A stretch of DNA of 64,000 bases, from NCBI RefSeq assembly GCF_026341035.1, contig NZ_JAPEOQ010000001.1:372001-436000 (forward strand), read 5' to 3'. Under the pieces are notes generated by a model that was given only the letters and a program-made list of their open reading frames with translations, did not search any database and was not told where the DNA came from. Both the position numbers and the translations under genes were made by a program. Below, piece by piece: positions 1 through 64,000 of the stretch (its first letter is position 1; each line of letters starts with the position of its first letter). Source of the DNA: Streptomyces sp. NBC_01016 (GTDB lineage Bacteria > Actinomycetota > Actinomycetes > Streptomycetales > Streptomycetaceae).

Positions 1-489
1 GCCCCAGAAGCCGTCGCAGCCCACTACGTAGTCGCAGTCGAGGGTCTGCTCGCGGCCCTCGTGGCGGAAGCGGACGCGGGGGCCGTCGGTGTCGGCGCCC
101 TCCACCGCCAGCGCCTCCGCCTCGAACAACAGGGGGCCACCGTCGGCCAGTTGGGCCGCGATGAGGTCCTTGCAGACCTCGGTCTGCGCGTACACCATGA
201 CCTGCTTGCCGCCGGTCAGGGCGGGGAAGTCGACGCGGTGGCGGCGCCGGTCGAAGCGCAGCTCGATGCCGTCGTGCGGCAGGCCCTCGCGGTCCATGCG
301 CGCGCCGACACCGGCCTCGCGCAGCACGTCGACGGTGCCCTGCTCCAGGATCCCGGCGCGCTGACGCTGCTCCACGTAGGCGCGATCGCGGCTCTCCAGG
401 ACGACCGATTCGATGCCGGCGTTGTGCAGGAGCCTGGCCAGGAGCAGCCCGGCCGGGCCCGCTCCGATGATGCCGACGGTGGTGCGCAT
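1..489 (-). CDS. pobA: 4-hydroxybenzoate 3-monooxygenase, N-terminal part (cut by window edge)
   Basis: Flavoprotein that hydroxylates 4-hydroxybenzoate to protocatechuate with NADPH and O2, feeding the beta-ketoadipate pathway. The first 163 codons are visible, running off the window at base 1. The protein opens with MRTTVGIIGAGPAGLLLARL, the FAD-binding GxGxxG fingerprint, followed by the group A hydroxylase motif around QRQRAGILEQGTVD and a DxxVGCDGFWG segment at the cut end, as in PobA. The start is the ATG at 487-489, preceded by GAGAGGGATC. About 245 bases separate it from the bldA tRNA, transcribed the same way. Assignment to PobA rather than another aromatic hydroxylase rests on the N-terminal residues only. 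Confidence 0.85.
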   Translation of the reverse strand, partial: MRTTVGIIGAGPAGLLLARLLHNAGIESVVLESRDRAYVEQRQRAGILEQGTVDVLREAGVGARMDREGLPHDGIELRFDRRRHRVDFPALTGGKQVMVYAQTEVCKDLIAAQLADGGPLLFEAEALAVEGADTDGPRVRFRHEGREQTLDCDYVVGCDGFWG

Positions 490-556
490 ACGGGATCCCT
501 CTCGCGTCATTGCGGTTGTTCGCCTGTGGTGCCTTTGTAGCGTCGTGTTCGCCTGG

Positions 557-570
557 TGAACTTTCGTTCA
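557..570. promoter_or_regulatory. Candidate operator upstream of pobA
   Basis: A short palindrome TGAAC-TTTC-GTTCA lies 68 bases upstream of the pobA start, where a substrate-responsive regulator of aromatic catabolism would be expected to bind. The symmetry is seen directly; that it is an operator and which regulator family binds it is inference. Confidence 0.3.
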
Positions 571-733
571 TCAAGTTCTGAGCGGATCCTCGCCCCGCGC
601 GGGGCGGGTGTCAATGGTTTCGAGGGTCCCTGGGTCGACCGGACCACGCGGGAGCTGGGAGAGGGCACACCAACACCCCTGAGAGCAACGGAGGTTGGGG
701 GCCGCGACGCGCAGCGGAGAGGAAGTTCGGAGG

Positions 734-816
734 TGCCCGGAACCGGACTTGAACCGGTACGCCCGCTAAGGGCAGCGAGGTTTAAGCTCGCCGTGTCTGC
801 ATTCCACCATCCGGGC
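734..816 (-). tRNA. bldA: tRNA-Leu, anticodon UAA (bldA)
   Basis: Long-variable-arm tRNA read on the minus strand. The acceptor stem pairs GCCCGGA (810-816) with TCCGGGC (735-741) with discriminator A at 734. The anticodon stem GCGAG/CTCGC encloses the loop CTTAAAC (780-786), giving anticodon UAA. The T arm carries GGTTCAAGTCC. CC follows the discriminator but no complete CCA is encoded. In Streptomyces this is the only tRNA that reads UUA efficiently. It is the developmental regulator bldA, needed for aerial growth and many antibiotics because TTA codons are confined to a small set of genes. Confidence 0.95.
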
Positions 817-1199
817 AGACTGTGGGGCTCCGCATCGACGTTCCGAGCCTATCCGGCGGCGTCCCCCGATCAGCGGAAGTGCATCCCCACGTTGTCTTAT
901 TTTATTGACGTCTGAGGGTGCATCAGCACACGCCGGGGCCTTCAACACCTGCCGGGAGCCCTGCGGCCTTCGGGGACGGCTTCCCGGGGATTGACGGAAT
1001 TTCACCGCCTCGGTTCCGCGCACCCGGGTCCGGCACCTCTCAGGGGCCGGGGTCATCCCCAGGTATGACTCGGGCTCCCCCGATCCCTCCGAAGTCGCCC
1101 TCCGGAACGAGAGCTGCGACTGACCTCCCCCGCCCGATCCGCCGGGAGGATGGAAAGCGTCCCCGTAAGCAGCACGCCGACCGACAGGAGCACCCTCCC
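817..1199. other. Intergenic region between bldA and the first ABC operon
   Basis: Some 380 bases without a convincing gene. It holds the bldA upstream region on the minus strand and an AT-rich patch (about 895-910, with a plus-strand TTGACG at 905-910 but no matching -10). The ribosome binding site AGGAG of the ABC ATPase gene lies at 1186-1190. A reading frame open from 918 into the ATPase gene lacks a domain before codon 1200 and looks like GC-driven read-through. Confidence 0.6.
846..874 (-). promoter_or_regulatory. Possible bldA promoter
   Basis: On the minus strand a -10-like TAGGCT (846-851) sits about 30 bases before the mature 5' end of bldA, with GCTGAT about 17 bases upstream as a poor -35. 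The spacing suits a short tRNA leader. The -35 match is weak, so only the -10 is offered with some confidence. Confidence 0.35.
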
Positions 1200-1973
1200 G
1201 TGACCACCACCCCGCTCGCGGGCCGCCCCACCACCACGGCCGCCGCCCGCGCCACGGATCTGTCGAAGATCTACGGACAGGGCGAGACCAAGGTGGTCGC
1301 GCTCGACCAGGTCTCCGTCGAGTTCCGGCAGGCCGAGTTCACCGCGATCATGGGCCCGTCCGGTTCCGGCAAGTCGACGCTGATGCACTGCGTCGCCGGC
1401 CTCGACTCGTTCTCCTCCGGGTCCGTCCGGATCGGCGAGACCGAGCTGGGGTCCCTGAAGGACAAGCAGCTCACCAAGCTCCGCCGCGACAAGATCGGCT
1501 TCATCTTCCAGGCGTTCAACCTGCTGCCGACGCTGACCGCCCTGGAGAACATCACGCTTCCCATGGACATAGCGGGCCGCAAGGCCGACAAGCAGTGGCT
1601 GGAGAACGTGATCCAGATGGTGGGGCTCTCCGGGCGCCTCGGGCACCGGCCCGCGCAGCTCTCCGGCGGGCAGCAGCAGCGGGTGGCGGTGGCCCGCGCG
1701 CTCGCCTCCAAGCCCGAGATCATCTTCGGTGACGAGCCCACGGGAAACCTGGACTCGCGGTCCGGGGCCGAGGTCCTGGGCTTCCTGCGCAACTCCGTGC
1801 GGGAGCTGGGGCAGACCGTGGTCATGGTCACGCACGACCCCGTCGCGGCGGCGTACGCGGACCGGGTGATCTTCCTGGCCGACGGCCGCATCGTCGACGA
1901 GCTCCGGGACCCCTCGGCGGACTCGGTCCTTGACCGGATGAAGCGGTTCGACGCCAAGGGCCGGACGAGCTGA
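1200..1973 (+). CDS. ABC transporter ATP-binding protein (MacB/LolD-like)
   Basis: Nucleotide-binding subunit of a FtsX-type ABC system, 257 residues. Walker A GPSGSGKST lies near residue 50, signature LSGGQQQRVAVARAL near 154 and Walker B IIFGDEPTG near 173. The Q-loop context FIFQAFNLLPTLTA is typical of the MacB/LolD subclass, whose members power export or lipoprotein/peptide extraction rather than solute import. The GTG at 1200 is chosen because AGGAG precedes it by nine bases and the family N-terminus begins soon after; the open frame to 918 is excluded. The large permease gene follows after 58 bases and must be its partner. It is very similar to the ATPase at 37405-38193, including the C-terminal VLDRMKRFDAKGRTS ending. 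The substrate is unknown. Confidence 0.93.
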   Translation: MTTTPLAGRPTTTAAARATDLSKIYGQGETKVVALDQVSVEFRQAEFTAIMGPSGSGKSTLMHCVAGLDSFSSGSVRIGETELGSLKDKQLTKLRRDKIGFIFQAFNLLPTLTALENITLPMDIAGRKADKQWLENVIQMVGLSGRLGHRPAQLSGGQQQRVAVARALASKPEIIFGDEPTGNLDSRSGAEVLGFLRNSVRELGQTVVMVTHDPVAAAYADRVIFLADGRIVDELRDPSADSVLDRMKRFDAKGRTS

Positions 1974-2031
1974 CCGGCCGTACGACCCAAGCGCCCCGCT
2001 GGAAGCCACCGACCCAGGACTGAGTAGACCC

Positions 2032-4563
2032 ATGTTCCGAACCGCCCTGCGCAACGTCTTCGCGCACAAGGCCCGGCTGCTGATGACCGTGCTCGCCGTC
2101 ATGCTCGGCGTCGCCTTCGTCAGCGGCACCCTCGTCTTCACCAACACCATCTCCGGCGCCATGGAGAAGTCCTCGGCCAAGGGCTACAGCCACGTCGACG
2201 TGGCCGTCACCGCCCAGTACGGCGAGGACAAGGGCAACACCGTCGGCAAGGAGGCCAAGCTCACCGACGCCACCCTGAAGGCGGCGCGGGACACCCAGGG
2301 CGCAGGCTCCGCGTACGGCGTCCTCAGCGGTTACGCCGCCGTCGCCGACCAGGACGGCAAGCTCGTCGGCAACGGCTTCTCCACCAAGGGCGGCAACTAC
2401 TGGGGCAAGGACGACTCCCGGTACCCGCTGAAGAAGGGCACCGCCCCGCACGGCGCCGACCAGGTCGTCCTCGACGCGAAGACCGCGCAGCGCGCCGGCT
2501 ACAAGGTCGGTGACCAGGTGCGGATGTCCGTCGACGGCCCCGTCCTGACCCCGACCCTCACCGGCATCTTCAGCACCGACGACGGCAACGTCTCGGCGGG
2601 CGGCTCGCTCGCCCTCTTCGACACCCCGACCGCGCAGCAGCTCTTCCACAAGCCGGGCGGGTACGACGAGATCGACGTGACGGCCGCGGCCGGGACGAGC
2701 CAGCAGCAGCTGAAGTCCGCGCTGGACAAGGCGCTGCCCACCGGTCAGACCGAGACCACCACCGCGCAGCAGCTCGCCGACGACCAGGCGAAGTCCATCT
2801 CCAACCAGATGAGCTCCATGAAGACGATGCTGCTCGTCTTCGCGGGCATCTCGCTCTTCGTCGGCATCTTCATCATCGCCAACACCTTCACGATGCTGGT
2901 CGCCCAGCGCACCAAGGAGCTCGCGCTGATGCGGGCCGTCGGCGCCTCCCGGCGTCAGGTCACCCGCTCCGTGCTCCTGGAGGCGTTCGTGGTGGGCGCG
3001 GTCGCCGCCGTGACCGGTCTCGGCGTCGGCATCGGCATCGCCGCGGGCATGCGGGAGCTCATGGGCACGACGGGCGCGATCATCCCGGACGGGCCGCTCG
3101 TCGTCTCCGTCGGCACCGTCGTCGCCGCGCTGGTCGTCGGCATCCTGATCACGATGCTGGCCGCCTGGGTGCCGGGCCGCCGCGCCGCGAAGATCCCGCC
3201 GGTCGCCGCGATGAACGCGGTGCACGCCGCGCCCACCGCCAAGTCCCTGGTGCTGCGCAACACGCTGGGCGCCCTGGTCTCCGCGGCCGGTGTCGCCGCC
3301 GTGCTCTACGCGACGACCCTCAGCGGCGACAGCGGCCAGGCCCCGATGGGGCTCGGCGCCGGGCTCCTGGTCATCGGCGTCTTCATCCTCACGCCGCTGC
3401 TCTCCCGCCCGCTGATCGCGCTCGCGGCCCCGGTCCTGCGCGCCTTCGGCATCTCCGGCAAGCTGGCCCGCCTCAACTCGGTGCGCAACCCGCGCCGCAC
3501 CGCCGCCACCGCGTCGGCGCTGATGATCGGCCTGACCCTGATCACGGGTCTCACGGTGATCGCGGGCAGCGTGCAGTCGGCGATCAACAAGATGGCGGCG
3601 GACTCCCTGAAGGCGGACTACACCGTCTCCATGGCGAACGGGAACCAGCTCTCCCCCGACGTCGTAGGGACCCTCGACAAGACGCCCGGTGTCACGGCCG
3701 TCAGCGGCCTGACCAACTCGCCCGCCCGCATCGGCGGCGACACCGAGTTCCTGACCGGCGTCAACGGAAAGACGATCACACAGCTCGCCGAACTCCCGCT
3801 GGACAGCGGAAAGTTCACGGTCGGCGGCAGCCAGGTCGTCGTCGACAACAAGACCGCGAAGGACCACGACTGGACCACCGGATCGACCTTCACCACGCAC
3901 TACGAGGACGGCAAGCGGCAGAAGCTGACCGTCGCGGGCGTCTACGAGGCCAACGAGATGATGCGCGGCATCATGGTCGACACTCCGACCCTCGCCCCGC
4001 ACCTCGCCAAGGACGCCGGTGACATGCAGGTCATGGTGAAGACGTCCGGCGGCGCCTCCGACGCCACGCAGGACAAGCTCACGAAGGCGCTCGGCGAGAA
4101 CCCGGCGATCAAGATCCAGGACAAGCAGGACGTCTCCAACGAGATCGCCCAGGTCTTCACGCTGATGCTGAACATGCTCTACGGCCTGCTCGCCATGGCG
4201 GTCATCGTCGCCGTGCTCGGCGTCATCAACACCCTGGCGATGTCGGTCTTCGAGCGCCAGCAGGAGATCGGGATGCTCCGCGCGATCGGCATCGACCGCA
4301 AGGGCATCAAGCGGATGGTCCGCCTGGAGTCCCTGGTGATCTCCCTGTTCGGCGGCGTGCTCGGCATCGGGCTCGGTGTGTTCTTCGGCTGGGCGGCCGG
4401 GCAGCTCATCGGCAACTCCATGTCGACGTACGAACTGATCCTGCCCTGGGGCCGGATGGGGATCTTCCTCGCGCTCGCCGCGGTCGTCGGCATCCTGGCG
4501 GCCCTGTGGCCGGCCCGCCGCGCGGCCCGTCTGAACATGCTCGACGCCATCAAGTCCGAGTAG
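2032..4563 (+). CDS. FtsX-like ABC transporter permease, two-copy type
   Basis: 843-residue membrane subunit partnered with the upstream ATPase. The architecture is duplicated. A first transmembrane helix (about residues 15-38) is followed by an extracytoplasmic MacB_PCD-like domain and a three-helix FtsX module with the VAQRTKELALMRAVGASRRQ cytoplasmic loop. Central helices and a second MacB-like domain follow, then a second FtsX module with FERQQEIGMLRAIGIDRKGI near the C-terminus. The ending RRAARLNMLDAIKSE is characteristic. Such mechanotransmission-type systems act on envelope or exported molecules; the substrate cannot be read from sequence. The start ATG has no strong ribosome binding site. 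A perfect hairpin follows the stop. Confidence 0.92.
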   Translation: MFRTALRNVFAHKARLLMTVLAVMLGVAFVSGTLVFTNTISGAMEKSSAKGYSHVDVAVTAQYGEDKGNTVGKEAKLTDATLKAARDTQGAGSAYGVLSGYAAVADQDGKLVGNGFSTKGGNYWGKDDSRYPLKKGTAPHGADQVVLDAKTAQRAGYKVGDQVRMSVDGPVLTPTLTGIFSTDDGNVSAGGSLALFDTPTAQQLFHKPGGYDEIDVTAAAGTSQQQLKSALDKALPTGQTETTTAQQLADDQAKSISNQMSSMKTMLLVFAGISLFVGIFIIANTFTMLVAQRTKELALMRAVGASRRQVTRSVLLEAFVVGAVAAVTGLGVGIGIAAGMRELMGTTGAIIPDGPLVVSVGTVVAALVVGILITMLAAWVPGRRAAKIPPVAAMNAVHAAPTAKSLVLRNTLGALVSAAGVAAVLYATTLSGDSGQAPMGLGAGLLVIGVFILTPLLSRPLIALAAPVLRAFGISGKLARLNSVRNPRRTAATASALMIGLTLITGLTVIAGSVQSAINKMAADSLKADYTVSMANGNQLSPDVVGTLDKTPGVTAVSGLTNSPARIGGDTEFLTGVNGKTITQLAELPLDSGKFTVGGSQVVVDNKTAKDHDWTTGSTFTTHYEDGKRQKLTVAGVYEANEMMRGIMVDTPTLAPHLAKDAGDMQVMVKTSGGASDATQDKLTKALGENPAIKIQDKQDVSNEIAQVFTLMLNMLYGLLAMAVIVAVLGVINTLAMSVFERQQEIGMLRAIGIDRKGIKRMVRLESLVISLFGGVLGIGLGVFFGWAAGQLIGNSMSTYELILPWGRMGIFLALAAVVGILAALWPARRAARLNMLDAIKSE

Positions 4564-4583
4564 CTGTACAGGAGTGACGAAAC

Positions 4584-4615
4584 TGGGGCGCATCCGCGAC
4601 TGCGGATGCGCCCCA
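4584..4615. terminator. Bidirectional terminator hairpin
   Basis: A perfect 14-bp stem (TGGGGCGCATCCGC / GCGGATGCGCCCCA) with a 4-base loop sits 20 bases after the permease stop and 18 bases from the stop of the convergent methyltransferase gene. It is flanked by AAC and AATTC, so it could end transcripts from both sides. Confidence 0.75.
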
Positions 4616-4633
4616 ATTCGCTTACGGGACCGG

Positions 4634-5953
4634 CTAGCTGACGATGTTCCAGGTGCGGGCCCGCAGCGGCGTCCCCGACGCCCCGCTCTCCGGCGTCTTC
4701 ACCGCGAGGATCTGGTTGACCCCGATGTGGTTGCGCTCGAAACTGAGCGCGGACGCGGCCATGTAGAGCCGCCAGACCCGGGCCCTGCCGGGGCTGACCA
4801 GCTTCAGGGCCTCGGACCAGCGCGCCTCCAGGTTCCTGACCCACTGGCGCAGCGTGAGCGCGTAGTGCTCGCGGATCGCCTCGACGTCCCGCACCTCGAA
4901 TCCGGCCCGCTCGAGCTGCCCGGTGGTGGAGCCCACCGGCGCGAGCTCGCCGTCCGGGAAGACGTACGCGTCGATGAACTCGTCGACCTCGTACTCCGAC
5001 TCGTCCCGCTGCGGCCGCCGCGCGATCTGGTGGTTGAGCAGCCGCCCGCCGGACTTGAGGAGGGCGTACAGATCGGACGCGTACTCCAGGTACCGCTCGG
5101 AGCCCACGTGCTCGGCCATACCGATGGACGAGATCGCGTCGTACGGGCCGTCACGCACGTCGCGGTAGTCCTGGACGCGGATCTCGACGCGGTCGGTCAG
5201 ACCCTCGTCGGCGACCCGCTTCCTGGCGTACGCGGCCTGCTCCTGGGAGAGCGTCACACCGACGACGCTCACACCGTGCTCACGCGCGGCGTGGATCGCC
5301 ATGGAACCCCAGCCGCAGCCCACGTCGAGCAGCCGCATGCCGGGCTTCAGCGCGAGCTTGCGGGAGATCAGCTCCAGCTTGTCGCGCTGGGCCGATTCGA
5401 GACCGGCCTCGGGCGACTCCCAGTAGGCGCACGAGTAGACCATCGACGGGCCGAGGACCAGCTCGTAGAAGTCGTTGCCCACGTCGTAGTGGTGGCTGAT
5501 GGCCTGCTTGTCGCTGCCCTTGGTGTGCAGGTGGAGACGGCCACCCCTGCGCATCTCCTCGGGCGGCGGGGCGGGCGGCAGCGGGGCGCCCGCGAGCTTC
5601 ACCAGCTCCTTGGCCGCGGCGCGCACCTTGGGGTCCTTGAGGGCCTGTGCGAGGCTCTTGGACTCCCCGTCGCCCTCGTCGGGGTCCCGCTCCCAGATGA
5701 GGCCTGACATCCGGTCGAGGACCGCGTAGAGGTCGCCCTCCACGTCCAGTTCACCGGCCACCCAGGCCCTGGCAAGACCCAGCTCTCCCGGTTTCCAGAG
5801 CAGTCGGCGCAGCGCGCGACGGTTCCGGACGATGAGCACGGGGGCGTCCGGAGGACCTGCCTCCGAGCCGTCCCAGGCGCGCAGGCGCACCGGGAGTTCG
5901 ACGCCGAACAACTGCTCGGCGACATTCTTCAGCCGCTGTGCGGCGTTCTGCAT
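4634..5953 (-). CDS. Cyclopropane-fatty-acyl-phospholipid synthase family methyltransferase
   Basis: 439-residue SAM-dependent enzyme that would transfer a methylene or methyl group to unsaturated acyl chains of phospholipids. The C-terminal half carries the class I motif LLDVGCGWGSMAIHAA near residue 209, with the family signatures KQAISHHYDVGNDFYELVL and YSCAYW upstream. Later SIGMAEHVG and EVDEFIDAYVFPDGEL match CFA synthases. The N-terminal 140 residues form the usual variable lipid-binding region. ATG at 5951-5953 is chosen because GGAGGTG lies seven bases before it; a GTG three codons earlier overlaps that ribosome binding site. It is a single gene, convergent with the ABC permease. Cyclopropane synthase proper versus a mycolate-type or tuberculostearate-type branching methyltransferase cannot be separated here. 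Confidence 0.88.
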   Translation of the reverse strand: MQNAAQRLKNVAEQLFGVELPVRLRAWDGSEAGPPDAPVLIVRNRRALRRLLWKPGELGLARAWVAGELDVEGDLYAVLDRMSGLIWERDPDEGDGESKSLAQALKDPKVRAAAKELVKLAGAPLPPAPPPEEMRRGGRLHLHTKGSDKQAISHHYDVGNDFYELVLGPSMVYSCAYWESPEAGLESAQRDKLELISRKLALKPGMRLLDVGCGWGSMAIHAAREHGVSVVGVTLSQEQAAYARKRVADEGLTDRVEIRVQDYRDVRDGPYDAISSIGMAEHVGSERYLEYASDLYALLKSGGRLLNHQIARRPQRDESEYEVDEFIDAYVFPDGELAPVGSTTGQLERAGFEVRDVEAIREHYALTLRQWVRNLEARWSEALKLVSPGRARVWRLYMAASALSFERNHIGVNQILAVKTPESGASGTPLRARTWNIVS

Positions 5954-6103
5954 GGCGGACACCTCCGTGACGAGACGAATTCTCGGAAATCCCGGAACGG
6001 TTCAACACCACGTAAACACCGACAGGCCACCTGCGCAGTCCCGATATCGAGTCACGGAACGGCAAAATACCTGTACCCACCACGTACATCGGGAGGGGAA
6101 CGC

Positions 6104-6145
6104 CGAAGGGGCCGCCCGCACCACGGATGGCGAGCGACCCCTTCG
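6104..6145 (-). terminator. Possible terminator downstream of ndh
   Basis: CGAAGGGG (6104-6111) and CCCCTTCG (6138-6145) are complementary and separated by 26 bases, directly after the ndh stop on the minus strand. The stem is short and the loop long, so the assignment is tentative. Confidence 0.4.
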
Positions 6146-6163
6146 GGATGAACTATCTGCAGG

Positions 6164-7576
6164 TCAGGAGGCCTTGGCCTTCTCTTCGACCTTGTCGTCC
6201 TTCTTCTCCTCGGCCTTCGGCGCCTCGGCCGCGGGCTTCGGAGCCGGCTTGGCGGCCTCGTAGAACTCCTCGCGCGGAGTCTCCAGGGCGCCGAGCGCGG
6301 TGATGTCGCGCTTCTGGAACATGTTGATCGTCCACTCGGCGATCACACGGATCTTGCGGTTGTACGTCGGCATGGCGAGCCCGTGGTAGCCACGGTGCAT
6401 GTACCAGGCGAGACGACCCTTGAGCTTGATCTTCATCTTGCCCATGACGATCATCGCGACGCCCTTGTGGAGGCCGAGACCGGCCACCGCACCCTTGTTG
6501 GCGTGCTTGTAGTCGCCCTGCGGGAAGCCCCGCATGCCCGACACCACGTTGTCGCCGAGGACCTTGGCCTGGCGCATCGCGTGCTGGGCGTTCGGCGGGC
6601 ACCAGGCGTTCGGGTTGCCGTTCGCGCGACCGACCAGGTCCGGAACCTGGGCGTTGTCGCCCGCGGCCCAGATGTAGTCGCTGCCGGCGACCTGGAGGGT
6701 GGCCTGCGTGTCCACGTGACCACGCGGGCCGAGCGGGAGACCGAAGCGGGAGAGGGCCGGGTTCGGCTTGACGCCGGCGGTCCACACGATCGTGTTGGAG
6801 TCGACCTCGAGGCCGTTGCTGAGGACGACGTGGCCGTCGACGCAGGAAGGCATCGTGGTGGAGAGGTAGACCTCGATCCCGCGGGACTCCAGGTGCTTGC
6901 GGCCGTAGACGCCGAGCTCCGGGCCCACCTCGGGCAGCACCTTGTCGGCGGCGTCGACGAGCACGAAGCGCATGTCCTCGCGCTTCACGTTCTTGTAGAA
7001 CTTGGCCGCGTCGCGCGCCAGGTCCTCGACCTCACCGATGGTCTCGGCGCCCGCGAAGCCACCGCCGACGAAGACGAAGGTGAGCGCCTTGCGGCGGATC
7101 TCCTCGTCCGTCGTCGACTCGGCCTTGTCGAGCTGCTCGAGTACGTGGTTGCGCAGGCCGACGGCCTCCTCGACACCCTTCATACCGATACCGGCCTCGG
7201 CGAGGCCCGGCGTCGGGAAGGTGCGGGAGACCGCGCCGAGCGCGATCACCAGGTAGTCGAAGGGAACCTCGTACGCCTCGCCGACGATCGGCGCGACGGA
7301 GGCGACCTTGCGGTCCTGGTCGATGGAGGTGACGCGGCCGGTGAGAATCTCGGCGCCCGGCACAGCGCGTCGCATGGGGACGACGACGTTGCGCGGCGAG
7401 ATGCTGCCGGCGGCGGTCTCGGGGAGGAAGGGCTGGTACGTCATGTACGAGCGCGGGTCCACGACCGTGACGGTCGCTTCGCCGTAGCGCATCTTCTTGA
7501 GAATGCGCCGCGCCGCGTACAGGCCTACGTACCCACCCCCGACAATGAGGATCCTGGGACGCTCCGTGGTGCTCAT
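6164..7576 (-). CDS. ndh: Type II NADH dehydrogenase (NAD(P)/FAD-dependent oxidoreductase)
   Basis: 470-residue single-subunit, non-proton-pumping NADH:quinone oxidoreductase of the respiratory chain, peripheral on the membrane. The FAD-binding Rossmann motif RILIVGGGYVGLYAARR starts near residue 8 and the NADH-binding motif FVFVGGGFAGAETIGE near 168. WAAGDNAQVPD is the conserved second FAD contact. The C-terminus ends in a Lys/Glu/Ala-rich tail rather than a clear transmembrane helix. ATG at 7574-7576 is chosen because the homologous region begins at once; the open frame to 7702 adds only low-quality sequence. No strong ribosome binding site is visible. The 470-base upstream gap contains a candidate Rex operator, which fits redox control of ndh. 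Confidence 0.92.
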   Translation of the reverse strand: MSTTERPRILIVGGGYVGLYAARRILKKMRYGEATVTVVDPRSYMTYQPFLPETAAGSISPRNVVVPMRRAVPGAEILTGRVTSIDQDRKVASVAPIVGEAYEVPFDYLVIALGAVSRTFPTPGLAEAGIGMKGVEEAVGLRNHVLEQLDKAESTTDEEIRRKALTFVFVGGGFAGAETIGEVEDLARDAAKFYKNVKREDMRFVLVDAADKVLPEVGPELGVYGRKHLESRGIEVYLSTTMPSCVDGHVVLSNGLEVDSNTIVWTAGVKPNPALSRFGLPLGPRGHVDTQATLQVAGSDYIWAAGDNAQVPDLVGRANGNPNAWCPPNAQHAMRQAKVLGDNVVSGMRGFPQGDYKHANKGAVAGLGLHKGVAMIVMGKMKIKLKGRLAWYMHRGYHGLAMPTYNRKIRVIAEWTINMFQKRDITALGALETPREEFYEAAKPAPKPAAEAPKAEEKKDDKVEEKAKAS

Positions 7577-8046
7577 GCCATCGAGTATCCACCCGACTGG
7601 CGGGGGTCGCTCGTGCGCCCCTTCACAAGCTTGTAGGGGGGCTCTGCTACACTGCGCCGCCCACGTGACCCATGTCATGACATCCAGGGGGAACCACCGC
7701 ACCGCCCCAGACGTTGCTCACCCCTCTTGAGCAGCCATAGTGAGCATTTGGCGGTACTGGACCACTTCGGTCCGCAATCGACTCGCAACACTGCGGCAAC
7801 CTCACGCGCGACCCTCGACGAGGTCGCCTCACGCCCTCGAACGGGCCCTCGGCCGCGTAACAGCCACCAAGTGGGCCGATTTCCTTGTGAAGAAGTTCAC
7901 GAACTTTCCCGACAGCGTGTCGCGGCGGGGTGTCGGAAGCGCCCCGCAGGGCGCTCAGACGCTGTGCGGGGCGCTCAGGAGAGACGATTTCGGGGCGGTT
8001 CGGGGGCCGGCCCGGGGCTGTCCCAGGCCTGATTCCGGAGCCCGTG
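7577..8046. other. Long ndh upstream region
   Basis: About 470 non-coding bases between ndh and the phosphatase gene, which points away from it, so the stretch belongs to ndh control. It contains a 22-base imperfect hairpin, CCCCTTCACAAGCTTGTAGGGG written as two arms CCCCTTCA and TGTAGGGG (7618-7639 approximately), and a plus-strand TACACT that could be a -10. The Rex-like palindrome is at 7885-7902. No ORF in it has recognisable protein features. Confidence 0.5.
7885..7902. promoter_or_regulatory. Candidate Rex operator (ROP) for ndh
   Basis: TTGTGAA-GAAG-TTCACGA matches the Streptomyces Rex consensus TTGTGAA-N4-TTCACAA at all but one arm position. Rex is the NADH/NAD+-sensing repressor of respiratory genes, and ndh is a natural target. 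The site lies about 310 bases upstream of the ndh start, farther than a simple promoter-overlapping operator, so a distal promoter with a long leader is implied. Confidence 0.55.
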
Positions 8047-8991
8047 TCAGGCGATGGACCAGGCGATCCCGTCGAGGATGTCGTGCTCGCTGACGACCAC
8101 CTCGCGTGCCCCGATCCACTCCATGATCAGGCGCAGTACGAGCGCGCCCGAGGCGATGACGTCGACCCGGCCGGGGTGGATGACCGGCTTCAGCGCGCGC
8201 TGGTCGTGCGAGGACGTCAGCAGCCAGTCGGTGAGCTCGGCGACCTTGTCGAAGGAGATCCGGGAGTGGTGGATCGCCGTCGAGTCGTACTCGGTCAGGC
8301 CGAGGGCGAGCGCGGCCACCGTGGTGACCGAGCCGGCCAGGCCGACCAGAGTGCGGGCCGCGGTCAGCGGCACCGTCTGGTTGACCAGGTCCAGGGCCTC
8401 GCCGATGTCCTGGCGGATCGCCTCGATCTGCGCCGGGGTCGGCGGGTCGGAGACCGTGCCGTCCTCGGCCACGAGGTGGCGCTCCGTCATCCGTACGCAG
8501 CCGATGTCCACGGAACGGGCGGCGCGCACGGTGTCGTCGCCGACGACGAACTCGGTGGAGCCGCCGCCGATGTCCACGACCAGGTAGGGCTTGTCCAGGT
8601 CCGCCCGGCCCGTGAGTTCCTTCGTCGCACCCGTGAAGGAGAACGTCGCCTCCTGGTCACCGGTGATGACCTCGGGCTCGACGCCCAGGATGTCGAGGAC
8701 ACCGCTCACGAAGTCCGCGCGGTTCTCGGCGTCGCGGGAGGCGGAGGTGGCCACGAAGCGGAGCTTCTCGGCGCCGTGTTCCTTGATGACCTCGGCGTAC
8801 TCGCGGCATGCGGCGAAGGTGCGCTCCAGGGCCTCCGGGGCGAGGCGGCCCGTCTTGTCGACGCCCTGGCCGAGCCGGACGATCGTCATCCGACGGTCCA
8901 GGTCGACGAGTTCACCGGTTTCCGGGTTGGCGTCCGCGACGAGGAGTCGGATCGAGTTCGTGCCGCAGTCGATGGCGGCGACCCTGGTCAT
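8047..8991 (-). CDS. Ppx/GppA family phosphatase
   Basis: 314-residue member of the exopolyphosphatase/guanosine pentaphosphate phosphohydrolase family in the ASKHA fold, acting in the cytoplasm on polyphosphate or pppGpp. It begins MTRVAAIDCGTNSIRLLVAD, the phosphate-1 loop, and has the phosphate-2 loop YLVVDIGGGSTEFVVG, with VGLAGSVTTVAAL and ASGALVLR as later nucleotide-site motifs. The length fits the short actinobacterial form lacking the HD-like C-terminal domain. ATG at 8989-8991 starts exactly at the first strand; the open frame extending to 9294 crosses the intergenic repeat and is rejected. Its neighbours DUF501, DivIC and enolase follow upstream in the same orientation. Polyphosphate versus pppGpp preference is undetermined. 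Confidence 0.9.
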   Translation of the reverse strand: MTRVAAIDCGTNSIRLLVADANPETGELVDLDRRMTIVRLGQGVDKTGRLAPEALERTFAACREYAEVIKEHGAEKLRFVATSASRDAENRADFVSGVLDILGVEPEVITGDQEATFSFTGATKELTGRADLDKPYLVVDIGGGSTEFVVGDDTVRAARSVDIGCVRMTERHLVAEDGTVSDPPTPAQIEAIRQDIGEALDLVNQTVPLTAARTLVGLAGSVTTVAALALGLTEYDSTAIHHSRISFDKVAELTDWLLTSSHDQRALKPVIHPGRVDVIASGALVLRLIMEWIGAREVVVSEHDILDGIAWSIA

Positions 8992-9033
8992 GGCGGGTGG
9001 GCTCCTTAGGTCGTCGTGTGGTTGCGGTGAGCC

Positions 9034-9117
9034 GCTGGGGGCTCCGCCCCCAGACCCCCGCGCCTCAAACGCCGGCGGGGCTGGATTTTCCAGCCCCTCC
9101 GGCGATTGAGGAGGCCC
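9034..9117. repeat. Dispersed GC-rich palindromic repeat, copy 1
   Basis: The core starts with GGGGGCTCCGCCCCC, then CGCGCCTCAAACGCCGGCGG and GGGGCTGGA, followed by an inverted partial copy ending in CCTCCGGCGATTGAGG. It lies between the phosphatase start and the DUF501 stop. Related copies are at 21581, 34653, 34707, 42913 (with an inverted partner) and 61987. Confidence 0.8.
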
Positions 9118-9161
9118 GTCCGGCAAGACTTTCGGGAAGGGGTGGGGTGGGGAAAAGGGGG

Positions 9162-9686
9162 TCAGTCCGTGGACTCGGACGTGACGCAGGCGCCCTTGCG
9201 CCACCACTCCGGGAGCATGGCGATCGCCTCGTCGCCGAGCGGGTTCACACCGGGCCCCGCGGCCAGCGAGTGACCGACCAGGACGTGCAGACACTTCACA
9301 CGGTCCGGCATCCCACCGGCACTCGGGAAGTTCTCCAGGACCTCGATGGCGTCACGCCGGGCGATGTAGTCCTCGTGCGCCGCACGGTACTGACGAGCCA
9401 GCTCAGGGTCCGTCTTGAGCCGCTCCGTCATCTCCTTCATCACCCCGTTGGCCTCGAGCGTCCCGATCGCCGACGCCGCACGCGGACACGTGAGGTAGTA
9501 CGTCGTCGGGAACGGGGTCCCGTCCTCCAGACGCGGGGCCGTCTCGACCACATCCGGGTTGCCACAGGGGCAGCGGTGCGCGATGGCGCGCAGGCCGCGC
9601 GGCGGGCGCCCCAGCTGCTCCTTGAACGCCTGGATGTCGGCGTCCGTGGGCGCGGTGGGCTCGGTCTGCGGCGGGGGCGTTTCCAT
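9162..9686 (-). CDS. DUF501 domain protein
   Basis: 174-residue conserved actinobacterial protein of unknown function. Family hallmarks are QLGRPPRGLRAIAHRCPCG near the N-terminus with a CxC pair, the PTTYYLTCP segment, and the C-terminal RVKCLHVLVGHSLAAGPGVN, which adds further Cys and His residues that could bind a metal. It sits immediately downstream of divIC and enolase, an arrangement kept in actinobacteria, so co-transcription is likely. The start ATG at 9684-9686 is preceded by GGAACACCCGAGCG. No enzymatic role is assigned. Confidence 0.88.
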   Translation of the reverse strand: METPPPQTEPTAPTDADIQAFKEQLGRPPRGLRAIAHRCPCGNPDVVETAPRLEDGTPFPTTYYLTCPRAASAIGTLEANGVMKEMTERLKTDPELARQYRAAHEDYIARRDAIEVLENFPSAGGMPDRVKCLHVLVGHSLAAGPGVNPLGDEAIAMLPEWWRKGACVTSESTD

Positions 9687-9731
9687 CGCTCGGGTGTTCC
9701 TTCAGTGATTGTCAGTTGTCGGCGGTGAACG

Positions 9732-10223
9732 TCAATTGTCCGCCTGGTCGGCCTTGTCGACGCCGTCCCAGACGTTGGAGTACCAGGGGCGGTCCTCCGC
9801 GCCCTGCTCGGCGCGCTCGGCGGCGGCGGTGCGCTCGTTCGGCACCACGTAGCCGGTCTCGCCCGGCATCACCATGTGCAGGCGCTCGCGGATGCGCTGC
9901 TCGGCGAACGCGTCGTCCTGCCAGCGGGCCTTCTGGTCGCGCAGCTTGTCGACCCGCTCCTTGGCCTCCTGCTGCTGGCGCTGCAGGTCCTCGATCTCGC
10001 CGCGCTGCGACACGTACTGCCTTATCGGGTACGCGAGCGCGACCACGAGGGTGCACAGGACGAGGGCGAGCAGGGCCGCGCGGCCGGTGAGCCGGGAGCG
10101 GCGGGCCTGCCGCTTGCTCTGCGAGCGGTAGACGCGCTCGGCGGTCTGCTCACCCAGGACGCGCAGGCGGGTGGCCGTCGAGAAGCGATCTCTGGAGTCC
10201 CTGTCCCGTACCTTTCCGGGCAT
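9732..10223 (-). CDS. divIC: Septum formation initiator, FtsB/DivIC family
   Basis: 163-residue bitopic division protein. A basic cytoplasmic N-terminus (SQSKRQARRSRLTG) is followed by one transmembrane helix, residues about 48-66 (ALLALVLCTLVVALAY). A periplasmic-side coiled coil (GEIEDLQRQQQEAKERVDKL) comes next, then the family motif RIRERLHMVMPGETGYVVP. It would form the FtsB/FtsL/FtsQ-type complex at sporulation and vegetative septa. The gene lies between enolase and DUF501, with a long hairpin separating it from eno, so it may have its own promoter or be partly insulated. The tail is acidic and hydrophilic. Confidence 0.9.
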   Translation of the reverse strand: MPGKVRDRDSRDRFSTATRLRVLGEQTAERVYRSQSKRQARRSRLTGRAALLALVLCTLVVALAYPIRQYVSQRGEIEDLQRQQQEAKERVDKLRDQKARWQDDAFAEQRIRERLHMVMPGETGYVVPNERTAAAERAEQGAEDRPWYSNVWDGVDKADQADN

Positions 10224-10249
10224 CGCCTGCTCCCGCCTCCCCGCTCACG

Positions 10250-10298
10250 TACGTACGTCCCCGCACACGGTACGGGACCGAGTGCGGGGACGTACGTA
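10250..10298 (-). terminator. Hairpin between eno and divIC
   Basis: A perfect 17-bp inverted repeat, TACGTACGTCCCCGCAC (10250-10266) with GTGCGGGGACGTACGTA (10282-10298) and a 15-base loop, lies 20 bases after the eno stop on the minus strand. No T-run follows. It can serve as a terminator or attenuator that lowers transcription into divIC. Confidence 0.7.
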
Positions 10299-10317
10299 AC
10301 TGCTACCTCAGTGAGGC

Positions 10318-11739
<1,422 letters not shown>

Positions 11740-11744
11740 TTAAC

Positions 11745-11793
11745 TGAACAAAAACAGCGACCTCCGTCCCGGCTGTGCCGGGACGGAGGTCGC
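11745..11793 (-). terminator. Intrinsic terminator of rpfA
   Basis: A perfect 17-bp stem, GCGACCTCCGTCCCGGC (11757-11773) and GCCGGGACGGAGGTCGC (11777-11793), with a 3-base loop. On the minus strand it is followed directly by TGTTTTTGTTC, a U-rich tract uncommon in this GC-rich genome. This is a textbook factor-independent terminator for the rpfA transcript. Confidence 0.9.
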
Positions 11794-11884
11794 CGAAGTG
11801 AGCGACCCGTGGGGACGGGGTGCGGCGGGGCTCGGCGTCCGCCGATGCCGAGCCCGTACCTGACGGCCTGGGAGGGCCTGGGGT

Positions 11885-11938
11885 GGTCCTGTGCGGACCG
11901 GTGGTCCTGTGCGGACCGGTGGTCCTGTGCGGACCGGA
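11885..11938. repeat. Three tandem 18-bp repeats after rpfA
   Basis: GGTCCTGTGCGGACCGGT occurs three times head to tail, the third differing only in the last base. Each unit can fold as GGTCC-tgtgc-GGACC. The array begins four bases beyond the rpfA stop codon, within its 3' untranslated region. Confidence 0.9.
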
Positions 11939-11942
11939 CGTC

Positions 11943-12686
11943 TTAGCTGAGGTGCAGCTGCTGACCCGGGTAGATCAGGTTGGCGTCCTTGACGATGTCC
12001 TTGTTCTTCTGGAACAGCTGCTGCCAGGTCGTGTCGTGCGCCTCGGCGATCTTGCTGAGGGTGTCACCGGACTTGACCTTGTACTCGCCGTCACCCTTCT
12101 CGACCTTGTTGCCGGTCGGGGTGGTGACGGTGTCCTGCTTCGGAGCCGCCTGCTGCTTGGGGGCCTCCTGCTTCGGGGCCTCCTGCTTCGGCTGCTCGCG
12201 CTGCTCGGAGCGGTCGGCACGCTGCTGCGTGTCCTGCTGCTGCGTGCTCTGGGTGTCCTGCTTCTGGGTGTCCTGCTGCTGCGAGGACGAGTCGTCGGCG
12301 CCACCCTCGTTCGGGGTGGAGGACAGGCCGGAGCCGCAGTTCGGCCAGGCACCGTTGCCCTGGGAGGCGAGGACCTTCTCGCCGACGGCTATCTGCTGGG
12401 CCTTGGAGGCCTGGTCGGCGGAGGAGGCGTACTGGTCGCCGCCGTAGGCGGACCAGGTGGAGGACGAGAACTGGAGGCCGCCGTAGAAACCGTTGCCGGT
12501 GTTCGTGGACCAGTTGCCACCGGACTCGCACTGCGCGACCTGGTCCCACTCGGACGTGGTCGCGGCGGAGGCGGACGTCGCACCCATCAGCGGCACGGCG
12601 ACGGCGGCAGCGGCGACACCGCCGAGCGTGGCGACGCGGACGGCCTTGGACGGGCGGCGGTGCTTGTTCTTGCCGGAAAACAGCAT
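11943..12686 (-). CDS. rpfA: Resuscitation-promoting factor with LysM domain
   Basis: 247-residue secreted muralytic enzyme that cleaves peptidoglycan during spore germination. The signal peptide (residues 1-41) ends at SAS-AATT. The transglycosylase-like Rpf domain follows with the catalytic glutamate in [10 protein letters not shown] (E54) and the family runs [18 protein letters not shown] and [10 protein letters not shown] Gln/Glu/Pro/Lys-rich linker (about 125-195) leads to a C-terminal LysM peptidoglycan-binding domain, [20 protein letters not shown]. The start ATG has AGGAG eight bases upstream inside the riboswitch expression platform. The 5' leader carries a ydaO-type c-di-AMP aptamer. 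From memory, the S. coelicolor orthologue is under such control, so this gene is called rpfA rather than another Rpf. Confidence 0.93.
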
Positions 12687-12702
12687 GGAGATTTCTCCTC
12701 AC

Positions 12703-12849
12703 CGACGCCTGCGAGGTGAGCTGTCGGGTTCGGGCCAGTGAGTGCCCGGCAGACGCATCCTTGTGCGCTGCTTAACCCCAAGCCCGTCCGGTCTCCCGGA
12801 AGGGCACTTACCTGGGTCCCCCGCTCCTGCCTACGGCGCATACGCGTCG
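12703..12849 (-). ncRNA. c-di-AMP riboswitch (ydaO/yuaA type) in the rpfA leader
   Basis: Read on the minus strand, the leader contains the conserved ydaO blocks in order: GCGGGGGACCCAGG, CTTGGGGTTAAGC, and CCCGAACCCGACAGCTCACC followed by TCGCAGGC. The closing helix P1 can form between CGACGC (12844-12849) and GCGTCG (12703-12708). Immediately downstream, GGAG of the ribosome binding site can pair with CTCC just before the ATG (GGAGAAATCTCC), a possible expression platform. Binding of cyclic di-AMP to this class usually lowers expression of wall hydrolases and potassium transporters. Confidence 0.88.
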
Positions 12850-12959
12850 ACTGTTCCCGTACGGACGTTGGCAGGATTCGGCGTGACGTCCATCGGGGCC
12901 CGCTGAAGCGAGCGGTCACGAACGTAAGCGGTCGATCCGTCCGATTTCAAAGTCGATCA

Positions 12960-13007
12960 GGGGCTTTGAGACCCATGTCTCACTTGATCAATATCGGACA
13001 AAGCCCC
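12960..13007 (-). terminator. Hairpin downstream of rpfB
   Basis: GGGGCTTTG (12960-12968) pairs with CAAAGCCCC (12999-13007). Inside the loop a second small stem GAGAC/GTCTC can extend it. It lies 22 bases past the rpfB stop on the minus strand, between rpfB and the rpfA riboswitch leader. Confidence 0.65.
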
Positions 13008-13028
13008 TTCAACCGCACCGAACTCCCG

Positions 13029-14084
13029 CTACTTTTTGTCCGATCCGTCCCCAAGATCCAGGCTCTGACCAGGAAGGATGAGGTCTGGGTCGGTACCGAC
13101 CGTCTCCTTGTTCCGCTCGTAGAGCGCATCCCATCCGCCGTGCACGTCCTGGGCCTTCGCGATGTCCCAGAGGTTGTCGCCGGCGTGCACCTTGTACGTG
13201 TCGCCGTCGCGCTTGTCGTCGCGCGAGGCGTGACGCCCCTCTCCCGTACGGGAGTCGGAGCCGCCCTCGTCGGCGCGATCGCCGCGGTGGCGGCCCGACG
13301 TGGCGTCGCCCTGCGTCTCGCCGGAGGGCGAGGCGGACGGCGTGGCCGTCTCGGAGGCGGCGTCGTCAGAAGGCGCGTGGGACTTGTCACTTGAAGAGGT
13401 CGAGGACTCCTCGGCCTTGTTACCGGAGGTATCGCCCGACTCGTCCGCCGAGGCCTTGTCCGACGCGTCGGAGCCCTCCGCCTCGTCGTGACCCTTGTCT
13501 CCCGAATCCGCCGATTCGGTCGAGTCGCCCGGATCGCTCGATTCACTCGAATCCGTCGCGTCCGTGGAGCCCGCCTTGTCGGCGTCCTCGTCGGCGCTCT
13601 TGTCGCCACCCTCGTCCGACTTACTGTCGGCATCGGTGTCGGACGAAGCGGAGGACTCGGACGGCTGCGGCGACGCGGACACGCCCGGGTCGACGTCCGC
13701 CGAGTCGTCGTCCTTGGTGAGGTCGGCGGTGAGCGAGCACATCGGCCAGGCGCTCACGCCCTTGTCGTCAAGAACCTTCTCGGCGACGGATATCTGCTGC
13801 GAGCGGCTGGCCTGGTCGGCACGCGGGGCGTAGTCGAGCCCCCCGTACTCCTCCCATCTCTCCTGCGTGAACTGGAGTCCGCCGTAGTAGCCGTTACCGG
13901 CGTCCAGGCTCCACTGCCCACCGCTCTCGCACTCGGCGAGCTTGTCCCACGCCTGCGTGGTCGCGGCGCTCGCGCCGCTCGCGGCGAACAGCGGGATCGC
14001 GATGGCGCTGCCGGCGACCCCGGCGGCGACGACGAGAGCAGGGGCCTGACGGGGGCGACGGTGACGACCGTTCCCGGAGAGCAT
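13029..14084 (-). CDS. rpfB: Second resuscitation-promoting factor with LysM domain
   Basis: 351-residue secreted Rpf paralogue. A signal peptide (residues 1-40, ending SGASA-ATT) precedes the Rpf domain with catalytic E53 in AECESGGQWS and the run GYYGGLQFTQERWEEYGG. The linker, about residues 118-290, is extremely rich in Ser, Asp, Glu and Ala and almost free of hydrophobics, likely an extended spacer through the wall. A C-terminal LysM domain (YKVHAGDNLWDIAKAQDVHGG) ends the protein. ATG at 14082-14084 with AAAGG upstream is the start. Unlike rpfA, no ydaO aptamer is visible in its leader. The symbol follows the usual Streptomyces naming from memory of gene order and is less certain than the function. 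Confidence 0.85.
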   Translation of the reverse strand: MLSGNGRHRRPRQAPALVVAAGVAGSAIAIPLFAASGASAATTQAWDKLAECESGGQWSLDAGNGYYGGLQFTQERWEEYGGLDYAPRADQASRSQQISVAEKVLDDKGVSAWPMCSLTADLTKDDDSADVDPGVSASPQPSESSASSDTDADSKSDEGGDKSADEDADKAGSTDATDSSESSDPGDSTESADSGDKGHDEAEGSDASDKASADESGDTSGNKAEESSTSSSDKSHAPSDDAASETATPSASPSGETQGDATSGRHRGDRADEGGSDSRTGEGRHASRDDKRDGDTYKVHAGDNLWDIAKAQDVHGGWDALYERNKETVGTDPDLILPGQSLDLGDGSDKK

Positions 14085-14227
14085 GCGTTTGCCTTTCGCG
14101 AGACTGATGCTGCTACGCGCGACGGGTAGTGCAAGTGGTGCGAGTTGTGCATGTGTCGCGATGATCCGTGAACGTAGCGGCACTCGAACGCCTGTCACAA
14201 GTCGATGCAGCGTAGATCACGTGAAAG

Positions 14228-15523
14228 TCACAGTGTTGACGGTCCGTCAGTTGACCCGTCGGTTCCGGTGGGGATCTGACGCGGGGTGAACTCCACCGGG
14301 AGCGTGCGCAGTCCGCGCATGATGAGGCCGCCGCGCCACAGCAAATCGGTAGGTTCCACCGCAAGTCGCAGGTCCGGGAGGCGGGTCAGGAGGGTGGCGA
14401 GGGCGGTCTGTCCCTCCAGGCGGGCGAGCGGGGCGCCGAGGCAGTAGTGGATGCCGTGTCCGTAGCCGAGGTGCTGGTTGTCGCGGCGGGAGAGGTCGAG
14501 GGTGTCGGGTTCTGTGAAGCGCGCCGGGTCGCGGTCGGCGGCGGCGAGCACGACGAGGACCGGGTCGCCCACGCCGATCTCCTGGCCGCCGATGGTCAGC
14601 GGCTCCCTGGCAAAGCGCCACGTGGCCATCTCCACCGGGCCGTCGAAGCGCAGCAGTTCCTCGATCCCGGTCGCCAACAGCCCCGTCTCCCCCGCCGCGA
14701 TCGACCTCTGCAGGCGCTCACGCTGGTCGGGGTGTGTGAGCAGGGCGTACGTGCCATTGCCGATCAGGTTGACCGTAGTTTCAAAACCGGCGAAGAGCAG
14801 CACGAAACACATGGCCGCCACCTCGTTCTCCGTGAGGTGTTCGCCGTGGTCGGAGGCGCGGATCAGCTCGGAGATCAGGTCGTCGGTGAGGTCACCGCGC
14901 TTGCGGTGGATCAGCTCCACCAGGTACGCGCGGATCCGCTTCACCGCGCGTCCCACCCCGCCGCGCGGTCCCCCGCCGTGGCGGATCATCATGCCTGCCC
15001 ACTCGCGGAAGTCGTCCTGGTCCTCGCGGGGGACGCCGAGCAGGTCGCAGATGGCGTAGATGGGGAGGGGGAAGGCGAAGTCGTGGATGAGGTCGGCTTC
15101 GCCCTTGGCCGCGAAGGCGTCGATGAGGTCGTCCGTCAACTGCTGGACGCGCGGCGCGAATTCGGCGACGCGGCGTGGGGTGAACGCCTTCGAGACGAGG
15201 CGGCGCAGGCGGGTGTGGTCCGGCGGGTCGATGTTGAGGAGATGGGTCGTCAGCTCGGCCTGGCGTTCGCCGGGGATGCCCGTCTTGCCCTTGGCGGGGC
15301 TCCGCTCGTCGTGGTGGTCCGCGTTCTTGCTGAGCCGTTGGTCGGCGAGCGCCTGGCGGGCGTCCGCGTACCGGGTGACCAGCCAGGCCTCGACGCCGCT
15401 CGGCAGCGTGGTGCGGTGCACGGGGGCGTGCTCGCGCAGCCAGGCGTAGGCGGGGTACGGGTTGCTGGCGAACTCCCAGCTGAAGAGTTCGGGGGCGCTG
15501 GAGGGGGTGGGGCTCTCGGTCAC
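14228..15523 (-). CDS. Cytochrome P450
   Basis: 431-residue soluble haem monooxygenase of the bacterial CYP class. Visible signatures are the I-helix oxygen-binding motif LLFAGFETTVNL near residue 246, the K-helix EELLR (ExxR) in GIEELLRFDGPVEMATWR, and the haem-ligand loop YGHGIHYCLGAPLARLE with Cys near 360. The usual aromatic before GHG is Tyr here. The start is GTG at 15521-15523 (VTESPTPSS); a GTG one codon earlier is equally possible. No ferredoxin or reductase gene is adjacent, so electrons must come from elsewhere. It lies 19 bases downstream of mazG in the same direction and may be read through from it. Substrate unknown; the CYP107-like layout is an inference. Confidence 0.9.
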   Translation of the reverse strand: MTESPTPSSAPELFSWEFASNPYPAYAWLREHAPVHRTTLPSGVEAWLVTRYADARQALADQRLSKNADHHDERSPAKGKTGIPGERQAELTTHLLNIDPPDHTRLRRLVSKAFTPRRVAEFAPRVQQLTDDLIDAFAAKGEADLIHDFAFPLPIYAICDLLGVPREDQDDFREWAGMMIRHGGGPRGGVGRAVKRIRAYLVELIHRKRGDLTDDLISELIRASDHGEHLTENEVAAMCFVLLFAGFETTVNLIGNGTYALLTHPDQRERLQRSIAAGETGLLATGIEELLRFDGPVEMATWRFAREPLTIGGQEIGVGDPVLVVLAAADRDPARFTEPDTLDLSRRDNQHLGYGHGIHYCLGAPLARLEGQTALATLLTRLPDLRLAVEPTDLLWRGGLIMRGLRTLPVEFTPRQIPTGTDGSTDGPSTL

Positions 15524-15542
15524 CACCCGACCGTAGCCGCCC

Positions 15543-16553
15543 CTACTGGTCGGTGAGCCCCTCGGTGGTCCGCACCGCGTCACGGTAGGCGCGGGCGGCG
15601 GCTCTGAGCGCCGCCTCCGGGTCCACGCCCTCCGCCTCGGCGTGCAGGGCGAGGGCCAGGAGTTCGTAGCCGACGCCCTCGCCTGTGGGGACCGGGACGT
15701 CCAGGCCCGCCGTGCGCACCCGCGAGCCGAGCTTGGCGGCGAGGGCGAGGCCCGGCTGGCCCACCGGGACGCCGTCCGTGACCGAGGCGCGGCGCTTCTC
15801 CTCCGCCTTGGTGCGCAGCCAGTGCTCCTTGACCTCTTCGGGGGTCGTGGCGGTGTCGTCACCGAAGACGTGCGGATGGCGGTGGATGAGCTTGTCGACG
15901 ATGCCGCCCGCCACGTCGTCCACCGAGAACGGCTCGTCGGCGTCCTCCTCGGCGATGCGCGCGTGGAAGACGACCTGGAGGAGTACGTCGCCGAGCTCCT
16001 CGCGCAGTTCCTCCCGGTCGTCCGTCTCGATGGCCTCGACCAGCTCGTACGCCTCCTCGATCGCGTACTTGGCGAGGTCCTCGTGGGTGCGCTGCTTCGA
16101 CCAGGGGCATTCGCGGCGGATGCGGTCCATGACCTGCACGAGGTCGAGGAGGCGGGCGCCCGGCAGGTCGTAGGAGCCGGGGAGCAGTTCGAGGTTCGGC
16201 ATCTGTTCGCGGCCCGAGCCCGCGAGGCGCGCCAGGCCGTCCGTGAGCTGCCGGTCGCCCTCGGCGGTGGCGAGGACGACGAGCGCCCGCCCGCCGTCGG
16301 CGCAGCGGTCGACGAGCTCGCGGGCGGTGGGCGAGGCGATCGTCACCTGGACGCCCGCGTCCTTCACGTACGGCAGCTGCGGGTGCGCGGAGTCGGCGCA
16401 CAGCACCTCGTCGGCGGTGCGCAGCGCCTGCCACGCCTGCCAGGAGAGGAGCCCGGGGGCGACCCGGTGGCTCGTGGTGAGCAGGACGACGCGGCCGGCG
16501 ATGTCGCCTGCGTCGGCGGGGGTGTCGTGGTCGTGCGCCTCGGGTTCGTTCAC
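15543..16553 (-). CDS. mazG: Nucleoside triphosphate pyrophosphohydrolase MazG
   Basis: 336-residue house-cleaning enzyme that hydrolyses NTPs and dNTPs to monophosphates plus pyrophosphate, controlling damaged nucleotides and alarmone signalling. The C-terminal two-thirds carries the all-alpha NTP-PPase motifs CPWSKQRTHEDLAKYAIEE, then the Mg-binding EELREELGDVLLQVVFHARI (the ExxE-x12-ExxD motif). The second part is HPHVFGD followed by EEVKEHWLRTKAEEK. An actinobacterial N-terminal extension of about 110 residues resembles a degenerate SAM/tetrapyrrole-methylase-like fold, as in mycobacterial MazG. GTG at 16551-16553 follows GAGGG. It is upstream of the P450 and downstream of a SurA-like lipoprotein gene. 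Confidence 0.92.
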   Translation of the reverse strand: MNEPEAHDHDTPADAGDIAGRVVLLTTSHRVAPGLLSWQAWQALRTADEVLCADSAHPQLPYVKDAGVQVTIASPTARELVDRCADGGRALVVLATAEGDRQLTDGLARLAGSGREQMPNLELLPGSYDLPGARLLDLVQVMDRIRRECPWSKQRTHEDLAKYAIEEAYELVEAIETDDREELREELGDVLLQVVFHARIAEEDADEPFSVDDVAGGIVDKLIHRHPHVFGDDTATTPEEVKEHWLRTKAEEKRRASVTDGVPVGQPGLALAAKLGSRVRTAGLDVPVPTGEGVGYELLALALHAEAEGVDPEAALRAAARAYRDAVRTTEGLTDQ

Positions 16554-16599
16554 CCCTCGAACGTAACGCAGGCCACTGACAACCCCGCCTCCCCCGGCC

Positions 16600-17271
16600 C
16601 TACGTCGTCTGCTGCTGGGCCGGGGCTTCCTTGGTGATCTGCTTCAGCCACGGCGTCTTCGCGTCGACCCGGCTGTTCTTGGTGACGTCCCATGTGCCGT
16701 AGCGGGGGTTGAGGTCGACGTTCAGCTCCTTGGAGGCGCTGGAGAGCGCCTTCCAGAAGACGGCCTTGCCCTGGGGGGTCTGCATGTCCGCGCCGAGCGC
16801 GGTCGACAGCTTCTGCGCCTCGATCTCGGTGCGCAGGCTCTCGGTGAGCCGGTTCGGCGGGATGTTGTACTGCTGGAGCCAGGCGACCTCCAACGCCTTC
16901 GCGCCGCCCGCCTGTTGCTCCAGGCCCGACCGCATGCTCTGCATCTCCTTGCGGGTGACGGAGATGCCCGCGTCGGTGGCGGCGCGGTGCAGGACGCGGT
17001 CGAGGACCATCGTGTGCAGCGTGTTGCGGGTGAGGCCGCCGGTCTTGGCGATGGCCTGTTCGTACTGCGCGGAGTCCTTGGTGGCGGTCTGCTGCGCGTC
17101 CCGCACCTCGTTCACCCGGCTCTCCAGCTGCGAGACGGTGATCCGCTGGCCGCCGACGACGGCCGCGGCACCGGGGTGCGCTTCGCTGCCACAGGCGGTC
17201 AGGGCGGGTACTGCGGCGATGGCGGCGGCGGACAGGACGAGCGCGGTCCGGCGGCTGTTGCGGCGGTGCAA
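16600..17271 (-). CDS. SurA N-terminal-like lipoprotein (putative chaperone)
   Basis: 223-residue exported protein. After a twin-Arg-containing basic start (LHRRNSRRTAL) comes a hydrophobic core and lipobox ALTAC with Cys near residue 24, so it should be a membrane-anchored lipoprotein. The mature part resembles the SurA N-terminal helical chaperone domain, with AVVGGQRITVSQLESRVNEV and long Gln/Ala-rich helices, but has no parvulin isomerase domain. The start TTG at 17269-17271 is chosen because GGGAGG lies six bases upstream and it places the signal peptide correctly; the frame remains open to 17418. It sits just upstream of mazG. A role in folding exported proteins is inferred from the domain only. 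Confidence 0.82.
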   Translation of the reverse strand: MHRRNSRRTALVLSAAAIAAVPALTACGSEAHPGAAAVVGGQRITVSQLESRVNEVRDAQQTATKDSAQYEQAIAKTGGLTRNTLHTMVLDRVLHRAATDAGISVTRKEMQSMRSGLEQQAGGAKALEVAWLQQYNIPPNRLTESLRTEIEAQKLSTALGADMQTPQGKAVFWKALSSASKELNVDLNPRYGTWDVTKNSRVDAKTPWLKQITKEAPAQQQTT

Positions 17272-17451
17272 GGTGGGCCTCCCTGCGAAGAGTTTGTGGG
17301 CATCCCGCCGCGCGAAGCGCGTCCACCAGGGGTGGTGGTCGGGTGACGGGCGGGCGCACAAAGTCCGGCGTTGATCGATGTTAGGCAGTGGCCGCTTGCT
17401 AGGCCACCTATTCGACAACGATTCGCCGAGGGTCGAGGTATCGACCGGCGC

Positions 17452-18288
17452 TCAGCCGACCACGGCCACCGGCGCGTCCCACGCGTCGCGGTCGACGGTG
17501 ATCGCGTAACCGCCGCGCGACTCCTTGCTGTTGACCATGTACTGGTGGCCCCGGTGGCGGCCGGTCCACAGGGTGGAGGCGAACGGCCAGTCCGTGGTGG
17601 TCGTGTTCACCTTGTCCCACTTTGCGTACCAGAGGTTGCCCGGCAGGTTCGTGCGGTCGGTCGTCGTGGCGACGGCCTTGGCGCTGGAGCTGGAGAACCC
17701 GTACATGCCGGTCCGGTAGTACTTCCCGTGGACCGCCTTCTGCCAGTTACGGATGTACGTGAGAACGGCCGTGTTGCAGGAGGAGTTCGTGGTGTCGTAC
17801 GCCTCCATGTCGAGGTAGAGCGCACTGCCCGCCTTCATGCCGAGCGCGGACGCCTTGGCGACGGCGTCGGCGCCGTCGGTGGCACCGAGGGAGGCGGCGG
17901 TCGTGGAGGTCATCCTCTCCGGGTTGGTGCCGCTCGCGCAGGACGGTTGCGCGCCCACATAGAGCGGAATCAGCTTCCAGCCCTGGGAGTTGACGGTCTT
18001 GACCCAGGAAGCGGTGAGGTTGGCCTGGGTGCAGCCGCGGTTCTTGCCGCCCACGTAGACGGCCGCCGCGCCGTAGAAGCCGGTGTGCCAGGCCTTCATG
18101 GCTGAGGTGGAGGGCGCCGTGCAGGCGTCGAAGGCGCGGCCGGTGTAGTACTTCGCCGCGGGCCAGGAGGTCGTGGAGGCGAGGGACTGCTGGACCGTGA
18201 TCCCGCCCGCGAGGACGGCGGCGCCGACCGCGCCGATGGCGAGGCGGCGGCGGGTGCGGGAGCGCCGGTGCCGGACCGATGTGGGCAT
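17452..18288 (-). CDS. Secreted DUF1906 (glycoside-hydrolase-like) protein
   Basis: 278-residue exported protein of the Rv2525c-like family, a TIM-barrel related to glycoside hydrolase family 25 enzymes. The N-terminus has a highly basic run (RHRRSRTRRR) and a hydrophobic segment to about residue 38, a signal peptide of Sec or Tat type. The domain runs from AKYYTGRAFDAC through WKLIPLYVGAQPSC and the strand SALYLDMEAYD, whose acidic residues occupy the catalytic position of GH25. Four Cys could form disulphides. ATG at 18286-18288 has GAAGGAAG upstream. Substrate and activity unknown; a wall polymer is plausible. Confidence 0.85.
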   Translation of the reverse strand: MPTSVRHRRSRTRRRLAIGAVGAAVLAGGITVQQSLASTTSWPAAKYYTGRAFDACTAPSTSAMKAWHTGFYGAAAVYVGGKNRGCTQANLTASWVKTVNSQGWKLIPLYVGAQPSCASGTNPERMTSTTAASLGATDGADAVAKASALGMKAGSALYLDMEAYDTTNSSCNTAVLTYIRNWQKAVHGKYYRTGMYGFSSSSAKAVATTTDRTNLPGNLWYAKWDKVNTTTTDWPFASTLWTGRHRGHQYMVNSKESRGGYAITVDRDAWDAPVAVVG

Positions 18289-18328
18289 GCGTCTTCCTTC
18301 GTCGTACGCGGGCGGGTGGGGGACGGCG

Positions 18329-19048
18329 TCAGTTGAGGGCGGCGACGGCGGTGGTGTCCTTCGCGGCCAGCTTCTTCGCCGTGGCCGCGCCGTTGTCGTG
18401 GCCGTCCGTCGACATGACAGTCACGACAGCGCTTCCAGTGCGTACGGCGATCAGGGTCGTACCGTTCTCCCACGCCGGGTCGGTGAGGGTGATGGTGTAC
18501 GCCTCGTCGCCGAGCCCGGACGTCGCTGTGCCCGCCACCTTTACGTCGCTCTTGGTGTCGGCGTCCTTGTAGGTGGGGCAGGAGGCGACGGCCTTCTGGA
18601 GGTGCCGCATGACGGTGGCCGCGGTCTTGCCGCGGAAGACGTCTGCCTGCTGTGCGATGTCGGCGGTGGTCTTCTCGTTCGCGTAGTCGTTCTGTGCGAA
18701 GGAGACGCCCTCGTCGCCGGTGAGGGCGAGCCAGCTGGTGCCGCCGAGCTTGGTGCAGTCCGGCTTGCTCAGGGCGGCCGGGTCGCTGCTCGGCTCCTGG
18801 TAGGTGTCGCCGGTGTCGCGGGCGGCGTCCTGGTCGATCCGGTAGCCGGCGCCGAAGAACGACGCGGGCGCGAGCGCCGACTTCAGTCGGGCCCCCTTCG
18901 CGAGCCCGGCGTCGGGGTCCCGGGAGGTCTTGGAGGCGGTCTTGCCGGCGTCGTCGGAGTCGTGGGAGCCGCCGGACGAGCAGGCGGTCAGGGTGAGCGG
19001 GAGGGCGGCCAGGGCGAGCACGGCGGCAGCGCGGACAGCGGTACGCAT
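18329..19048 (-). CDS. Putative lipoprotein of unknown function
   Basis: 239-residue lipoprotein precursor. The signal peptide is MRTAVRAAAVLALAALPLTL and the lipobox LTAC has Cys at residue 23, followed by a Ser/Gly/Asp-rich tether. The mature part holds a single soluble domain with two Cys (PDCTKLGG and VASCPTYKD) and no motif that I recognise, though it resembles the sensor-like domains found with actinobacterial kinase loci. The downstream Ser/Thr kinase gene may be functionally linked but is separated by 220 bases and lies upstream in transcription. ATG at 19046-19048 with AAGGAACC before it is a clear start. Confidence 0.75.
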   Translation of the reverse strand: MRTAVRAAAVLALAALPLTLTACSSGGSHDSDDAGKTASKTSRDPDAGLAKGARLKSALAPASFFGAGYRIDQDAARDTGDTYQEPSSDPAALSKPDCTKLGGTSWLALTGDEGVSFAQNDYANEKTTADIAQQADVFRGKTAATVMRHLQKAVASCPTYKDADTKSDVKVAGTATSGLGDEAYTITLTDPAWENGTTLIAVRTGSAVVTVMSTDGHDNGAATAKKLAAKDTTAVAALN

Positions 19049-19268
19049 GAGGTTCCTTGGTGACTACGAAATGGGGACATGCGTGGGGGGAACGCCGTGT
19101 GGGCGCCGCCGAGGGCGGGATGCGCGGGGTCCGGTGGGGCGGGACCCGGGCGCGCCGGGGGATGCACACAGGGAGCTGACTGATTGTGCACGATCAATTC
19201 GCCGTCACCGCCCCTGGAACGGCGCTTTGGGGGGATCTTGGCCGGGGCTTGACCGTAAAGGCCGCTGC

Positions 19269-20804
19269 TCAGCCGCGCACTTGTCCCAGCCATTGCAGCG
19301 TGCGCCGCACCTCCGCGGGGAACGGGTGGCCGGGGCCGTGCAGCCGTTCGGCGTCGTGCAGCAGCCGGGTCAGCGTCTCGTGGGCCGCACGCCGGTCGCC
19401 CACGGAGAGCAGCAACTGGCCGATGCGGCGCCGCACTTCGAGGGCGAGCCTGAGGTCCGTGGTCGCGTACTGGTTCTCGTAGTACGGGAGCAGGGAGCGG
19501 TACTCGGCGAGCGCCGCGGCGGGTTCACCGAGGGCTTCCAGGCACTGGGCCGCCTCGTAGCGGAACTGGAGGGACTGCGGGTCGGCGTGGCCCGCCTCCG
19601 CGGCGCGTTCGTCGGCGAGTCGGCGCAGTTCGGGCAGGGCGCGCCGGTACTGGCCGTCGTCCATGAGGGTGGCCGCGTACTGCTTCCGCAGGGTGCGGAC
19701 GACGGGTGAGTGCTCGCCGTGCTGGACGGCCGCGGCGGGCAGGATCGCGCCGAGGATGTCGACGGCCTGCGTGATGCGGCCCTCGCCGAGCAGCACCTTC
19801 ACTTCGTCGACGGCGCGTGCCACGTCGGGGCGGTCGCCCTGGAGGTCGGTTCCCGGGGGCTGCGGGGCCGGGGTGACGGCGCGGTCGGGCCAGGGGGCGT
19901 GCGGGCGCAGGAAGGGGCGGGTGGGGTCGAGCGGGCGGCCGGTGGGCACGCCGCGCGCGGGCAGCAGCGGGAGCAGTTCCTCGTACGTCTGCTGGGCGGA
20001 GGCCGGGCGGTCCTGGGGGTCCTTGGCGAGCAGGCGCAGCACCAGGTGTTCGAGTGGCTGCGGTACTTCGGGGCGCAGTTGGCGGACCGGGACGGGGGCC
20101 TCGTAGAGGTGGCGGTGGAGGATGCCGAGGGCGGTGGTGCCCGCGAACGGGACGTCGCCGCTGAGGAGTTCGTACAGCAGCACGCCGAGCGCGTACAGGT
20201 CGGTGTGCGGGCCGACGGCGCCGCCCATCGCCTGTTCGGGCGCCATGTAGGCGGGCGTGCCGATGGGCGATCCGGTGTGGGTGAGGCGGGTGGTGTCGGT
20301 GTCGAGGACGGAGGCGACGCCGAGGTCGAGGACGGTGAGTGTGCCGTCCTGCTTGACCATGACGTTCCGTGGCTTGAGGTCGCGGTGCACGATCGGCACC
20401 GCGTGCACGGCGGAGAGCACGGCGCACAGTTGCGCGGCGACCGCGACCGCCCAGGGCCAGGGGAAGGGGCTGTGCTCGGCGAGGTGGTCGGCGAGGTCGG
20501 CGCCGTCGATGTACTGCATGACGAGGTACAGCTCGTCCCCGTCGCTGCCCGCGTCGTGCACGGTGACGAGGCCGGGGTGGTCGACCTGTGCGGTGACCCG
20601 GCATTCGCGCAGGAAGCGGCGGCGCAGCTCGTCGGCCTCGGCGCCCGCGACCCGGTCGGGGCGTACGAGCTTCACGGCGACGCGGCGGTCGAGGCGCTGG
20701 TCGTACGCCGTCCAGACCTGGCCCATGCCGCCCTGGCCGATGAGCGTGGACAGTTCGTAGCGGCCGGCGACGACGCGGCCGCCGGCCTGGGGGTGCCCGG
20801 TCAC
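19269..20804 (-). CDS. Cytosolic Hanks-type Ser/Thr protein kinase with TPR-like C-terminus
   Basis: 511-residue protein kinase. Glycine loop LIGQGGMGQVWTAYD (residues 21-35), ATP lysine K45 in VAVKLVRP, catalytic loop IVHRDLKPRNVMVK near 138, metal motif VLDLGVA (DLG rather than DFG) near 161, activation segment TGSPIGTPAYMAPEQ. Unlike PknA/B types there is no transmembrane helix or PASTA domain. The C-terminal half (about 335-511) is helical with repeated arrangements such as RRALPELRRLADERAAEAGH and EPAAALAEYRSLLPYYENQY, suggesting tetratricopeptide repeats for partner binding. It starts with GTG overlapping the stop of the upstream membrane-protein gene by four bases, so the two are translationally coupled and probably act together. 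Confidence 0.9.
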   Translation of the reverse strand: MTGHPQAGGRVVAGRYELSTLIGQGGMGQVWTAYDQRLDRRVAVKLVRPDRVAGAEADELRRRFLRECRVTAQVDHPGLVTVHDAGSDGDELYLVMQYIDGADLADHLAEHSPFPWPWAVAVAAQLCAVLSAVHAVPIVHRDLKPRNVMVKQDGTLTVLDLGVASVLDTDTTRLTHTGSPIGTPAYMAPEQAMGGAVGPHTDLYALGVLLYELLSGDVPFAGTTALGILHRHLYEAPVPVRQLRPEVPQPLEHLVLRLLAKDPQDRPASAQQTYEELLPLLPARGVPTGRPLDPTRPFLRPHAPWPDRAVTPAPQPPGTDLQGDRPDVARAVDEVKVLLGEGRITQAVDILGAILPAAAVQHGEHSPVVRTLRKQYAATLMDDGQYRRALPELRRLADERAAEAGHADPQSLQFRYEAAQCLEALGEPAAALAEYRSLLPYYENQYATTDLRLALEVRRRIGQLLLSVGDRRAAHETLTRLLHDAERLHGPGHPFPAEVRRTLQWLGQVRG

Positions 20805-21400
20805 CGGCCGCCGTCCTGCTTGCGCAGGTAGTCGCTCAGCTCGTCCAGCTCGGCGCGGACCTGGTCGATGCGGTGCGGCGGCGGGGCCTGGTTCTGCGGC
20901 GGCGCGGGCGGCGGGGCGGGTGTGGGCGTCGGCGCGGGTGCAGGCGTGGGCGTGGGTGTGGGCGTGCCCATCGTCGTGTGCGTCTGCGGCGGTGCGGTGG
21001 GCCAGGGCTGCTGCGGGCGCGGGTGTCCGTAGGCGGACGGCGGGGGCGTCTGGGCGTACGGGCTCGGCGGGAGCGCGGCGCGCGGCCTGCGTATGTCGTA
21101 GACGAGGAAGTACACGGCGCTGCCGATCGCGAGGAGCAGCAGCAGGGCGAGGGCGACGTCGGTGCGCGGGTCCGCCTCCGGCAGCGAGCCGATGATGCCG
21201 AACAGCGTGATGCTGACCGGCAACGAGGCGATGGCCAGGGCCCAGTCGAGCGGCCTGCGTCGCAGCGCCGCGATGCGGAACAGCGGGGCGCAGGAGAGCA
21301 GGCCGCAAGTCAGCACGGACAGCGCAGGGAACAGCACCCTCAGGGTGATGACCGCGCCGTCGCTCTCGCGGCGGGGCGGCGCCGCGCCGGGCCCGTACAT
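20801..21400 (-). CDS. Small membrane protein coupled to the kinase gene
   Basis: 199-residue protein with three hydrophobic segments (about residues 17-40, 51-70 and 82-102), then a cytoplasmic or external tail extremely rich in Pro, Thr, Ala and Gln (about 110-170). A short helical C-terminus reads QVRAELDELSDYLRKQ. AGGAG precedes the ATG at 21398-21400. Its TGA overlaps the kinase GTG start. No known domain was recognised. The Pro/Thr-rich tail could be a phosphorylation substrate or anchor of the otherwise soluble kinase, which is inference from the coupling alone. Confidence 0.75.
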   Translation of the reverse strand: MYGPGAAPPRRESDGAVITLRVLFPALSVLTCGLLSCAPLFRIAALRRRPLDWALAIASLPVSITLFGIIGSLPEADPRTDVALALLLLLAIGSAVYFLVYDIRRPRAALPPSPYAQTPPPSAYGHPRPQQPWPTAPPQTHTTMGTPTPTPTPAPAPTPTPAPPPAPPQNQAPPPHRIDQVRAELDELSDYLRKQDGGR

Positions 21401-21580
21401 GGCAGCTCCTGGTCACTTGTGCGGGGTGGAACACGCGGCAATGCGATGCCGGTTCCTTCGAGCGTATAGGCGGACTCGGACAACGGGACCGGGGTTGTAC
21501 GGAACGGATGTCGCTCCGCTCACACCGGGCTCTTGTGGAACGGGTGCCTCCGGTCGTGGCGGGCCCGCCGGTCCTACGCC

Positions 21581-21632
21581 GCGGGGCTCTGCCCCGGACC
21601 CCGCGCCTCAATCGCCGGCGGGGCTGGATTTG
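21581..21632. repeat. Dispersed GC-rich palindromic repeat, copy 2
   Basis: Core GCGGGGCTCTGCCCCGGACC continuing CCGCGCCTCAATCGCCGGCG then GGGCTGGAT, located just after the methylase stop and upstream of the membrane-protein gene. Same family as the copies at 9034, 34653, 42913 and 61987. Confidence 0.85.
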
Positions 21633-21649
21633 CCCAACCGGCGCCGGGC

Positions 21650-23731
21650 CTAACTGTTCGGTGGCAGGGTGCCCGCCGTCAGGCCGTCGTGGAGGCCCTG
21701 GACCAGTTGTTCGCCGAGGCGGGACGCGTGGCGGAGGGTGTTTTCGAATGTGGCCAGGGATTTGAAGCGCTCGCCGTACTCGGACTGTTCGGCGCGGGGC
21801 AGGCGGGGCAGCTGGAGGCGCCGGACGTCGAGGCGCGTGGCGGTGGAGGCGTGGCTGGAGGCCTGGCGGTTGTTGGCCGTGGAGCGCAGGAAGCCCGCGA
21901 GGAACCACGGGTCGAGCGCGGCCGGTTCGGGCCGCAGCAGGGCCAGACCCCTGCCGAGCGCGGCGCCCGCGTCCGCCTCGTCGACGACGCGCACGGCGGC
22001 GGTGCCACCGACCACCGGCACGACGACGTCCCCGACTTCCAGGATCACGGGGTCGTCGTCCGCGGAGTGGGCTCCGGAGGGTGCCGTGCTCGTCAGGACG
22101 TCGTGGTCGGTGAGTACGGGTACGCGCGCGTGGCCTCCCGGGCCGCCACCCGTCGCCGCGGTGCGCAGCGACAGGGCGCCCGCGCGCGCGAGTTCGCCGA
22201 CCGTCGTCAGTGGCCAGCGGGCCGGGGCCGTGGCGTCGGGGACGGCCCGCGGGGCGAGTTTCGTGGTGAGCCGCAGCGTGTCGGCGAGCTCCTCGCGTAC
22301 GGCGGTCAGCTCTGCCGCGCCGCCGCCCGTGGCCGGCGGGGGCAGGCGGCGGGCGGGCGCGAGGTCGACCTCGTCGTCGAGCAGGTCGATGACGGGCACG
22401 GAGCGGGCGAGGCCCGGCCGCTCCTCCAGGGAGCCGTCCCGGTCGTGGGCGCGCCAGGCGTCGAGCACGGTGCGGCGCACCTCGTCCCACACCTGCTGCT
22501 CCCGTACGTCACCGGACTCGGCGAGCGAGGACGTGTCGACGAGCAGCAGCTCCGGGGCGGCGGGCGCGCCCGCGCCGGGGCGGCGCAGCACCCACAGGTG
22601 CAGCGGGATGTTGTTGGGCGGGACGGCCCCCGCGGGCAGCGCGATCACCGCGCGCAGGGCGCCGCGGCGCAGCAGGTCGGCGCGGATCCGGCGGCCCGAG
22701 CGGCGCGAGGCGACGGTGGGCGGCATCAGGAGCACGGCGCTGCCGCCGTCCTTCAGGCGCGCCAACGCGTGCTGCACCCAGGCCAGTTCGGACTCGGTGC
22801 GGGCGGGGAGGCCGTACTCCCAGCGCGGGTCGTAGGCCAGCTCGTCGTGGCCCCAGCCGCGCTCGTTGAACGGCGGGTGGGCGAGCACCGCGTCGGCCCG
22901 TACGTCGCTCAGGGCGTCGGCGCGCAGGGTGTCGGCGGCGGCGGTGCGCACGGCAGGGGCGTCCGTCCCGCCGTTGCCGTCGAGGGCGAGGCGGAGCGCG
23001 GTGAGCGCGGCGAGTTCGACGGAGGCGTCCTGGCCGTACAGGGTGCGGCCGGGCCGCGAGTCGTGGGCGCGCACGGCGTCGAGGAGGGCGCCGGTGCCGC
23101 AGGCCGGGTCGAGGGTGGTGGTGGCGGGGCCGACGAGCGCGGCCATCAGTTCGGCGGGCCCCTGCGGGGTGAGCGTGTACTGGCGCGGGTTGGCATCGAG
23201 ATGCCGGCCGAGCAGGAACGCGAAGGTGCCGCGGGCGCCCAGCTCCGCGGCGAGTTCGGCGGCGCCGCGCAGCAGCGGCACCGAAGGCAGCAGGTCGGCG
23301 GGCGACGGCGTGCCGACCGCCCGCTCCGTGGCGTGGCCGAAGCGTGGGGTGAGGACGCCTTCGAGAGCGGCCGACAGGCGCTGGGCCAGGTCGCGGTCCT
23401 TGTCGGTCGCGGCGAGCGTGAGCCATTCCGTGGGCCGGTCGTGCACGAGCAGCAGGGCGCAGCCCGTGTGCAGGAGGGCGGCGACCGGGCCCGCCGGGTG
23501 CCCCGCGAGCTGCTGCCACACGCGCTCGCGCAGCGGGACCTCGGCGAGCTTGCCCTGGTCGCGCAGCCACTCCTCGACCTCGGTGAGCGCGAAGGAGGGG
23601 CTGGTCTCGGTGCCGCCGACCGGCCTGGGGAAGTCCGCATGCCTGCGGCGCCAGTTGCTGACGGCGGCGCGCCCCACCCCGGCGAGCCGGGCGATTCCCG
23701 CGGCCGTCACCTCTGTCGCGTTGTCCTGCAC
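21650..23731 (-). CDS. Orphan N6-adenine-type DNA methylase fused to HTH and specificity-like domains
   Basis: 693-residue single-chain protein. An N-terminal helix-turn-helix (AGIARLAGVGRAAVSNWRRR, residues 11-30) is followed by a helical region. The N6_Mtase core carries SAM motif I DPACGTG (208-214) and motif IV HPPFNERGW (285-293). The C-terminal region contains RWPLTTVGELARAGALSLR and DPWFLAGFLRSTANNRQA, which resemble type I specificity (HsdS) target-recognition segments. Thus modification and specificity functions appear fused, without a restriction subunit nearby. Motif IV normally reads Asn/Asp-Pro-Pro-Phe/Tyr; His replaces the first residue here, so catalytic competence is uncertain. 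GTG at 23729-23731 is chosen for its GGAGGGGAG ribosome binding site; the frame is open to 23797. Confidence 0.85.
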   Translation of the reverse strand: MQDNATEVTAAGIARLAGVGRAAVSNWRRRHADFPRPVGGTETSPSFALTEVEEWLRDQGKLAEVPLRERVWQQLAGHPAGPVAALLHTGCALLLVHDRPTEWLTLAATDKDRDLAQRLSAALEGVLTPRFGHATERAVGTPSPADLLPSVPLLRGAAELAAELGARGTFAFLLGRHLDANPRQYTLTPQGPAELMAALVGPATTTLDPACGTGALLDAVRAHDSRPGRTLYGQDASVELAALTALRLALDGNGGTDAPAVRTAAADTLRADALSDVRADAVLAHPPFNERGWGHDELAYDPRWEYGLPARTESELAWVQHALARLKDGGSAVLLMPPTVASRRSGRRIRADLLRRGALRAVIALPAGAVPPNNIPLHLWVLRRPGAGAPAAPELLLVDTSSLAESGDVREQQVWDEVRRTVLDAWRAHDRDGSLEERPGLARSVPVIDLLDDEVDLAPARRLPPPATGGGAAELTAVREELADTLRLTTKLAPRAVPDATAPARWPLTTVGELARAGALSLRTAATGGGPGGHARVPVLTDHDVLTSTAPSGAHSADDDPVILEVGDVVVPVVGGTAAVRVVDEADAGAALGRGLALLRPEPAALDPWFLAGFLRSTANNRQASSHASTATRLDVRRLQLPRLPRAEQSEYGERFKSLATFENTLRHASRLGEQLVQGLHDGLTAGTLPPNS

Positions 23732-23956
23732 CGAGCCGACTCCCCTCCGGACGCCTGTCCCGCAGATACGTCCTGACGTGCCTGTGCGACCGACCATACA
23801 GACTCCCGCGTAAGACCCGCATTCACAGCCGTGAGCGCATCAAGTTCCGTGTACGCGGTTGACTCGGTTCACAGACAGTGCTGTTATTGCCTCAGCCAAC
23901 CGCCGGATACACGGAAAGCCGGGGGGAGGTTGGCTTCTCTCATCGGAGGAACAGCT
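23732..23956. promoter_or_regulatory. Divergent promoter region, methylase and DUF4190-like genes
   Basis: The 225 bases between two divergent starts should hold both promoters. The plus-strand gene has a strong CGGAGGA at 23945-23951. AT-richer sequence around 23860-23895 (TGACTCGGTTCACAGACAGT) is the likeliest promoter area, but no confident -10/-35 pair was found. Confidence 0.4.
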
Positions 23957-24811
23957 ATGTCCCAGACCCAGCCGCCCCAGTCACCCCATTCGCCCCAACA
24001 GCACCCCCAGTACCCGCCGTTCCAGCAGCAGCCGCCGCAGCAGGTCGCGCGCAACGGGCTGGGGACGGCCGCGTTGATCCTCGGCGTCATCGGCGCCCTG
24101 TCGGGGCTGATCCCGCTGCTGTTCTGGCTGGCCGGGATCCTCGGTGTGATCGCCCTGATCCTGGGCCTGACGGGGCGCGGCAGGGCCAAGCGCGGCGAGG
24201 CCACGAACAAGGGTGTCGCCCTGACCGGCACGATCCTCGGCCTCGCGGCCATGGGCCTCGCGGTCTTCGGTGCGTACACGACGTTCAAGGCGGTGGACGA
24301 CGCGGTCGACGAGATCAACAAGTCGGTGTCCGACACGAAGGCCAAGGACGCGAAGTCGTCCGGCGACGCGAAGGACAAGGACGGCGAGAGCGGCAAGGGC
24401 GACGAGAAGCCGGCCGCCGGCAAGACGCTCGCCGCGGGCGACTCCGTGGTCTACGACGACGACCTGACCGTCTCCGTCTCCAACGCGGTCACGTTCAACC
24501 CGAGCGAGTACGCGGCGGGCCACAAGAACGGCAACCACGCCTACAAGGTCACCGTCACCGTCACCAACGACTCCAAGGAGAAGTTCGACGCGACCCTGCT
24601 GACCGCGAACGCCCGCGCGGGCGAGGCCGGCACCAAGGCGGAGCAGATCGTCGACGACAAGGTCGCCATGGGCTTCGAGGGCACGATCCTGCCCGGCAAG
24701 AAGGCCACGGTCGTCTACGGATTCGACGCCCCGGCGGACGCGAAGAACCTGACCGTCGAGGTCACGCCGAGCTTCGACTACGACGGCACGCAATGGGACC
24801 TGAAGCTGTAG
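23957..24811 (+). CDS. Membrane protein with DUF4190 helices and DUF4352-like domain
   Basis: 284-residue protein. A Gln/Pro-rich N-terminal tail (QPPQSPHSPQQHPQYPPF) precedes a two-helix DUF4190-type membrane region, GLGTAALILGVIGALSGLIP and VALTGTILGLAAMGLAVFGA, joined by a short basic loop (TGRGRAKRGEAT). After a charged Lys/Asp-rich linker comes an immunoglobulin-like DUF4352-type domain (about residues 160-284) with VTVTVTNDSKEKFDATLL and GTILPGKKATVVYGFDAP. This domain is usually extracytoplasmic. ATG at 23957 with CGGAGGA six bases upstream fixes the start. Role unknown; similar proteins are often telokin-like surface components. Confidence 0.85.
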   Translation: MSQTQPPQSPHSPQQHPQYPPFQQQPPQQVARNGLGTAALILGVIGALSGLIPLLFWLAGILGVIALILGLTGRGRAKRGEATNKGVALTGTILGLAAMGLAVFGAYTTFKAVDDAVDEINKSVSDTKAKDAKSSGDAKDKDGESGKGDEKPAAGKTLAAGDSVVYDDDLTVSVSNAVTFNPSEYAAGHKNGNHAYKVTVTVTNDSKEKFDATLLTANARAGEAGTKAEQIVDDKVAMGFEGTILPGKKATVVYGFDAPADAKNLTVEVTPSFDYDGTQWDLKL

Positions 24812-24853
24812 CAGCCGAGCGAGGAGCTCACAGGGGGGTGGTGCGGCAGGCGC

Positions 24854-25624
24854 TCACAGCGCGTGCCGCATCCACACGTTCGGCTCGACGTACACGGCGT
24901 AGCCGCCCTCCGGTTCGCAGCGCACCGGCACCAGCGCGCCGGGCACCTCGACCGGACCGGCGGTGTCGAAGGCGAGGCCCGTCCACGTCCGCCACTGCTC
25001 CAGCGATCCGGACACGGTCATCGAGGCGGGCGCCACCTTGTCGATGACGGCGCCCGCGCGGACGTGCACGCGCAGCCACGGGTCGGCGGGCAGCCCGTCC
25101 GACTCCCTTACGCGGTACGCGTATGCGCTCATCGGGGTCGCGGGCTCCAGGTGCTTGGCGCTCGGCCGGACCGGCGCGACGACCTCGCGGAAACCCCGGG
25201 CGCGCGCGTTGTCCCGCATCGCCGCGAGCATCCGCCCGGACAGTCCCTTGCCCTGCATCCCGGGCACGATGGTGATCTCGATCGCGCTGACGGTGTCCGG
25301 GGCGAGTCCGGCCGCGCGGTCGGCGAAGGCCCACGTCAGCACCTGGTCCCAGCCCCGGTCGGGCAGTTGCCCGCGCCCCTCGGCGCGCAGCGCGAACGGC
25401 ACGCTGAAGCCCCGGGCCACGACGGCCCCTTCGGCGTCGGTGGCGACGAGCACGTACTCGGGCAGCTCGTCGCGCACCCGGTGCATCAGCAGGGCGCCGA
25501 CCGGGTCGTGCGGCACGAAGACGGGCCAGTTGTCGGGCATGGCCCACAGCGGCCCGACCAGTTCGGGCCGCTCGGCGAGGGTGGTGACGGTCAGGCCGTC
25601 GGGGGCGGCGGGATGCGTGCTCAT
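24854..25624 (-). CDS. GNAT family N-acetyltransferase
   Basis: 256-residue protein with one recognisable acetyl-CoA binding core: the strand SAIEITIVPGMQGKGLSGRML contains the GNAT motif A (V-P-x-x-Q-G-K-G-x-S/G). It is followed by helix AAMRDNARARGFREVVAPVRP and the characteristic KHLEPATPMSAYAYRVRESD segment of a Streptomyces-rich family. The start could be ATG 25624 (MSTHPAAP, four bases after the upstream stop) or ATG 25639 (overlapping the upstream gene); neither has a good ribosome binding site, and 25624 is preferred for its spacing. It is likely co-transcribed with the HNH gene and convergent with the DUF4190-like gene. Acceptor unknown. Confidence 0.82.
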   Translation of the reverse strand: MSTHPAAPDGLTVTTLAERPELVGPLWAMPDNWPVFVPHDPVGALLMHRVRDELPEYVLVATDAEGAVVARGFSVPFALRAEGRGQLPDRGWDQVLTWAFADRAAGLAPDTVSAIEITIVPGMQGKGLSGRMLAAMRDNARARGFREVVAPVRPSAKHLEPATPMSAYAYRVRESDGLPADPWLRVHVRAGAVIDKVAPASMTVSGSLEQWRTWTGLAFDTAGPVEVPGALVPVRCEPEGGYAVYVEPNVWMRHAL

Positions 25625-25628
25625 GCGG

Positions 25629-26351
25629 TCATCGTGCATGGAAGCGCGGAGGCGCCGCAGTCGGATTTCCGCCCGTCGGCAGCTTCTGGTCCGGGCAGGT
25701 GCCCAGCACCTTCTTCATGGCGTCGCGCTCGGCGGCGGTCACCCACACCCCGTACTTCTTCTTCACGGCGACCTGCCCGGCGACGTACGTGCACCGGTAC
25801 CCCTTGTTGGGCGGCAGCCAGGTGGCGGTGTCGCCATCTCCCTTGCTGCGGTTGGGAGTCGCGTCGACGGCAAGGAGGTTCAGCGGGTCGTTGGCGAACG
25901 CGATGCGCTTGCTCGGCTCCCACTGGAAGGCGCCCTTCTGCCAGGCGTCGGACAGCGCGACGAGGTGATCGATGTCGACCTTGCTGCGGCCGCGCGTGAA
26001 GGAGATGTCCTTGCCGCCGTACGGGTCCGGGGAGAGCGTGCCGGAGACGACCTTGCAGTCGCCGTCCGAGTAACGCACGCCTTCCAGGTCCCGCTTGAGG
26101 ATGTCGTCACGGGTGTCGCAGCTGTTGGAGTTGGTGTCGGCCCAGGCGCTGCCGAACCGTTCCCGCGCGTAACCGGTCTTCGGGGCACGCCCCTTGACGG
26201 TCAGCGAGCCGACGGCGGCGAGCGCGCTGCCCGCCTTGCCCTGGGGCTCCGGACCGGCCTCGCCGCCCCCGCCCGTCGCCGCCTCGCACCCGGTGACGGC
26301 GACCACGGCCACCAGCACGGCGGCCCCGGCCCGTACAGCGCCTCGCAGCAC
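25629..26351 (-). CDS. Secreted HNH nuclease-like lipoprotein (GmrSD C-terminal/DUF1524 type)
   Basis: 240-residue protein. The N-terminus MLRGAVRAGAAVLVAVVAV with lipobox VTGC (Cys about 22) marks export and lipid anchoring. The C-terminal domain has the His-Me finger order DIDHLVALSDAWQKGA, then NDPLNLLAVDATPNRSKGD and WLPPNKGYRCTYVAGQ, as in the DUF1524 nuclease family. A conserved Cys pair (NSCDTRDD and GDCKVVSG) and the C-terminal pair suggest disulphides outside the cell. GTG at 26349-26351 is chosen since GGGGAGG lies seven bases upstream; an upstream GTG (26390) has none. Such exported nucleases may scavenge nucleic acids or restrict DNA entry; that role is inference. Confidence 0.85.
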   Translation of the reverse strand: MLRGAVRAGAAVLVAVVAVTGCEAATGGGGEAGPEPQGKAGSALAAVGSLTVKGRAPKTGYARERFGSAWADTNSNSCDTRDDILKRDLEGVRYSDGDCKVVSGTLSPDPYGGKDISFTRGRSKVDIDHLVALSDAWQKGAFQWEPSKRIAFANDPLNLLAVDATPNRSKGDGDTATWLPPNKGYRCTYVAGQVAVKKKYGVWVTAAERDAMKKVLGTCPDQKLPTGGNPTAAPPRFHAR

Positions 26352-26406
26352 GGCGCTACCTCCCCTTTTGTTCGCGTTCGGTCCACTCACCGTATCCGAG
26401 GCATGA

Positions 26407-26526
26407 TCACACCGTGCCGATGCCCAGCGTGGCCACGGAAAGCAGCAGGCCCGACCCGATGACGGCTACCCACAACGGGCCCAGCAGATACGTGAGTTCG
26501 GCGCTCGCCGGTGTCGTAAACGCCAC
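26407..26526 (-). CDS. Possible 39-residue membrane peptide
   Basis: A short frame from GTG 26526 to TGA 26407 encodes a peptide with one convincing hydrophobic helix, LGPLWVAVIGSGLLLSVATL. It lies in the 194-base gap between the HNH and xylanase genes. There is no good ribosome binding site, and random GC-rich sequence can produce such a segment, so it is only a candidate. Confidence 0.25.
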   Translation of the reverse strand: MAFTTPASAELTYLLGPLWVAVIGSGLLLSVATLGIGTV

Positions 26527-26545
26527 AGGGCCGGGGCCGGCCGGC

Positions 26546-29808
<3,263 letters not shown>

Positions 29809-29887
29809 TCTTCCCGATCAACCGACATCGCCTGCGGGCCGATTCGACTCGACGTTGTCACTGGCGTCAAGGTCGGACGATCCCCGC

Positions 29888-30031
29888 ATGAACACCACGA
29901 ACACCGCCACGGCCCGGCGCACGGCCGTCGTCACCGGCGCGGGCACCGGCATCGGCCGGCGGAGCACGGCGCAGGTGGCGGTGCGGGAGCGGCTGGCGGC
30001 GGCGCTGTCGCAGGTGTCCGTCAGGTGTTGA
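29888..30031 (+). pseudogene. Remnant of a short-chain dehydrogenase/reductase gene
   Basis: A 47-codon frame starting at ATG 29888 encodes RRTAVVTGAGTGIGRR, an exact SDR cofactor-binding start (TGxxxGIG). After GIGR the SDR sequence stops and a short unrelated tail ends at TGA 30029-30031. A complete SDR has about 250 residues, so this is a 5' fragment left by deletion. It lies between the LacI gene and the next minus-strand gene, whose stop codon it overlaps by 11 bases. Confidence 0.7.
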
Positions 30032-30839
30032 CCCAGCGGTTGCGGCTGCCGTCCGAGGCGCACTTGATGATCCGGCCGTTCTCGGCGTGCGTGGTGCTCC
30101 CGACGTCGGCGTTGCGGCAGAACTGGCCCGCGCTGTAGCAGTTGCCCGCGCTGGAGACGATCTCGCAGGCCGGGGCGGCCGGAGCCTGCGTCCTGGAGTG
30201 CGTGGGGGCGGGCGGCGGGGCCTTGGTCCTGGTGGGCGTCGGGGCCGGGGCCTGCGTCTTGGTGCGGGTCGGGGTGGGCGTCGGGGTCGGGGTCGCCGAG
30301 TGCGTCGGCTTCGGTGTCGCACTCGGCGTCGCGCTGTGCGTGGCGGACGGCCGCGGCGAGGACGTGACCGGGGCGGGCGTCGTCGTGGACGCGGCGGGAC
30401 GCACCGACCGCGAGTCGGCGACGTCATCGGTCTTCGGGGACGTACCGGCGCCGAAGACGCCCACGGCGACCATCAGGGCGACCGCGGCTCCGGCGACGGC
30501 CGCCAACGACCCGCCCAGCGACGGCTGTTGGACCATCCGCGTGCGCGGCGTGCGCAGTCCGGCGAGGACGGCCCCGCCGAGGGCGAGAACGACGGCCACG
30601 ACCGCTCCGGCGCCACCGGTGCCGATCACCACGGCCACCACCGCGCCGACGAACGCGACGGCGGCGAGCCCCGCGTCCCCCGCCGAGCGCCGGCGCAGCG
30701 CGGTCCACGCGAAGGGCAGCCAGGCGAGCAGGCCGAAGCTGAGCACGGCTATGAGGGCCCGTCCGGCGCATCGGGCGCCGAAGTTCGCAAGGGGCTCGCC
30801 GCCCCGGGGAGCAGCCGGCGGGGCTGGTGTGTACGACAT
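30021..30839 (-). CDS. Membrane protein with Thr/Pro stalk and small Cys-rich C-terminal domain
   Basis: 272-residue protein. Three or four hydrophobic segments occupy about residues 28-115 (ALIAVLSFGLLAWLPFAW, AAVAFVGAVVAVVIG, GAGAVVAVVLALGGAVLAG and AVAGAAVALMVAVGVFGAG). They are followed by a low-complexity Thr/Pro/Ala/Ser stalk (about 140-225) with KTQAPAPTPTRTKAPPPAPT-like runs. The last 45 residues form a compact domain with four Cys: ACEIVSSAGNCYSAGQFC and IIKCASDGSRNRW. The stalk and disulphide-ready domain suggest surface exposure. Start ATG 30837-30839 is preferred over ATG 30845; both lack a strong ribosome binding site. Function unknown. Confidence 0.75.
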   Translation of the reverse strand: MSYTPAPPAAPRGGEPLANFGARCAGRALIAVLSFGLLAWLPFAWTALRRRSAGDAGLAAVAFVGAVVAVVIGTGGAGAVVAVVLALGGAVLAGLRTPRTRMVQQPSLGGSLAAVAGAAVALMVAVGVFGAGTSPKTDDVADSRSVRPAASTTTPAPVTSSPRPSATHSATPSATPKPTHSATPTPTPTPTRTKTQAPAPTPTRTKAPPPAPTHSRTQAPAAPACEIVSSAGNCYSAGQFCRNADVGSTTHAENGRIIKCASDGSRNRWVNT

Positions 30840-30924
30840 GCGCATCCCGTATGTGATGGAAATGTGAAGGATCGGGGGAGAAAGATAGCGCATGCACGGA
30901 CCGCGGCGGCCCGGAACGCGGAAG

Positions 30925-30970
30925 ACGGTGGTGGGCCCGGACCCCCGCAAGGGTCCGGGCCCACCACCGT
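30925..30970. terminator. Terminator hairpin downstream of mfd
   Basis: A perfect 20-bp stem, with arms at 30925-30944 (begins ACGGTGGTGGGCC) and 30951-30970 (ends GGCCCACCACCGT), and a 6-base loop, starts 20 bases past the mfd stop. It is among the strongest hairpins in the window. Confidence 0.85.
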
Positions 30971-30990
30971 CGCCGCTGAGACTCCAGGTG

Positions 30991-33900
30991 CTACGAACCC
31001 AGGATCGTCGTCAGGAACTCCCCGACCCACGCCAGCAGTTCCCGGCCGACCACCGGCTTGCCGCCCATCTTCTTCGGCTTCGGGCGCGGCACGAGGAGCT
31101 GGTGGGTGGCCGACTTGATGACCGTGCCGGGGTAGAGGCGCTTGAGGCGGAGTTCCTGGGACTCCCGCAGCTCCACCGGCGCGAAGCGGATGTTGTTGCC
31201 CTGGAGCACGATCTCGCCGACCCCGCAGGCCCGCGCCAGCATCCGCAGGCCCGCCACGAGCAGCAGGTTCTCCACCGGTTCCGGCAGCTTGCCGTAGCGG
31301 TCGACGAGTTCCTCGCGGACCTGCTTGACGTCGTCCTCCGTGTTCGCGGAGGCGATGGCGCGGTAGGCCTGGAGGCGCAGGCGCTCGCCGGGCGCGTAGT
31401 CGTGCGGGACGTGCGCGTCGACCGGGAGCTCGATCTTGACCTCCAGCGGCGGCTCCTCCTCGACGCCGCCTTCGAGCGAGGCGCGGTAGTCCGCGACCGC
31501 CTCGCCCACCATGCGTACGTACAGGTCGAAGCCGACGCCCGCGATGTGCCCGGACTGCTCGCCGCCGAGCAGGTTTCCGGCGCCGCGGATCTCCAGGTCC
31601 TTCATCGCGACGTACATGCCCGCGCCCATCTCCGTGTGCTGGGCGATGGTGGCGAGGCGTTCGTGCGCGGTCTCCGTCAGGGGCTTCTCGGGCGGGTAGA
31701 GGAAGTAGGAGTAGCCGCGCTCGCGGCCTCGGCCCACGCGGCCGCGCAGCTGGTGGAGCTGGCTCAGGCCGAAGTTGTCGCCGCGCTCCACGATCAGCGT
31801 GTTCGCGTTGGAGATGTCGATGCCGGACTCGACGATCGTCGTCGAGACGAGGACGTCGAACTTCTTCTCCCAGAAGTCCACGACGACCTGTTCCAGGGCC
31901 TGTTCGGACATCTGGCCGTGCGCCGTCGCGATCCGCGCCTCCGGCACGATCGCCCGGAGCCTGGCCGCCGCCCTGTCGATGGACTCGACCCGGTTGTGGA
32001 TGTAGAAGACCTGGCCCTCGCGGAGCAGTTCGCGGCGGATCGCGGCGCCGATCTGCTTCTCCTCGTACGGGCCGACGAAGGTCAGGACCGGGTGGCGCTC
32101 CTCCGGCGGCGTCGTGATCGTCGACATCTCGCGGATGCCGGTGACCGCCATTTCGAGCGTACGGGGGATGGGGGTCGCCGACATCGTCAGCACGTCGACG
32201 TTGGCCCGCAGCTTCTTCAGCTGCTCCTTGTGCTCGACACCGAAGCGCTGCTCCTCGTCGACGATGACGAGGCCCAGGTCCTTGAACTTGGTCTCGGAGG
32301 AGAACAGGCGGTGCGTGCCGATGACGATGTCGACCGAGCCGTCCCGCAGTCCTTCGAGCGTCGCCTTCGACTCGGTCTCCGTCTGGAAGCGGCTCAACGC
32401 CTTGACGCTGACGGGGAATTGGCCGTACCGCTCGGTGAACGTGCCGAAGTGCTGCTGCACGAGGAGGGTCGTCGGTACGAGGACCGCGACCTGCTTGCCG
32501 TCCTGGACCGCCTTGAACGCGGCGCGGACCGCGATCTCCGTCTTGCCGTAGCCGACGTCGCCACAGATCAGCCGGTCCATCGGGACCGTCTTCTCCATGT
32601 CCTCCTTGACCTCGGCGATCGTGGTCAGCTGGTCGGGCGTCTCCACGTACGGGAACGCGTCCTCCAGCTCCCGCTGCCAGGGGGTGTCCGAGCCGAAGGC
32701 GTGGCCGGGCGCCGCCATGCGCGCGCTGTACAGCTTGATCAGGTCGGCGGCGATCTCCTTGACCGCCTTCTTCGCCTTCGCCTTCGTCTTCGTCCAGTCG
32801 GCGCCGCCCAGGCGGTGCAGCGTCGGGGCCTCACCACCCACGTACTTGGTGATCTGCTCCAGCTGGTCCGTGGGGATGTAGAGGCGGTCGCCGGGCTGGC
32901 CGCGCTTGGCGGGCGCGTACTCGACGACGAGGTACTCGCGGGTCGCGCCCTGCACCGTGCGCTGCACCATCTCGATGTAGCGGCCCACACCGTGCGCCTC
33001 GTGCACGATGTAGTCGCCGGATTCGAGGGTGAGCGGGTCGATCGTCTTGCGGCGCCGCGCGGGCATGCGGGCGCCTTCCTTGCCTGCGGCCCGCTGCCCG
33101 GTGAGATCGGTCTCGGTGAGGACGGCGAGCTTCAACCCCGGGTCCACGAAGCCGAATTCGAGGCTGCCGCAGGACACCTGGACGACGGACGGGGCGAGTT
33201 CGCCGAGGTCCTTCTCCAGGCGGGCCGCGATGCCCTCGCCGCCGAGCACCTCGACGGTGCGGGCCGCGGGGCCGTGGCCCTCGGTGACGTAGACCGCGCG
33301 CCACCCGTCGGCGAGCCAGCCCTTGGTGTCGGCGAGCGCGCGGGCGGTGTCACCGCGGTACGTCTCCGGAGCGTGCATGCCGAGCTGAAGGGTGTCCGCC
33401 TCCCCGTCCACGGTGTCCGCCGCGAACGGGGACACCGACCACCACATCATCCCGAGCTCGCGCGCCCGGTCCCGGACGTCCGCGATGGCCCACAGGGACG
33501 CCGCCCCTACGTCGATGGGGGCCTTGCCGCCGGTGGCGGATGCGGCCCACGACGCCTGGAGGAATTCCTGGCTGGTGGCTACGAGGTCGGCGGCCCGGGT
33601 CCGTACGCGCTCGGGGTCGCAGACCATGGCCATCGATCCGGCCGGCAGCACGTCGAGCAGCAGCTCCATGTCGTCGACGAGGACGGGGGCGAGGGACTCC
33701 ATGCCCTCGACGGCGATCCCCTCGGCGATCTTGCCGAGCAGTTCGCCCAGCTCAGGGTGCTGCTCTGCGAGGTCCGCCGCGCGGGCGCGGACGTCGGCGG
33801 TGAGCAGCAGCTCGCGGCAGGGCGGGGCCCACAGGCCGTGCTCGGCGATTTCGAGGGAGCGCTGGTCGGCGACCTTGAAGTACCGGATCTCCTCGATGTC

Positions 33901-34524
33901 GTCGCCCCAGAACTCGACACGGAGGGGGTGCTCCTCGGTCGGCGGGAAGACGTCGAGGATGCCGCCGCGCACGGCGAACTCGCCGCGCTTCTCCACGAGT
34001 TCGACCCGGGCGTACGCCGCCGCGGCCAGCGCCTGGACGGTCTCCTCCAGGTCGGCGCTCTGCCCGCTGCGCAGGGCCACGGGCTCCAGGTCGCCGAGGC
34101 CCTTGACCTGCGGCTGCAGCACGGAGCGGATGGGCGCGACGACGACGGAGACCGGGCCCGTCTCCGGGTCGTCGGAGGTGGGGTGGGCGAGGCGGCGCAG
34201 CACGGCGAGGCGGCGGCCGACGGTGTCCGACCTCGGGCTGAGCCGCTCGTGCGGCAGCGTCTCCCACGACGGGTACTCGACGATGCCGCTCTCCGGCAGC
34301 AGCGAGCGCAGCGCGCCGGCCAGGTCCTCGGCCTCGCGCCCGGTGGCGGTCACCGCCAGGACGGGGCGCTTCGCCTCGCGGGCGAGCGCGGCGATCGCGA
34401 AGGGGCGGGACGCGGGTGGGCCCACCAGGTCGACGTGCATCCGGTTGCCGTCCCCCGCGGCCTTCACCGCTTCAGCGAGGGCCGCGTCCTTGACGACGGC
34501 GTCGAGCAGTCCGTGCAGGCTCAT
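30991..34524 (-). CDS. mfd: Transcription-repair coupling factor
   Basis: 1177-residue ATPase that removes RNA polymerase stalled at DNA damage and recruits UvrA. The UvrB-like N-terminal modules carry PSWETLPHERLSPRSDTVG and GEFAVRGGILDVFPPTEEHP. A central CarD-like RNA-polymerase interaction domain shows ESGDYIVHEAHGVGRYIEM. The RecG-like translocase has Walker A ICGDVGYGKTEIAVRAAF near residue 655, DEEQRFG near 756, MSATPIPRTLEMA and QLRGRVGRGRERGYSY. The C-terminal TRCF domain follows with RFAPVELRESQEL. Length fits the family. Start ATG 34522-34524 agrees with homologues; the frame to 34686 passes into a dispersed repeat and is rejected. Confidence 0.97.
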   Translation of the reverse strand: MSLHGLLDAVVKDAALAEAVKAAGDGNRMHVDLVGPPASRPFAIAALAREAKRPVLAVTATGREAEDLAGALRSLLPESGIVEYPSWETLPHERLSPRSDTVGRRLAVLRRLAHPTSDDPETGPVSVVVAPIRSVLQPQVKGLGDLEPVALRSGQSADLEETVQALAAAAYARVELVEKRGEFAVRGGILDVFPPTEEHPLRVEFWGDDIEEIRYFKVADQRSLEIAEHGLWAPPCRELLLTADVRARAADLAEQHPELGELLGKIAEGIAVEGMESLAPVLVDDMELLLDVLPAGSMAMVCDPERVRTRAADLVATSQEFLQASWAASATGGKAPIDVGAASLWAIADVRDRARELGMMWWSVSPFAADTVDGEADTLQLGMHAPETYRGDTARALADTKGWLADGWRAVYVTEGHGPAARTVEVLGGEGIAARLEKDLGELAPSVVQVSCGSLEFGFVDPGLKLAVLTETDLTGQRAAGKEGARMPARRRKTIDPLTLESGDYIVHEAHGVGRYIEMVQRTVQGATREYLVVEYAPAKRGQPGDRLYIPTDQLEQITKYVGGEAPTLHRLGGADWTKTKAKAKKAVKEIAADLIKLYSARMAAPGHAFGSDTPWQRELEDAFPYVETPDQLTTIAEVKEDMEKTVPMDRLICGDVGYGKTEIAVRAAFKAVQDGKQVAVLVPTTLLVQQHFGTFTERYGQFPVSVKALSRFQTETESKATLEGLRDGSVDIVIGTHRLFSSETKFKDLGLVIVDEEQRFGVEHKEQLKKLRANVDVLTMSATPIPRTLEMAVTGIREMSTITTPPEERHPVLTFVGPYEEKQIGAAIRRELLREGQVFYIHNRVESIDRAAARLRAIVPEARIATAHGQMSEQALEQVVVDFWEKKFDVLVSTTIVESGIDISNANTLIVERGDNFGLSQLHQLRGRVGRGRERGYSYFLYPPEKPLTETAHERLATIAQHTEMGAGMYVAMKDLEIRGAGNLLGGEQSGHIAGVGFDLYVRMVGEAVADYRASLEGGVEEEPPLEVKIELPVDAHVPHDYAPGERLRLQAYRAIASANTEDDVKQVREELVDRYGKLPEPVENLLLVAGLRMLARACGVGEIVLQGNNIRFAPVELRESQELRLKRLYPGTVIKSATHQLLVPRPKPKKMGGKPVVGRELLAWVGEFLTTILGS

Positions 34525-34816
34525 GGAGAAGATCCGTCCCGGGTCAGTGGGCAACGCGAAGGGCCCGACACGTGGTACGGGCCGGGGGTTCCAGCGTACG
34601 TCGTCCTCCGGGGGCTCACCCGTTTGAACGTTTCCGGCTACCCGGGGTTGCGGACTCGGGGCTCTGCCCCGGACCCCGCGCCTCAAACGCCGGCGGGGCT
34701 GAAAAGATCGGGGCTCCGCCCCGGACCCCGCTGCTCAAGCGCCGCAGGGGCTTGAATGGCCCAGCCGCCCAAAGGCCCCCGCGGATGAAGTTCCGCGGGG
34801 GCAGGAGGCCGGACGG
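34525..34816. other. Intergenic region upstream of mfd
   Basis: The 292 bases between mfd and the permease stop contain the mfd promoter region next to 34525, two tandem copies of the dispersed palindromic repeat, and a small hairpin near the permease end (AAGGCCCCCGCGG / CCGCGGGGGCAGG region, 34772-34808). Confidence 0.5.
34653..34758. repeat. Dispersed GC-rich palindromic repeat, copies 3 and 4 in tandem
   Basis: Copy 3 (34653-34702) reads GGGGCTCTGCCCCGGACCCC then GCGCCTCAAACGCCGGCGGG. Copy 4 (34707-34755) reads GGGGCTCCGCCCCGGACCCC then GCTGCTCAAGCGCCGCAGGG. They define two sub-types, CGCCTCAAACGCCGGCGG and CTGCTCAAGCGCCGCAGG, both seen elsewhere in the window. Confidence 0.88.
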
Positions 34817-37408
34817 CTATTCCGTCGCGATTGCGTTCAGGACGTTCATGCGGCCTGCCCTGAAGGCCGGGATCAGGGCCGCGAAGAGGCCCACGAAGGC
34901 GGAGGCGATGAAGACCGCGATGATCGTCGGCCAGGGGATCTCCAGGACGCCGAGGCCCTCCAGGGCGAGCAGCTTCTGTGCGGTGGCGCCCCAGCCCATG
35001 CCGAGCCCGAGGCCGAGGAGTGCGCCGAAGACGGCGATGACCACCGATTCCAGGCGGATCATGCGGCGCAGCTGGCGGCGCGAGAGGCCGATGGCCCGCA
35101 TCAGGCCGATCTCGCGGGTTCGCTCGACCACCGAGAGGGCCAGCGTGTTCACGACGCCGAGCACCGCCACGATGATCGCGAGCGCGAGCAGCCCGTAGAT
35201 CATGTTCAGGAGCTGGCCTATCTGGTCCTTCAGCGTCTGCTTGTAGTCGGTCTGGTCCTTGACCTTGACGGTCGGGTCGGCGGCGACGGAGGCCTTGAGT
35301 GCCTTGTACGCCTGGTCGGCCTTGCCGGGCTCCGCCTTCGCGAACATCATCCCGTTCAGCGGCACCCGGTCCGCCGGCAGGTATCGCGTGGCCGTCGCGA
35401 CGTTCGTGTACATCGCGCCCTTGTCGAAGACCGTGTCCTCGTCCGAGGTGATCGCCGCGACCTTGAGCCTGGCGGTCCGCCCGTGGTCGAAGGCGACGGT
35501 CATCGTGTCACCGGCCTTGATGTGGTGGCGCTCGGCGAACTCCGAGCCGACCGACATCGCGTTCTTCCCGTACGCCGCCGAGAGCTGCCCGGAGGTCATG
35601 TCGCGCCGCAGGTCCTCGGCGTAGCTCGGGCTCGCCGCGGAGATCTCCTCCTTCTCCTTGGCGCCGGAGGGGGTGGTCAGTGTCGCCTTGACGAACTTGA
35701 CCTCGGTGACATGGGAGACGCTCCCGCCCTTCTGGACCTTCTTCATGGCCGCGGCGGCCTGCGGTGTGATGTCGCCGTTGCTCGGCTCGACGATGAAGTC
35801 CGCGCCGACCGACTTGTCGAGCTGGTCGGTCGCCGAGGCCACCATCGAGGAGCCGACGACGGAGAGGCAGGCGACGAGCGCGAGGCCGATCATCAGGGCC
35901 GCGCCCGTGGCGCCGGTGCGGCGCGGGTTGCGCAGCGCGTTGCGCTCGGCCATGCGGCCCACCGAGCCGAACATCCTCAGCAGCACGGCGCTGATGGCGC
36001 GGACCACGATGCCGGCGAGCAGCGGGCCGATGACGACGAAACCGATGAGCGAGGCGACGATCCCCGCGCCGAGGAACAGCGAGCCCTCGCTCGCCTTGTC
36101 GGCCTGCGCGGCGAGGTACAGCGCGTACCCGCCGCCGCCCGTGAGGACGAGGCCGATGACTGCGCGTACGGCCCCCGCCTTGACGTCGGCCGGGGTGCCC
36201 GCGTCGCGCAGCGCGGCCATCGGGGAGACCTTGCCCGCGCGGCGGGCCGGCAGATACGCGGCGAGGACGGTGACGACGATGCCGAGCAGCAGGCCGATCG
36301 CCGGGGTCGTCCACTTCACGGTGAGGTCGCCGGTGGACAGCTCCATGCCCATGGACGACATGAGCTTCATCAGGCCGACGGCCAGGCCCACGCCCGCGCC
36401 GACGCCGACCACCGAGCCGACGACGCCGAGCAGCAGCGCCTCGACCAGCACCGAGCGGTTGACCTGCTTGCGCGAGGAGCCGAGGGCGCGCATCAGGCCG
36501 ATCTCGCGGGTGCGCTGGGCGACCAGCATCGAGAACGTGTTGATGATCAGGAAGATGCCGACGAGGAAGGCGATGCCGGCGAAGCCGAGCAGGGCGTACT
36601 TGATGACGTCCATGAAGGAGCCGACGTCCGCGGCGTTGGCATCCGCGGTCTCCTGCTGGGTCTGGATCTTGTACGCGCCGCCGGTGCCGAGAGCCGCGGC
36701 GACGTCCTTCTTGAGCTGCGTGTCACTGACGCCGCTGTCCGCGGCGACGTTGATCTGGGTGAACTGCCCGGTCTTTCCAATGAGTTCACGCTGGGAGGTC
36801 GCGGTGTCGAAGTAGACGACGGCCGCGCCGGGGTTGGTCACCTTGAAGGCGGCGATGCCGGTGATCTTCGCCTTGAAGTCGCCGGTGGCGGCGATGGTGC
36901 GCAGCTCGTCGCCCAGCTTCAGGTGGTGCTTGTCCGCCGTGTCGGAGTCGACCATGACCTCGGTGGGGCCGCGCGGCGAGTGCCCGGTGGTGATCTCCAT
37001 GGACCGCAGGTCGTTGTGCGTCCAGTTGCCCGCGATGGTCGGTGCGCCGGTGGTGGACCCCATGTTCTTGTTGTCGGAGTTCACCACGGTCACGTTCATC
37101 GAACTGACCGCGCCCTCGGCCGACTTGACGCCCTCGGACTTCTTCACGGCCGCGAGCGCGGACGCGGGCAGCGACTCGGGCCGCCCGGTGTCGCTGCCCT
37201 CGGTCCCGGAGCCCTTGGGGCTGACGGTGACGTCGGACGCGGTGGCGCTGAAGAGCTTGTCGAAGGTCTTGTCCATCGTGCCGGTGAACACGAGGGTTCC
37301 CGTGACGAAGGCGACCGAGAGCAGCACGGCGACCGCCGAGAGGGCCATCCGGCCCTTGTGCGCGACGAAGTTGCGCAGCGAGGTCTTCATGACCGTGTTG
37401 GCACTCAT
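34817..37408 (-). CDS. FtsX-like ABC transporter permease, second system
   Basis: 863-residue membrane subunit with the same duplicated MacB/FtsX architecture as the protein at 2032-4563. N-terminal helix about residues 17-38, periplasmic-type domain, FtsX helices with VAQRTREIGLMRALGSSRKQ, a central pair of helices, a second domain, and a final FtsX module with VVERTREIGLMRAIGLSRRQ. The ending RAGRMNVLNAIATE parallels RRAARLNMLDAIKSE of the first. Its ATG overlaps the TGA of the ATPase gene by four bases (ATGA), so translation is coupled. Substrate unknown. Confidence 0.92.
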   Translation of the reverse strand: MSANTVMKTSLRNFVAHKGRMALSAVAVLLSVAFVTGTLVFTGTMDKTFDKLFSATASDVTVSPKGSGTEGSDTGRPESLPASALAAVKKSEGVKSAEGAVSSMNVTVVNSDNKNMGSTTGAPTIAGNWTHNDLRSMEITTGHSPRGPTEVMVDSDTADKHHLKLGDELRTIAATGDFKAKITGIAAFKVTNPGAAVVYFDTATSQRELIGKTGQFTQINVAADSGVSDTQLKKDVAAALGTGGAYKIQTQQETADANAADVGSFMDVIKYALLGFAGIAFLVGIFLIINTFSMLVAQRTREIGLMRALGSSRKQVNRSVLVEALLLGVVGSVVGVGAGVGLAVGLMKLMSSMGMELSTGDLTVKWTTPAIGLLLGIVVTVLAAYLPARRAGKVSPMAALRDAGTPADVKAGAVRAVIGLVLTGGGGYALYLAAQADKASEGSLFLGAGIVASLIGFVVIGPLLAGIVVRAISAVLLRMFGSVGRMAERNALRNPRRTGATGAALMIGLALVACLSVVGSSMVASATDQLDKSVGADFIVEPSNGDITPQAAAAMKKVQKGGSVSHVTEVKFVKATLTTPSGAKEKEEISAASPSYAEDLRRDMTSGQLSAAYGKNAMSVGSEFAERHHIKAGDTMTVAFDHGRTARLKVAAITSDEDTVFDKGAMYTNVATATRYLPADRVPLNGMMFAKAEPGKADQAYKALKASVAADPTVKVKDQTDYKQTLKDQIGQLLNMIYGLLALAIIVAVLGVVNTLALSVVERTREIGLMRAIGLSRRQLRRMIRLESVVIAVFGALLGLGLGMGWGATAQKLLALEGLGVLEIPWPTIIAVFIASAFVGLFAALIPAFRAGRMNVLNAIATE

Positions 37409-38193
37409 GATGTGCGACCTCGGGCGTCGAAGTCCTTCATGCGGTCGAGGACGGCCTCGGCGGTCGGGCGCGCCATCTCGTCGACGATGCGGCCGTCGGC
37501 GAGGTAGAGGACGCGGTCCGCGTACGAGGCGGCCACCGGGTCGTGCGTGACCATCACGATCGTCTGGCCCAGCTCGTCGACGGAGCGGCGCAGGAAGCCG
37601 AGGACCTCGGCGCCGGCGCGCGAGTCGAGGTTTCCGGTCGGCTCGTCACCGAAGATGATCGACGGCCGGGAGGCCAACGCCCGGGCCACGGCGACCCGTT
37701 GCTGCTGTCCGCCGGAGAGCTGCGTGGGCCGGTGCTTCAGGCGGTCGGCGAGCCCCACGGTCTCGACGACCTGGCGCAGCCACGCGGCGTCCGGCTTGCG
37801 GCCCGCTATGTCCATCGGGAGCGTGATGTTCTCGACCGCGTTCAGCGTCGGCAGCAGGTTGAACGCCTGGAAGATGAAGCCGATGCGGTCCCGGCGCAGC
37901 TTGGTGAGCTTCTTGTCCTTGAGGCCGGTGATCTCGGTCTCGTCGAGGAAGATCTGCCCGGACGTGACCGTGTCCAGGCCCGCCAGGCAGTGCATCAGCG
38001 TCGACTTACCGGAGCCCGAAGGGCCCATGATCGCGGTGAACCGGCCGCGGGCGATGTCCACGTCGACATGGTCGAGCGCGACGACTCGGGTCTCCCCCGT
38101 CCCGTACGCCTTCACGAGCTGAAGCGCCCGCGCGGCGACGGCCGAACTCTGTCCAGTGTCCCTGTACCCGGGAATGGTTGCAGCCGTAGTCAC
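37405..38193 (-). CDS. ABC transporter ATP-binding protein, second system
   Basis: 262-residue ATPase with Walker A IMGPSGSGKSTLMHCLAGL near residue 57, signature QLSGGQQQRVAVARALASR near 160 and Walker B IIFGDEPTGNLDSR. It mirrors the ATPase at 1200-1973 over nearly its full length, including GFIFQAFNLLPTLNAVENIT. GTG at 38191-38193 is selected because TTAGGAGA precedes it by six bases and the frame upstream (to 38577) has no homology. It is the first gene of a two-gene operon with the permease and is divergent from the MFS exporter. Confidence 0.94.
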   Translation of the reverse strand: MTTAATIPGYRDTGQSSAVAARALQLVKAYGTGETRVVALDHVDVDIARGRFTAIMGPSGSGKSTLMHCLAGLDTVTSGQIFLDETEITGLKDKKLTKLRRDRIGFIFQAFNLLPTLNAVENITLPMDIAGRKPDAAWLRQVVETVGLADRLKHRPTQLSGGQQQRVAVARALASRPSIIFGDEPTGNLDSRAGAEVLGFLRRSVDELGQTIVMVTHDPVAASYADRVLYLADGRIVDEMARPTAEAVLDRMKDFDARGRTS

Positions 38194-38491
38194 GGTAAGT
38201 CTCCTAAGTCGGTCACGCCTCGGATGCGTGGGATCAACGCCTTGTGCGGCCAAGTCTGGTGGAGCGGGGTACCCCGGCGCGTTGTGGAAAAGCCCCGTCT
38301 TTTCCGGGGGAAAACCCCACCACCCAAACGCTACGAACCCCCCTGCGCCCGCTCGTCCTCCATCGGGACGAACCGCCCCTGGCCCCTTGTACGGAGGTCC
38401 CCTTAGGGGAGGTCCACCCCTCGGTGGACGTCTACTCAGGGGCGCCTCCACCCGCATAAGCTCCTGACGTAGATACGTGCAGGGGGAACAC
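38194..38491. promoter_or_regulatory. Divergent control region, ABC operon and MFS exporter
   Basis: The 298-base gap serves both operons. Near the MFS side are a direct repeat GGAGGTCC (38393-38400 and 38408-38415, 15 bases apart) and two palindromes, CCCCT-T-AGGGG (38399-38409) and GTCCACC-CCTC-GGTGGAC (38412-38429). These are plausible operator sites for an efflux-pump regulator, but no regulator gene is adjacent. Confidence 0.45.
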
Positions 38492-40060
38492 ATGCAGGGG
38501 ACCACCGACCGACGCCGCGGAGCCGTCGTCGCCGCGCTGATGCTGAGCATGGCGCTCGCCGCGCTCGACACGACCATCGTCTCGACCGCGGTGCCGCAGA
38601 TCGTCGGCGACCTCGGCGGCTTCTCCGTCTTTTCCTGGCTGTTCTCGGGCTATCTGCTCGCGGTCACCGTCACCCTCCCCGTGTACGGGAAGCTGTCGGA
38701 CACCTTCGGCCGCAAGCCCGTGCTGATCGCGGGCAGCGTGCTGTTCCTGGTCGGCTCGCTGCTGTGCGCGTCCGCGTGGAACATGGGCGCCCTGATCGCC
38801 TTCCGGGTGGTGCAGGGCCTGGGCGGCGGCGCGATCCAGGGCACCGTGCAGACCCTGGCGGCCGACCTCTACCCCCTGAAGGAACGCCCCAAGATCCAGG
38901 CCAAGTTGTCGACCGTGTGGGCCACTTCGTCGGTCCTCGGCCCGGCGCTCGGCGGGCTGCTCGCCTCGTTCGCGGGCTGGCGCTGGATCTTCCTGATCAA
39001 CCTGCCGGTCGGCGCCGTCGCGCTCTTCCTCCTCGTACGGCACCTGCACGAACCCCGGGCGGACCGGGAGAACGCGGCGCGGCCGCGGATCGACTGGGCG
39101 GGCGCGCTCGCGGTGTTCGCGGCCGGCGGGGCGCTGCTGACCTGGCTGGTGCAGGGCGGGGTCGCGTGGGCGTGGGGGTCGGTCCCCTCGATCGCCTTGC
39201 TCTGTACGGGAGTTGCGCTCATCGGCGCCGTCTTCCTGATCGAGCGGCGGGTGGCCGAGCCGATCCTGCCGGGCTGGGTGTGGCGGCGGCGCACCATCGC
39301 GGCGGTCAACCTGGCGCTCGGCGCGATGGGCCTGCTGATGGTGGCGCCGACCGCGTTCCTGCCGACGTACGCACAGTCCGTCCTCGGCCTGTCCCCCACG
39401 GCCGCCGGCTTCGTGCTCTCCGTCATGACGCTGAGCTGGCCGGTCTCGGCGGCCCTGAGCCAGCACGTGTACCGCAGGATCGGCTTCCGGGACACGGCCG
39501 CGATCGGGATGGCGGGGGCGCTGGTGCTGCTCGCCGCGTTCCCGCTGCTGCTGCCGTATCCGGGTGAGGTCTGGCAGCCCACGCTGCTCAGCCTGCTGCT
39601 CGGCGCGGCCCTCGGTCTCTTCCAGCTCCCGCTCATCGTCGGCGTGCAGTCCACGGTCGGCTGGGCGGAGCGCGGCACCGCCACCGCGTCGGTCCTCTTC
39701 TACCGGCAGATCGGGCAGACGGTCGGCGCCGCCGCTTTCGGAGCGGTCGCCAACGGGGTGATCGCGGGGCGCCTCGGCTCCGGCGCCGACCTCGACGCGG
39801 TGGCGCGCGACTCGGGCGCCGACGAGGTGCGCCGGGCGATCGACGCGGCGGTCGACTCGGTGTACGTCGGCGCGGCCTGCGCCGCCGGAGTCGCCCTGCT
39901 CGTTCTCCTGACGCTGGCCCCGCGGCGCTTTCCCGTCCTGGAATCGGAGGCTCCCGATCCCGTAGCGGAGAAGAGCGGGCAGGAAAAGTCATCCGCGGCA
40001 CAACTCCCCCACCAGCAACACTCACCTCACGTACAAGAAAAGTCGCCCGGCACCGACTGA
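38492..40060 (+). CDS. MFS multidrug exporter, DHA2 (14-helix) type
   Basis: 522-residue proton-coupled exporter of the EmrB/QacA family. The first helix carries the antiporter motif LDTTIVSTAVPQIVGDLGG, followed by the motif A loop GKLSDTFGRKPVLIAGS. Motif C is visible as WATSSVLGPALGGLLASFAG. About 14 hydrophobic segments are spaced to residue 480, followed by a short hydrophilic tail. ATG at 38492 is chosen for AGGGGGAA five bases upstream; an in-frame GTG at 38477 overlaps that site. It is divergent from the ABC operon. Substrates cannot be deduced; drug or metabolite export is likely. Confidence 0.92.
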   Translation: MQGTTDRRRGAVVAALMLSMALAALDTTIVSTAVPQIVGDLGGFSVFSWLFSGYLLAVTVTLPVYGKLSDTFGRKPVLIAGSVLFLVGSLLCASAWNMGALIAFRVVQGLGGGAIQGTVQTLAADLYPLKERPKIQAKLSTVWATSSVLGPALGGLLASFAGWRWIFLINLPVGAVALFLLVRHLHEPRADRENAARPRIDWAGALAVFAAGGALLTWLVQGGVAWAWGSVPSIALLCTGVALIGAVFLIERRVAEPILPGWVWRRRTIAAVNLALGAMGLLMVAPTAFLPTYAQSVLGLSPTAAGFVLSVMTLSWPVSAALSQHVYRRIGFRDTAAIGMAGALVLLAAFPLLLPYPGEVWQPTLLSLLLGAALGLFQLPLIVGVQSTVGWAERGTATASVLFYRQIGQTVGAAAFGAVANGVIAGRLGSGADLDAVARDSGADEVRRAIDAAVDSVYVGAACAAGVALLVLLTLAPRRFPVLESEAPDPVAEKSGQEKSSAAQLPHQQHSPHVQEKSPGTD

Positions 40061-40176
40061 TCGTTCACCCAAACGCTCCCCAACTCGTCTACCTACGAGT
40101 AACGTTCCGGCTCCCCACACACTCCCTGCGGTCCGCCCAGTCCCCGGCGGACCCGAGCCACGCAAGGAGAACAGGG

Positions 40177-40584
40177 ATGTCGTCCCAGCCGCACCCGTCG
40201 CAGCCCTATCCGTTCCAGGCGTACCCCCCTCCCCACACGCGCGCCCCCGCTCACCCCCACTCGCACCGCCTTCCGCGCCATCCCGACGCACCCAGCGGCG
40301 AACTGCGCCTGCTGCGCACCGCCTACCGCTGGCAGCGCCGCGTCGCCACCCTCACCGCCCTCGGGTACTTCACGCTGTTCCTGCTGCTCTCCGCGTTCGC
40401 ACCGGGCCTCATGAACCGCTCGGCCACCGGCGGCCTCTCCACGGGACTGCTCATCGGCCTGTGCCAACTCCCGGTCACCTGCCTGGCGTTGGTCCTGTAC
40501 GAGTACTCGGCGCGACGCCGCGTGGACCCGCTCGTCCACCGGATCCGCCGTCAGTGCCGCAAGGGCGGGGGCTACGCGCGATGA
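40177..40584 (+). CDS. DUF485 small membrane protein
   Basis: 135-residue partner protein found with sodium:solute symporters of the acetate/short-chain acid type. A Pro/His-rich N-terminus (about residues 1-40) precedes two helices, ATLTALGYFTLFLLLSAFAP and LSTGLLIGLCQLPVTCLALV, and ends with a basic C-terminus (SARRRVDPLVHRIRRQCRKG). AAGGAG precedes the ATG at 40177. Its stop overlaps the symporter start (ATGA), so the two products are made together. Confidence 0.88.
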   Translation: MSSQPHPSQPYPFQAYPPPHTRAPAHPHSHRLPRHPDAPSGELRLLRTAYRWQRRVATLTALGYFTLFLLLSAFAPGLMNRSATGGLSTGLLIGLCQLPVTCLALVLYEYSARRRVDPLVHRIRRQCRKGGGYAR

Positions 40585-42218
40585 CCACGGGTCCGGCCGT
40601 CGCCGCCGCGTCCACCGACGCCATGTCCCTGGTCGCGTTCACCGCGGTGGCGACGATCACGCTGCTGCTGTGCGTCCTGACCGGCCCCGACCGCGACGGC
40701 CTCGAGGAGTTCTACACGGGCTTCGGCCGCCTCGGCCCGATCCGCAACGGCCTGGCCATCGCGGGCGACTACATCTCAGCGGCCACCGTCCTCGGCACCG
40801 GCGGCATCATCGCGCTGCTCGGCTACGACGGCGTGGTGCTCGCCCTGAGCACGGCGCTCTCCCTGATGCTGCTGATGTTCCTGCTGGCCGAACCACTGCG
40901 CAACGCGGGCCGGTTCACGATGGGCGACACGCTGGCGCGGCGAATGCCGGGCCGTTCCGTGCGGATGGCGGCCTGCGCGGCCACGATCGCCGCCCTGATG
41001 CCCATCATGCTGGTCCAACTGGCGGGCGCGGGCGACCTGTTGGCGTTCCTGCTCGGCTTCACCAACGAGATCTTCAAAACGGCCGGCGTGATCGCGCTCG
41101 GCGCACTCATGATCAGCTACGCGGTGATCGGCGGCATGAAGGGCACCGCCGTCATTCAGATCTTCAAGATCGTGATGCTGCTCGGCTCGGGCCTGGTGAT
41201 CGCCCTGCTCGTCCTGCGCCGCTTCGACTGGGACCCCGGAACCCTGCTCGCGGCCGCCGCCCGCGGCAGCGGCGCGGGCAACGCCTATCTGAGCTCGGGC
41301 CTCCAGTTCACGCACGGCCCCGCACCCCGCCTCGACATGATCACTTCGGAGCTGACGGTGGTCGTCGGCGGGGCCGCGCTGCCCCACGTCACGATGCGCA
41401 TGTACACGGCCCGGCACGCGCGCGAGGTGCGCCGCTCGATGACCTGGGCGGTGTCCGCGGTCGGCCTGTTCGTCCTGATCATCTCCGTGGTCGCCTTCGG
41501 CGCGACGGCGATGCTCGGCAGCCAGGCGATCACGCAGGCGGACCGGCAGGGCAACACGGCCTATCTGCTCGGGGCGCGGGCCGTCTTCGGCGCGACGACG
41601 AGCACGGGCGAGTCCCTGCTGTTCACCACCGTCACCACGGCGCTGTTCCTGACGCTGCTCGCCTCGGTCGCGGGCATGATCCTGGCCTGCGCGAACTCCC
41701 TCGCGCACGACGTGATCGCGTACAGCAAGCGGGGATTGACGGACCGTTCGGAACTGACCATCGCCCGAATGTCCGCCCTCGGCGTCGGCGCCTTCGCGAT
41801 CGCCCTGGCCTGCGCGTTCCAGCACCGCAATCTGCAACCACTGATCACGCTCTCGTTCTGCCTGGGCGCCTCCGCCCTCGCACCGGCCCTCGTCTACAGC
41901 CTCTTCTGGCGCCGCTACACGCGCGCGGGTCTGCTGTGGACGCTGCTCGGCGGGACGGCGGCCTGCGTCGTCCTGATGACCGGCACCAACCTGGTGTCGG
42001 GCTCGCCGACCTCGGCGTTCCCCGGCATGGACTTCAACTGGTTCCCGTTCACGACGACGGGCGTCGTGTCCATCCCGCTGGGCTTCCTGTTCGGCTGGCT
42101 CGGCACGGTCCTCACGGACCGGCGCAGGGCCGACACCCAGCGGCAGCAGTACGAGGCCGTGGAGGCGTGGATCCTGGCGGGCTCGGCGACGGCGCCGAGC
42201 GAGAGCACGCGGCGCTGA
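40581..42218 (+). CDS. Sodium/solute symporter (SSS family, ActP-like)
   Basis: 545-residue membrane transporter. The N-terminus AFTAVATITLLLCVLTGPDRD leads into FYTGFGRLGPIRNGLAIAGD and YISAATVLGTGGIIALLGYD, the core of the SSS family near transmembrane helices 1-2. TMGDTLARRMPGRSVRM and AVIGGMKGTAVIQIFKIVML are further family signatures. Around 13 hydrophobic segments are present. With the preceding DUF485 gene it matches the yjcH/actP arrangement used for acetate, pyruvate or propionate uptake. The start ATG 40581 overlaps the DUF485 stop by four bases; the open frame to 40461 is a shadow of the upstream gene. Confidence 0.92.
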   Translation: MTTGPAVAAASTDAMSLVAFTAVATITLLLCVLTGPDRDGLEEFYTGFGRLGPIRNGLAIAGDYISAATVLGTGGIIALLGYDGVVLALSTALSLMLLMFLLAEPLRNAGRFTMGDTLARRMPGRSVRMAACAATIAALMPIMLVQLAGAGDLLAFLLGFTNEIFKTAGVIALGALMISYAVIGGMKGTAVIQIFKIVMLLGSGLVIALLVLRRFDWDPGTLLAAAARGSGAGNAYLSSGLQFTHGPAPRLDMITSELTVVVGGAALPHVTMRMYTARHAREVRRSMTWAVSAVGLFVLIISVVAFGATAMLGSQAITQADRQGNTAYLLGARAVFGATTSTGESLLFTTVTTALFLTLLASVAGMILACANSLAHDVIAYSKRGLTDRSELTIARMSALGVGAFAIALACAFQHRNLQPLITLSFCLGASALAPALVYSLFWRRYTRAGLLWTLLGGTAACVVLMTGTNLVSGSPTSAFPGMDFNWFPFTTTGVVSIPLGFLFGWLGTVLTDRRRADTQRQQYEAVEAWILAGSATAPSESTRR

Positions 42219-42233
42219 GAGCGCCCCCGGGCG

Positions 42234-42836
42234 CTACTTCCCGAGCCGCTCCGCCAACTCGGCACGGCGCGTGAGTACGCCGTCCTTCAGCTCCTCCATC
42301 TCCCGCAGCGCGTCCCGGCGTTCGCGCTTGGCGAGGCGGTCGATGTAGAGGCGGCCGTACAGGTGGTCCGTCTCGTGCTGGAGGCAGCGGGCGAAGTAGC
42401 CGCGGCCCTCGACGACGATCGGGTTGCCGTCCTTGTCCTGGCCGCGCACGACGGCGTGGTCGGCGCGCGCCACCGCCTTGTAGGGGCCCGGCACGGAGAG
42501 GCAGCCCTCCATGTCGTCGACGAGCCTGCGCTCCGCCGGCGGCTGCTCGTCGAGCACGGGGTTGCAGATGTGGTCGGTGTGCCGGACACCCCAGTCGTCC
42601 TCCATGTCGTAGACGAAGAGCTGGAGGTCCACGTCGACCTGGTTGGCGGCGATGGCCGCGCCGTGCGCGACGTGGTTCGTGGCGAACATGTCGTCGATCA
42701 GGCGGTCGAGTTCGGGCGTGCCGAAGAGGGTGTCGGTGACGGGTTCGCAGCGGCGGCGCAGTACGTCCTCGCCCACGATCGTGATGCGCCGGACCGCCCC
42801 GCGCTCCACCTCCGGTGGCAGCTGGCCATCACCCAT
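42234..42836 (-). CDS. def: Peptide deformylase
   Basis: 200-residue metalloenzyme removing the N-formyl group from nascent proteins. Motif 2, [17 protein letters not shown], holds the metal-binding Cys, and motif 3, [18 protein letters not shown], is the HExxH-type metal site near residue 150. Motif 1, usually GxGLAAPQ, reads [13 protein letters not shown] here, with Asn in place of Pro. This variant suggests a secondary deformylase, as Streptomyces usually carry several. ATG 42834-42836. Convergent with the symporter gene (15-base gap). Confidence 0.9.
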
Positions 42837-42912
42837 GTCGACTCAACCTTTCGCATCCGCGCACCACTTGACGACCGCCCAACCTTAACGGTGCACTCGT
42901 CCGCCCCCACGT

Positions 42913-43066
42913 CACGGGGCTCCGCCCCGGCCCCCGCGCCTCAAACGCCGGCGGGGCTGGAAATGCCAATCGCCGCCGGGCCGGGTCGCCTCAATCGCCG
43001 GCGGGGCTGGAGCATTCAAGCCCCTGCGGCGATTGAGCAGCGGGGTCCGGGGCAGAGCCCCGTGGC
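42913..43066. repeat. Dispersed palindromic repeat, copies 5-7 including an inverted pair
   Basis: Copy 5 at 42913-42961 (GGGGCTCCGCCCCGGCCCCC then GCGCCTCAAACGCCGGCGGG), a short middle piece (GCCTCAATCGCCGGCGGGGC, about 42990-43012), and an inverted copy of the CTGCTCAA sub-type at 43018-43066 (GCGATTGAGCAGCGGGGTCC then GGGGCAGAGCCCCGTGG). Outer arms CACGGGGCT and AGCCCCGTG are complementary, so the whole block can fold into one long hairpin between the coiled-coil gene and def. Confidence 0.85.
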
Positions 43067-43083
43067 GTGGGGACGGGTGGGTG

Positions 43084-43986
43084 TCACTCCGCCTCGGCGG
43101 ACGCCTTGCCCGTAAGCGTGGCCAGCGAGGCGCGGACGTGTTCCATGTGGGACCGCATCTCCTCGCGCTCCCCCTCGTGGCCCTCGAGGATCGACTCCGT
43201 CTCCCGCTCGATCCGCTCCGCACGCGCACGCGCTTGCGCGAGCAGCTCCGCCGCCGCGGCCTCCGCGTCCTCCTGGCCGTGCCGCGCCTCCTCCTCGGTC
43301 TCACCGAGCACCCGCTTCGCCTCCGAAAGGCGTTCCTCGGCCTCGGCGACGGCGCCCGCCTCCCACGCCTCGGACGCGGCCACCTGCTCGGCCGCCTCCC
43401 GGTCCGCCTCCTCGATCCGCTCGGCGTGCTCCTTGGCCTGGTCGGCGAGGTTCGCGTCCGTGCGCTCACGCATCTCGCGCAGCGCCGCGAGCGCCTCGCC
43501 CCGCATCTCCTTCACGTCGCGCCGCGCGGACACCCGGATGTCGTCGGCCTCGGCCTGCCCGGCCGCGATACGCCGCTGCGCGTACTCCTCCGCCTTGCCG
43601 CGCACCTCGTCGGAGTGCGCCTGCGCGTCGTCACGCGCCTCGTCCGCCGCCGCGCGTGCGGCATCGGCCTCGGCCTGCGCGTCGGCCAGCGCGGCGCCAC
43701 GCACGGCGGTGTCCTCCTCCTCGGCCAGCTCCAGGAGGTACTGGGCCCGCTTGCCGAGCGTCTCGTACGTCTGCGGGGCGAGGTTCGCGACGGCCTCACG
43801 CAGCCGCTCGGCCTCCTCCTCCATCTCCTTGGCGAGGACGGTCAGGCGCGCGGCCCGCTCCCAGGCCTCGTCCCGCTCCCCGGAGAGCTTGGCGGCGGCG
43901 GCCTCCACCTGCTCGGGCCGATACCCCCGACCCCGTACGCCGACGAAGCCGTACTGCGACGACTCCGCTCCACCCGCACCGCTCAT
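43084..43986 (-). CDS. Long coiled-coil cytoskeletal-type protein
   Basis: 300-residue, highly charged protein (Ala, Glu, Arg and Asp dominate). A short N-terminal module, SSQYGFVGVRGRGYRPEQVE, resembles the membrane-targeting start of DivIVA-like proteins. It is followed by continuous heptad-type coiled coil from about residue 30 to 290 (e.g. GERDEAWERAARLTVLAKEM and ALREMRERTDANLADQAKEH). Streptomyces proteins of this type are often annotated as cellulose-binding, and several are cytoskeletal or polarity factors (FilP/Scy class). A function in polar growth is inference. ATG 43984-43986. Confidence 0.8.
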   Translation of the reverse strand: MSGAGGAESSQYGFVGVRGRGYRPEQVEAAAAKLSGERDEAWERAARLTVLAKEMEEEAERLREAVANLAPQTYETLGKRAQYLLELAEEEDTAVRGAALADAQAEADAARAAADEARDDAQAHSDEVRGKAEEYAQRRIAAGQAEADDIRVSARRDVKEMRGEALAALREMRERTDANLADQAKEHAERIEEADREAAEQVAASEAWEAGAVAEAEERLSEAKRVLGETEEEARHGQEDAEAAAAELLAQARARAERIERETESILEGHEGEREEMRSHMEHVRASLATLTGKASAEAE

Positions 43987-44138
43987 CTGGATCCCCTCTC
44001 CGGCAAGGCACCGACCGGCACCGGCAAGCCCGATCTACGACATTTTGCGCGATTGGCGCATATCTTGATGGAACAACCCGAGGCGGCCACATTCCGACAC
44101 ACGTGACGCCCAGGTCGACCCACTCGGTCCAGGATGCG

Positions 44139-45137
44139 TCAATTGCCGTCGAAAGTCGGAATCGCCTTGTCCTCGCGCAGTGCGGTGAAGAGCTGATCGG
44201 CCTCGCTCTCGTTCCACATCACCACGTCCCCGACCCCCGAAACATCGGGCTCACTGCCCACAGGAACGGTCGTCGTCGAGGCCGGATCGGACATCTTCAC
44301 GCCCATGTTCGCCAGCGCGCCGACCCCGGTGTCCTTGTCGACGGTCAGCGCGTCGAGCGAGGCGCTCATGAACGGGATCAGCCTCCACGGCGGAACCAGC
44401 ACCCGCAGGCTGAGCGCCTTGTGGGCGATCGCGTCCACCAGGTCTTGCTGCCGCTTGACCCGGCCCAGGTCGCCGGTCGGGTCGGAGTAGCGGGCACGCG
44501 CGTACTGCAGGGCCTGCGTGCCGTTCATCGTCTGGCAGCCCGCGTCGAAGTCGGCGCCCGACTTCTCGTCGTGCAGGCCGCCGTCGGCCACACAGATCTC
44601 GACCCCGCCGAGCGAGTCGACGACATCGACGAGACCCAGGAAGCTGACCTCCGCGTAGTGGTCCATGCGCAGCCCCGTCGACTGCTCCACGGTCTGCGTG
44701 AGCAGCTTCGCGCCGCCCACCGAGTACGCGTAGTTGATCTTGTTCTTGCCGTACCCCGGGATCGAGACGTACGAGTCGCGCGGGATCGAGACGAGATACG
44801 GGCCGTTGTCCCCGTAGTGCAGCACCATGATCGTGTCGGTGCGATTGCCCTCGTCGTTGCCGACGTGCAGGTCCTTGCGCTGTTCGGGCGTCAGGTTCTC
44901 CCGCGAGTCCGAACCGACCAGCAGCCAGTTCGTGCCCGCGCCCGCGGCCGGACGGCCGTCGTAGTCGCTGAACGCGTCCGTGGTCTGCAGCCGCGAACCC
45001 GCCCAGAAATACAGGCCGATGCCGTACGCGGCGAGCACCACGAGGACGACGAGCAGGGTCAGTCCGACCCGCCGGGGCCAGCGCCGCCGCGGCCGCGTCG
45101 CCCGCACCGTCGTCGGCTCACTCCACTCAGCTGCCAT
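44139..45137 (-). CDS. LytR-CpsA-Psr (LCP) family cell-wall glycopolymer ligase
   Basis: 332-residue type II membrane enzyme that transfers undecaprenyl-linked polymers to peptidoglycan. A basic N-terminus (RATRPRRRWPRRVG) precedes a single helix, LTLLVVLVVLAAYGIGLYFW (about residues 27-46). The LCP domain shows NWLLVGSDSRENLTPEQ, NRTDTIMVLHYGDNGPYLVS and IPRDSYVSIPGYGKNKINYA, with the catalytic-site Arg/Asp residues present, and QYARARYSDPTGDLGRVKRQ later. ATG 45135-45137. It stands alone between the coiled-coil gene and the immunity-domain island. Confidence 0.93.
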   Translation of the reverse strand: MAAEWSEPTTVRATRPRRRWPRRVGLTLLVVLVVLAAYGIGLYFWAGSRLQTTDAFSDYDGRPAAGAGTNWLLVGSDSRENLTPEQRKDLHVGNDEGNRTDTIMVLHYGDNGPYLVSIPRDSYVSIPGYGKNKINYAYSVGGAKLLTQTVEQSTGLRMDHYAEVSFLGLVDVVDSLGGVEICVADGGLHDEKSGADFDAGCQTMNGTQALQYARARYSDPTGDLGRVKRQQDLVDAIAHKALSLRVLVPPWRLIPFMSASLDALTVDKDTGVGALANMGVKMSDPASTTTVPVGSEPDVSGVGDVVMWNESEADQLFTALREDKAIPTFDGN

Positions 45138-45205
45138 GTGCGCATGATCGGGGCGCCCGGCCCGTCGCGCAGGTCGAGCGCCCCGTCACCGCCGTACGCG
45201 GCCGC

Positions 45206-48145
45206 CTACAGCAGCCCGTCCCACATCTGCTCCAGCAGCACCGACCACCAGGTCTCGGGCGAGCCGAGCGCCGCGGAGTCGATCGCGCTCAGCTCCGCCT
45301 GGAAGTCGACGGTCCAGCGGCCCGCCTGCTCCTGGTTGAGCCCGAAGCGCAGCCGCCACATCCGGCCCAGCAGGGCGATGGAGCGGGCGAACTCCGGCAG
45401 CCCGCTGTTCACGAACTGCGGCGGGGCCGGGGCGCCGTCGGGCCCCGCCTCCACCGGCACGGCCACGATGTTCGCCGTCCCGTACTGCACGCACAGCGCC
45501 TTGCCGAAGTCGCTGCCCATCACGAGGTACGAGCCCGCGTCCGACGCCGCCTGCACGCCACGCTCCTGCGCCAGCTCGGCGAGCGTCGGCACGGGGCGGC
45601 CCGGCTGGGCCTGCGCCCAGAAGAACGGCCCGAAGTCGGACGGAAGACCCGCGACGACGAGCGTGTGCGCCACGGTGTCAGGGACGCCCTGCCGCGACAC
45701 GGCCCGCTGGTCGAACCGGAACACACCGGGGCCGAACGCCGCCGCCAGCTCCTGCGCGATCGCCTCCGGCGGGACCGGGGGCGCGGGGTGCGCGGGCTGC
45801 AGCGGGGCGCGCACCGGGGCCGGGCGCGCCGGGCCGTCGGCGACCTGGTGCAGCTCGCCCTGGTGCGCGAGGAGCTGCTGCATGCCCTGTTGACGGCTCG
45901 CGTGATCGGTGCCGTACGGCGCGATCGACGTGATCCGCGCCTGCGGCCACTGCTCCTGGATCATGCGCGAGCAGTACGCGCCGGGCAGCGAGCAGGACTC
46001 GAGCTCCGTGTGGAGTTCGAGAACCTGGTCCGGCGGCACGCTCATGCCGCGCAGCTCGTGGAAGATCTGCCACTCCGGGTGCGGCGTCCCCGGCGCGGAC
46101 CGCCGGATGAGCTGCTGCTCGGACCCGTCGGGCGCGCGGTACCGCAGCACGGCCTGATAGCCGGGCCCCACGGTCGGCTGCCCCGCCGGCTGGGCGGGCT
46201 GCTGACGCTGCTGCGGCTGCGGATACCCGTACGCCGCCGGGGGCGCGCCCGGAATCTGCTGACCGGGAGCGGGCGGGGGCATGGGGCCGGGGCCGGGGCC
46301 CTGCGGGGCGGGGCCCGAGAGCATCGTGGCGGCGTGGTGCACGCCCTCGCCGGGAGCACCGGGAGCGCCGGGGGGCGGGGGCGGAGTCGACGGGTCGGGG
46401 CCCTGCGGGCCGGGGCCCGAGAGCATCGTCGCGGCGTGGTGCACGCCCTCGCCGGGAGCACCAGGGGCTCCGGGAGGCGGAGGCGGGGCCTGCCCCACGG
46501 GGCCGCCGGGAGGCGGACCCGAGAGCATCGTCGCGGCATGATGCACGCCCTCGCCGGGAGCACCGGGAGCACCGGGAGGCGGGGGCGGGCCGGGCTCTCC
46601 GGGCGTCTGCGGCGGCCCGTCCGGGCCGGGCGGCGGCATCATCTGCGTAGGGACGTAGCCACCCGCCGGGGCACCGGGCGGTCCCGGCGGCGGCGGAGTC
46701 TGCGCGCCGCCACCCCGCGGGGGCTCGGCCTTGCTGGTCGCGGCGTTCGCGATGTCACCGGCACCGGGCGGCAGCGGCCGACCGCCGGCGTCGCGGGCCC
46801 CGGGACCGTCCTGCGGGTAACCGTACGAAGCCCCCGGAGGCGGCGGCCCGGGAACCGCGGTCCCCGGAGCGGGCGGCGGGAACGAGGCCCCGGCCGCGCC
46901 CTGCGGATAGCCATAGGAATCGGCCCGCTCGGCGGAAGCGGGAGCTACGGGCGGCACCGACGGAGGCTGCCCACCCGCGTCGGGCGCACCCTGCGGGAAG
47001 CCGTACGAGGCCGTGGGGGCAGGCGGCGCCGACGGAGGCTGGGAGCCCGCATCAGGCGCGGCCTGCGGGAAACCGTACGAGGGAGCCGGAGCAGGCGGAG
47101 CCGACGGAGGCTGGGAGCCCGTGTCAGACGCCGCCGGCGGGAAACCGTACGAAGGGGCCGGAGCAGGCGGAGCCGAGGGGGGCTGCGCACCCGCGTCGGA
47201 CGCAGCCGGCGGGAAACCGTACGAAGAAGCGGGCGGAGCCGACAGAGGCTGGGAGCCCGTGTCGGACGCGGCCGGCGGGAAGCCGTACGAGGGAGCCGGA
47301 GCAGGCGGAGCCGACGGAGGCTGGGAGCCCGTGTCGGACGCAGCCGGCGGGAAGCCGTACGAGGGAGCCGACGGGGGGTGCGCACCCGCGTCGGGCGCGG
47401 CCTGCTGGTTGGCGTACGTCACAGGGACGTCCGACGGAGGCGGCGGAGGGGGCGGCGGGATGGGGCCCACGATGCGGGCCGTCTGCGCGTCCGGCGTGAC
47501 ACCGGGCGGCGGCGCGTCCTCGGCGAGCGGCGGCGAGAACACCGTGTCGGGCAGCGGAACCGAACGGTCCTCCTCGTCGCCCATCCCGTTCGTGTCCGTA
47601 CCGGCCCACGGCGTCGCATCGGCCGGGACCGGGACCGGGGGCACGGCGTCCTGCGGCTCGGCGTCGACCCGCGCAGGAACCGCATCCGCGGGCGTCGCGT
47701 CGGCCGGAGCCGAAGCCGCGGCCTTCGCCAGGCCCGGCGCAGCCGAAGCCACCGGCTCGGCCGGCGCGTCCGAACGCCGGTCCGCCTCCTCCTGCAACCA
47801 CTCCGGAGGAGTCAGCAGGAACGACGTCTGGTTCAGGTCCACCCGCTCCGGCGACCGCGGAGCCGACGGCTCGGCCGGCGCGTCCGGCAGCCCGTACTCC
47901 TCCTCGTACCGCCGGATCACCTCACCCACCGGCAGCGAGGGCCACAGCGAGGCGTCCCCACTGTCCCGCGCGATCACCAGGCGCTGGCGCCCGCCGTCGG
48001 ACACCGGACCGGCCTCCCGGTCCTCCGCCCACACGACGAAGCCCAGCTCGAACTCCCGCACCCGCACCTCTCGGTGCTGATACGCGGGCATCTCCCCGTT
48101 GATCCATTCCTCGGCGCGCTCCTGCGCCTGCGCGAACGTCACCAT
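45206..48145 (-). CDS. Imm35/YrhB + proline-rich + deaminase-like + SUKH-4 fusion protein
   Basis: 979-residue multidomain protein. Residues 1-85 resemble YrhB/Imm35 immunity domains (FAQAQERAEEWINGEMPAYQ and ELGFVVWAEDR). Residues about 90-640 are low-complexity Pro/Gly/Ala/Ser with in-frame repeats. Next is a deaminase-fold segment: HPEWQIFHELRG (His689, Glu691 as candidate zinc/catalytic residues) then LHTELESCSLPGAYCSRMI (Cys718, Cys725) and ARITSIAPYG as the following strand. The C-terminus (about 790-979) is SUKH-4-like with VFRFDQRAVSRQGVPDT and SYLVMGSDFGKALCVQY. No signal peptide or transmembrane helix is seen. ATG 48143-48145 has GGGGAGTGAG upstream, overlapping the stop of the preceding gene (7-base gap), so the pair is one operon. 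A toxin-like enzymatic domain and two immunity-type domains in one chain is odd. Confidence 0.82.
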   Translation of the reverse strand: MVTFAQAQERAEEWINGEMPAYQHREVRVREFELGFVVWAEDREAGPVSDGGRQRLVIARDSGDASLWPSLPVGEVIRRYEEEYGLPDAPAEPSAPRSPERVDLNQTSFLLTPPEWLQEEADRRSDAPAEPVASAAPGLAKAAASAPADATPADAVPARVDAEPQDAVPPVPVPADATPWAGTDTNGMGDEEDRSVPLPDTVFSPPLAEDAPPPGVTPDAQTARIVGPIPPPPPPPPSDVPVTYANQQAAPDAGAHPPSAPSYGFPPAASDTGSQPPSAPPAPAPSYGFPPAASDTGSQPLSAPPASSYGFPPAASDAGAQPPSAPPAPAPSYGFPPAASDTGSQPPSAPPAPAPSYGFPQAAPDAGSQPPSAPPAPTASYGFPQGAPDAGGQPPSVPPVAPASAERADSYGYPQGAAGASFPPPAPGTAVPGPPPPGASYGYPQDGPGARDAGGRPLPPGAGDIANAATSKAEPPRGGGAQTPPPPGPPGAPAGGYVPTQMMPPPGPDGPPQTPGEPGPPPPPGAPGAPGEGVHHAATMLSGPPPGGPVGQAPPPPPGAPGAPGEGVHHAATMLSGPGPQGPDPSTPPPPPGAPGAPGEGVHHAATMLSGPAPQGPGPGPMPPPAPGQQIPGAPPAAYGYPQPQQRQQPAQPAGQPTVGPGYQAVLRYRAPDGSEQQLIRRSAPGTPHPEWQIFHELRGMSVPPDQVLELHTELESCSLPGAYCSRMIQEQWPQARITSIAPYGTDHASRQQGMQQLLAHQGELHQVADGPARPAPVRAPLQPAHPAPPVPPEAIAQELAAAFGPGVFRFDQRAVSRQGVPDTVAHTLVVAGLPSDFGPFFWAQAQPGRPVPTLAELAQERGVQAASDAGSYLVMGSDFGKALCVQYGTANIVAVPVEAGPDGAPAPPQFVNSGLPEFARSIALLGRMWRLRFGLNQEQAGRWTVDFQAELSAIDSAALGSPETWWSVLLEQMWDGLL
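46310..46580. repeat. Three in-frame repeats encoding GVHHAATMLSGP
   Basis: Within the fusion gene, a unit of about 100 bases encoding GEGVHHAATMLSGP followed by Pro/Gly-rich filler (PPPPPGAPGAP) occurs three times with few base differences. The DNA-level similarity implies recent duplication, whereas the encoded His-His-Ala-Ala-Thr-Met-Leu core is unusually specific for a linker. Confidence 0.8.
46960..47400. repeat. Six in-frame repeats encoding SYGFPPAASDTGSQPPSAPP
   Basis: Units of about 66-75 bases encode SYGFP followed by (P/Q)AASD(T/A)G(S/A)QPPSAPP. Six SYGFP units are seen in tandem, with two more diverged SYGYP units further along the linker. Length changes by recombination between copies are expected. 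Confidence 0.85.
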
Positions 48146-48152
48146 CGCAAGC

Positions 48153-49145
48153 TCACTCCCCACCGGCGACCGGAACGGCACGCGCGAAGCCGCCGTCCAC
48201 CATCAGATTCGCCACCGTCTCCAACTCCGGCGGACTGCCCGCGAGTCGGGACAGAAAACCGTCGAAGTCCGCACCGCAGGGCAGCAGCAGCCGCTCCACC
48301 CGCTCGGCCACCGGCAGCACCGCCGTCTCGCCGCTGTCCCGCGCGTCGTCGTACGCGCAGAACCACACGGAGCCGACCGCGTCGCCCCGCACCTGCACGG
48401 CGAGCAACCCGCCCTGCACGAACGCGACACCCAGATAGTCCTTCGTCAGGTGATCGCGCAGACACTTGTTGACATACACCAGGTCGTTCACGGCCGCCTC
48501 GTCGCGCACCGTGAAGAACGGCTGGTCGACCAGGAGGCCCAACTCGGCGTCCAGGCCCGTCCCGACGGGCGCACAACCGCCGCCCGCCTTCAGGAACGAG
48601 CGGTACGCCCCCGGCAGCCGCAACCCCAAGTCCTCTTCCGCGGAGAGCACTTGGCTCTCCGACACCGCGACCCCGGACTTCGGGAGACCGAAGTGCACGG
48701 GCCGCGTGTCCTGCAACGGCCGCGTGCCACGCTTGTGCTGGTCCACCGGCGCCGTCGCCAGACCACCGTGGTGTCGAAGGAGCGCCTTCACCTCGACCGG
48801 AACCAGTTCGAGGCGCCGCGAGCCGCGCGCGTGGTGCCACGTCCAGCCGTGCGGCGTCGCCACCGGCGGGATCATGTCCCACAGTTCGTGCCCGGACGCG
48901 GCGAGCGCCGCGTTCGCCGACACGTAGTCCGTCAGCCGCAACTCGTCGACACCGAAGCCCTGCGGCGGATCCGCGATCTCCGCAACGGCACGGGCATACG
49001 GGGAGAAATCCGGGAAACCGTCATCATCCACGCGAACTCCGCGCGGATGACGGGCAGCGCGGACCGGGTCCGGGAAGTGCACGACCTGCCCGGCATAAGC
49101 CGCGTTCGGCGGCGCGGCCTGCTGCCCGAGCCGACCTGTCGTCAT
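48153..49145 (-). CDS. WHH-type HNH/EndoVII nuclease domain fused to SUKH (SMI1/KNR4) domain
   Basis: 330-residue protein. The N-terminal part includes DGFPDFSPYARAVAEI (residues 43-58) and the nuclease motif HGWTWHHARGSRRLELVPVE (residues 99-118) followed by LLRHHGG (123-129). This is the WHH...LVP...H.GG pattern of a toxin nuclease family in the HNH/EndoVII superfamily. The C-terminal part (about 165-310) is a SUKH domain with LSAEEDLGLRLPGAYRSFLK and FVQGGLLAVQVRGDAVGSVW. SUKH proteins normally neutralise such nucleases as separate immunity proteins, so the fusion may be self-inhibited or may bind other toxins. No export signal. ATG 49143-49145 (MTTGRLGQQAAPP) is chosen; the open frame to 49475 enters the divergent promoter. 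It is the first gene of the minus-strand pair. Confidence 0.82.
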   Translation of the reverse strand: MTTGRLGQQAAPPNAAYAGQVVHFPDPVRAARHPRGVRVDDDGFPDFSPYARAVAEIADPPQGFGVDELRLTDYVSANAALAASGHELWDMIPPVATPHGWTWHHARGSRRLELVPVEVKALLRHHGGLATAPVDQHKRGTRPLQDTRPVHFGLPKSGVAVSESQVLSAEEDLGLRLPGAYRSFLKAGGGCAPVGTGLDAELGLLVDQPFFTVRDEAAVNDLVYVNKCLRDHLTKDYLGVAFVQGGLLAVQVRGDAVGSVWFCAYDDARDSGETAVLPVAERVERLLLPCGADFDGFLSRLAGSPPELETVANLMVDGGFARAVPVAGGE

Positions 49146-49444
49146 GGCTGTTGCCCCCTGCGGCGCTGGTGACGGTTGCGGATCTGTCCCGGTGCTGTCC
49201 CGGGTCTGTTCCGGACCTGCTCCTGATCCGTACGAATCAAACGACAGCCTATGCGGTTGTGCGACACCGGTCACCGGGCCTCCGGTTCCATGACCAGCAG
49301 TCACCTGAGCATCACCACCACGTGACGATCGGGCGTGACAGGGCCGAGATCGGGGTCCGGCTTCCGCACCCGCGGGCCCGTTTGGCAGTCTGTGCAGGCA
49401 ACCAGGGGGATTGCAGTGGGGAACTGCAGGAGGGGAAACAACAG
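49146..49444. promoter_or_regulatory. Divergent promoter region of the SUKH/deaminase island
   Basis: About 300 bases separate the two divergent pairs. On the plus side TTGGCA (49382-49387) could be a -35, and GGAGGGG (about 49428-49434) is a strong ribosome binding site for the YwqJ-type gene. On the minus side no clear -10/-35 pair was found. There are several short direct and inverted elements (e.g. GACACCGGTCACCGGGCC, 49274-49291) but no gene. Confidence 0.45.
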
Positions 49445-50008
49445 ATGCGCAGCGGTACCGCAGAGGAAACTGCACCCGCGGACGAGCAGCCCGGCGACGA
49501 CCCGCGCGTCGGCTGGAGCGCCACCGACGCCGGCGCCGTACCCACCCTTGGCGTGCGCCGGGACGGCATACTCCCCACCGTCGCCGCCGCCCTCTCCGTG
49601 CGCGGCACCACCCTCACCGCGACGGCGGCCCGCGGCGAAAAGGCCCCGTCCCTGCACCCGTTGGTCCAGGACTTCCTGGATACGTTGACCAGCGCGCAGC
49701 GCGACCGCTTCACGGGGCGCTGCGCCGAGGCCATCCTCGTCTCCCGGCACCTCACGGCGAGCGACACCGAGCGCGCGGAGAAGTCGAAGCGGGCCCGCCG
49801 CCGGCCCATGACCGTCGGAGAGGCCCGCAAGGCCCTCAAGCAGTCCAAGCTCACCACCCGGCGCATCCGCGAGGACGGGGACCCGCTGCACGGCGGCTTC
49901 GCCCGACCCTGCCGCGCCTGTACGGCGCTGACGGCCCACTTCGGCGTCCACGTAGTGGCCCCCGAAACGGACAACACCCCGCACGACGACAACGAGGCCG
50001 CGCACTGA
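49445..50008 (+). CDS. YwqJ-related putative nucleic-acid/nucleotide deaminase
   Basis: 187-residue protein with the YwqJ-type deaminase signature. FTGRCAEAILVSRHL (C93-A94-E95) supplies a metal ligand and the catalytic Glu, and FARPCRACTALTAHFGV (C156, C159) supplies the CxxC metal ligands. LTTRRIREDGDPLHGGF between them is also characteristic of the Streptomyces branch. The first zinc ligand is Cys where classical cytidine deaminases have His, as is usual in this family. No signal peptide is seen. ATG 49445 follows GGAGGGG. Its stop overlaps the start of the SUKH-3 gene by one base (TGATG), the order typical for toxin then immunity gene. Substrate unknown. Confidence 0.82.
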   Translation: MRSGTAEETAPADEQPGDDPRVGWSATDAGAVPTLGVRRDGILPTVAAALSVRGTTLTATAARGEKAPSLHPLVQDFLDTLTSAQRDRFTGRCAEAILVSRHLTASDTERAEKSKRARRRPMTVGEARKALKQSKLTTRRIREDGDPLHGGFARPCRACTALTAHFGVHVVAPETDNTPHDDNEAAH

Positions 50009-50505
50009 TGCCCCACCCCACCTCCCAGGACGCCCGCTTCTCCGACCTGGTCGACGCCACATTGCGGGTCGCCGGATGGCAGCCGGGCCGCTGGGACATC
50101 AAGCAGGCGGAGTTCTGGGCGGACGCGCTACGTACGCACGTCTCCCCCGCCGGCCACCGCCACTCGGTCTTCCCCGCGGCGGTCGAGGCCTGGGCGGAAT
50201 TCGGCGGCCTCCACCTCACACCCACGGGCCCCGGCCGGCACATCGCCCCCGCCCAGCCGCACCTGGACCCCCTCCACGGCCTCCACGCGGCCCGCACCCT
50301 CGGCGACCTCGGCCGCGCCCTCGACACGGAACTCGCGCCGCTGGGGGCGGAGTCGGGCACGGAGGCGTTGCTGGCGATCGACACGGAGGGCCGCATCTTC
50401 GCCCTCGACCACAGCGGCGACTGGTACCTGGGCCCCGACATAGACGAGGCCCTCTCGACCCTGATCACGGGCCTCCAGCCTCCACGCCTGTCCCCTCCGG
50501 GGTGA
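50008..50505 (+). CDS. SUKH-3 domain immunity protein
   Basis: 165-residue cytosolic protein with the SUKH-3 pattern: VAGWQPGRWDIKQAEFWADA, then AAVEAWAEFGGLHLTPTGPG, ELAPLGAESGTEALLAIDTE and GRIFALDHSGDWYLGPDIDE. SUKH domains bind and block nuclease or deaminase toxins. The ATG sits inside the stop of the deaminase gene, so translation is coupled and stoichiometric, supporting a deaminase-antagonist pair. A 32-bp tandem repeat array begins within its last three codons. Confidence 0.85.
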   Translation: MPHPTSQDARFSDLVDATLRVAGWQPGRWDIKQAEFWADALRTHVSPAGHRHSVFPAAVEAWAEFGGLHLTPTGPGRHIAPAQPHLDPLHGLHAARTLGDLGRALDTELAPLGAESGTEALLAIDTEGRIFALDHSGDWYLGPDIDEALSTLITGLQPPRLSPPG

Positions 50506-50658
50506 CCGGGCCGGGTTGCCGACCCCGTGCGGGGTAACCGGGCCGGGTTGCCTACCTCCGCAGGGGTAACCGGGCCTGGCCGCCGACCTCCTCCGGGGTA
50601 ACCGGACCTGCCCGCCAACCTCCGCCTAGGTAACCGGGCCTGGCCGCCCGCAGCGGGA
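50499..50658. repeat. Array of five 32-bp tandem repeats
   Basis: Consensus GGGGTAACCGGGCCTGGCCG followed by CCGACCTCCGCC. Units start at 50499, 50531, 50563, 50595 and 50627, exactly 32 bases apart with no spacers; the last is degenerate. The first covers the stop codon of the SUKH-3 gene. Each unit contains the palindrome GGTAACC (GGTGACC in unit 1). The array is not CRISPR because there are no unique spacers. Confidence 0.9.
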
Positions 50659-50866
50659 CGCTCTCGGGCGGCGACGCGCCCTTGGGCACCAACGGTCCGC
50701 CGGGCAACGTGGCACGCACGCCTGTAGCCGCACCCCGCCCATCTCCCACCCGCCCGCCCCCTCCGGGGGCTCCGGCCCAGCGGGGTTCGACCCAGAGGGG
50801 CCCGGCACCCCGGGTGGCGACCGGTACCGCGCAACGCGGGCGTGGGGCCAGCCCCGACTCCGCCCC
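50506..50866. other. Convergent intergenic region after the SUKH-3 gene
   Basis: The 361 bases between two convergent genes hold the 32-bp repeat array (to about 50658), then GC-rich sequence with no recognisable gene. A possible stem is GGGGGCTCCGGCCC near 50763-50777 and GGGCCCGGCACCCC near 50798-50811. No clear single terminator was found. Confidence 0.5.
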
Positions 50867-52183
50867 CTACAACACCGCCGGCAGCACCGCCGATACCCGG
50901 AAGCCGCCCGCGTCCGTCGGGCCCGACACGAACACGCCGCCGAGCCCGGCGACACGTTCCTTCATGCCCACCAAACCGTTTCCTCCGGACGGCAGCCCCG
51001 CCGACGCGGCAGCGCCCGGCTCCGGTGGCGGCTCGTTCTCCACCTGCATCGCCACTTCCGCGCCCCGATGCGCGAGCCGGACGTACGTCTTCGCGCCCGC
51101 CGCGTGCTTGTGCACGTTCGTCAGCGCCTCCTGGACGACCCGGTAGGCCGTCTGCTCCACCGCCGCCGCGTACCCCCGCGACTCCCCCTCCACGGACACC
51201 TCGACGACCATCCCGGCCTCCCGCGACTGCCCGACCAGATCCTCCAGCTCGGCGAGCCACGGCCCGGCCTCCACCTCCGCCTCGGCCCGGGAGGCCGCCG
51301 CCGCGGCGGCCACCCCCACCGCCTCCAACGGCATCCGGTCCGCCCGCCGCGGCACCGGCTCCCCGGCCCGCAGCACCCCCAACATCTCCCGCAGCTCGGT
51401 GAGCGCCTGCCGCCCCATGTCCCCGACCAGCGCCGCGTTCTTCACGGCCTTCTCGGGGTCCTTCCGCGCGACCGCCTGCAACGCCGCCGCGTGCACCACC
51501 ATCAACGACACCCGGTGCGCCACCACGTCGTGCATCTCCCGCGCGATCCGGGTCCGCTCCTCGCCCCGCGCCCACTCGGCACGCTCCTCGGCCCGCTCGG
51601 CGAGCAGCCCCAACTCCCGCTCCAGCGACTCGTTGCGCTCCTGCAGCGAATCCATCAGCCGGCGCCGCGCACCCACGTAGAGCCCGAGCAGCAACGGCGG
51701 AGCCGTCACCCCGAGCGCCGTGGTGATCGCGAGGAACGGCACGACCCAGTTGGCCACCTGGAACGTGTCCGCGTGCGCCGCGGAGTCCTGCTGCACCCGC
51801 ACCACCGACACGATCAACGTGCCCAGGAACGACATGCCCGCGAGCGCCCCGATGATCCGCCGCGGCACCTCCGACGCCGCAAGCGAGTACAGCCCGACGA
51901 CCGTCAGCATCACGCCCATCTGCGCCGGGGTCACCGCCACCGAGATCAGCACGACGGCGATCGGCCACTGCCGCCGCAGCACGAGCGTCGAGCCGGTCAG
52001 CACCCCGAAAAGGATCCCCACCCAGACCGGCAGCCCGGCCTTGTGCGCGAACGGCACCCCTTCCACGGCACACTCCACCGCGGACGCCACCGCCAGCACC
52101 ACATCCAGCGCGGCAGCCCTGCGCCGCGCCCACCACCACGGCCCCCCGGCCGCGGCTCGGTGAACTTCCCCCGCTGTGGTCAT
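50867..52183 (-). CDS. Two-component sensor histidine kinase, HisKA_3 type, orphan
   Basis: 438-residue membrane kinase of the NarL/DesK class. Five or six N-terminal hydrophobic segments (about residues 25-170, e.g. GLPVWVGILFGVLTGSTLVL and LLLGLYVG) form the sensor. The dimerisation/phosphoacceptor helix reads RIAREMHDVVAHRVSLMVVH with the conserved His. The ATPase domain shows VVQEALTNVHKHAAGAKTYV and SGGNGLVGMKERVAGLGG. No response regulator lies next to it in this window, so its partner must be elsewhere. ATG 52181-52183 (MTTAGEVHRAAAGG); the frame to 52375 is rejected for lack of homology. Confidence 0.92.
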   Translation of the reverse strand: MTTAGEVHRAAAGGPWWWARRRAAALDVVLAVASAVECAVEGVPFAHKAGLPVWVGILFGVLTGSTLVLRRQWPIAVVLISVAVTPAQMGVMLTVVGLYSLAASEVPRRIIGALAGMSFLGTLIVSVVRVQQDSAAHADTFQVANWVVPFLAITTALGVTAPPLLLGLYVGARRRLMDSLQERNESLERELGLLAERAEERAEWARGEERTRIAREMHDVVAHRVSLMVVHAAALQAVARKDPEKAVKNAALVGDMGRQALTELREMLGVLRAGEPVPRRADRMPLEAVGVAAAAAASRAEAEVEAGPWLAELEDLVGQSREAGMVVEVSVEGESRGYAAAVEQTAYRVVQEALTNVHKHAAGAKTYVRLAHRGAEVAMQVENEPPPEPGAAASAGLPSGGNGLVGMKERVAGLGGVFVSGPTDAGGFRVSAVLPAVL

Positions 52184-52430
52184 GCCCTCCAGACTACGGG
52201 CGCCGGGTGCCCGATTTCCGGCGAGTTTTACGCAGTGGTCTCCACCACCCCGCTCCTGCCCGCACCGGAGGAGCAGCGCGCGCGTATGAACGCCGACTTG
52301 GCACGGCCGCCCGGCCATCCGCGTCCCGCGAGCAGCCGACATGTACCGTCGCATCGAAGGCTCTTGGTACGGCATAGTGTTGGGAGCCCGACCGACAGCC
52401 TGACGTAATGTCCGGTTTAGGTAGAAGCAT

Positions 52431-52502
52431 TCCCCCGTGGTGTAATTGGCAGCACTGTGGCTTTTGGTGCCATCTGTCCGGGTTCAAGTCCTGGCGGGGG
52501 AG
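52431..52502 (+). tRNA. tRNA-Gln, anticodon UUG
   Basis: Acceptor stem TCCCCCG (52431-52437) pairs with CGGGGGA (52495-52501), discriminator G at 52502. The anticodon stem GTGGC/GCCAT encloses loop TTTTGGT, giving anticodon UUG, which reads CAA. The T arm has GGTTCAAGTCC. CCA is not encoded. A perfect hairpin follows, then glmU. Confidence 0.93.
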
Positions 52503-52514
52503 CTCTAGGCGGTT

Positions 52515-52545
52515 GCGGGGCCCGATCGAAACGGTCGGGCCCCGC
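52515..52545 (+). terminator. Terminator after tRNA-Gln
   Basis: GCGGGGCCCGA (52515-52525) and TCGGGCCCCGC (52535-52545) form an 11-bp stem that can be extended by TCG/CGG across a short AAA loop. It lies between tRNA-Gln and glmU. Confidence 0.75.
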
Positions 52546-52623
52546 CCCCATGCCCGGCCCAAAACGCCCCGGTATCCTGCGGATGTCCACCCCACAACGC
52601 ATCCGACGCCGAAGGGCCCACCC

Positions 52624-54084
52624 GTGAGCAGCGCCAACACCCCGGCAGCCGTCGTCGTACTCGCAGCGGGTGAGGGCACCCGTATGAAGTCGGCCACCCC
52701 TAAAGTCCTGCACGAACTCTGCGGCCGCTCACTGGTCGGCCATGTCCTCGCCGCCTCCCGTGAGTTGAACCCCCAGCAGCTCGTCGTGGTCGTCGGCCAC
52801 GAGCGGGAGAAGGTCGCCGCGCACGTGGGCGCGGTCGACGCCGAGGCCCGCACCGCCGTACAGGCCGAGCAGAACGGCACGGGGCACGCCGTACGGATGG
52901 GGCTCGAAGGGCTGACCGGCGGGAGCGCGGACCTCGACGGCACCGTCGTCGTGGTCTGCGGCGACACCCCGCTACTCACCGGCGGGACGCTCCAGGCCCT
53001 GTCCGCCACGCACGCCGCCGACGGCAACGCCGTGACCGTGCTGACCGCCGAGGTCCCCGACGCCACCGGCTACGGCCGGATCGTCCGGGACAACGTCTCG
53101 GGCGCCGTCACCGCGATCGTCGAGCACAAGGACGCGACCGAGGCGCAGCGCGCGATCAGTGAGATCAACTCGGGTGTGTTCGCGTTCGACGGGCGGCTGC
53201 TCGTCGAGGCGCTGAAGCAGGTGCGGACCGACAACTCCCAGGGTGAGGAGTACCTCACCGATGTGCTCGGGATTCTGCGGGAGGCCGGGCACCGGGTCGG
53301 TGCGTCCGTGGCGCGCGATCACCGTGAGATCGCCGGGATCAACAACCGGGTGCAGTTGGCCGAGGCCCGCCGCACTCTCAATGACCGGCTCCTTGAGCAG
53401 GCGATGCTCGCGGGTGTGACGGTCGTCGACCCGGCCAGCACCTTCGTAGATGTCGCCGTGACCTTCGAGCGGGACGCCACCGTTCTGCCGGGCACTCAGC
53501 TGCTGGGCGCCTCGCATCTCGCCGAGGGCTCCGTGGTCGGTCCCAACTCCCGTCTCACGGACACCCGCGTGGGTGCGGGGGCCCGGGTCGACAACACGGT
53601 CGCGTACAGCTCGGAGGTGGGTCCGGAGGCGTCCGTCGGTCCGTTCGCGTATCTGCGGCCCGGTACCCGGCTCGGTCTGAAGTCGAAGATCGGGACGTTC
53701 GTCGAGGCGAAGAACTCGTCGATCGGTGAGGGCACGAAGGTGCCGCATCTTTCGTACGTGGGTGACGCGACGATCGGCGATCACACCAACATCGGTGCCG
53801 CGAGTGTCTTCGTGAACTATGACGGGGAGAGCAAGCATCACTCCGTCGTCGGGTCCCACTGCAAGACCGGTTCGGACAACATGTTTGTGGCTCCTGTCAC
53901 TATCGGGGACGGTGCGTACACCGCCGCCGGGTCCGTGATCACGAAGGATGTGCCGGCCGGCTCGTTGGCCGTGGCGCGGGGCCAGCAAAGGAATATCGAG
54001 GGTTGGGTGGCCCGAAAGCGACCGGGGAGCTCGGCTGCCAAGGCGGCGGAGGCGGCTTCCAGGAATCCGGAAACCGCGGACTGA
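52624..54084 (+). CDS. glmU: Bifunctional GlmU (GlcNAc-1-phosphate uridyltransferase / GlcN-1-phosphate acetyltransferase)
   Basis: 486-residue enzyme making UDP-GlcNAc, the precursor of peptidoglycan. The N-terminal pyrophosphorylase domain opens AAVVVLAAGEGTRMKSATPK and carries VVVVCGDTPLLTGGTL and SEINSGVFAFDG. The C-terminal left-handed beta helix has regular hexapeptides (TRVGAGARVDNTV and VGPEASVGPFAYLRPGTRLG) and the acetyltransferase-site residues in NIGAASVFVNYDGESKHHSV. GTG 52624 is the start (GAAGGG seven bases upstream). Base composition in the 3' third is less GC-rich than in its neighbours. prs follows after 130 bases, as is common in Gram-positives. Confidence 0.96.
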   Translation: MSSANTPAAVVVLAAGEGTRMKSATPKVLHELCGRSLVGHVLAASRELNPQQLVVVVGHEREKVAAHVGAVDAEARTAVQAEQNGTGHAVRMGLEGLTGGSADLDGTVVVVCGDTPLLTGGTLQALSATHAADGNAVTVLTAEVPDATGYGRIVRDNVSGAVTAIVEHKDATEAQRAISEINSGVFAFDGRLLVEALKQVRTDNSQGEEYLTDVLGILREAGHRVGASVARDHREIAGINNRVQLAEARRTLNDRLLEQAMLAGVTVVDPASTFVDVAVTFERDATVLPGTQLLGASHLAEGSVVGPNSRLTDTRVGAGARVDNTVAYSSEVGPEASVGPFAYLRPGTRLGLKSKIGTFVEAKNSSIGEGTKVPHLSYVGDATIGDHTNIGAASVFVNYDGESKHHSVVGSHCKTGSDNMFVAPVTIGDGAYTAAGSVITKDVPAGSLAVARGQQRNIEGWVARKRPGSSAAKAAEAASRNPETAD

Positions 54085-54214
54085 CGTGGTCTGACCGGAA
54101 ACAGGTGCGCCCGACACGGCGTACCGTGATAGGTGCTCACGATTCGCCTGGCTCGCTGCTAATGGGACGCGCGGGCAGCTGCGGCGGACGAACTCGTCTG
54201 AGGAGACTAGTGCT

Positions 54215-55192
54215 GTGACCGGGATCAAGACGCAGGGCGAGAAGAAGTTGATGCTCTTCTCTGGCCGCGCCCACCCCGAGCTTGCCGAGGAGGTCGCGCA
54301 CCAGCTCGGTGTCGGGATCGTCCCGACCAAGGCGTTCGACTTCGCCAACGGCGAGATCTACGTCCGCTACCAGGAGTCCGCTCGCGGTGCCGACTGCTTC
54401 CTGATCCAGAGCCACACGGCTCCGATCAATAAGTGGATCATGGAGCAGTTGATCATGATCGACGCGCTGAAGCGTGCGTCGGCCCGCTCCATCACTGTCA
54501 TCGTGCCGTTCTACGGTTACGCGCGGCAGGACAAGAAGCACCGTGGACGTGAACCCATCTCGGCGCGCCTGGTCGCGGACCTGATGAAGACCGCCGGTGC
54601 CGACCGCATTCTGACGGTCGACCTGCACACGGACCAGATCCAGGGCTTCTTCGACGGCCCGGTGGACCACCTGTTCGCGCTGCCGATCCTGGCGGACTAC
54701 GTGGGCGCGAAGGTCGACCGCAACAAGCTGACGGTGGTCTCCCCCGACGCCGGCCGCGTGCGCGTCGCCGACCGCTGGTGCGACCGCCTCGGCGCCCCGC
54801 TGGCGATCGTCCACAAGCGCCGCGACAAGGACATCGCCAACCAGGTCACCGTGCACGAGGTCGTCGGTGACGTGAAGGGCCGCGTCTGCGTGCTCGTCGA
54901 CGACATGATCGACACCGGTGGCACGATCTGCGCCGCCGCCGACGCCCTGTTCGCGCACGGTGCGGAGGACGTCATCGTGACGGCGACGCACGGTGTGCTC
55001 TCCGGCCCGGCCGCGGACCGCCTGAAGAACTCGAAGGTGAGCGAGTTCGTCTTCACGGACACGCTGCCGACGCCGGGCGAGCTGGAGCTCGACAAGATCA
55101 CGGTGCTTTCGATCGCGCCGACGATCGCCTCCGCGGTGCGCGAGGTCTTCGAGGACGGCTCGGTGACCAGCCTCTTCGAGGGCGAGGCCTGA
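54215..55192 (+). CDS. prs: Ribose-phosphate pyrophosphokinase (PRPP synthetase)
   Basis: 325-residue enzyme transferring pyrophosphate from ATP to ribose-5-phosphate; PRPP feeds nucleotide, His and Trp synthesis. Class I landmarks are EIYVRYQESARGADCFLIQS, the ATP-binding FYGYARQDKKHRGREPISA, ILTVDLHTDQIQGFF, and the PRPP loop VCVLVDDMIDTGGTICAAAD. GTG 54215 is preceded by AGGAGA nine bases upstream. It lies between glmU and rplY. Confidence 0.97.
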   Translation: MTGIKTQGEKKLMLFSGRAHPELAEEVAHQLGVGIVPTKAFDFANGEIYVRYQESARGADCFLIQSHTAPINKWIMEQLIMIDALKRASARSITVIVPFYGYARQDKKHRGREPISARLVADLMKTAGADRILTVDLHTDQIQGFFDGPVDHLFALPILADYVGAKVDRNKLTVVSPDAGRVRVADRWCDRLGAPLAIVHKRRDKDIANQVTVHEVVGDVKGRVCVLVDDMIDTGGTICAAADALFAHGAEDVIVTATHGVLSGPAADRLKNSKVSEFVFTDTLPTPGELELDKITVLSIAPTIASAVREVFEDGSVTSLFEGEA

Positions 55193-55228
55193 TCTCGTAG
55201 CGGATCTCCTCACTGAAGATCCATTTGG

Positions 55229-55284
55229 GTGCGGCCTCCCCCGCCGGGTAAACTGCTGAAGTTGCTCGGCGAGGGAGGCCGCAC
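55229..55284 (+). terminator. Long hairpin between prs and rplY
   Basis: GTGCGGCCTCCC (55229-55240) pairs with GGGAGGCCGCAC (55273-55284), with CGCCG/CGGCG also able to pair inside the loop. TTCTGTTCTC follows, a moderately U-rich tract. It probably ends the prs transcript or attenuates expression of rplY. Confidence 0.7.
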
Positions 55285-55388
55285 TTCTGTTCTCAGAAGG
55301 TCGGCTGTCCGTTATCGACGCGCTCTTCGTAGCAGGCCGTTCGTGGCCGGGTGACTATTTCCCCTAGTTCTACGAGGAGTTGAAGAGC

Positions 55389-55985
55389 ATGTCCGAGGTC
55401 AAGCTTTCCGTCGAGACCCGCACCGAGTTCGGCAAGGGTGCCTCCCGCCGTCTGCGCCAGGTCGAGAAGGTTCCCGGTGTCGTCTACGGCCACGGCGACG
55501 AGCCGAAGCACATCACGCTCGACTCGCACGCCCTGATGCTGGCCCTGCGTACCCCGAACGTCCTGATCCGTCTGGACGTCGACGGCGGCAAGTCCACCGA
55601 GCTGGTCATCCCGAAGTCCGTGCAGCGTGACGCGATCACGAGCTTCCTGGTCCACGTCGACCTGCTCCAGGTGAAGAGCGGCGAGAAGGTCACCGTCGAG
55701 CTCCCCGTCCACACCGAGGGCGAGCTGGCCCCGGGTGGCAACCTGCTCGAGCACGTGCTGAACACGCTGTCGGTCGAGACCGAGGCGACGCACATCCCCG
55801 AGTCGGTCACCGTCTCCGTCGAGGGCCTCGAGGCCGGTGCCTCGATCCACGCCAAGGACATCAAGCTGCCCAAGGGCACCACGCTGTCCACGGACGAGGA
55901 CGCCGTCGTGCTCCAGGTCCTGTCCGCGCAGGCGGAGGAGGCCCCGGCCGACGCCGAGGGCGACGAGGCCGCCGCGGAGGCCTGA
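55389..55985 (+). CDS. rplY: 50S ribosomal protein L25 / general stress protein Ctc
   Basis: 198-residue 5S rRNA-binding protein of the long Ctc type. The N-terminal L25 domain (about 1-95) shows LSVETRTEFGKGASRRLRQ and KVPGVVYGHGDEPKHITLDS. The C-terminal TL5/Ctc domain has VELPVHTEGELAPGGNLLEH and an acidic Ala/Glu tail. ATG 55389 is chosen with GAGGAG nine bases upstream; an in-frame TTG at 55380 touches that site. The hairpin in the 5' leader suggests attenuation. Confidence 0.95.
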   Translation: MSEVKLSVETRTEFGKGASRRLRQVEKVPGVVYGHGDEPKHITLDSHALMLALRTPNVLIRLDVDGGKSTELVIPKSVQRDAITSFLVHVDLLQVKSGEKVTVELPVHTEGELAPGGNLLEHVLNTLSVETEATHIPESVTVSVEGLEAGASIHAKDIKLPKGTTLSTDEDAVVLQVLSAQAEEAPADAEGDEAAAEA

Positions 55986-56004
55986 GCCTTCAGGGTCTGA
56001 CCTG

Positions 56005-56037
56005 TACGGGGTGGTGGGCGCGGCCCACCACCCCGTA
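56005..56037. terminator. Hairpin between rplY and pth
   Basis: A perfect 15-bp stem, TACGGGGTGGTGGGC (56005-56019) and GCCCACCACCCCGTA (56023-56037), with a GCG loop, begins 20 bases after the rplY stop. No U-run follows. Confidence 0.75.
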
Positions 56038-56079
56038 TCGCTGTATCGCGACGTATCGACGTACACCTAAGGAATGTGC

Positions 56080-56673
56080 ATGTCCGACGAGAACGCTCCC
56101 TGGCTGATCGCCGGGCTGGGCAACCCTGGGCCCGAGTACGCGATGAACCGGCACAACGTCGGCTTCATGGTGGCCGATCTCCTCGCACAGCGGATGGGCG
56201 CCAAGTTCAAGCGGGCGACCAAGGGGCAGGCACAGGTCATCGAGGGGCGGATCGGCCCGCCTGGGCCCCTGAACCGCCGGGTGATCCTCGCGAAGCCGAT
56301 GTCGTACATGAACGTCTCGGGTGGTCCCGTCACCGCGCTGTGCGACTTCTACAAGGTGCCGACGGAGCACATCGTGGCGATCCACGACGAGCTGGACATC
56401 GACTACGGGGTGCTGCGCCTGAAGCTGGGCGGCGGCGACAACGGGCACAACGGTCTGAAGTCGATCACGAAGTCGCTGGGCAGTGACTATCACCGGGTGC
56501 GGTTCGGGATCGGCCGTCCGCCGGGTCGGATGCAGGTCGCGGACTTCGTGCTCAAGGACTTCTCGTCGACGGAGCGCAAGGAGCTCGACTACTTCGTGGA
56601 CCGGGCCGCCGACGCCGCGGAGGCGCTCGTGATCGAGGGTCTCGAGCGCGCGCAGTCGACTTACAACTCCTGA
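56080..56673 (+). CDS. pth: Peptidyl-tRNA hydrolase
   Basis: 197-residue enzyme freeing tRNA from prematurely released peptidyl-tRNA. Motifs are [20 protein letters not shown] with the catalytic His, [28 protein letters not shown], and [20 protein letters not shown] followed by [12 protein letters not shown] 56080 is chosen because AAGGA lies six bases upstream; an ATG two codons earlier is too close to it. It follows rplY, a conserved arrangement. Confidence 0.95.
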
Positions 56674-56747
56674 CCTGTACGGACTTGTCGGGGCGGGATT
56701 CCGCCGGGAGTTGACCGTACGCAGGGTGATGGCCAAGGATCCCGGCC

Positions 56748-57203
56748 ATGTTGCCTGTTGCCCGTCAAGTCGCGGCGGCCGTGGTCGCCGCGCTGTTGCT
56801 GATCGCCGGTGTCTGGGCCTCGTGGGGTGCGGCGCAGCACGTGATCTTCCCGACGGGCCGTGAGCGCGGCACGATGACGGTGACCCGGTGTGCGGACGGA
56901 ACGTGCACGGGCCCGTTCTCGCCGGCCTCCCCCACCGCCGTGCGGCATGCGAGCGTGACGATCGACCGCTCGATCGGGGAGAAGAAGGGCGCGCGCTTCC
57001 CCGTCGTCCTCAAGCCGGATTCGACCTCGGCGGTGCGCGCGGGTACCGCCGGATTTCTGCACGCCTGGGTGCCGCTCGGCGGCGGGCTGCTGCTCGCGGC
57101 GGTGGTGCTCGCGGGCGGGATACGCAACCGGCGCCTCACGTGGATCACGGGAGGCGCCGGAATCGCGCTGCTGACGGCGGCCTTCGTCGCCGTCAGCTTC
57201 TAG
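56748..57203 (+). CDS. Membrane protein of unknown function
   Basis: 151-residue protein with three hydrophobic helices: VAAAVVAALLLIAGVWASWG near the N-terminus, then VPLGGGLLLAAVVLAGGI and GGAGIALLTAAFVAVSF at the C-terminus. The loop between (about residues 30-100) has two Cys (VTRCADGTCTGPF) and is probably extracytoplasmic. AAGGATCC precedes the ATG. It lies between pth and the convergent ppc. No family was recognised. Confidence 0.75.
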   Translation: MLPVARQVAAAVVAALLLIAGVWASWGAAQHVIFPTGRERGTMTVTRCADGTCTGPFSPASPTAVRHASVTIDRSIGEKKGARFPVVLKPDSTSAVRAGTAGFLHAWVPLGGGLLLAAVVLAGGIRNRRLTWITGGAGIALLTAAFVAVSF

Positions 57204-57226
57204 CCGCTTCTTGAACGGCCCCAGGG

Positions 57227-59965
<2,739 letters not shown>

Positions 59966-60154
59966 AGGTGCGGCTCCTTGCAATGGTGAAGCAGGTGGTG
60001 AAGCACGTCGGGAGGAAGGATCCCCGGATCCGGGTACTAGACCCGGGGTGGAGATTCAGAGCGGACCGCGCTGTCCGACCGATTCCAAGGATATGTGCCA
60101 CCGCCGACGGCGAGGCTCGGAGCCTCTTGCCGCCCGGCTGCACGCTTACGTACT

Positions 60155-60181
60155 TACGGTGCCGTAGGTTACGAAACCGTA
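60155..60181. promoter_or_regulatory. Candidate TetR-type operator upstream of the desaturase gene
   Basis: Two adjacent palindromes, TACGG-TG-CCGTA (60155-60166) and TACG-AAA-CCGTA (60170-60181), stand 15 bases apart, giving four half-sites in a row. The position, 80-105 bases upstream of the desaturase start, and the TetR gene just downstream of the desaturase fit a local lipid-responsive repressor. The divergent ppc promoter shares this region. Confidence 0.55.
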
Positions 60182-60259
60182 GGCAAGCTGTCCGCGGATC
60201 CCCGTGGATCTCCTGACCCGTCTCAGCCCGTCTCAACCCTCGACTTACAGGGGACTCCC

Positions 60260-61249
60260 ATGGCCACCAGTACCGATGTGATCGAAGAAGCTCCCGGTCC
60301 GGCGTCAGAACCCCCCGCCACCTCGTCCTCCGCGACGCTCGGCGGCGAAAAGAAGCGCTCCGTGGAACAGATCACACTGCTCCTGTTCATCGTCCTCCCG
60401 TTCCTCGCCGTGCTCGCGGCGGTGCCGCTGGCCTGGGGCTGGGGAGTGAGCTGGCTCGATCTCGGCCTGCTCGTCGCGTTCTACTTCATCGGCTGCCACG
60501 GCATCACGATCGGCTTCCACCGGTACTTCACGCACGGCTCCTTCAAGGCGAAGCGCCCGCTGCGGATCGCGCTGGCGGTCATGGGCTCGCTCGCGGTGGA
60601 GGGCCCGGTCGTGCGCTGGGTCGCCGACCACCGCAAGCACCACAAGTTCTCCGACGCCGAGGGCGACCCGCACTCGCCGTGGCGGTACGGGGAGACGGTC
60701 CCCGCCCTCCTGAAGGGCCTGTGGTGGGCGCACATGGCCTGGATGTTCGACGAGGAGCAGACCTCGCAGGAGAAGTACGCGCCGGACCTGATCAAGGACC
60801 CGGCGATCCGCGCGATCTCCCGCCAGTTCATCTTCTGGACGATGCTGTCGCTGTTCCTGCCCGCCCTGATCGGCGGTCTGGTGACGATGTCGTGGTGGGG
60901 CGCGTTCACGGCGTTCTTCTGGGGCTCGCTCGTCCGCGTTGCGCTCCTTCACCACGTGACGTGGTCGATCAACTCGATCTGCCACGCCGTCGGCAAGCGC
61001 CCCTTCAAGTCCCGCGACAAGTCGGGCAACGTGTGGTGGCTGGCCGTCCTGTCCTGCGGCGAGTCCTGGCACAACCTGCACCACGCGGACCCGACGTCGG
61101 CGCGGCACGGGGTGGAGCGCGGCCAGATCGACTCCTCGGCCCGCCTCATCCGCTGGTTCGAGCAGCTGGGCTGGGCGCACGACGTGCGCTGGCCGTCGAA
61201 GGACCGCATCGCCTCACGCCGCAAGGAGAAGGTCGCCGATGCCGCGTGA
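60260..61249 (+). CDS. Acyl-CoA/fatty acid desaturase (delta-9 type)
   Basis: 329-residue membrane di-iron desaturase. The three histidine boxes are present: HRYFTH in GFHRYFTHGSFK, HRKHH in ADHRKHHKFSDAEGDPHS, and HNLHH in GESWHNLHHADPTSA. Hydrophobic pairs before each box fit four transmembrane helices (e.g. ITLLLFIVLPFLAVLAAVPL). The first 35 residues are hydrophilic. ATG 60260 has GGGGAC upstream; the open frame to 60095 is leader sequence. The TetR gene begins 23 bases after its stop, so the two may be co-transcribed and autoregulated. Confidence 0.95.
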   Translation: MATSTDVIEEAPGPASEPPATSSSATLGGEKKRSVEQITLLLFIVLPFLAVLAAVPLAWGWGVSWLDLGLLVAFYFIGCHGITIGFHRYFTHGSFKAKRPLRIALAVMGSLAVEGPVVRWVADHRKHHKFSDAEGDPHSPWRYGETVPALLKGLWWAHMAWMFDEEQTSQEKYAPDLIKDPAIRAISRQFIFWTMLSLFLPALIGGLVTMSWWGAFTAFFWGSLVRVALLHHVTWSINSICHAVGKRPFKSRDKSGNVWWLAVLSCGESWHNLHHADPTSARHGVERGQIDSSARLIRWFEQLGWAHDVRWPSKDRIASRRKEKVADAA

Positions 61250-61272
61250 GCGCGGCACGGCATGATGGGGAC

Positions 61273-61962
61273 GTGGAGACCGACTCAAGCACCCCTGGCA
61301 ACGCGAGCAGCGACCGGCCCGAGCGGCCGGAGAAGGCTCGGCGCACGCGCAGAACGCGGATGACGGGGGCGGAGCGGCGTCAGCAGCTCCTGGAGATCGG
61401 TCGCGTCCTCTTCGCCGCGAAGGGCTTCGAGGGTACGTCGGTGGAGGAGATCGCGGCGAAGGCCGGGGTCTCCAAGCCGGTGGTGTACGAGCACTTCGGC
61501 GGCAAGGAGGGCCTGTACGCGGTGGTCGTGGACCGCGAGATGCGCCAGCTCCTGGACATGGTCACGAGTTCACTCACGGCCGGACATCCGCGCGAACTGT
61601 GCGAACAGGCCGCGTTCGCGCTCCTCGACTACATCGAGGAGTACACGGACGGCTTCCGCATCCTGGTCCGCGACTCCCCCATCCCGCAGTCCACGGGCTC
61701 CTTCGCGTCGCTGATCTCCGACATCGCGACGCAGGTCGAGGACATCCTCGGCCGCGAGTTCAAGAACCGCGGCTTCGACCCGAAGCTGGCGCCGCTGTAC
61801 GCGCAGGCGCTGGTCGGGATGGTCGCGTTGACGGGGCAGTGGTGGCTGGACGCGCGCAAGCCGAAGAAGGCGGAGGTCGCTGCGCATCTGGTGAATCTGG
61901 CGTGGCACGGTCTCGATGGGCTCGAGCCGAAGCCGCGGCTGATAGGGCACCGGAAGAGTTGA
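61273..61962 (+). CDS. TetR family transcriptional regulator
   Basis: 229-residue repressor. A 30-residue basic extension (RPERPEKARRTRRTRMTGAE) precedes the TetR DNA-binding domain: RQQLLEIGRVLFAAKGFEGT then VEEIAAKAGVSKPVVYEHFG and KEGLYAVVVDRE. The all-helical ligand domain follows (LCEQAAFALLDYIEEYTDGF). GTG 61273 is taken as start though its ribosome binding site is weak; ATG 61360 would shorten it to the domain edge. Adjacent to the desaturase gene, it most likely senses acyl-CoA and binds the palindromes at 60155-60181. Confidence 0.9.
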   Translation: METDSSTPGNASSDRPERPEKARRTRRTRMTGAERRQQLLEIGRVLFAAKGFEGTSVEEIAAKAGVSKPVVYEHFGGKEGLYAVVVDREMRQLLDMVTSSLTAGHPRELCEQAAFALLDYIEEYTDGFRILVRDSPIPQSTGSFASLISDIATQVEDILGREFKNRGFDPKLAPLYAQALVGMVALTGQWWLDARKPKKAEVAAHLVNLAWHGLDGLEPKPRLIGHRKS

Positions 61963-61986
61963 TGCGCGGCAGCGGCGTTGCGGTCG

Positions 61987-62033
61987 CGGGGCTCCGCCCC
62001 GGGCCCCGCTGCTCAAACGCCGCAGGGGCTGGA
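61987..62033. repeat. Dispersed palindromic repeat, CTGCTCAA sub-type
   Basis: GCGGGGCTCCGCCCCGGGCC then CCGCTGCTCAAACGCCGCAG and GGGCTGGAT, between the TetR stop and the convergent VOC gene stop. It matches copy 4 at 34707 more closely than copy 1. Confidence 0.85.
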
Positions 62034-62402
62034 TTATTGAGGCTCTGGCTCCAGAATCTCCAGTCGGTTTCCTACCGGATCCGAGCAATAGAAGCGCCGC
62101 CACCCCGGCAGTAGGTCGTCCCACTCGACCGCCACGCCACGCCCCGCCAGCCGTCGCGCGTACGCCTCGATGTCGCGGACCAGGAGGCCCGGGTGGGCCT
62201 TCTTGGCGGGGTGGAAGTTCTGGTCGATGCCCAGGTGGAGTTCCGCGGACCCGGACCGGAACCAGCAGCCGCCCCGCGCCGCAAGCACTGGTGGTTTGGG
62301 GAGTTCGGTCATGCCGAGGTCGTCTACGTAGAAGGACCGCAGGACCTCCTCGCTGCCCGGCGGCGCCGCGAGCTGTACGTGGTCCACCCCGACCAGCGTC
62401 AT
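62034..62402 (-). CDS. VOC (glyoxalase/bleomycin-resistance-like) family protein
   Basis: 122-residue protein with the two beta-alpha-beta-beta-beta units of the vicinal oxygen chelate fold. MTLVGVDHVQLAAPPGSEEV holds the first metal-ligand His, SAELHLGIDQNFHPAKKAHP the central strands, and PVGNRLEILEPEP the C-terminal Glu ligand. Its ATG overlaps the stop of the methyltransferase gene by four bases (ATGA), so they are coupled. Binding or isomerisation of a small metabolite is likely; the specific role is unknown. Confidence 0.88.
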   Translation of the reverse strand: MTLVGVDHVQLAAPPGSEEVLRSFYVDDLGMTELPKPPVLAARGGCWFRSGSAELHLGIDQNFHPAKKAHPGLLVRDIEAYARRLAGRGVAVEWDDLLPGWRRFYCSDPVGNRLEILEPEPQ

Positions 62403-63193
62403 GAGCGCCTCGCCACCACGAAGATCCGCCGGAACGGCAGCACCGTGCCGTGCTCCGTCGCCGGGTACGCCTCGCGGAGCAGGTCCCGGTACTCGGCGAC
62501 GAAGGCGTCGCGCGCCTCCGGGTCGTCCGCGAGCGCGGTCAGGACCGGGCGCAGGCCCGTGCCCTTGACCCAGTCCAGGACCGGATCCGCGCCCGCCAGC
62601 AGGTGCATGTACGTCGTCTCCCAGGCGTCGACCTCGCAGCCGAGGCCGGCGAGCCGCTCCAGGTAGGCCGCAGGCGTGAGCACCGCGTCCCCGTGGCGCA
62701 GCACTCCGGCCAACCGGCCCTTCCAGTGGGCCGATTCCGCCAGCTCCCGCATCAGGACGTGGCTGGGCGCATCGAAGTTGCCGGGCACCTGGAAGGCGAA
62801 CGTTCCGCCGGGGGCCACCGCGTCGATCCACCGGGGGAAGGCCTCGGCGTGGTCCGGGACCCATTGCAGCGTCGCGTTCGACATCAGCAGGTCGTACGTC
62901 TCCGTGGGCGCCCAGTCGGCCGCGTCCGCGTAGGCGAAGTCGAGGCGGTCACTGGCGTGGGCGCGGGCCTGTTCCAGCATCTGGGGCGAGTTGTCGTAGC
63001 CGGTGATGCGGGCTGTGGGCCAGCGTTCGGTGAGCAGCGTCGTGACGTTGCCGGGGCCGCAGCCGAGGTCGGCGATGCGGGCGGGCTCCCCCGGCAGGGC
63101 GGGGACTCGGGCGAGCAGGTCGACGAAGGGGCGGCCGCGGTGGTCGGCGTGCCGGAGATACTGCTGGGGGTCCCAGGTGGGTGTGGGCGTCAT
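62399..63193 (-). CDS. Trans-aconitate 2-methyltransferase-like SAM-dependent enzyme
   Basis: 264-residue class I methyltransferase. MTPTPTWDPQQYLRHADHRG and PFVDLLARV match the Tam N-terminus (W-x-P-x-x-Y), followed by motif I ARIADLGCGPGNVTTLLTER, and DLLMSNATLQWVPDHAEAFP. The C-terminal part has AWETTYMHLLAGADPVLDWV and LPFRRIFVVARR as in Tam. ATG 63191-63193 is chosen; an ATG at 63214 would put the start inside the MarR operator. Coupled to the VOC gene and divergent from marR, it is probably regulated by that protein. Confidence 0.88.
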   Translation of the reverse strand: MTPTPTWDPQQYLRHADHRGRPFVDLLARVPALPGEPARIADLGCGPGNVTTLLTERWPTARITGYDNSPQMLEQARAHASDRLDFAYADAADWAPTETYDLLMSNATLQWVPDHAEAFPRWIDAVAPGGTFAFQVPGNFDAPSHVLMRELAESAHWKGRLAGVLRHGDAVLTPAAYLERLAGLGCEVDAWETTYMHLLAGADPVLDWVKGTGLRPVLTALADDPEARDAFVAEYRDLLREAYPATEHGTVLPFRRIFVVARRS

Positions 63194-63215
63194 GTCGTCA
63201 AGCGTCTTCCGCATA

Positions 63216-63233
63216 TATCTCGATGTCAAGATA
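63216..63233. promoter_or_regulatory. Candidate MarR operator
   Basis: TATCTCGATGTCAAGATA is an 18-bp interrupted palindrome (TATCT-n-GA-nn-TC-n-AGATA) midway between the divergent methyltransferase and MarR genes. Length and symmetry fit a MarR dimer site, so the regulator would control both its own gene and the methyltransferase-VOC pair. Confidence 0.6.
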
Positions 63234-63281
63234 GTCGACCTCAAGAGACTTCATGTCGACACACCCCCTACACTGATCGTC

Positions 63282-63779
63282 ATGGAGGACGAGGTCGACC
63301 GTCTGGTCTCAGCGTGGCGCCGAGAGCGCCCCGACCTCGACGTGGAGCCCCTTGAGGTGCTCAGTCGGGTCAGCAGGCTCGCGCGCCATCTCGACAGGGC
63401 CCGCCGCCTGGCCTTCTCCGAGCACAACCTGGAGCCGTGGGAGTTCGACGTCCTGACGGCCCTGCGCCGCGCGGGCACGCCGTATCAGCTCTCTCCCGGC
63501 CAGTTGCTCACGCAGACGCTGGTGACGTCCGGCACGATGACCAACCGTATCGACCGGCTCGCCAAGAAGGGCCTCGTCGAGCGACTGCCGGATCCCAGTG
63601 ACCGCCGCGGCGTCCTGGTCCGGCTCACGGACGAGGGCCGCGACCGTGCCGACCAGGCCCTGGCCGGGCTGCTCGACCAGGAGCGGGCGATCCTGGCGGA
63701 GCTTTCGCGTACGCAGCGAGGTGAACTGGCGGGTCTACTCCGCCAGTTGACCGCGCCGTTCGACAACATCCCGGGCTGA
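63282..63779 (+). CDS. MarR family transcriptional regulator
   Basis: 165-residue winged-helix dimer. EVDRLVSAWRRERPDLDVEP begins it, then EVLSRVSRLARHLDRARRLA as the dimer helix. The recognition helix is TLVTSGTMTNRIDRLAKKGL and the wing GLVERLPDPSDRRGVLVRLT. ATG 63282-63284 fits the family start and directly follows the divergent promoter. There is almost no leader before a ribosome binding site, so leaderless translation is possible. Confidence 0.92.
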   Translation: MEDEVDRLVSAWRRERPDLDVEPLEVLSRVSRLARHLDRARRLAFSEHNLEPWEFDVLTALRRAGTPYQLSPGQLLTQTLVTSGTMTNRIDRLAKKGLVERLPDPSDRRGVLVRLTDEGRDRADQALAGLLDQERAILAELSRTQRGELAGLLRQLTAPFDNIPG

Positions 63780-63797
63780 CGCCCAAGACGTAAGGCC

Positions 63798-64000
63798 TCA
63801 GCTGGCCGCCTCCAGGTCCGCCGGGCCCACGCCCGCCCTGCGGGCCAGTGCGACCGCCGCGAGGGTCGAGTGCACCCCGAGCTTGCCCAGTACGTTCTGC
63901 ATGTGTGTCCGCACCGTGTGCGGCGACAGGAACAGCCGCTCCGCCACCGCCTTGCGGCCGAGACCGGCCACCATGCAGCGCAGCACCTCGCGCTCCCGCG
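63798..64000 (-). CDS. LuxR-type response regulator, C-terminal part (cut by window edge)
   Basis: Only the last 67 residues are in the window. REREVLRCMVAGLGRKAVAE then RLFLSPHTVRTHMQNVLGKL is the LuxR/GerE helix-turn-helix, with the C-terminal tail HSTLAAVALARRAGVGPADL. A NarL/FixJ receiver domain would be expected upstream, beyond base 64000. The stop is TGA at 63798-63800; MarR is convergent. Confidence 0.85.
   Translation of the reverse strand, partial: REREVLRCMVAGLGRKAVAERLFLSPHTVRTHMQNVLGKLGVHSTLAAVALARRAGVGPADLEAAS

Follow-up and report, generated by a model that had tools for sequence, protein, structure and literature searches.

How the c-di-AMP riboswitches of actinobacteria act on the genes that they precede is contested, the two positions being attenuation, as for rpfA of Streptomyces coelicolor, versus an effect on translation, as for nlpC of Corynebacterium glutamicum (PMC10117811 and PMC9960051, in the parts available). 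The leader of an rpfA gene in a 64,000-nucleotide stretch of the Streptomyces sp. NBC_01016 genome (hereafter the window, whose numbering is used throughout) raises the same question. This gene (11943-12686, minus strand) encodes a 247 aa protein that combines a Transglycosylas domain (PF06737) with a LysM domain (PF01476), and its transglycosylase-like Rpf domain marks it as an Rpf-type muralytic, i.e. cell-wall-cutting, enzyme. The closest relatives of the protein are from Streptomyces species, the best in a scan of named genomes being that of Streptomyces sp. KL109B with 89% identity. A second Rpf-type gene (13029-14198, minus strand; 389 aa), also with Transglycosylas and LysM domains and with no riboswitch match, is adjacent, and an enolase gene lies downstream of rpfA at 11604-10318. 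Enolase likewise adjoins the rpfA gene of S. coelicolor, which we take to be SCO3097. Elsewhere in the window Rfam recognizes a tRNA gene at 52431-52502 on the plus strand (53.3 bits).

The initial annotation had placed a c-di-AMP riboswitch before rpfA and had proposed a covariance-model search as a check. A cmscan search of the whole window returned a single RF00379 match, at 12848-12691 on the minus strand, scoring 67 bits where the gathering score is 38 (E 2.3e-13); the ATG of rpfA at 12686 is the next ATG on that strand. The assignment is thus upheld, and the rpfA riboswitch itself is already known: it is established for Streptomyces, binding of c-di-AMP has been reported for the S. coelicolor leader, and c-di-AMP represses rpfA, with five-fold more rpfA transcript in a disA mutant of S. 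venezuelae (PMC10117811, in the part available). The further claim that rpfA alone, and not the adjacent rpfB, carries the element is true within the window; the genome holds five other RF00379 matches, of which four, like that of rpfA, exceed the cut-off. The sixth match of the genome (L006, G000:C1:1953722-1953853, minus strand) scores 37.2 bits, just under the gathering score, and may be rescued by a corrected model. As expected of this family in Actinobacteria, a cell-wall gene (Transglycosylas plus LysM) stands downstream, and the closing helix P1 with its GCC-GAA motif, as well as the core helix leading to CCUCGC, are recognizable, at a corrected position described below. The short P2 hairpin of the Rfam consensus, with 3 pairs and a 6-nt loop, is absent, its place being taken by an arm of 7 pairs with a 38-nt insert; because the score, the core and P1 all conform, we regard this difference as peripheral.

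Together with an alignment of 53 rpfA leaders, the RF00379 match delimits an aptamer that runs, from the P1 5' strand to the P1 3' strand, over 12705-12884 (minus strand, as are all of its parts). The P1 5' strand ACGCC (12880-12884) is directly followed by GAA and then UCC (12879-12874), and pairs with the P1 3' strand GGCGU (12705-12709), which ends one base before the Shine-Dalgarno (SD) region; in alignment A1 columns 4-8 pair with columns 259-263 in 98.9% of cells. The P2 arm is formed by UCCUGCC (12870-12876) and GGCAGGA (12825-12831), the latter directly before GCGGGGGA, and encloses the 38-nt insert (12832-12869) with its own inner hairpin, CG.CGC / GCG.CG (12849-12844 / 12839-12834), four of whose five pairs never vary in the 53 leaders. 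The core helix pairs GCGGGG (12819-12824) with CCUCGC (12711-12716), and in 2 of the 53 leaders a CG pair is replaced by UA through changes on both sides. The GCCGAAUCC motif and the P1 5' strand, at 12884-12874, are situated about 36 nt upstream of the 5' end given by both Rfam and the initial annotation, which falls inside the inserted hairpin. The Rfam model start is aligned at 12848, four P2 hairpin positions are marked as non-standard pairs, and what Rfam takes for the P1 5' strand is CGCC at 12838-12835, on the 3' side of the inner hairpin of the insert. Judged from the aligned leaders, this 5' boundary is too short and the aptamer extends to about 12884; of the extent first annotated, the part covered by the match at 12848-12691 stands and the 5' end does not. 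The correction matters for experimental constructs: one cut at the Rfam boundary has no P1 5' strand and should not switch. By eye, GGGAAC is common in the insert (12869-12832, minus strand), with CGTA 17-18 nt further on, a combination that resembles an ECF-sigma promoter; a transcript initiated at that site would not include the P1 5' strand. Conservation is stronger in the inner hairpin of the insert than in GGGAAC.

The comparative support for this structure comes from a set of 85 distinct rpfA leaders, in which the window is represented by L004. The loci L007-L096 (90 in all) comprised 30 returned automatically and 60 picked from the matches listed; L007, L045 and L080 were dropped as duplicates, and L088 was excluded as a member of a paralogous class. 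The corrected 5' anchor is present in 83 of the 85 leaders, all from Streptomyces; 74 of these 83 were picked as diverse, and 53 of the 74 were aligned. In the 53-leader alignment the corrected fold is paired in 98.3% of cells, versus 94.0% in shuffled alignments and at most 42.8% when the structure is slid along the sequence. It contains 12 pairs with changes on both sides, a count as high as which occurs in 0 of 500 shuffles, and its covariation score of 0.144 (0.063 shuffled) is likewise matched by none of the 500. Eight of the 12 pairs belong to one arm (columns 171-215), and P1 and P2 hardly vary in this set, the P2 5' strand being invariant; these two helices were therefore judged on other leaders. 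For P2 we used 31 leaders from Streptomyces and other genera (hand-picked loci, 32 named and 31 placed) and five measures. The arm is paired in 95.2% of their cells versus 90.2% shuffled, shows exchanges of UA to CG and of CG to UA, and has a covariation score of 0.158 versus 0.079 shuffled, equalled in 0 of 500 shuffles. The weaker measures were the pairs changed on both sides, numbering 3 (32 of 500 shuffles), and the further pair types, numbering 8 (28 of 500). The outer P1 pair is AU, CG, GC or UA and is unpaired in 29 of the 198 leaders that could be placed (a further 133 lacked the anchor and 12 lacked a 3' match); since the 5' anchor was selected as the one giving the best pairing, these figures are biased in favour of the structure.

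The long arm recurs in 21 of 65 loci of the named set, including all 17 of L372-L388 with inserts of 34-39 nt. At the third pair of the core helix, 109 of 120 long-arm leaders have G-C and 10 have C-G, and 74 of 78 short-arm leaders have C-G and 4 have G-C; one core type thus accompanies the long arm in most cases. A broader proposal, which we advance tentatively and consider unlikely as a whole, is that the rpf-type actinobacterial switches whose core is GCGGGG constitute a long-P2 subclass in which Rfam misplaces the 5' half, that the insert of Streptomyces rpfA leaders, structured and strongly conserved, is a module that might respond to a second input or contact the aptamer by docking, and that the output is occlusion of the ribosome at an SD abutting P1. 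Neither the long P2 arm nor the misplacement of the Rfam boundary was found to be mentioned in a literature covered incompletely and in part, and the S. coelicolor papers may draw them.

How the aptamer might reach the gene is suggested by the position of P1. The helix consists of five pairs in rpfA leaders, and its position 6 is paired in 0 of 70, so that P1 ends one base before GGUGAGG and, in the window, 18 nt before the AUG; the same count rules out an extension of P1 into the SD. The SD region GGUGAGGAG (12695-12703, minus strand) has GGTGAG in 84 of the 85 rpfA leaders, although the rpfA class was itself defined by GGTGA, whose invariance is therefore partly built in. The median distance from GGCG to the start codon is 18 nt among 64 distinct rpfA leaders (19 nt in the window) and 23 nt (5-95% range 16-28) among 275 leaders; starts were sought up to 48 nt after P1, which truncates both figures above, and in the wider set the start codons were chosen by an SD score devised for this analysis. 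Simple consensus scans returned no candidate for an intrinsic terminator after the aptamer: the minus strand between 11850 and 13100 contains no terminator-like site, and the 72 nt that follow P1 are free of T-rich tracts in 188 of 188 Streptomyces leaders and in 109 of 114 other leaders of the class (the latter including a spurious site, L007, and one Streptomyces leader, L232). Such a tract does follow P1 in four leaders (L128, L130, L132 and L150) among the 16 that come from other classes of the phylum. The ydaO/kimA switch of Bacillus subtilis shares the aptamer family RF00379 and is also an OFF switch, but differs in having a terminator platform (PMC9960051, in the part available).

With the ribosome-binding site (RBS) directly against P1 and no terminator found, some form of translational control is plausible, the spacing and the lack of a terminator being the points that speak for it in these leaders. 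The leader comparison leaves little room for a terminator and sets the SD against P1, and two attractive models of SD pairing, discussed below, lack covariation. Given the constant spacing and the lack of a supported SD helix, we favour occlusion of the 30S subunit by ligand-closed P1, and lean, with guarded confidence, towards a c-di-AMP OFF switch of this kind in the rpfA leader; the ligand and the OFF sign are taken from the literature (PMC10117811, in the part available). At high c-di-AMP the aptamer (about 12884-12705, with its long inserted P2 arm) would close with the five-pair P1, and the closed P1, adjoining GGUGAGG, would keep the 30S subunit off the start site; at low c-di-AMP P1 would open and the ribosome could enter. 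The RF00379 score of 67 bits, the covariation of the corrected structure and the abrupt end of the five-pair P1 are consistent with this scheme, as is the translational action reported for C. glutamicum nlpC. Against it, the argument from proximity is one of spacing, and no helix that would hide the SD has covariation support.

The main rival is transcription attenuation, by which c-di-AMP would stop RNA polymerase in or just after the aptamer, with no canonical terminator, and translation would drop only through a smaller amount of mRNA. It has the closest precedent, since the S. coelicolor rpfA switch (St-Onge 2015; St-Onge and Elliot 2017, as cited in the available parts of PMC10117811 and PMC9960051) concerns the same kind of gene, riboswitch family and genus and differs in that its reported output is attenuation. 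Premature termination dependent on c-di-AMP has been reported for rpfA (PMC10117811), in S. coelicolor and with raised transcript in cells without DisA or without the riboswitch (PMC10117811, PMC9960051 and PMC13104608, in the parts available). The termination was observed in vitro with the polymerase of E. coli, on a switch that has no canonical terminator and is Rho-independent (PMC9960051, in the part available), and this, like the terminator scans of the minus strand and of the 188 Streptomyces leaders, weighs against attenuation here. We consider it possible, though rather less than probable.

Translational control through an RNA hairpin at the RBS had been suggested in the initial annotation: pairing of GGAG with CTCC across AAAT would sequester the SD, the state of the aptamer setting whether the hairpin forms. 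Control of the RBS in such leaders is an idea already in print: blocking by a stem-loop was suggested for S. coelicolor by Haiser 2009 and Block 2010 (PMC8079986), and a CTCC:GGAG pairing at the RBS has been proposed for the C. glutamicum nlpC switch, which acts on translation (PMC9960051; both sources in the parts available). The latter is likewise actinobacterial and without a canonical terminator, but it precedes another gene and its CTCC lies inside the riboswitch, whereas that of the window is between SD and AUG (PMC9960051, in the part available). The motif is present as described (GGAG 12698-12695, AAAT 12694-12691 and CTCC 12690-12687, minus strand, directly 5' of the ATG at 12686), four pairs are possible, and the spacer of the window, with an ensemble energy of -11.3 versus -7.8 in shuffles (s.d. 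1.6), is about 2.3 s.d. more stable than expected. The closest named relative, L372, has the same hairpin with another loop (GGAG-ATTT-CTCC), an AGGA-GAAA-UCCU hairpin was seen by eye before the start in one other lineage (L279, L291 and L322), and pairing of the start codon is slightly higher across the rpfA family than in shuffles (+0.095).

The family as a whole points the other way. Between GGTGA and ATG, the 85 rpfA leaders show 47 distinct stretches. CTCC stands at the end in 23 leaders and GGAG is present in 29; 9 leaders combine the two, and 1 has the exact hairpin. The closest DNA relative, L008, carries GGGGATCTCTCC in its place, as does L009, both having been missed by the rpfA pattern. 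In the 53-leader alignment the hairpin columns are paired in 80.6% of cells versus 81.1% shuffled and show no covariation. GGAGN(3-8)CTCC occurs 18 times in the window versus 17.7 expected, with at least 18 occurrences in 55 of 100 shuffles. Against a background of 540 SD-plus-start sites from the fetched DNA, which may still include riboswitch leaders, 37% of sites fold locally at least as well as that of the window and the 47 rpfA stretches are no different (p = 0.69). After exclusion of six leaders whose starts were doubtful (L007, L129, L145, L294, L304 and L342), structure in the 46 distinct rpfA spacers does not exceed that of their shuffles (mean z 0.08, p 0.33). An earlier weak tendency, in which 66% of rpfA fragments fell below the mean of the shuffles, did not recur with a 3-nt-longer fragment and ensemble energy. 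No connection between the hairpin and P1 was found. Conservation, covariation and chance frequency thus rule out GGAG-AAAU-CUCC (12687-12698) as a platform of the family, and a conserved or covarying SD-sequestering helix is not supported as a general mechanism in these alignments; we take the hairpin to be peculiar to a few strains, and control of rpfA translation through it to be quite improbable.

A second model invokes strand exchange, in which CUCACC of the ligand-free aptamer would pair with GGUGAG of the SD region, aptamer and SD helix being mutually exclusive. RNAalifold predicts this helix, and 99.3% of its cells pair in the 53 leaders, yet no pair is changed on both sides and there is therefore no covariation. 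The wider set, where changes are visible at only some of the six pairs, has CTCACC/GGTGAG in 101 leaders, CTCACC/GGAGAG in 33, CTGACC/GGTGAG in 4, CTGACC/GGAGAG in 3 and other combinations in 4; the 33 and the 4 with a change on one side are uncompensated, and the CUCACC:GGUGAG helix was rejected on that ground. As the model would also predict an ON switch, opposite to the reported sign, we regard strand exchange as very improbable and retain occlusion by closed P1.

The rpfA codons CACCGCCGCC (12665-12651, minus strand) could pair with the P1 3' strand plus CGGUG. The resulting long helix, GGCG.CGGUG with the codons CACCG.C.CGCC, has a good energy but was rejected: the codons encode the conserved motif KHRRP, and their conservation therefore cannot be assigned to the RNA. 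By eye, a G(K/R)HR(R/K)P motif stands at the start of several riboswitch-controlled genes, in the rpfA, A5 and A2 classes.

Other leaders show pairings of their own near the start. In paralogous leaders of the A3 class (L003, L179-L201) and the A1 class (L001, L097-L125), CGCC is common upstream of a GUG or UUG start codon that has GCG after it; its possible pairing partners are the start region and, alternatively, the P1 3' strand GGCG. Shuffle tests of the resulting start-codon hairpins, CGCC..(G/U)UGGCG, gave p = 0.067 for A3 and nothing in the other Streptomyces classes, and one compensatory case is known, UGCC with GGCA in L194; we treat these hairpins as a lead that has no firm support. 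Leaders outside the Streptomyces classes have slightly less structure than their shuffles (mean z +0.16, p = 0.0498). By eye, L126, L128 and L129, from other classes of the phylum, combine GGGGUG with a distant CACCCC, and L279, L291, L322, L329, L369 and L318, of one other lineage, have an AGGA-GNRA-UCCU or GGGA/UCCC hairpin that holds the SD just before a putative CUG start.
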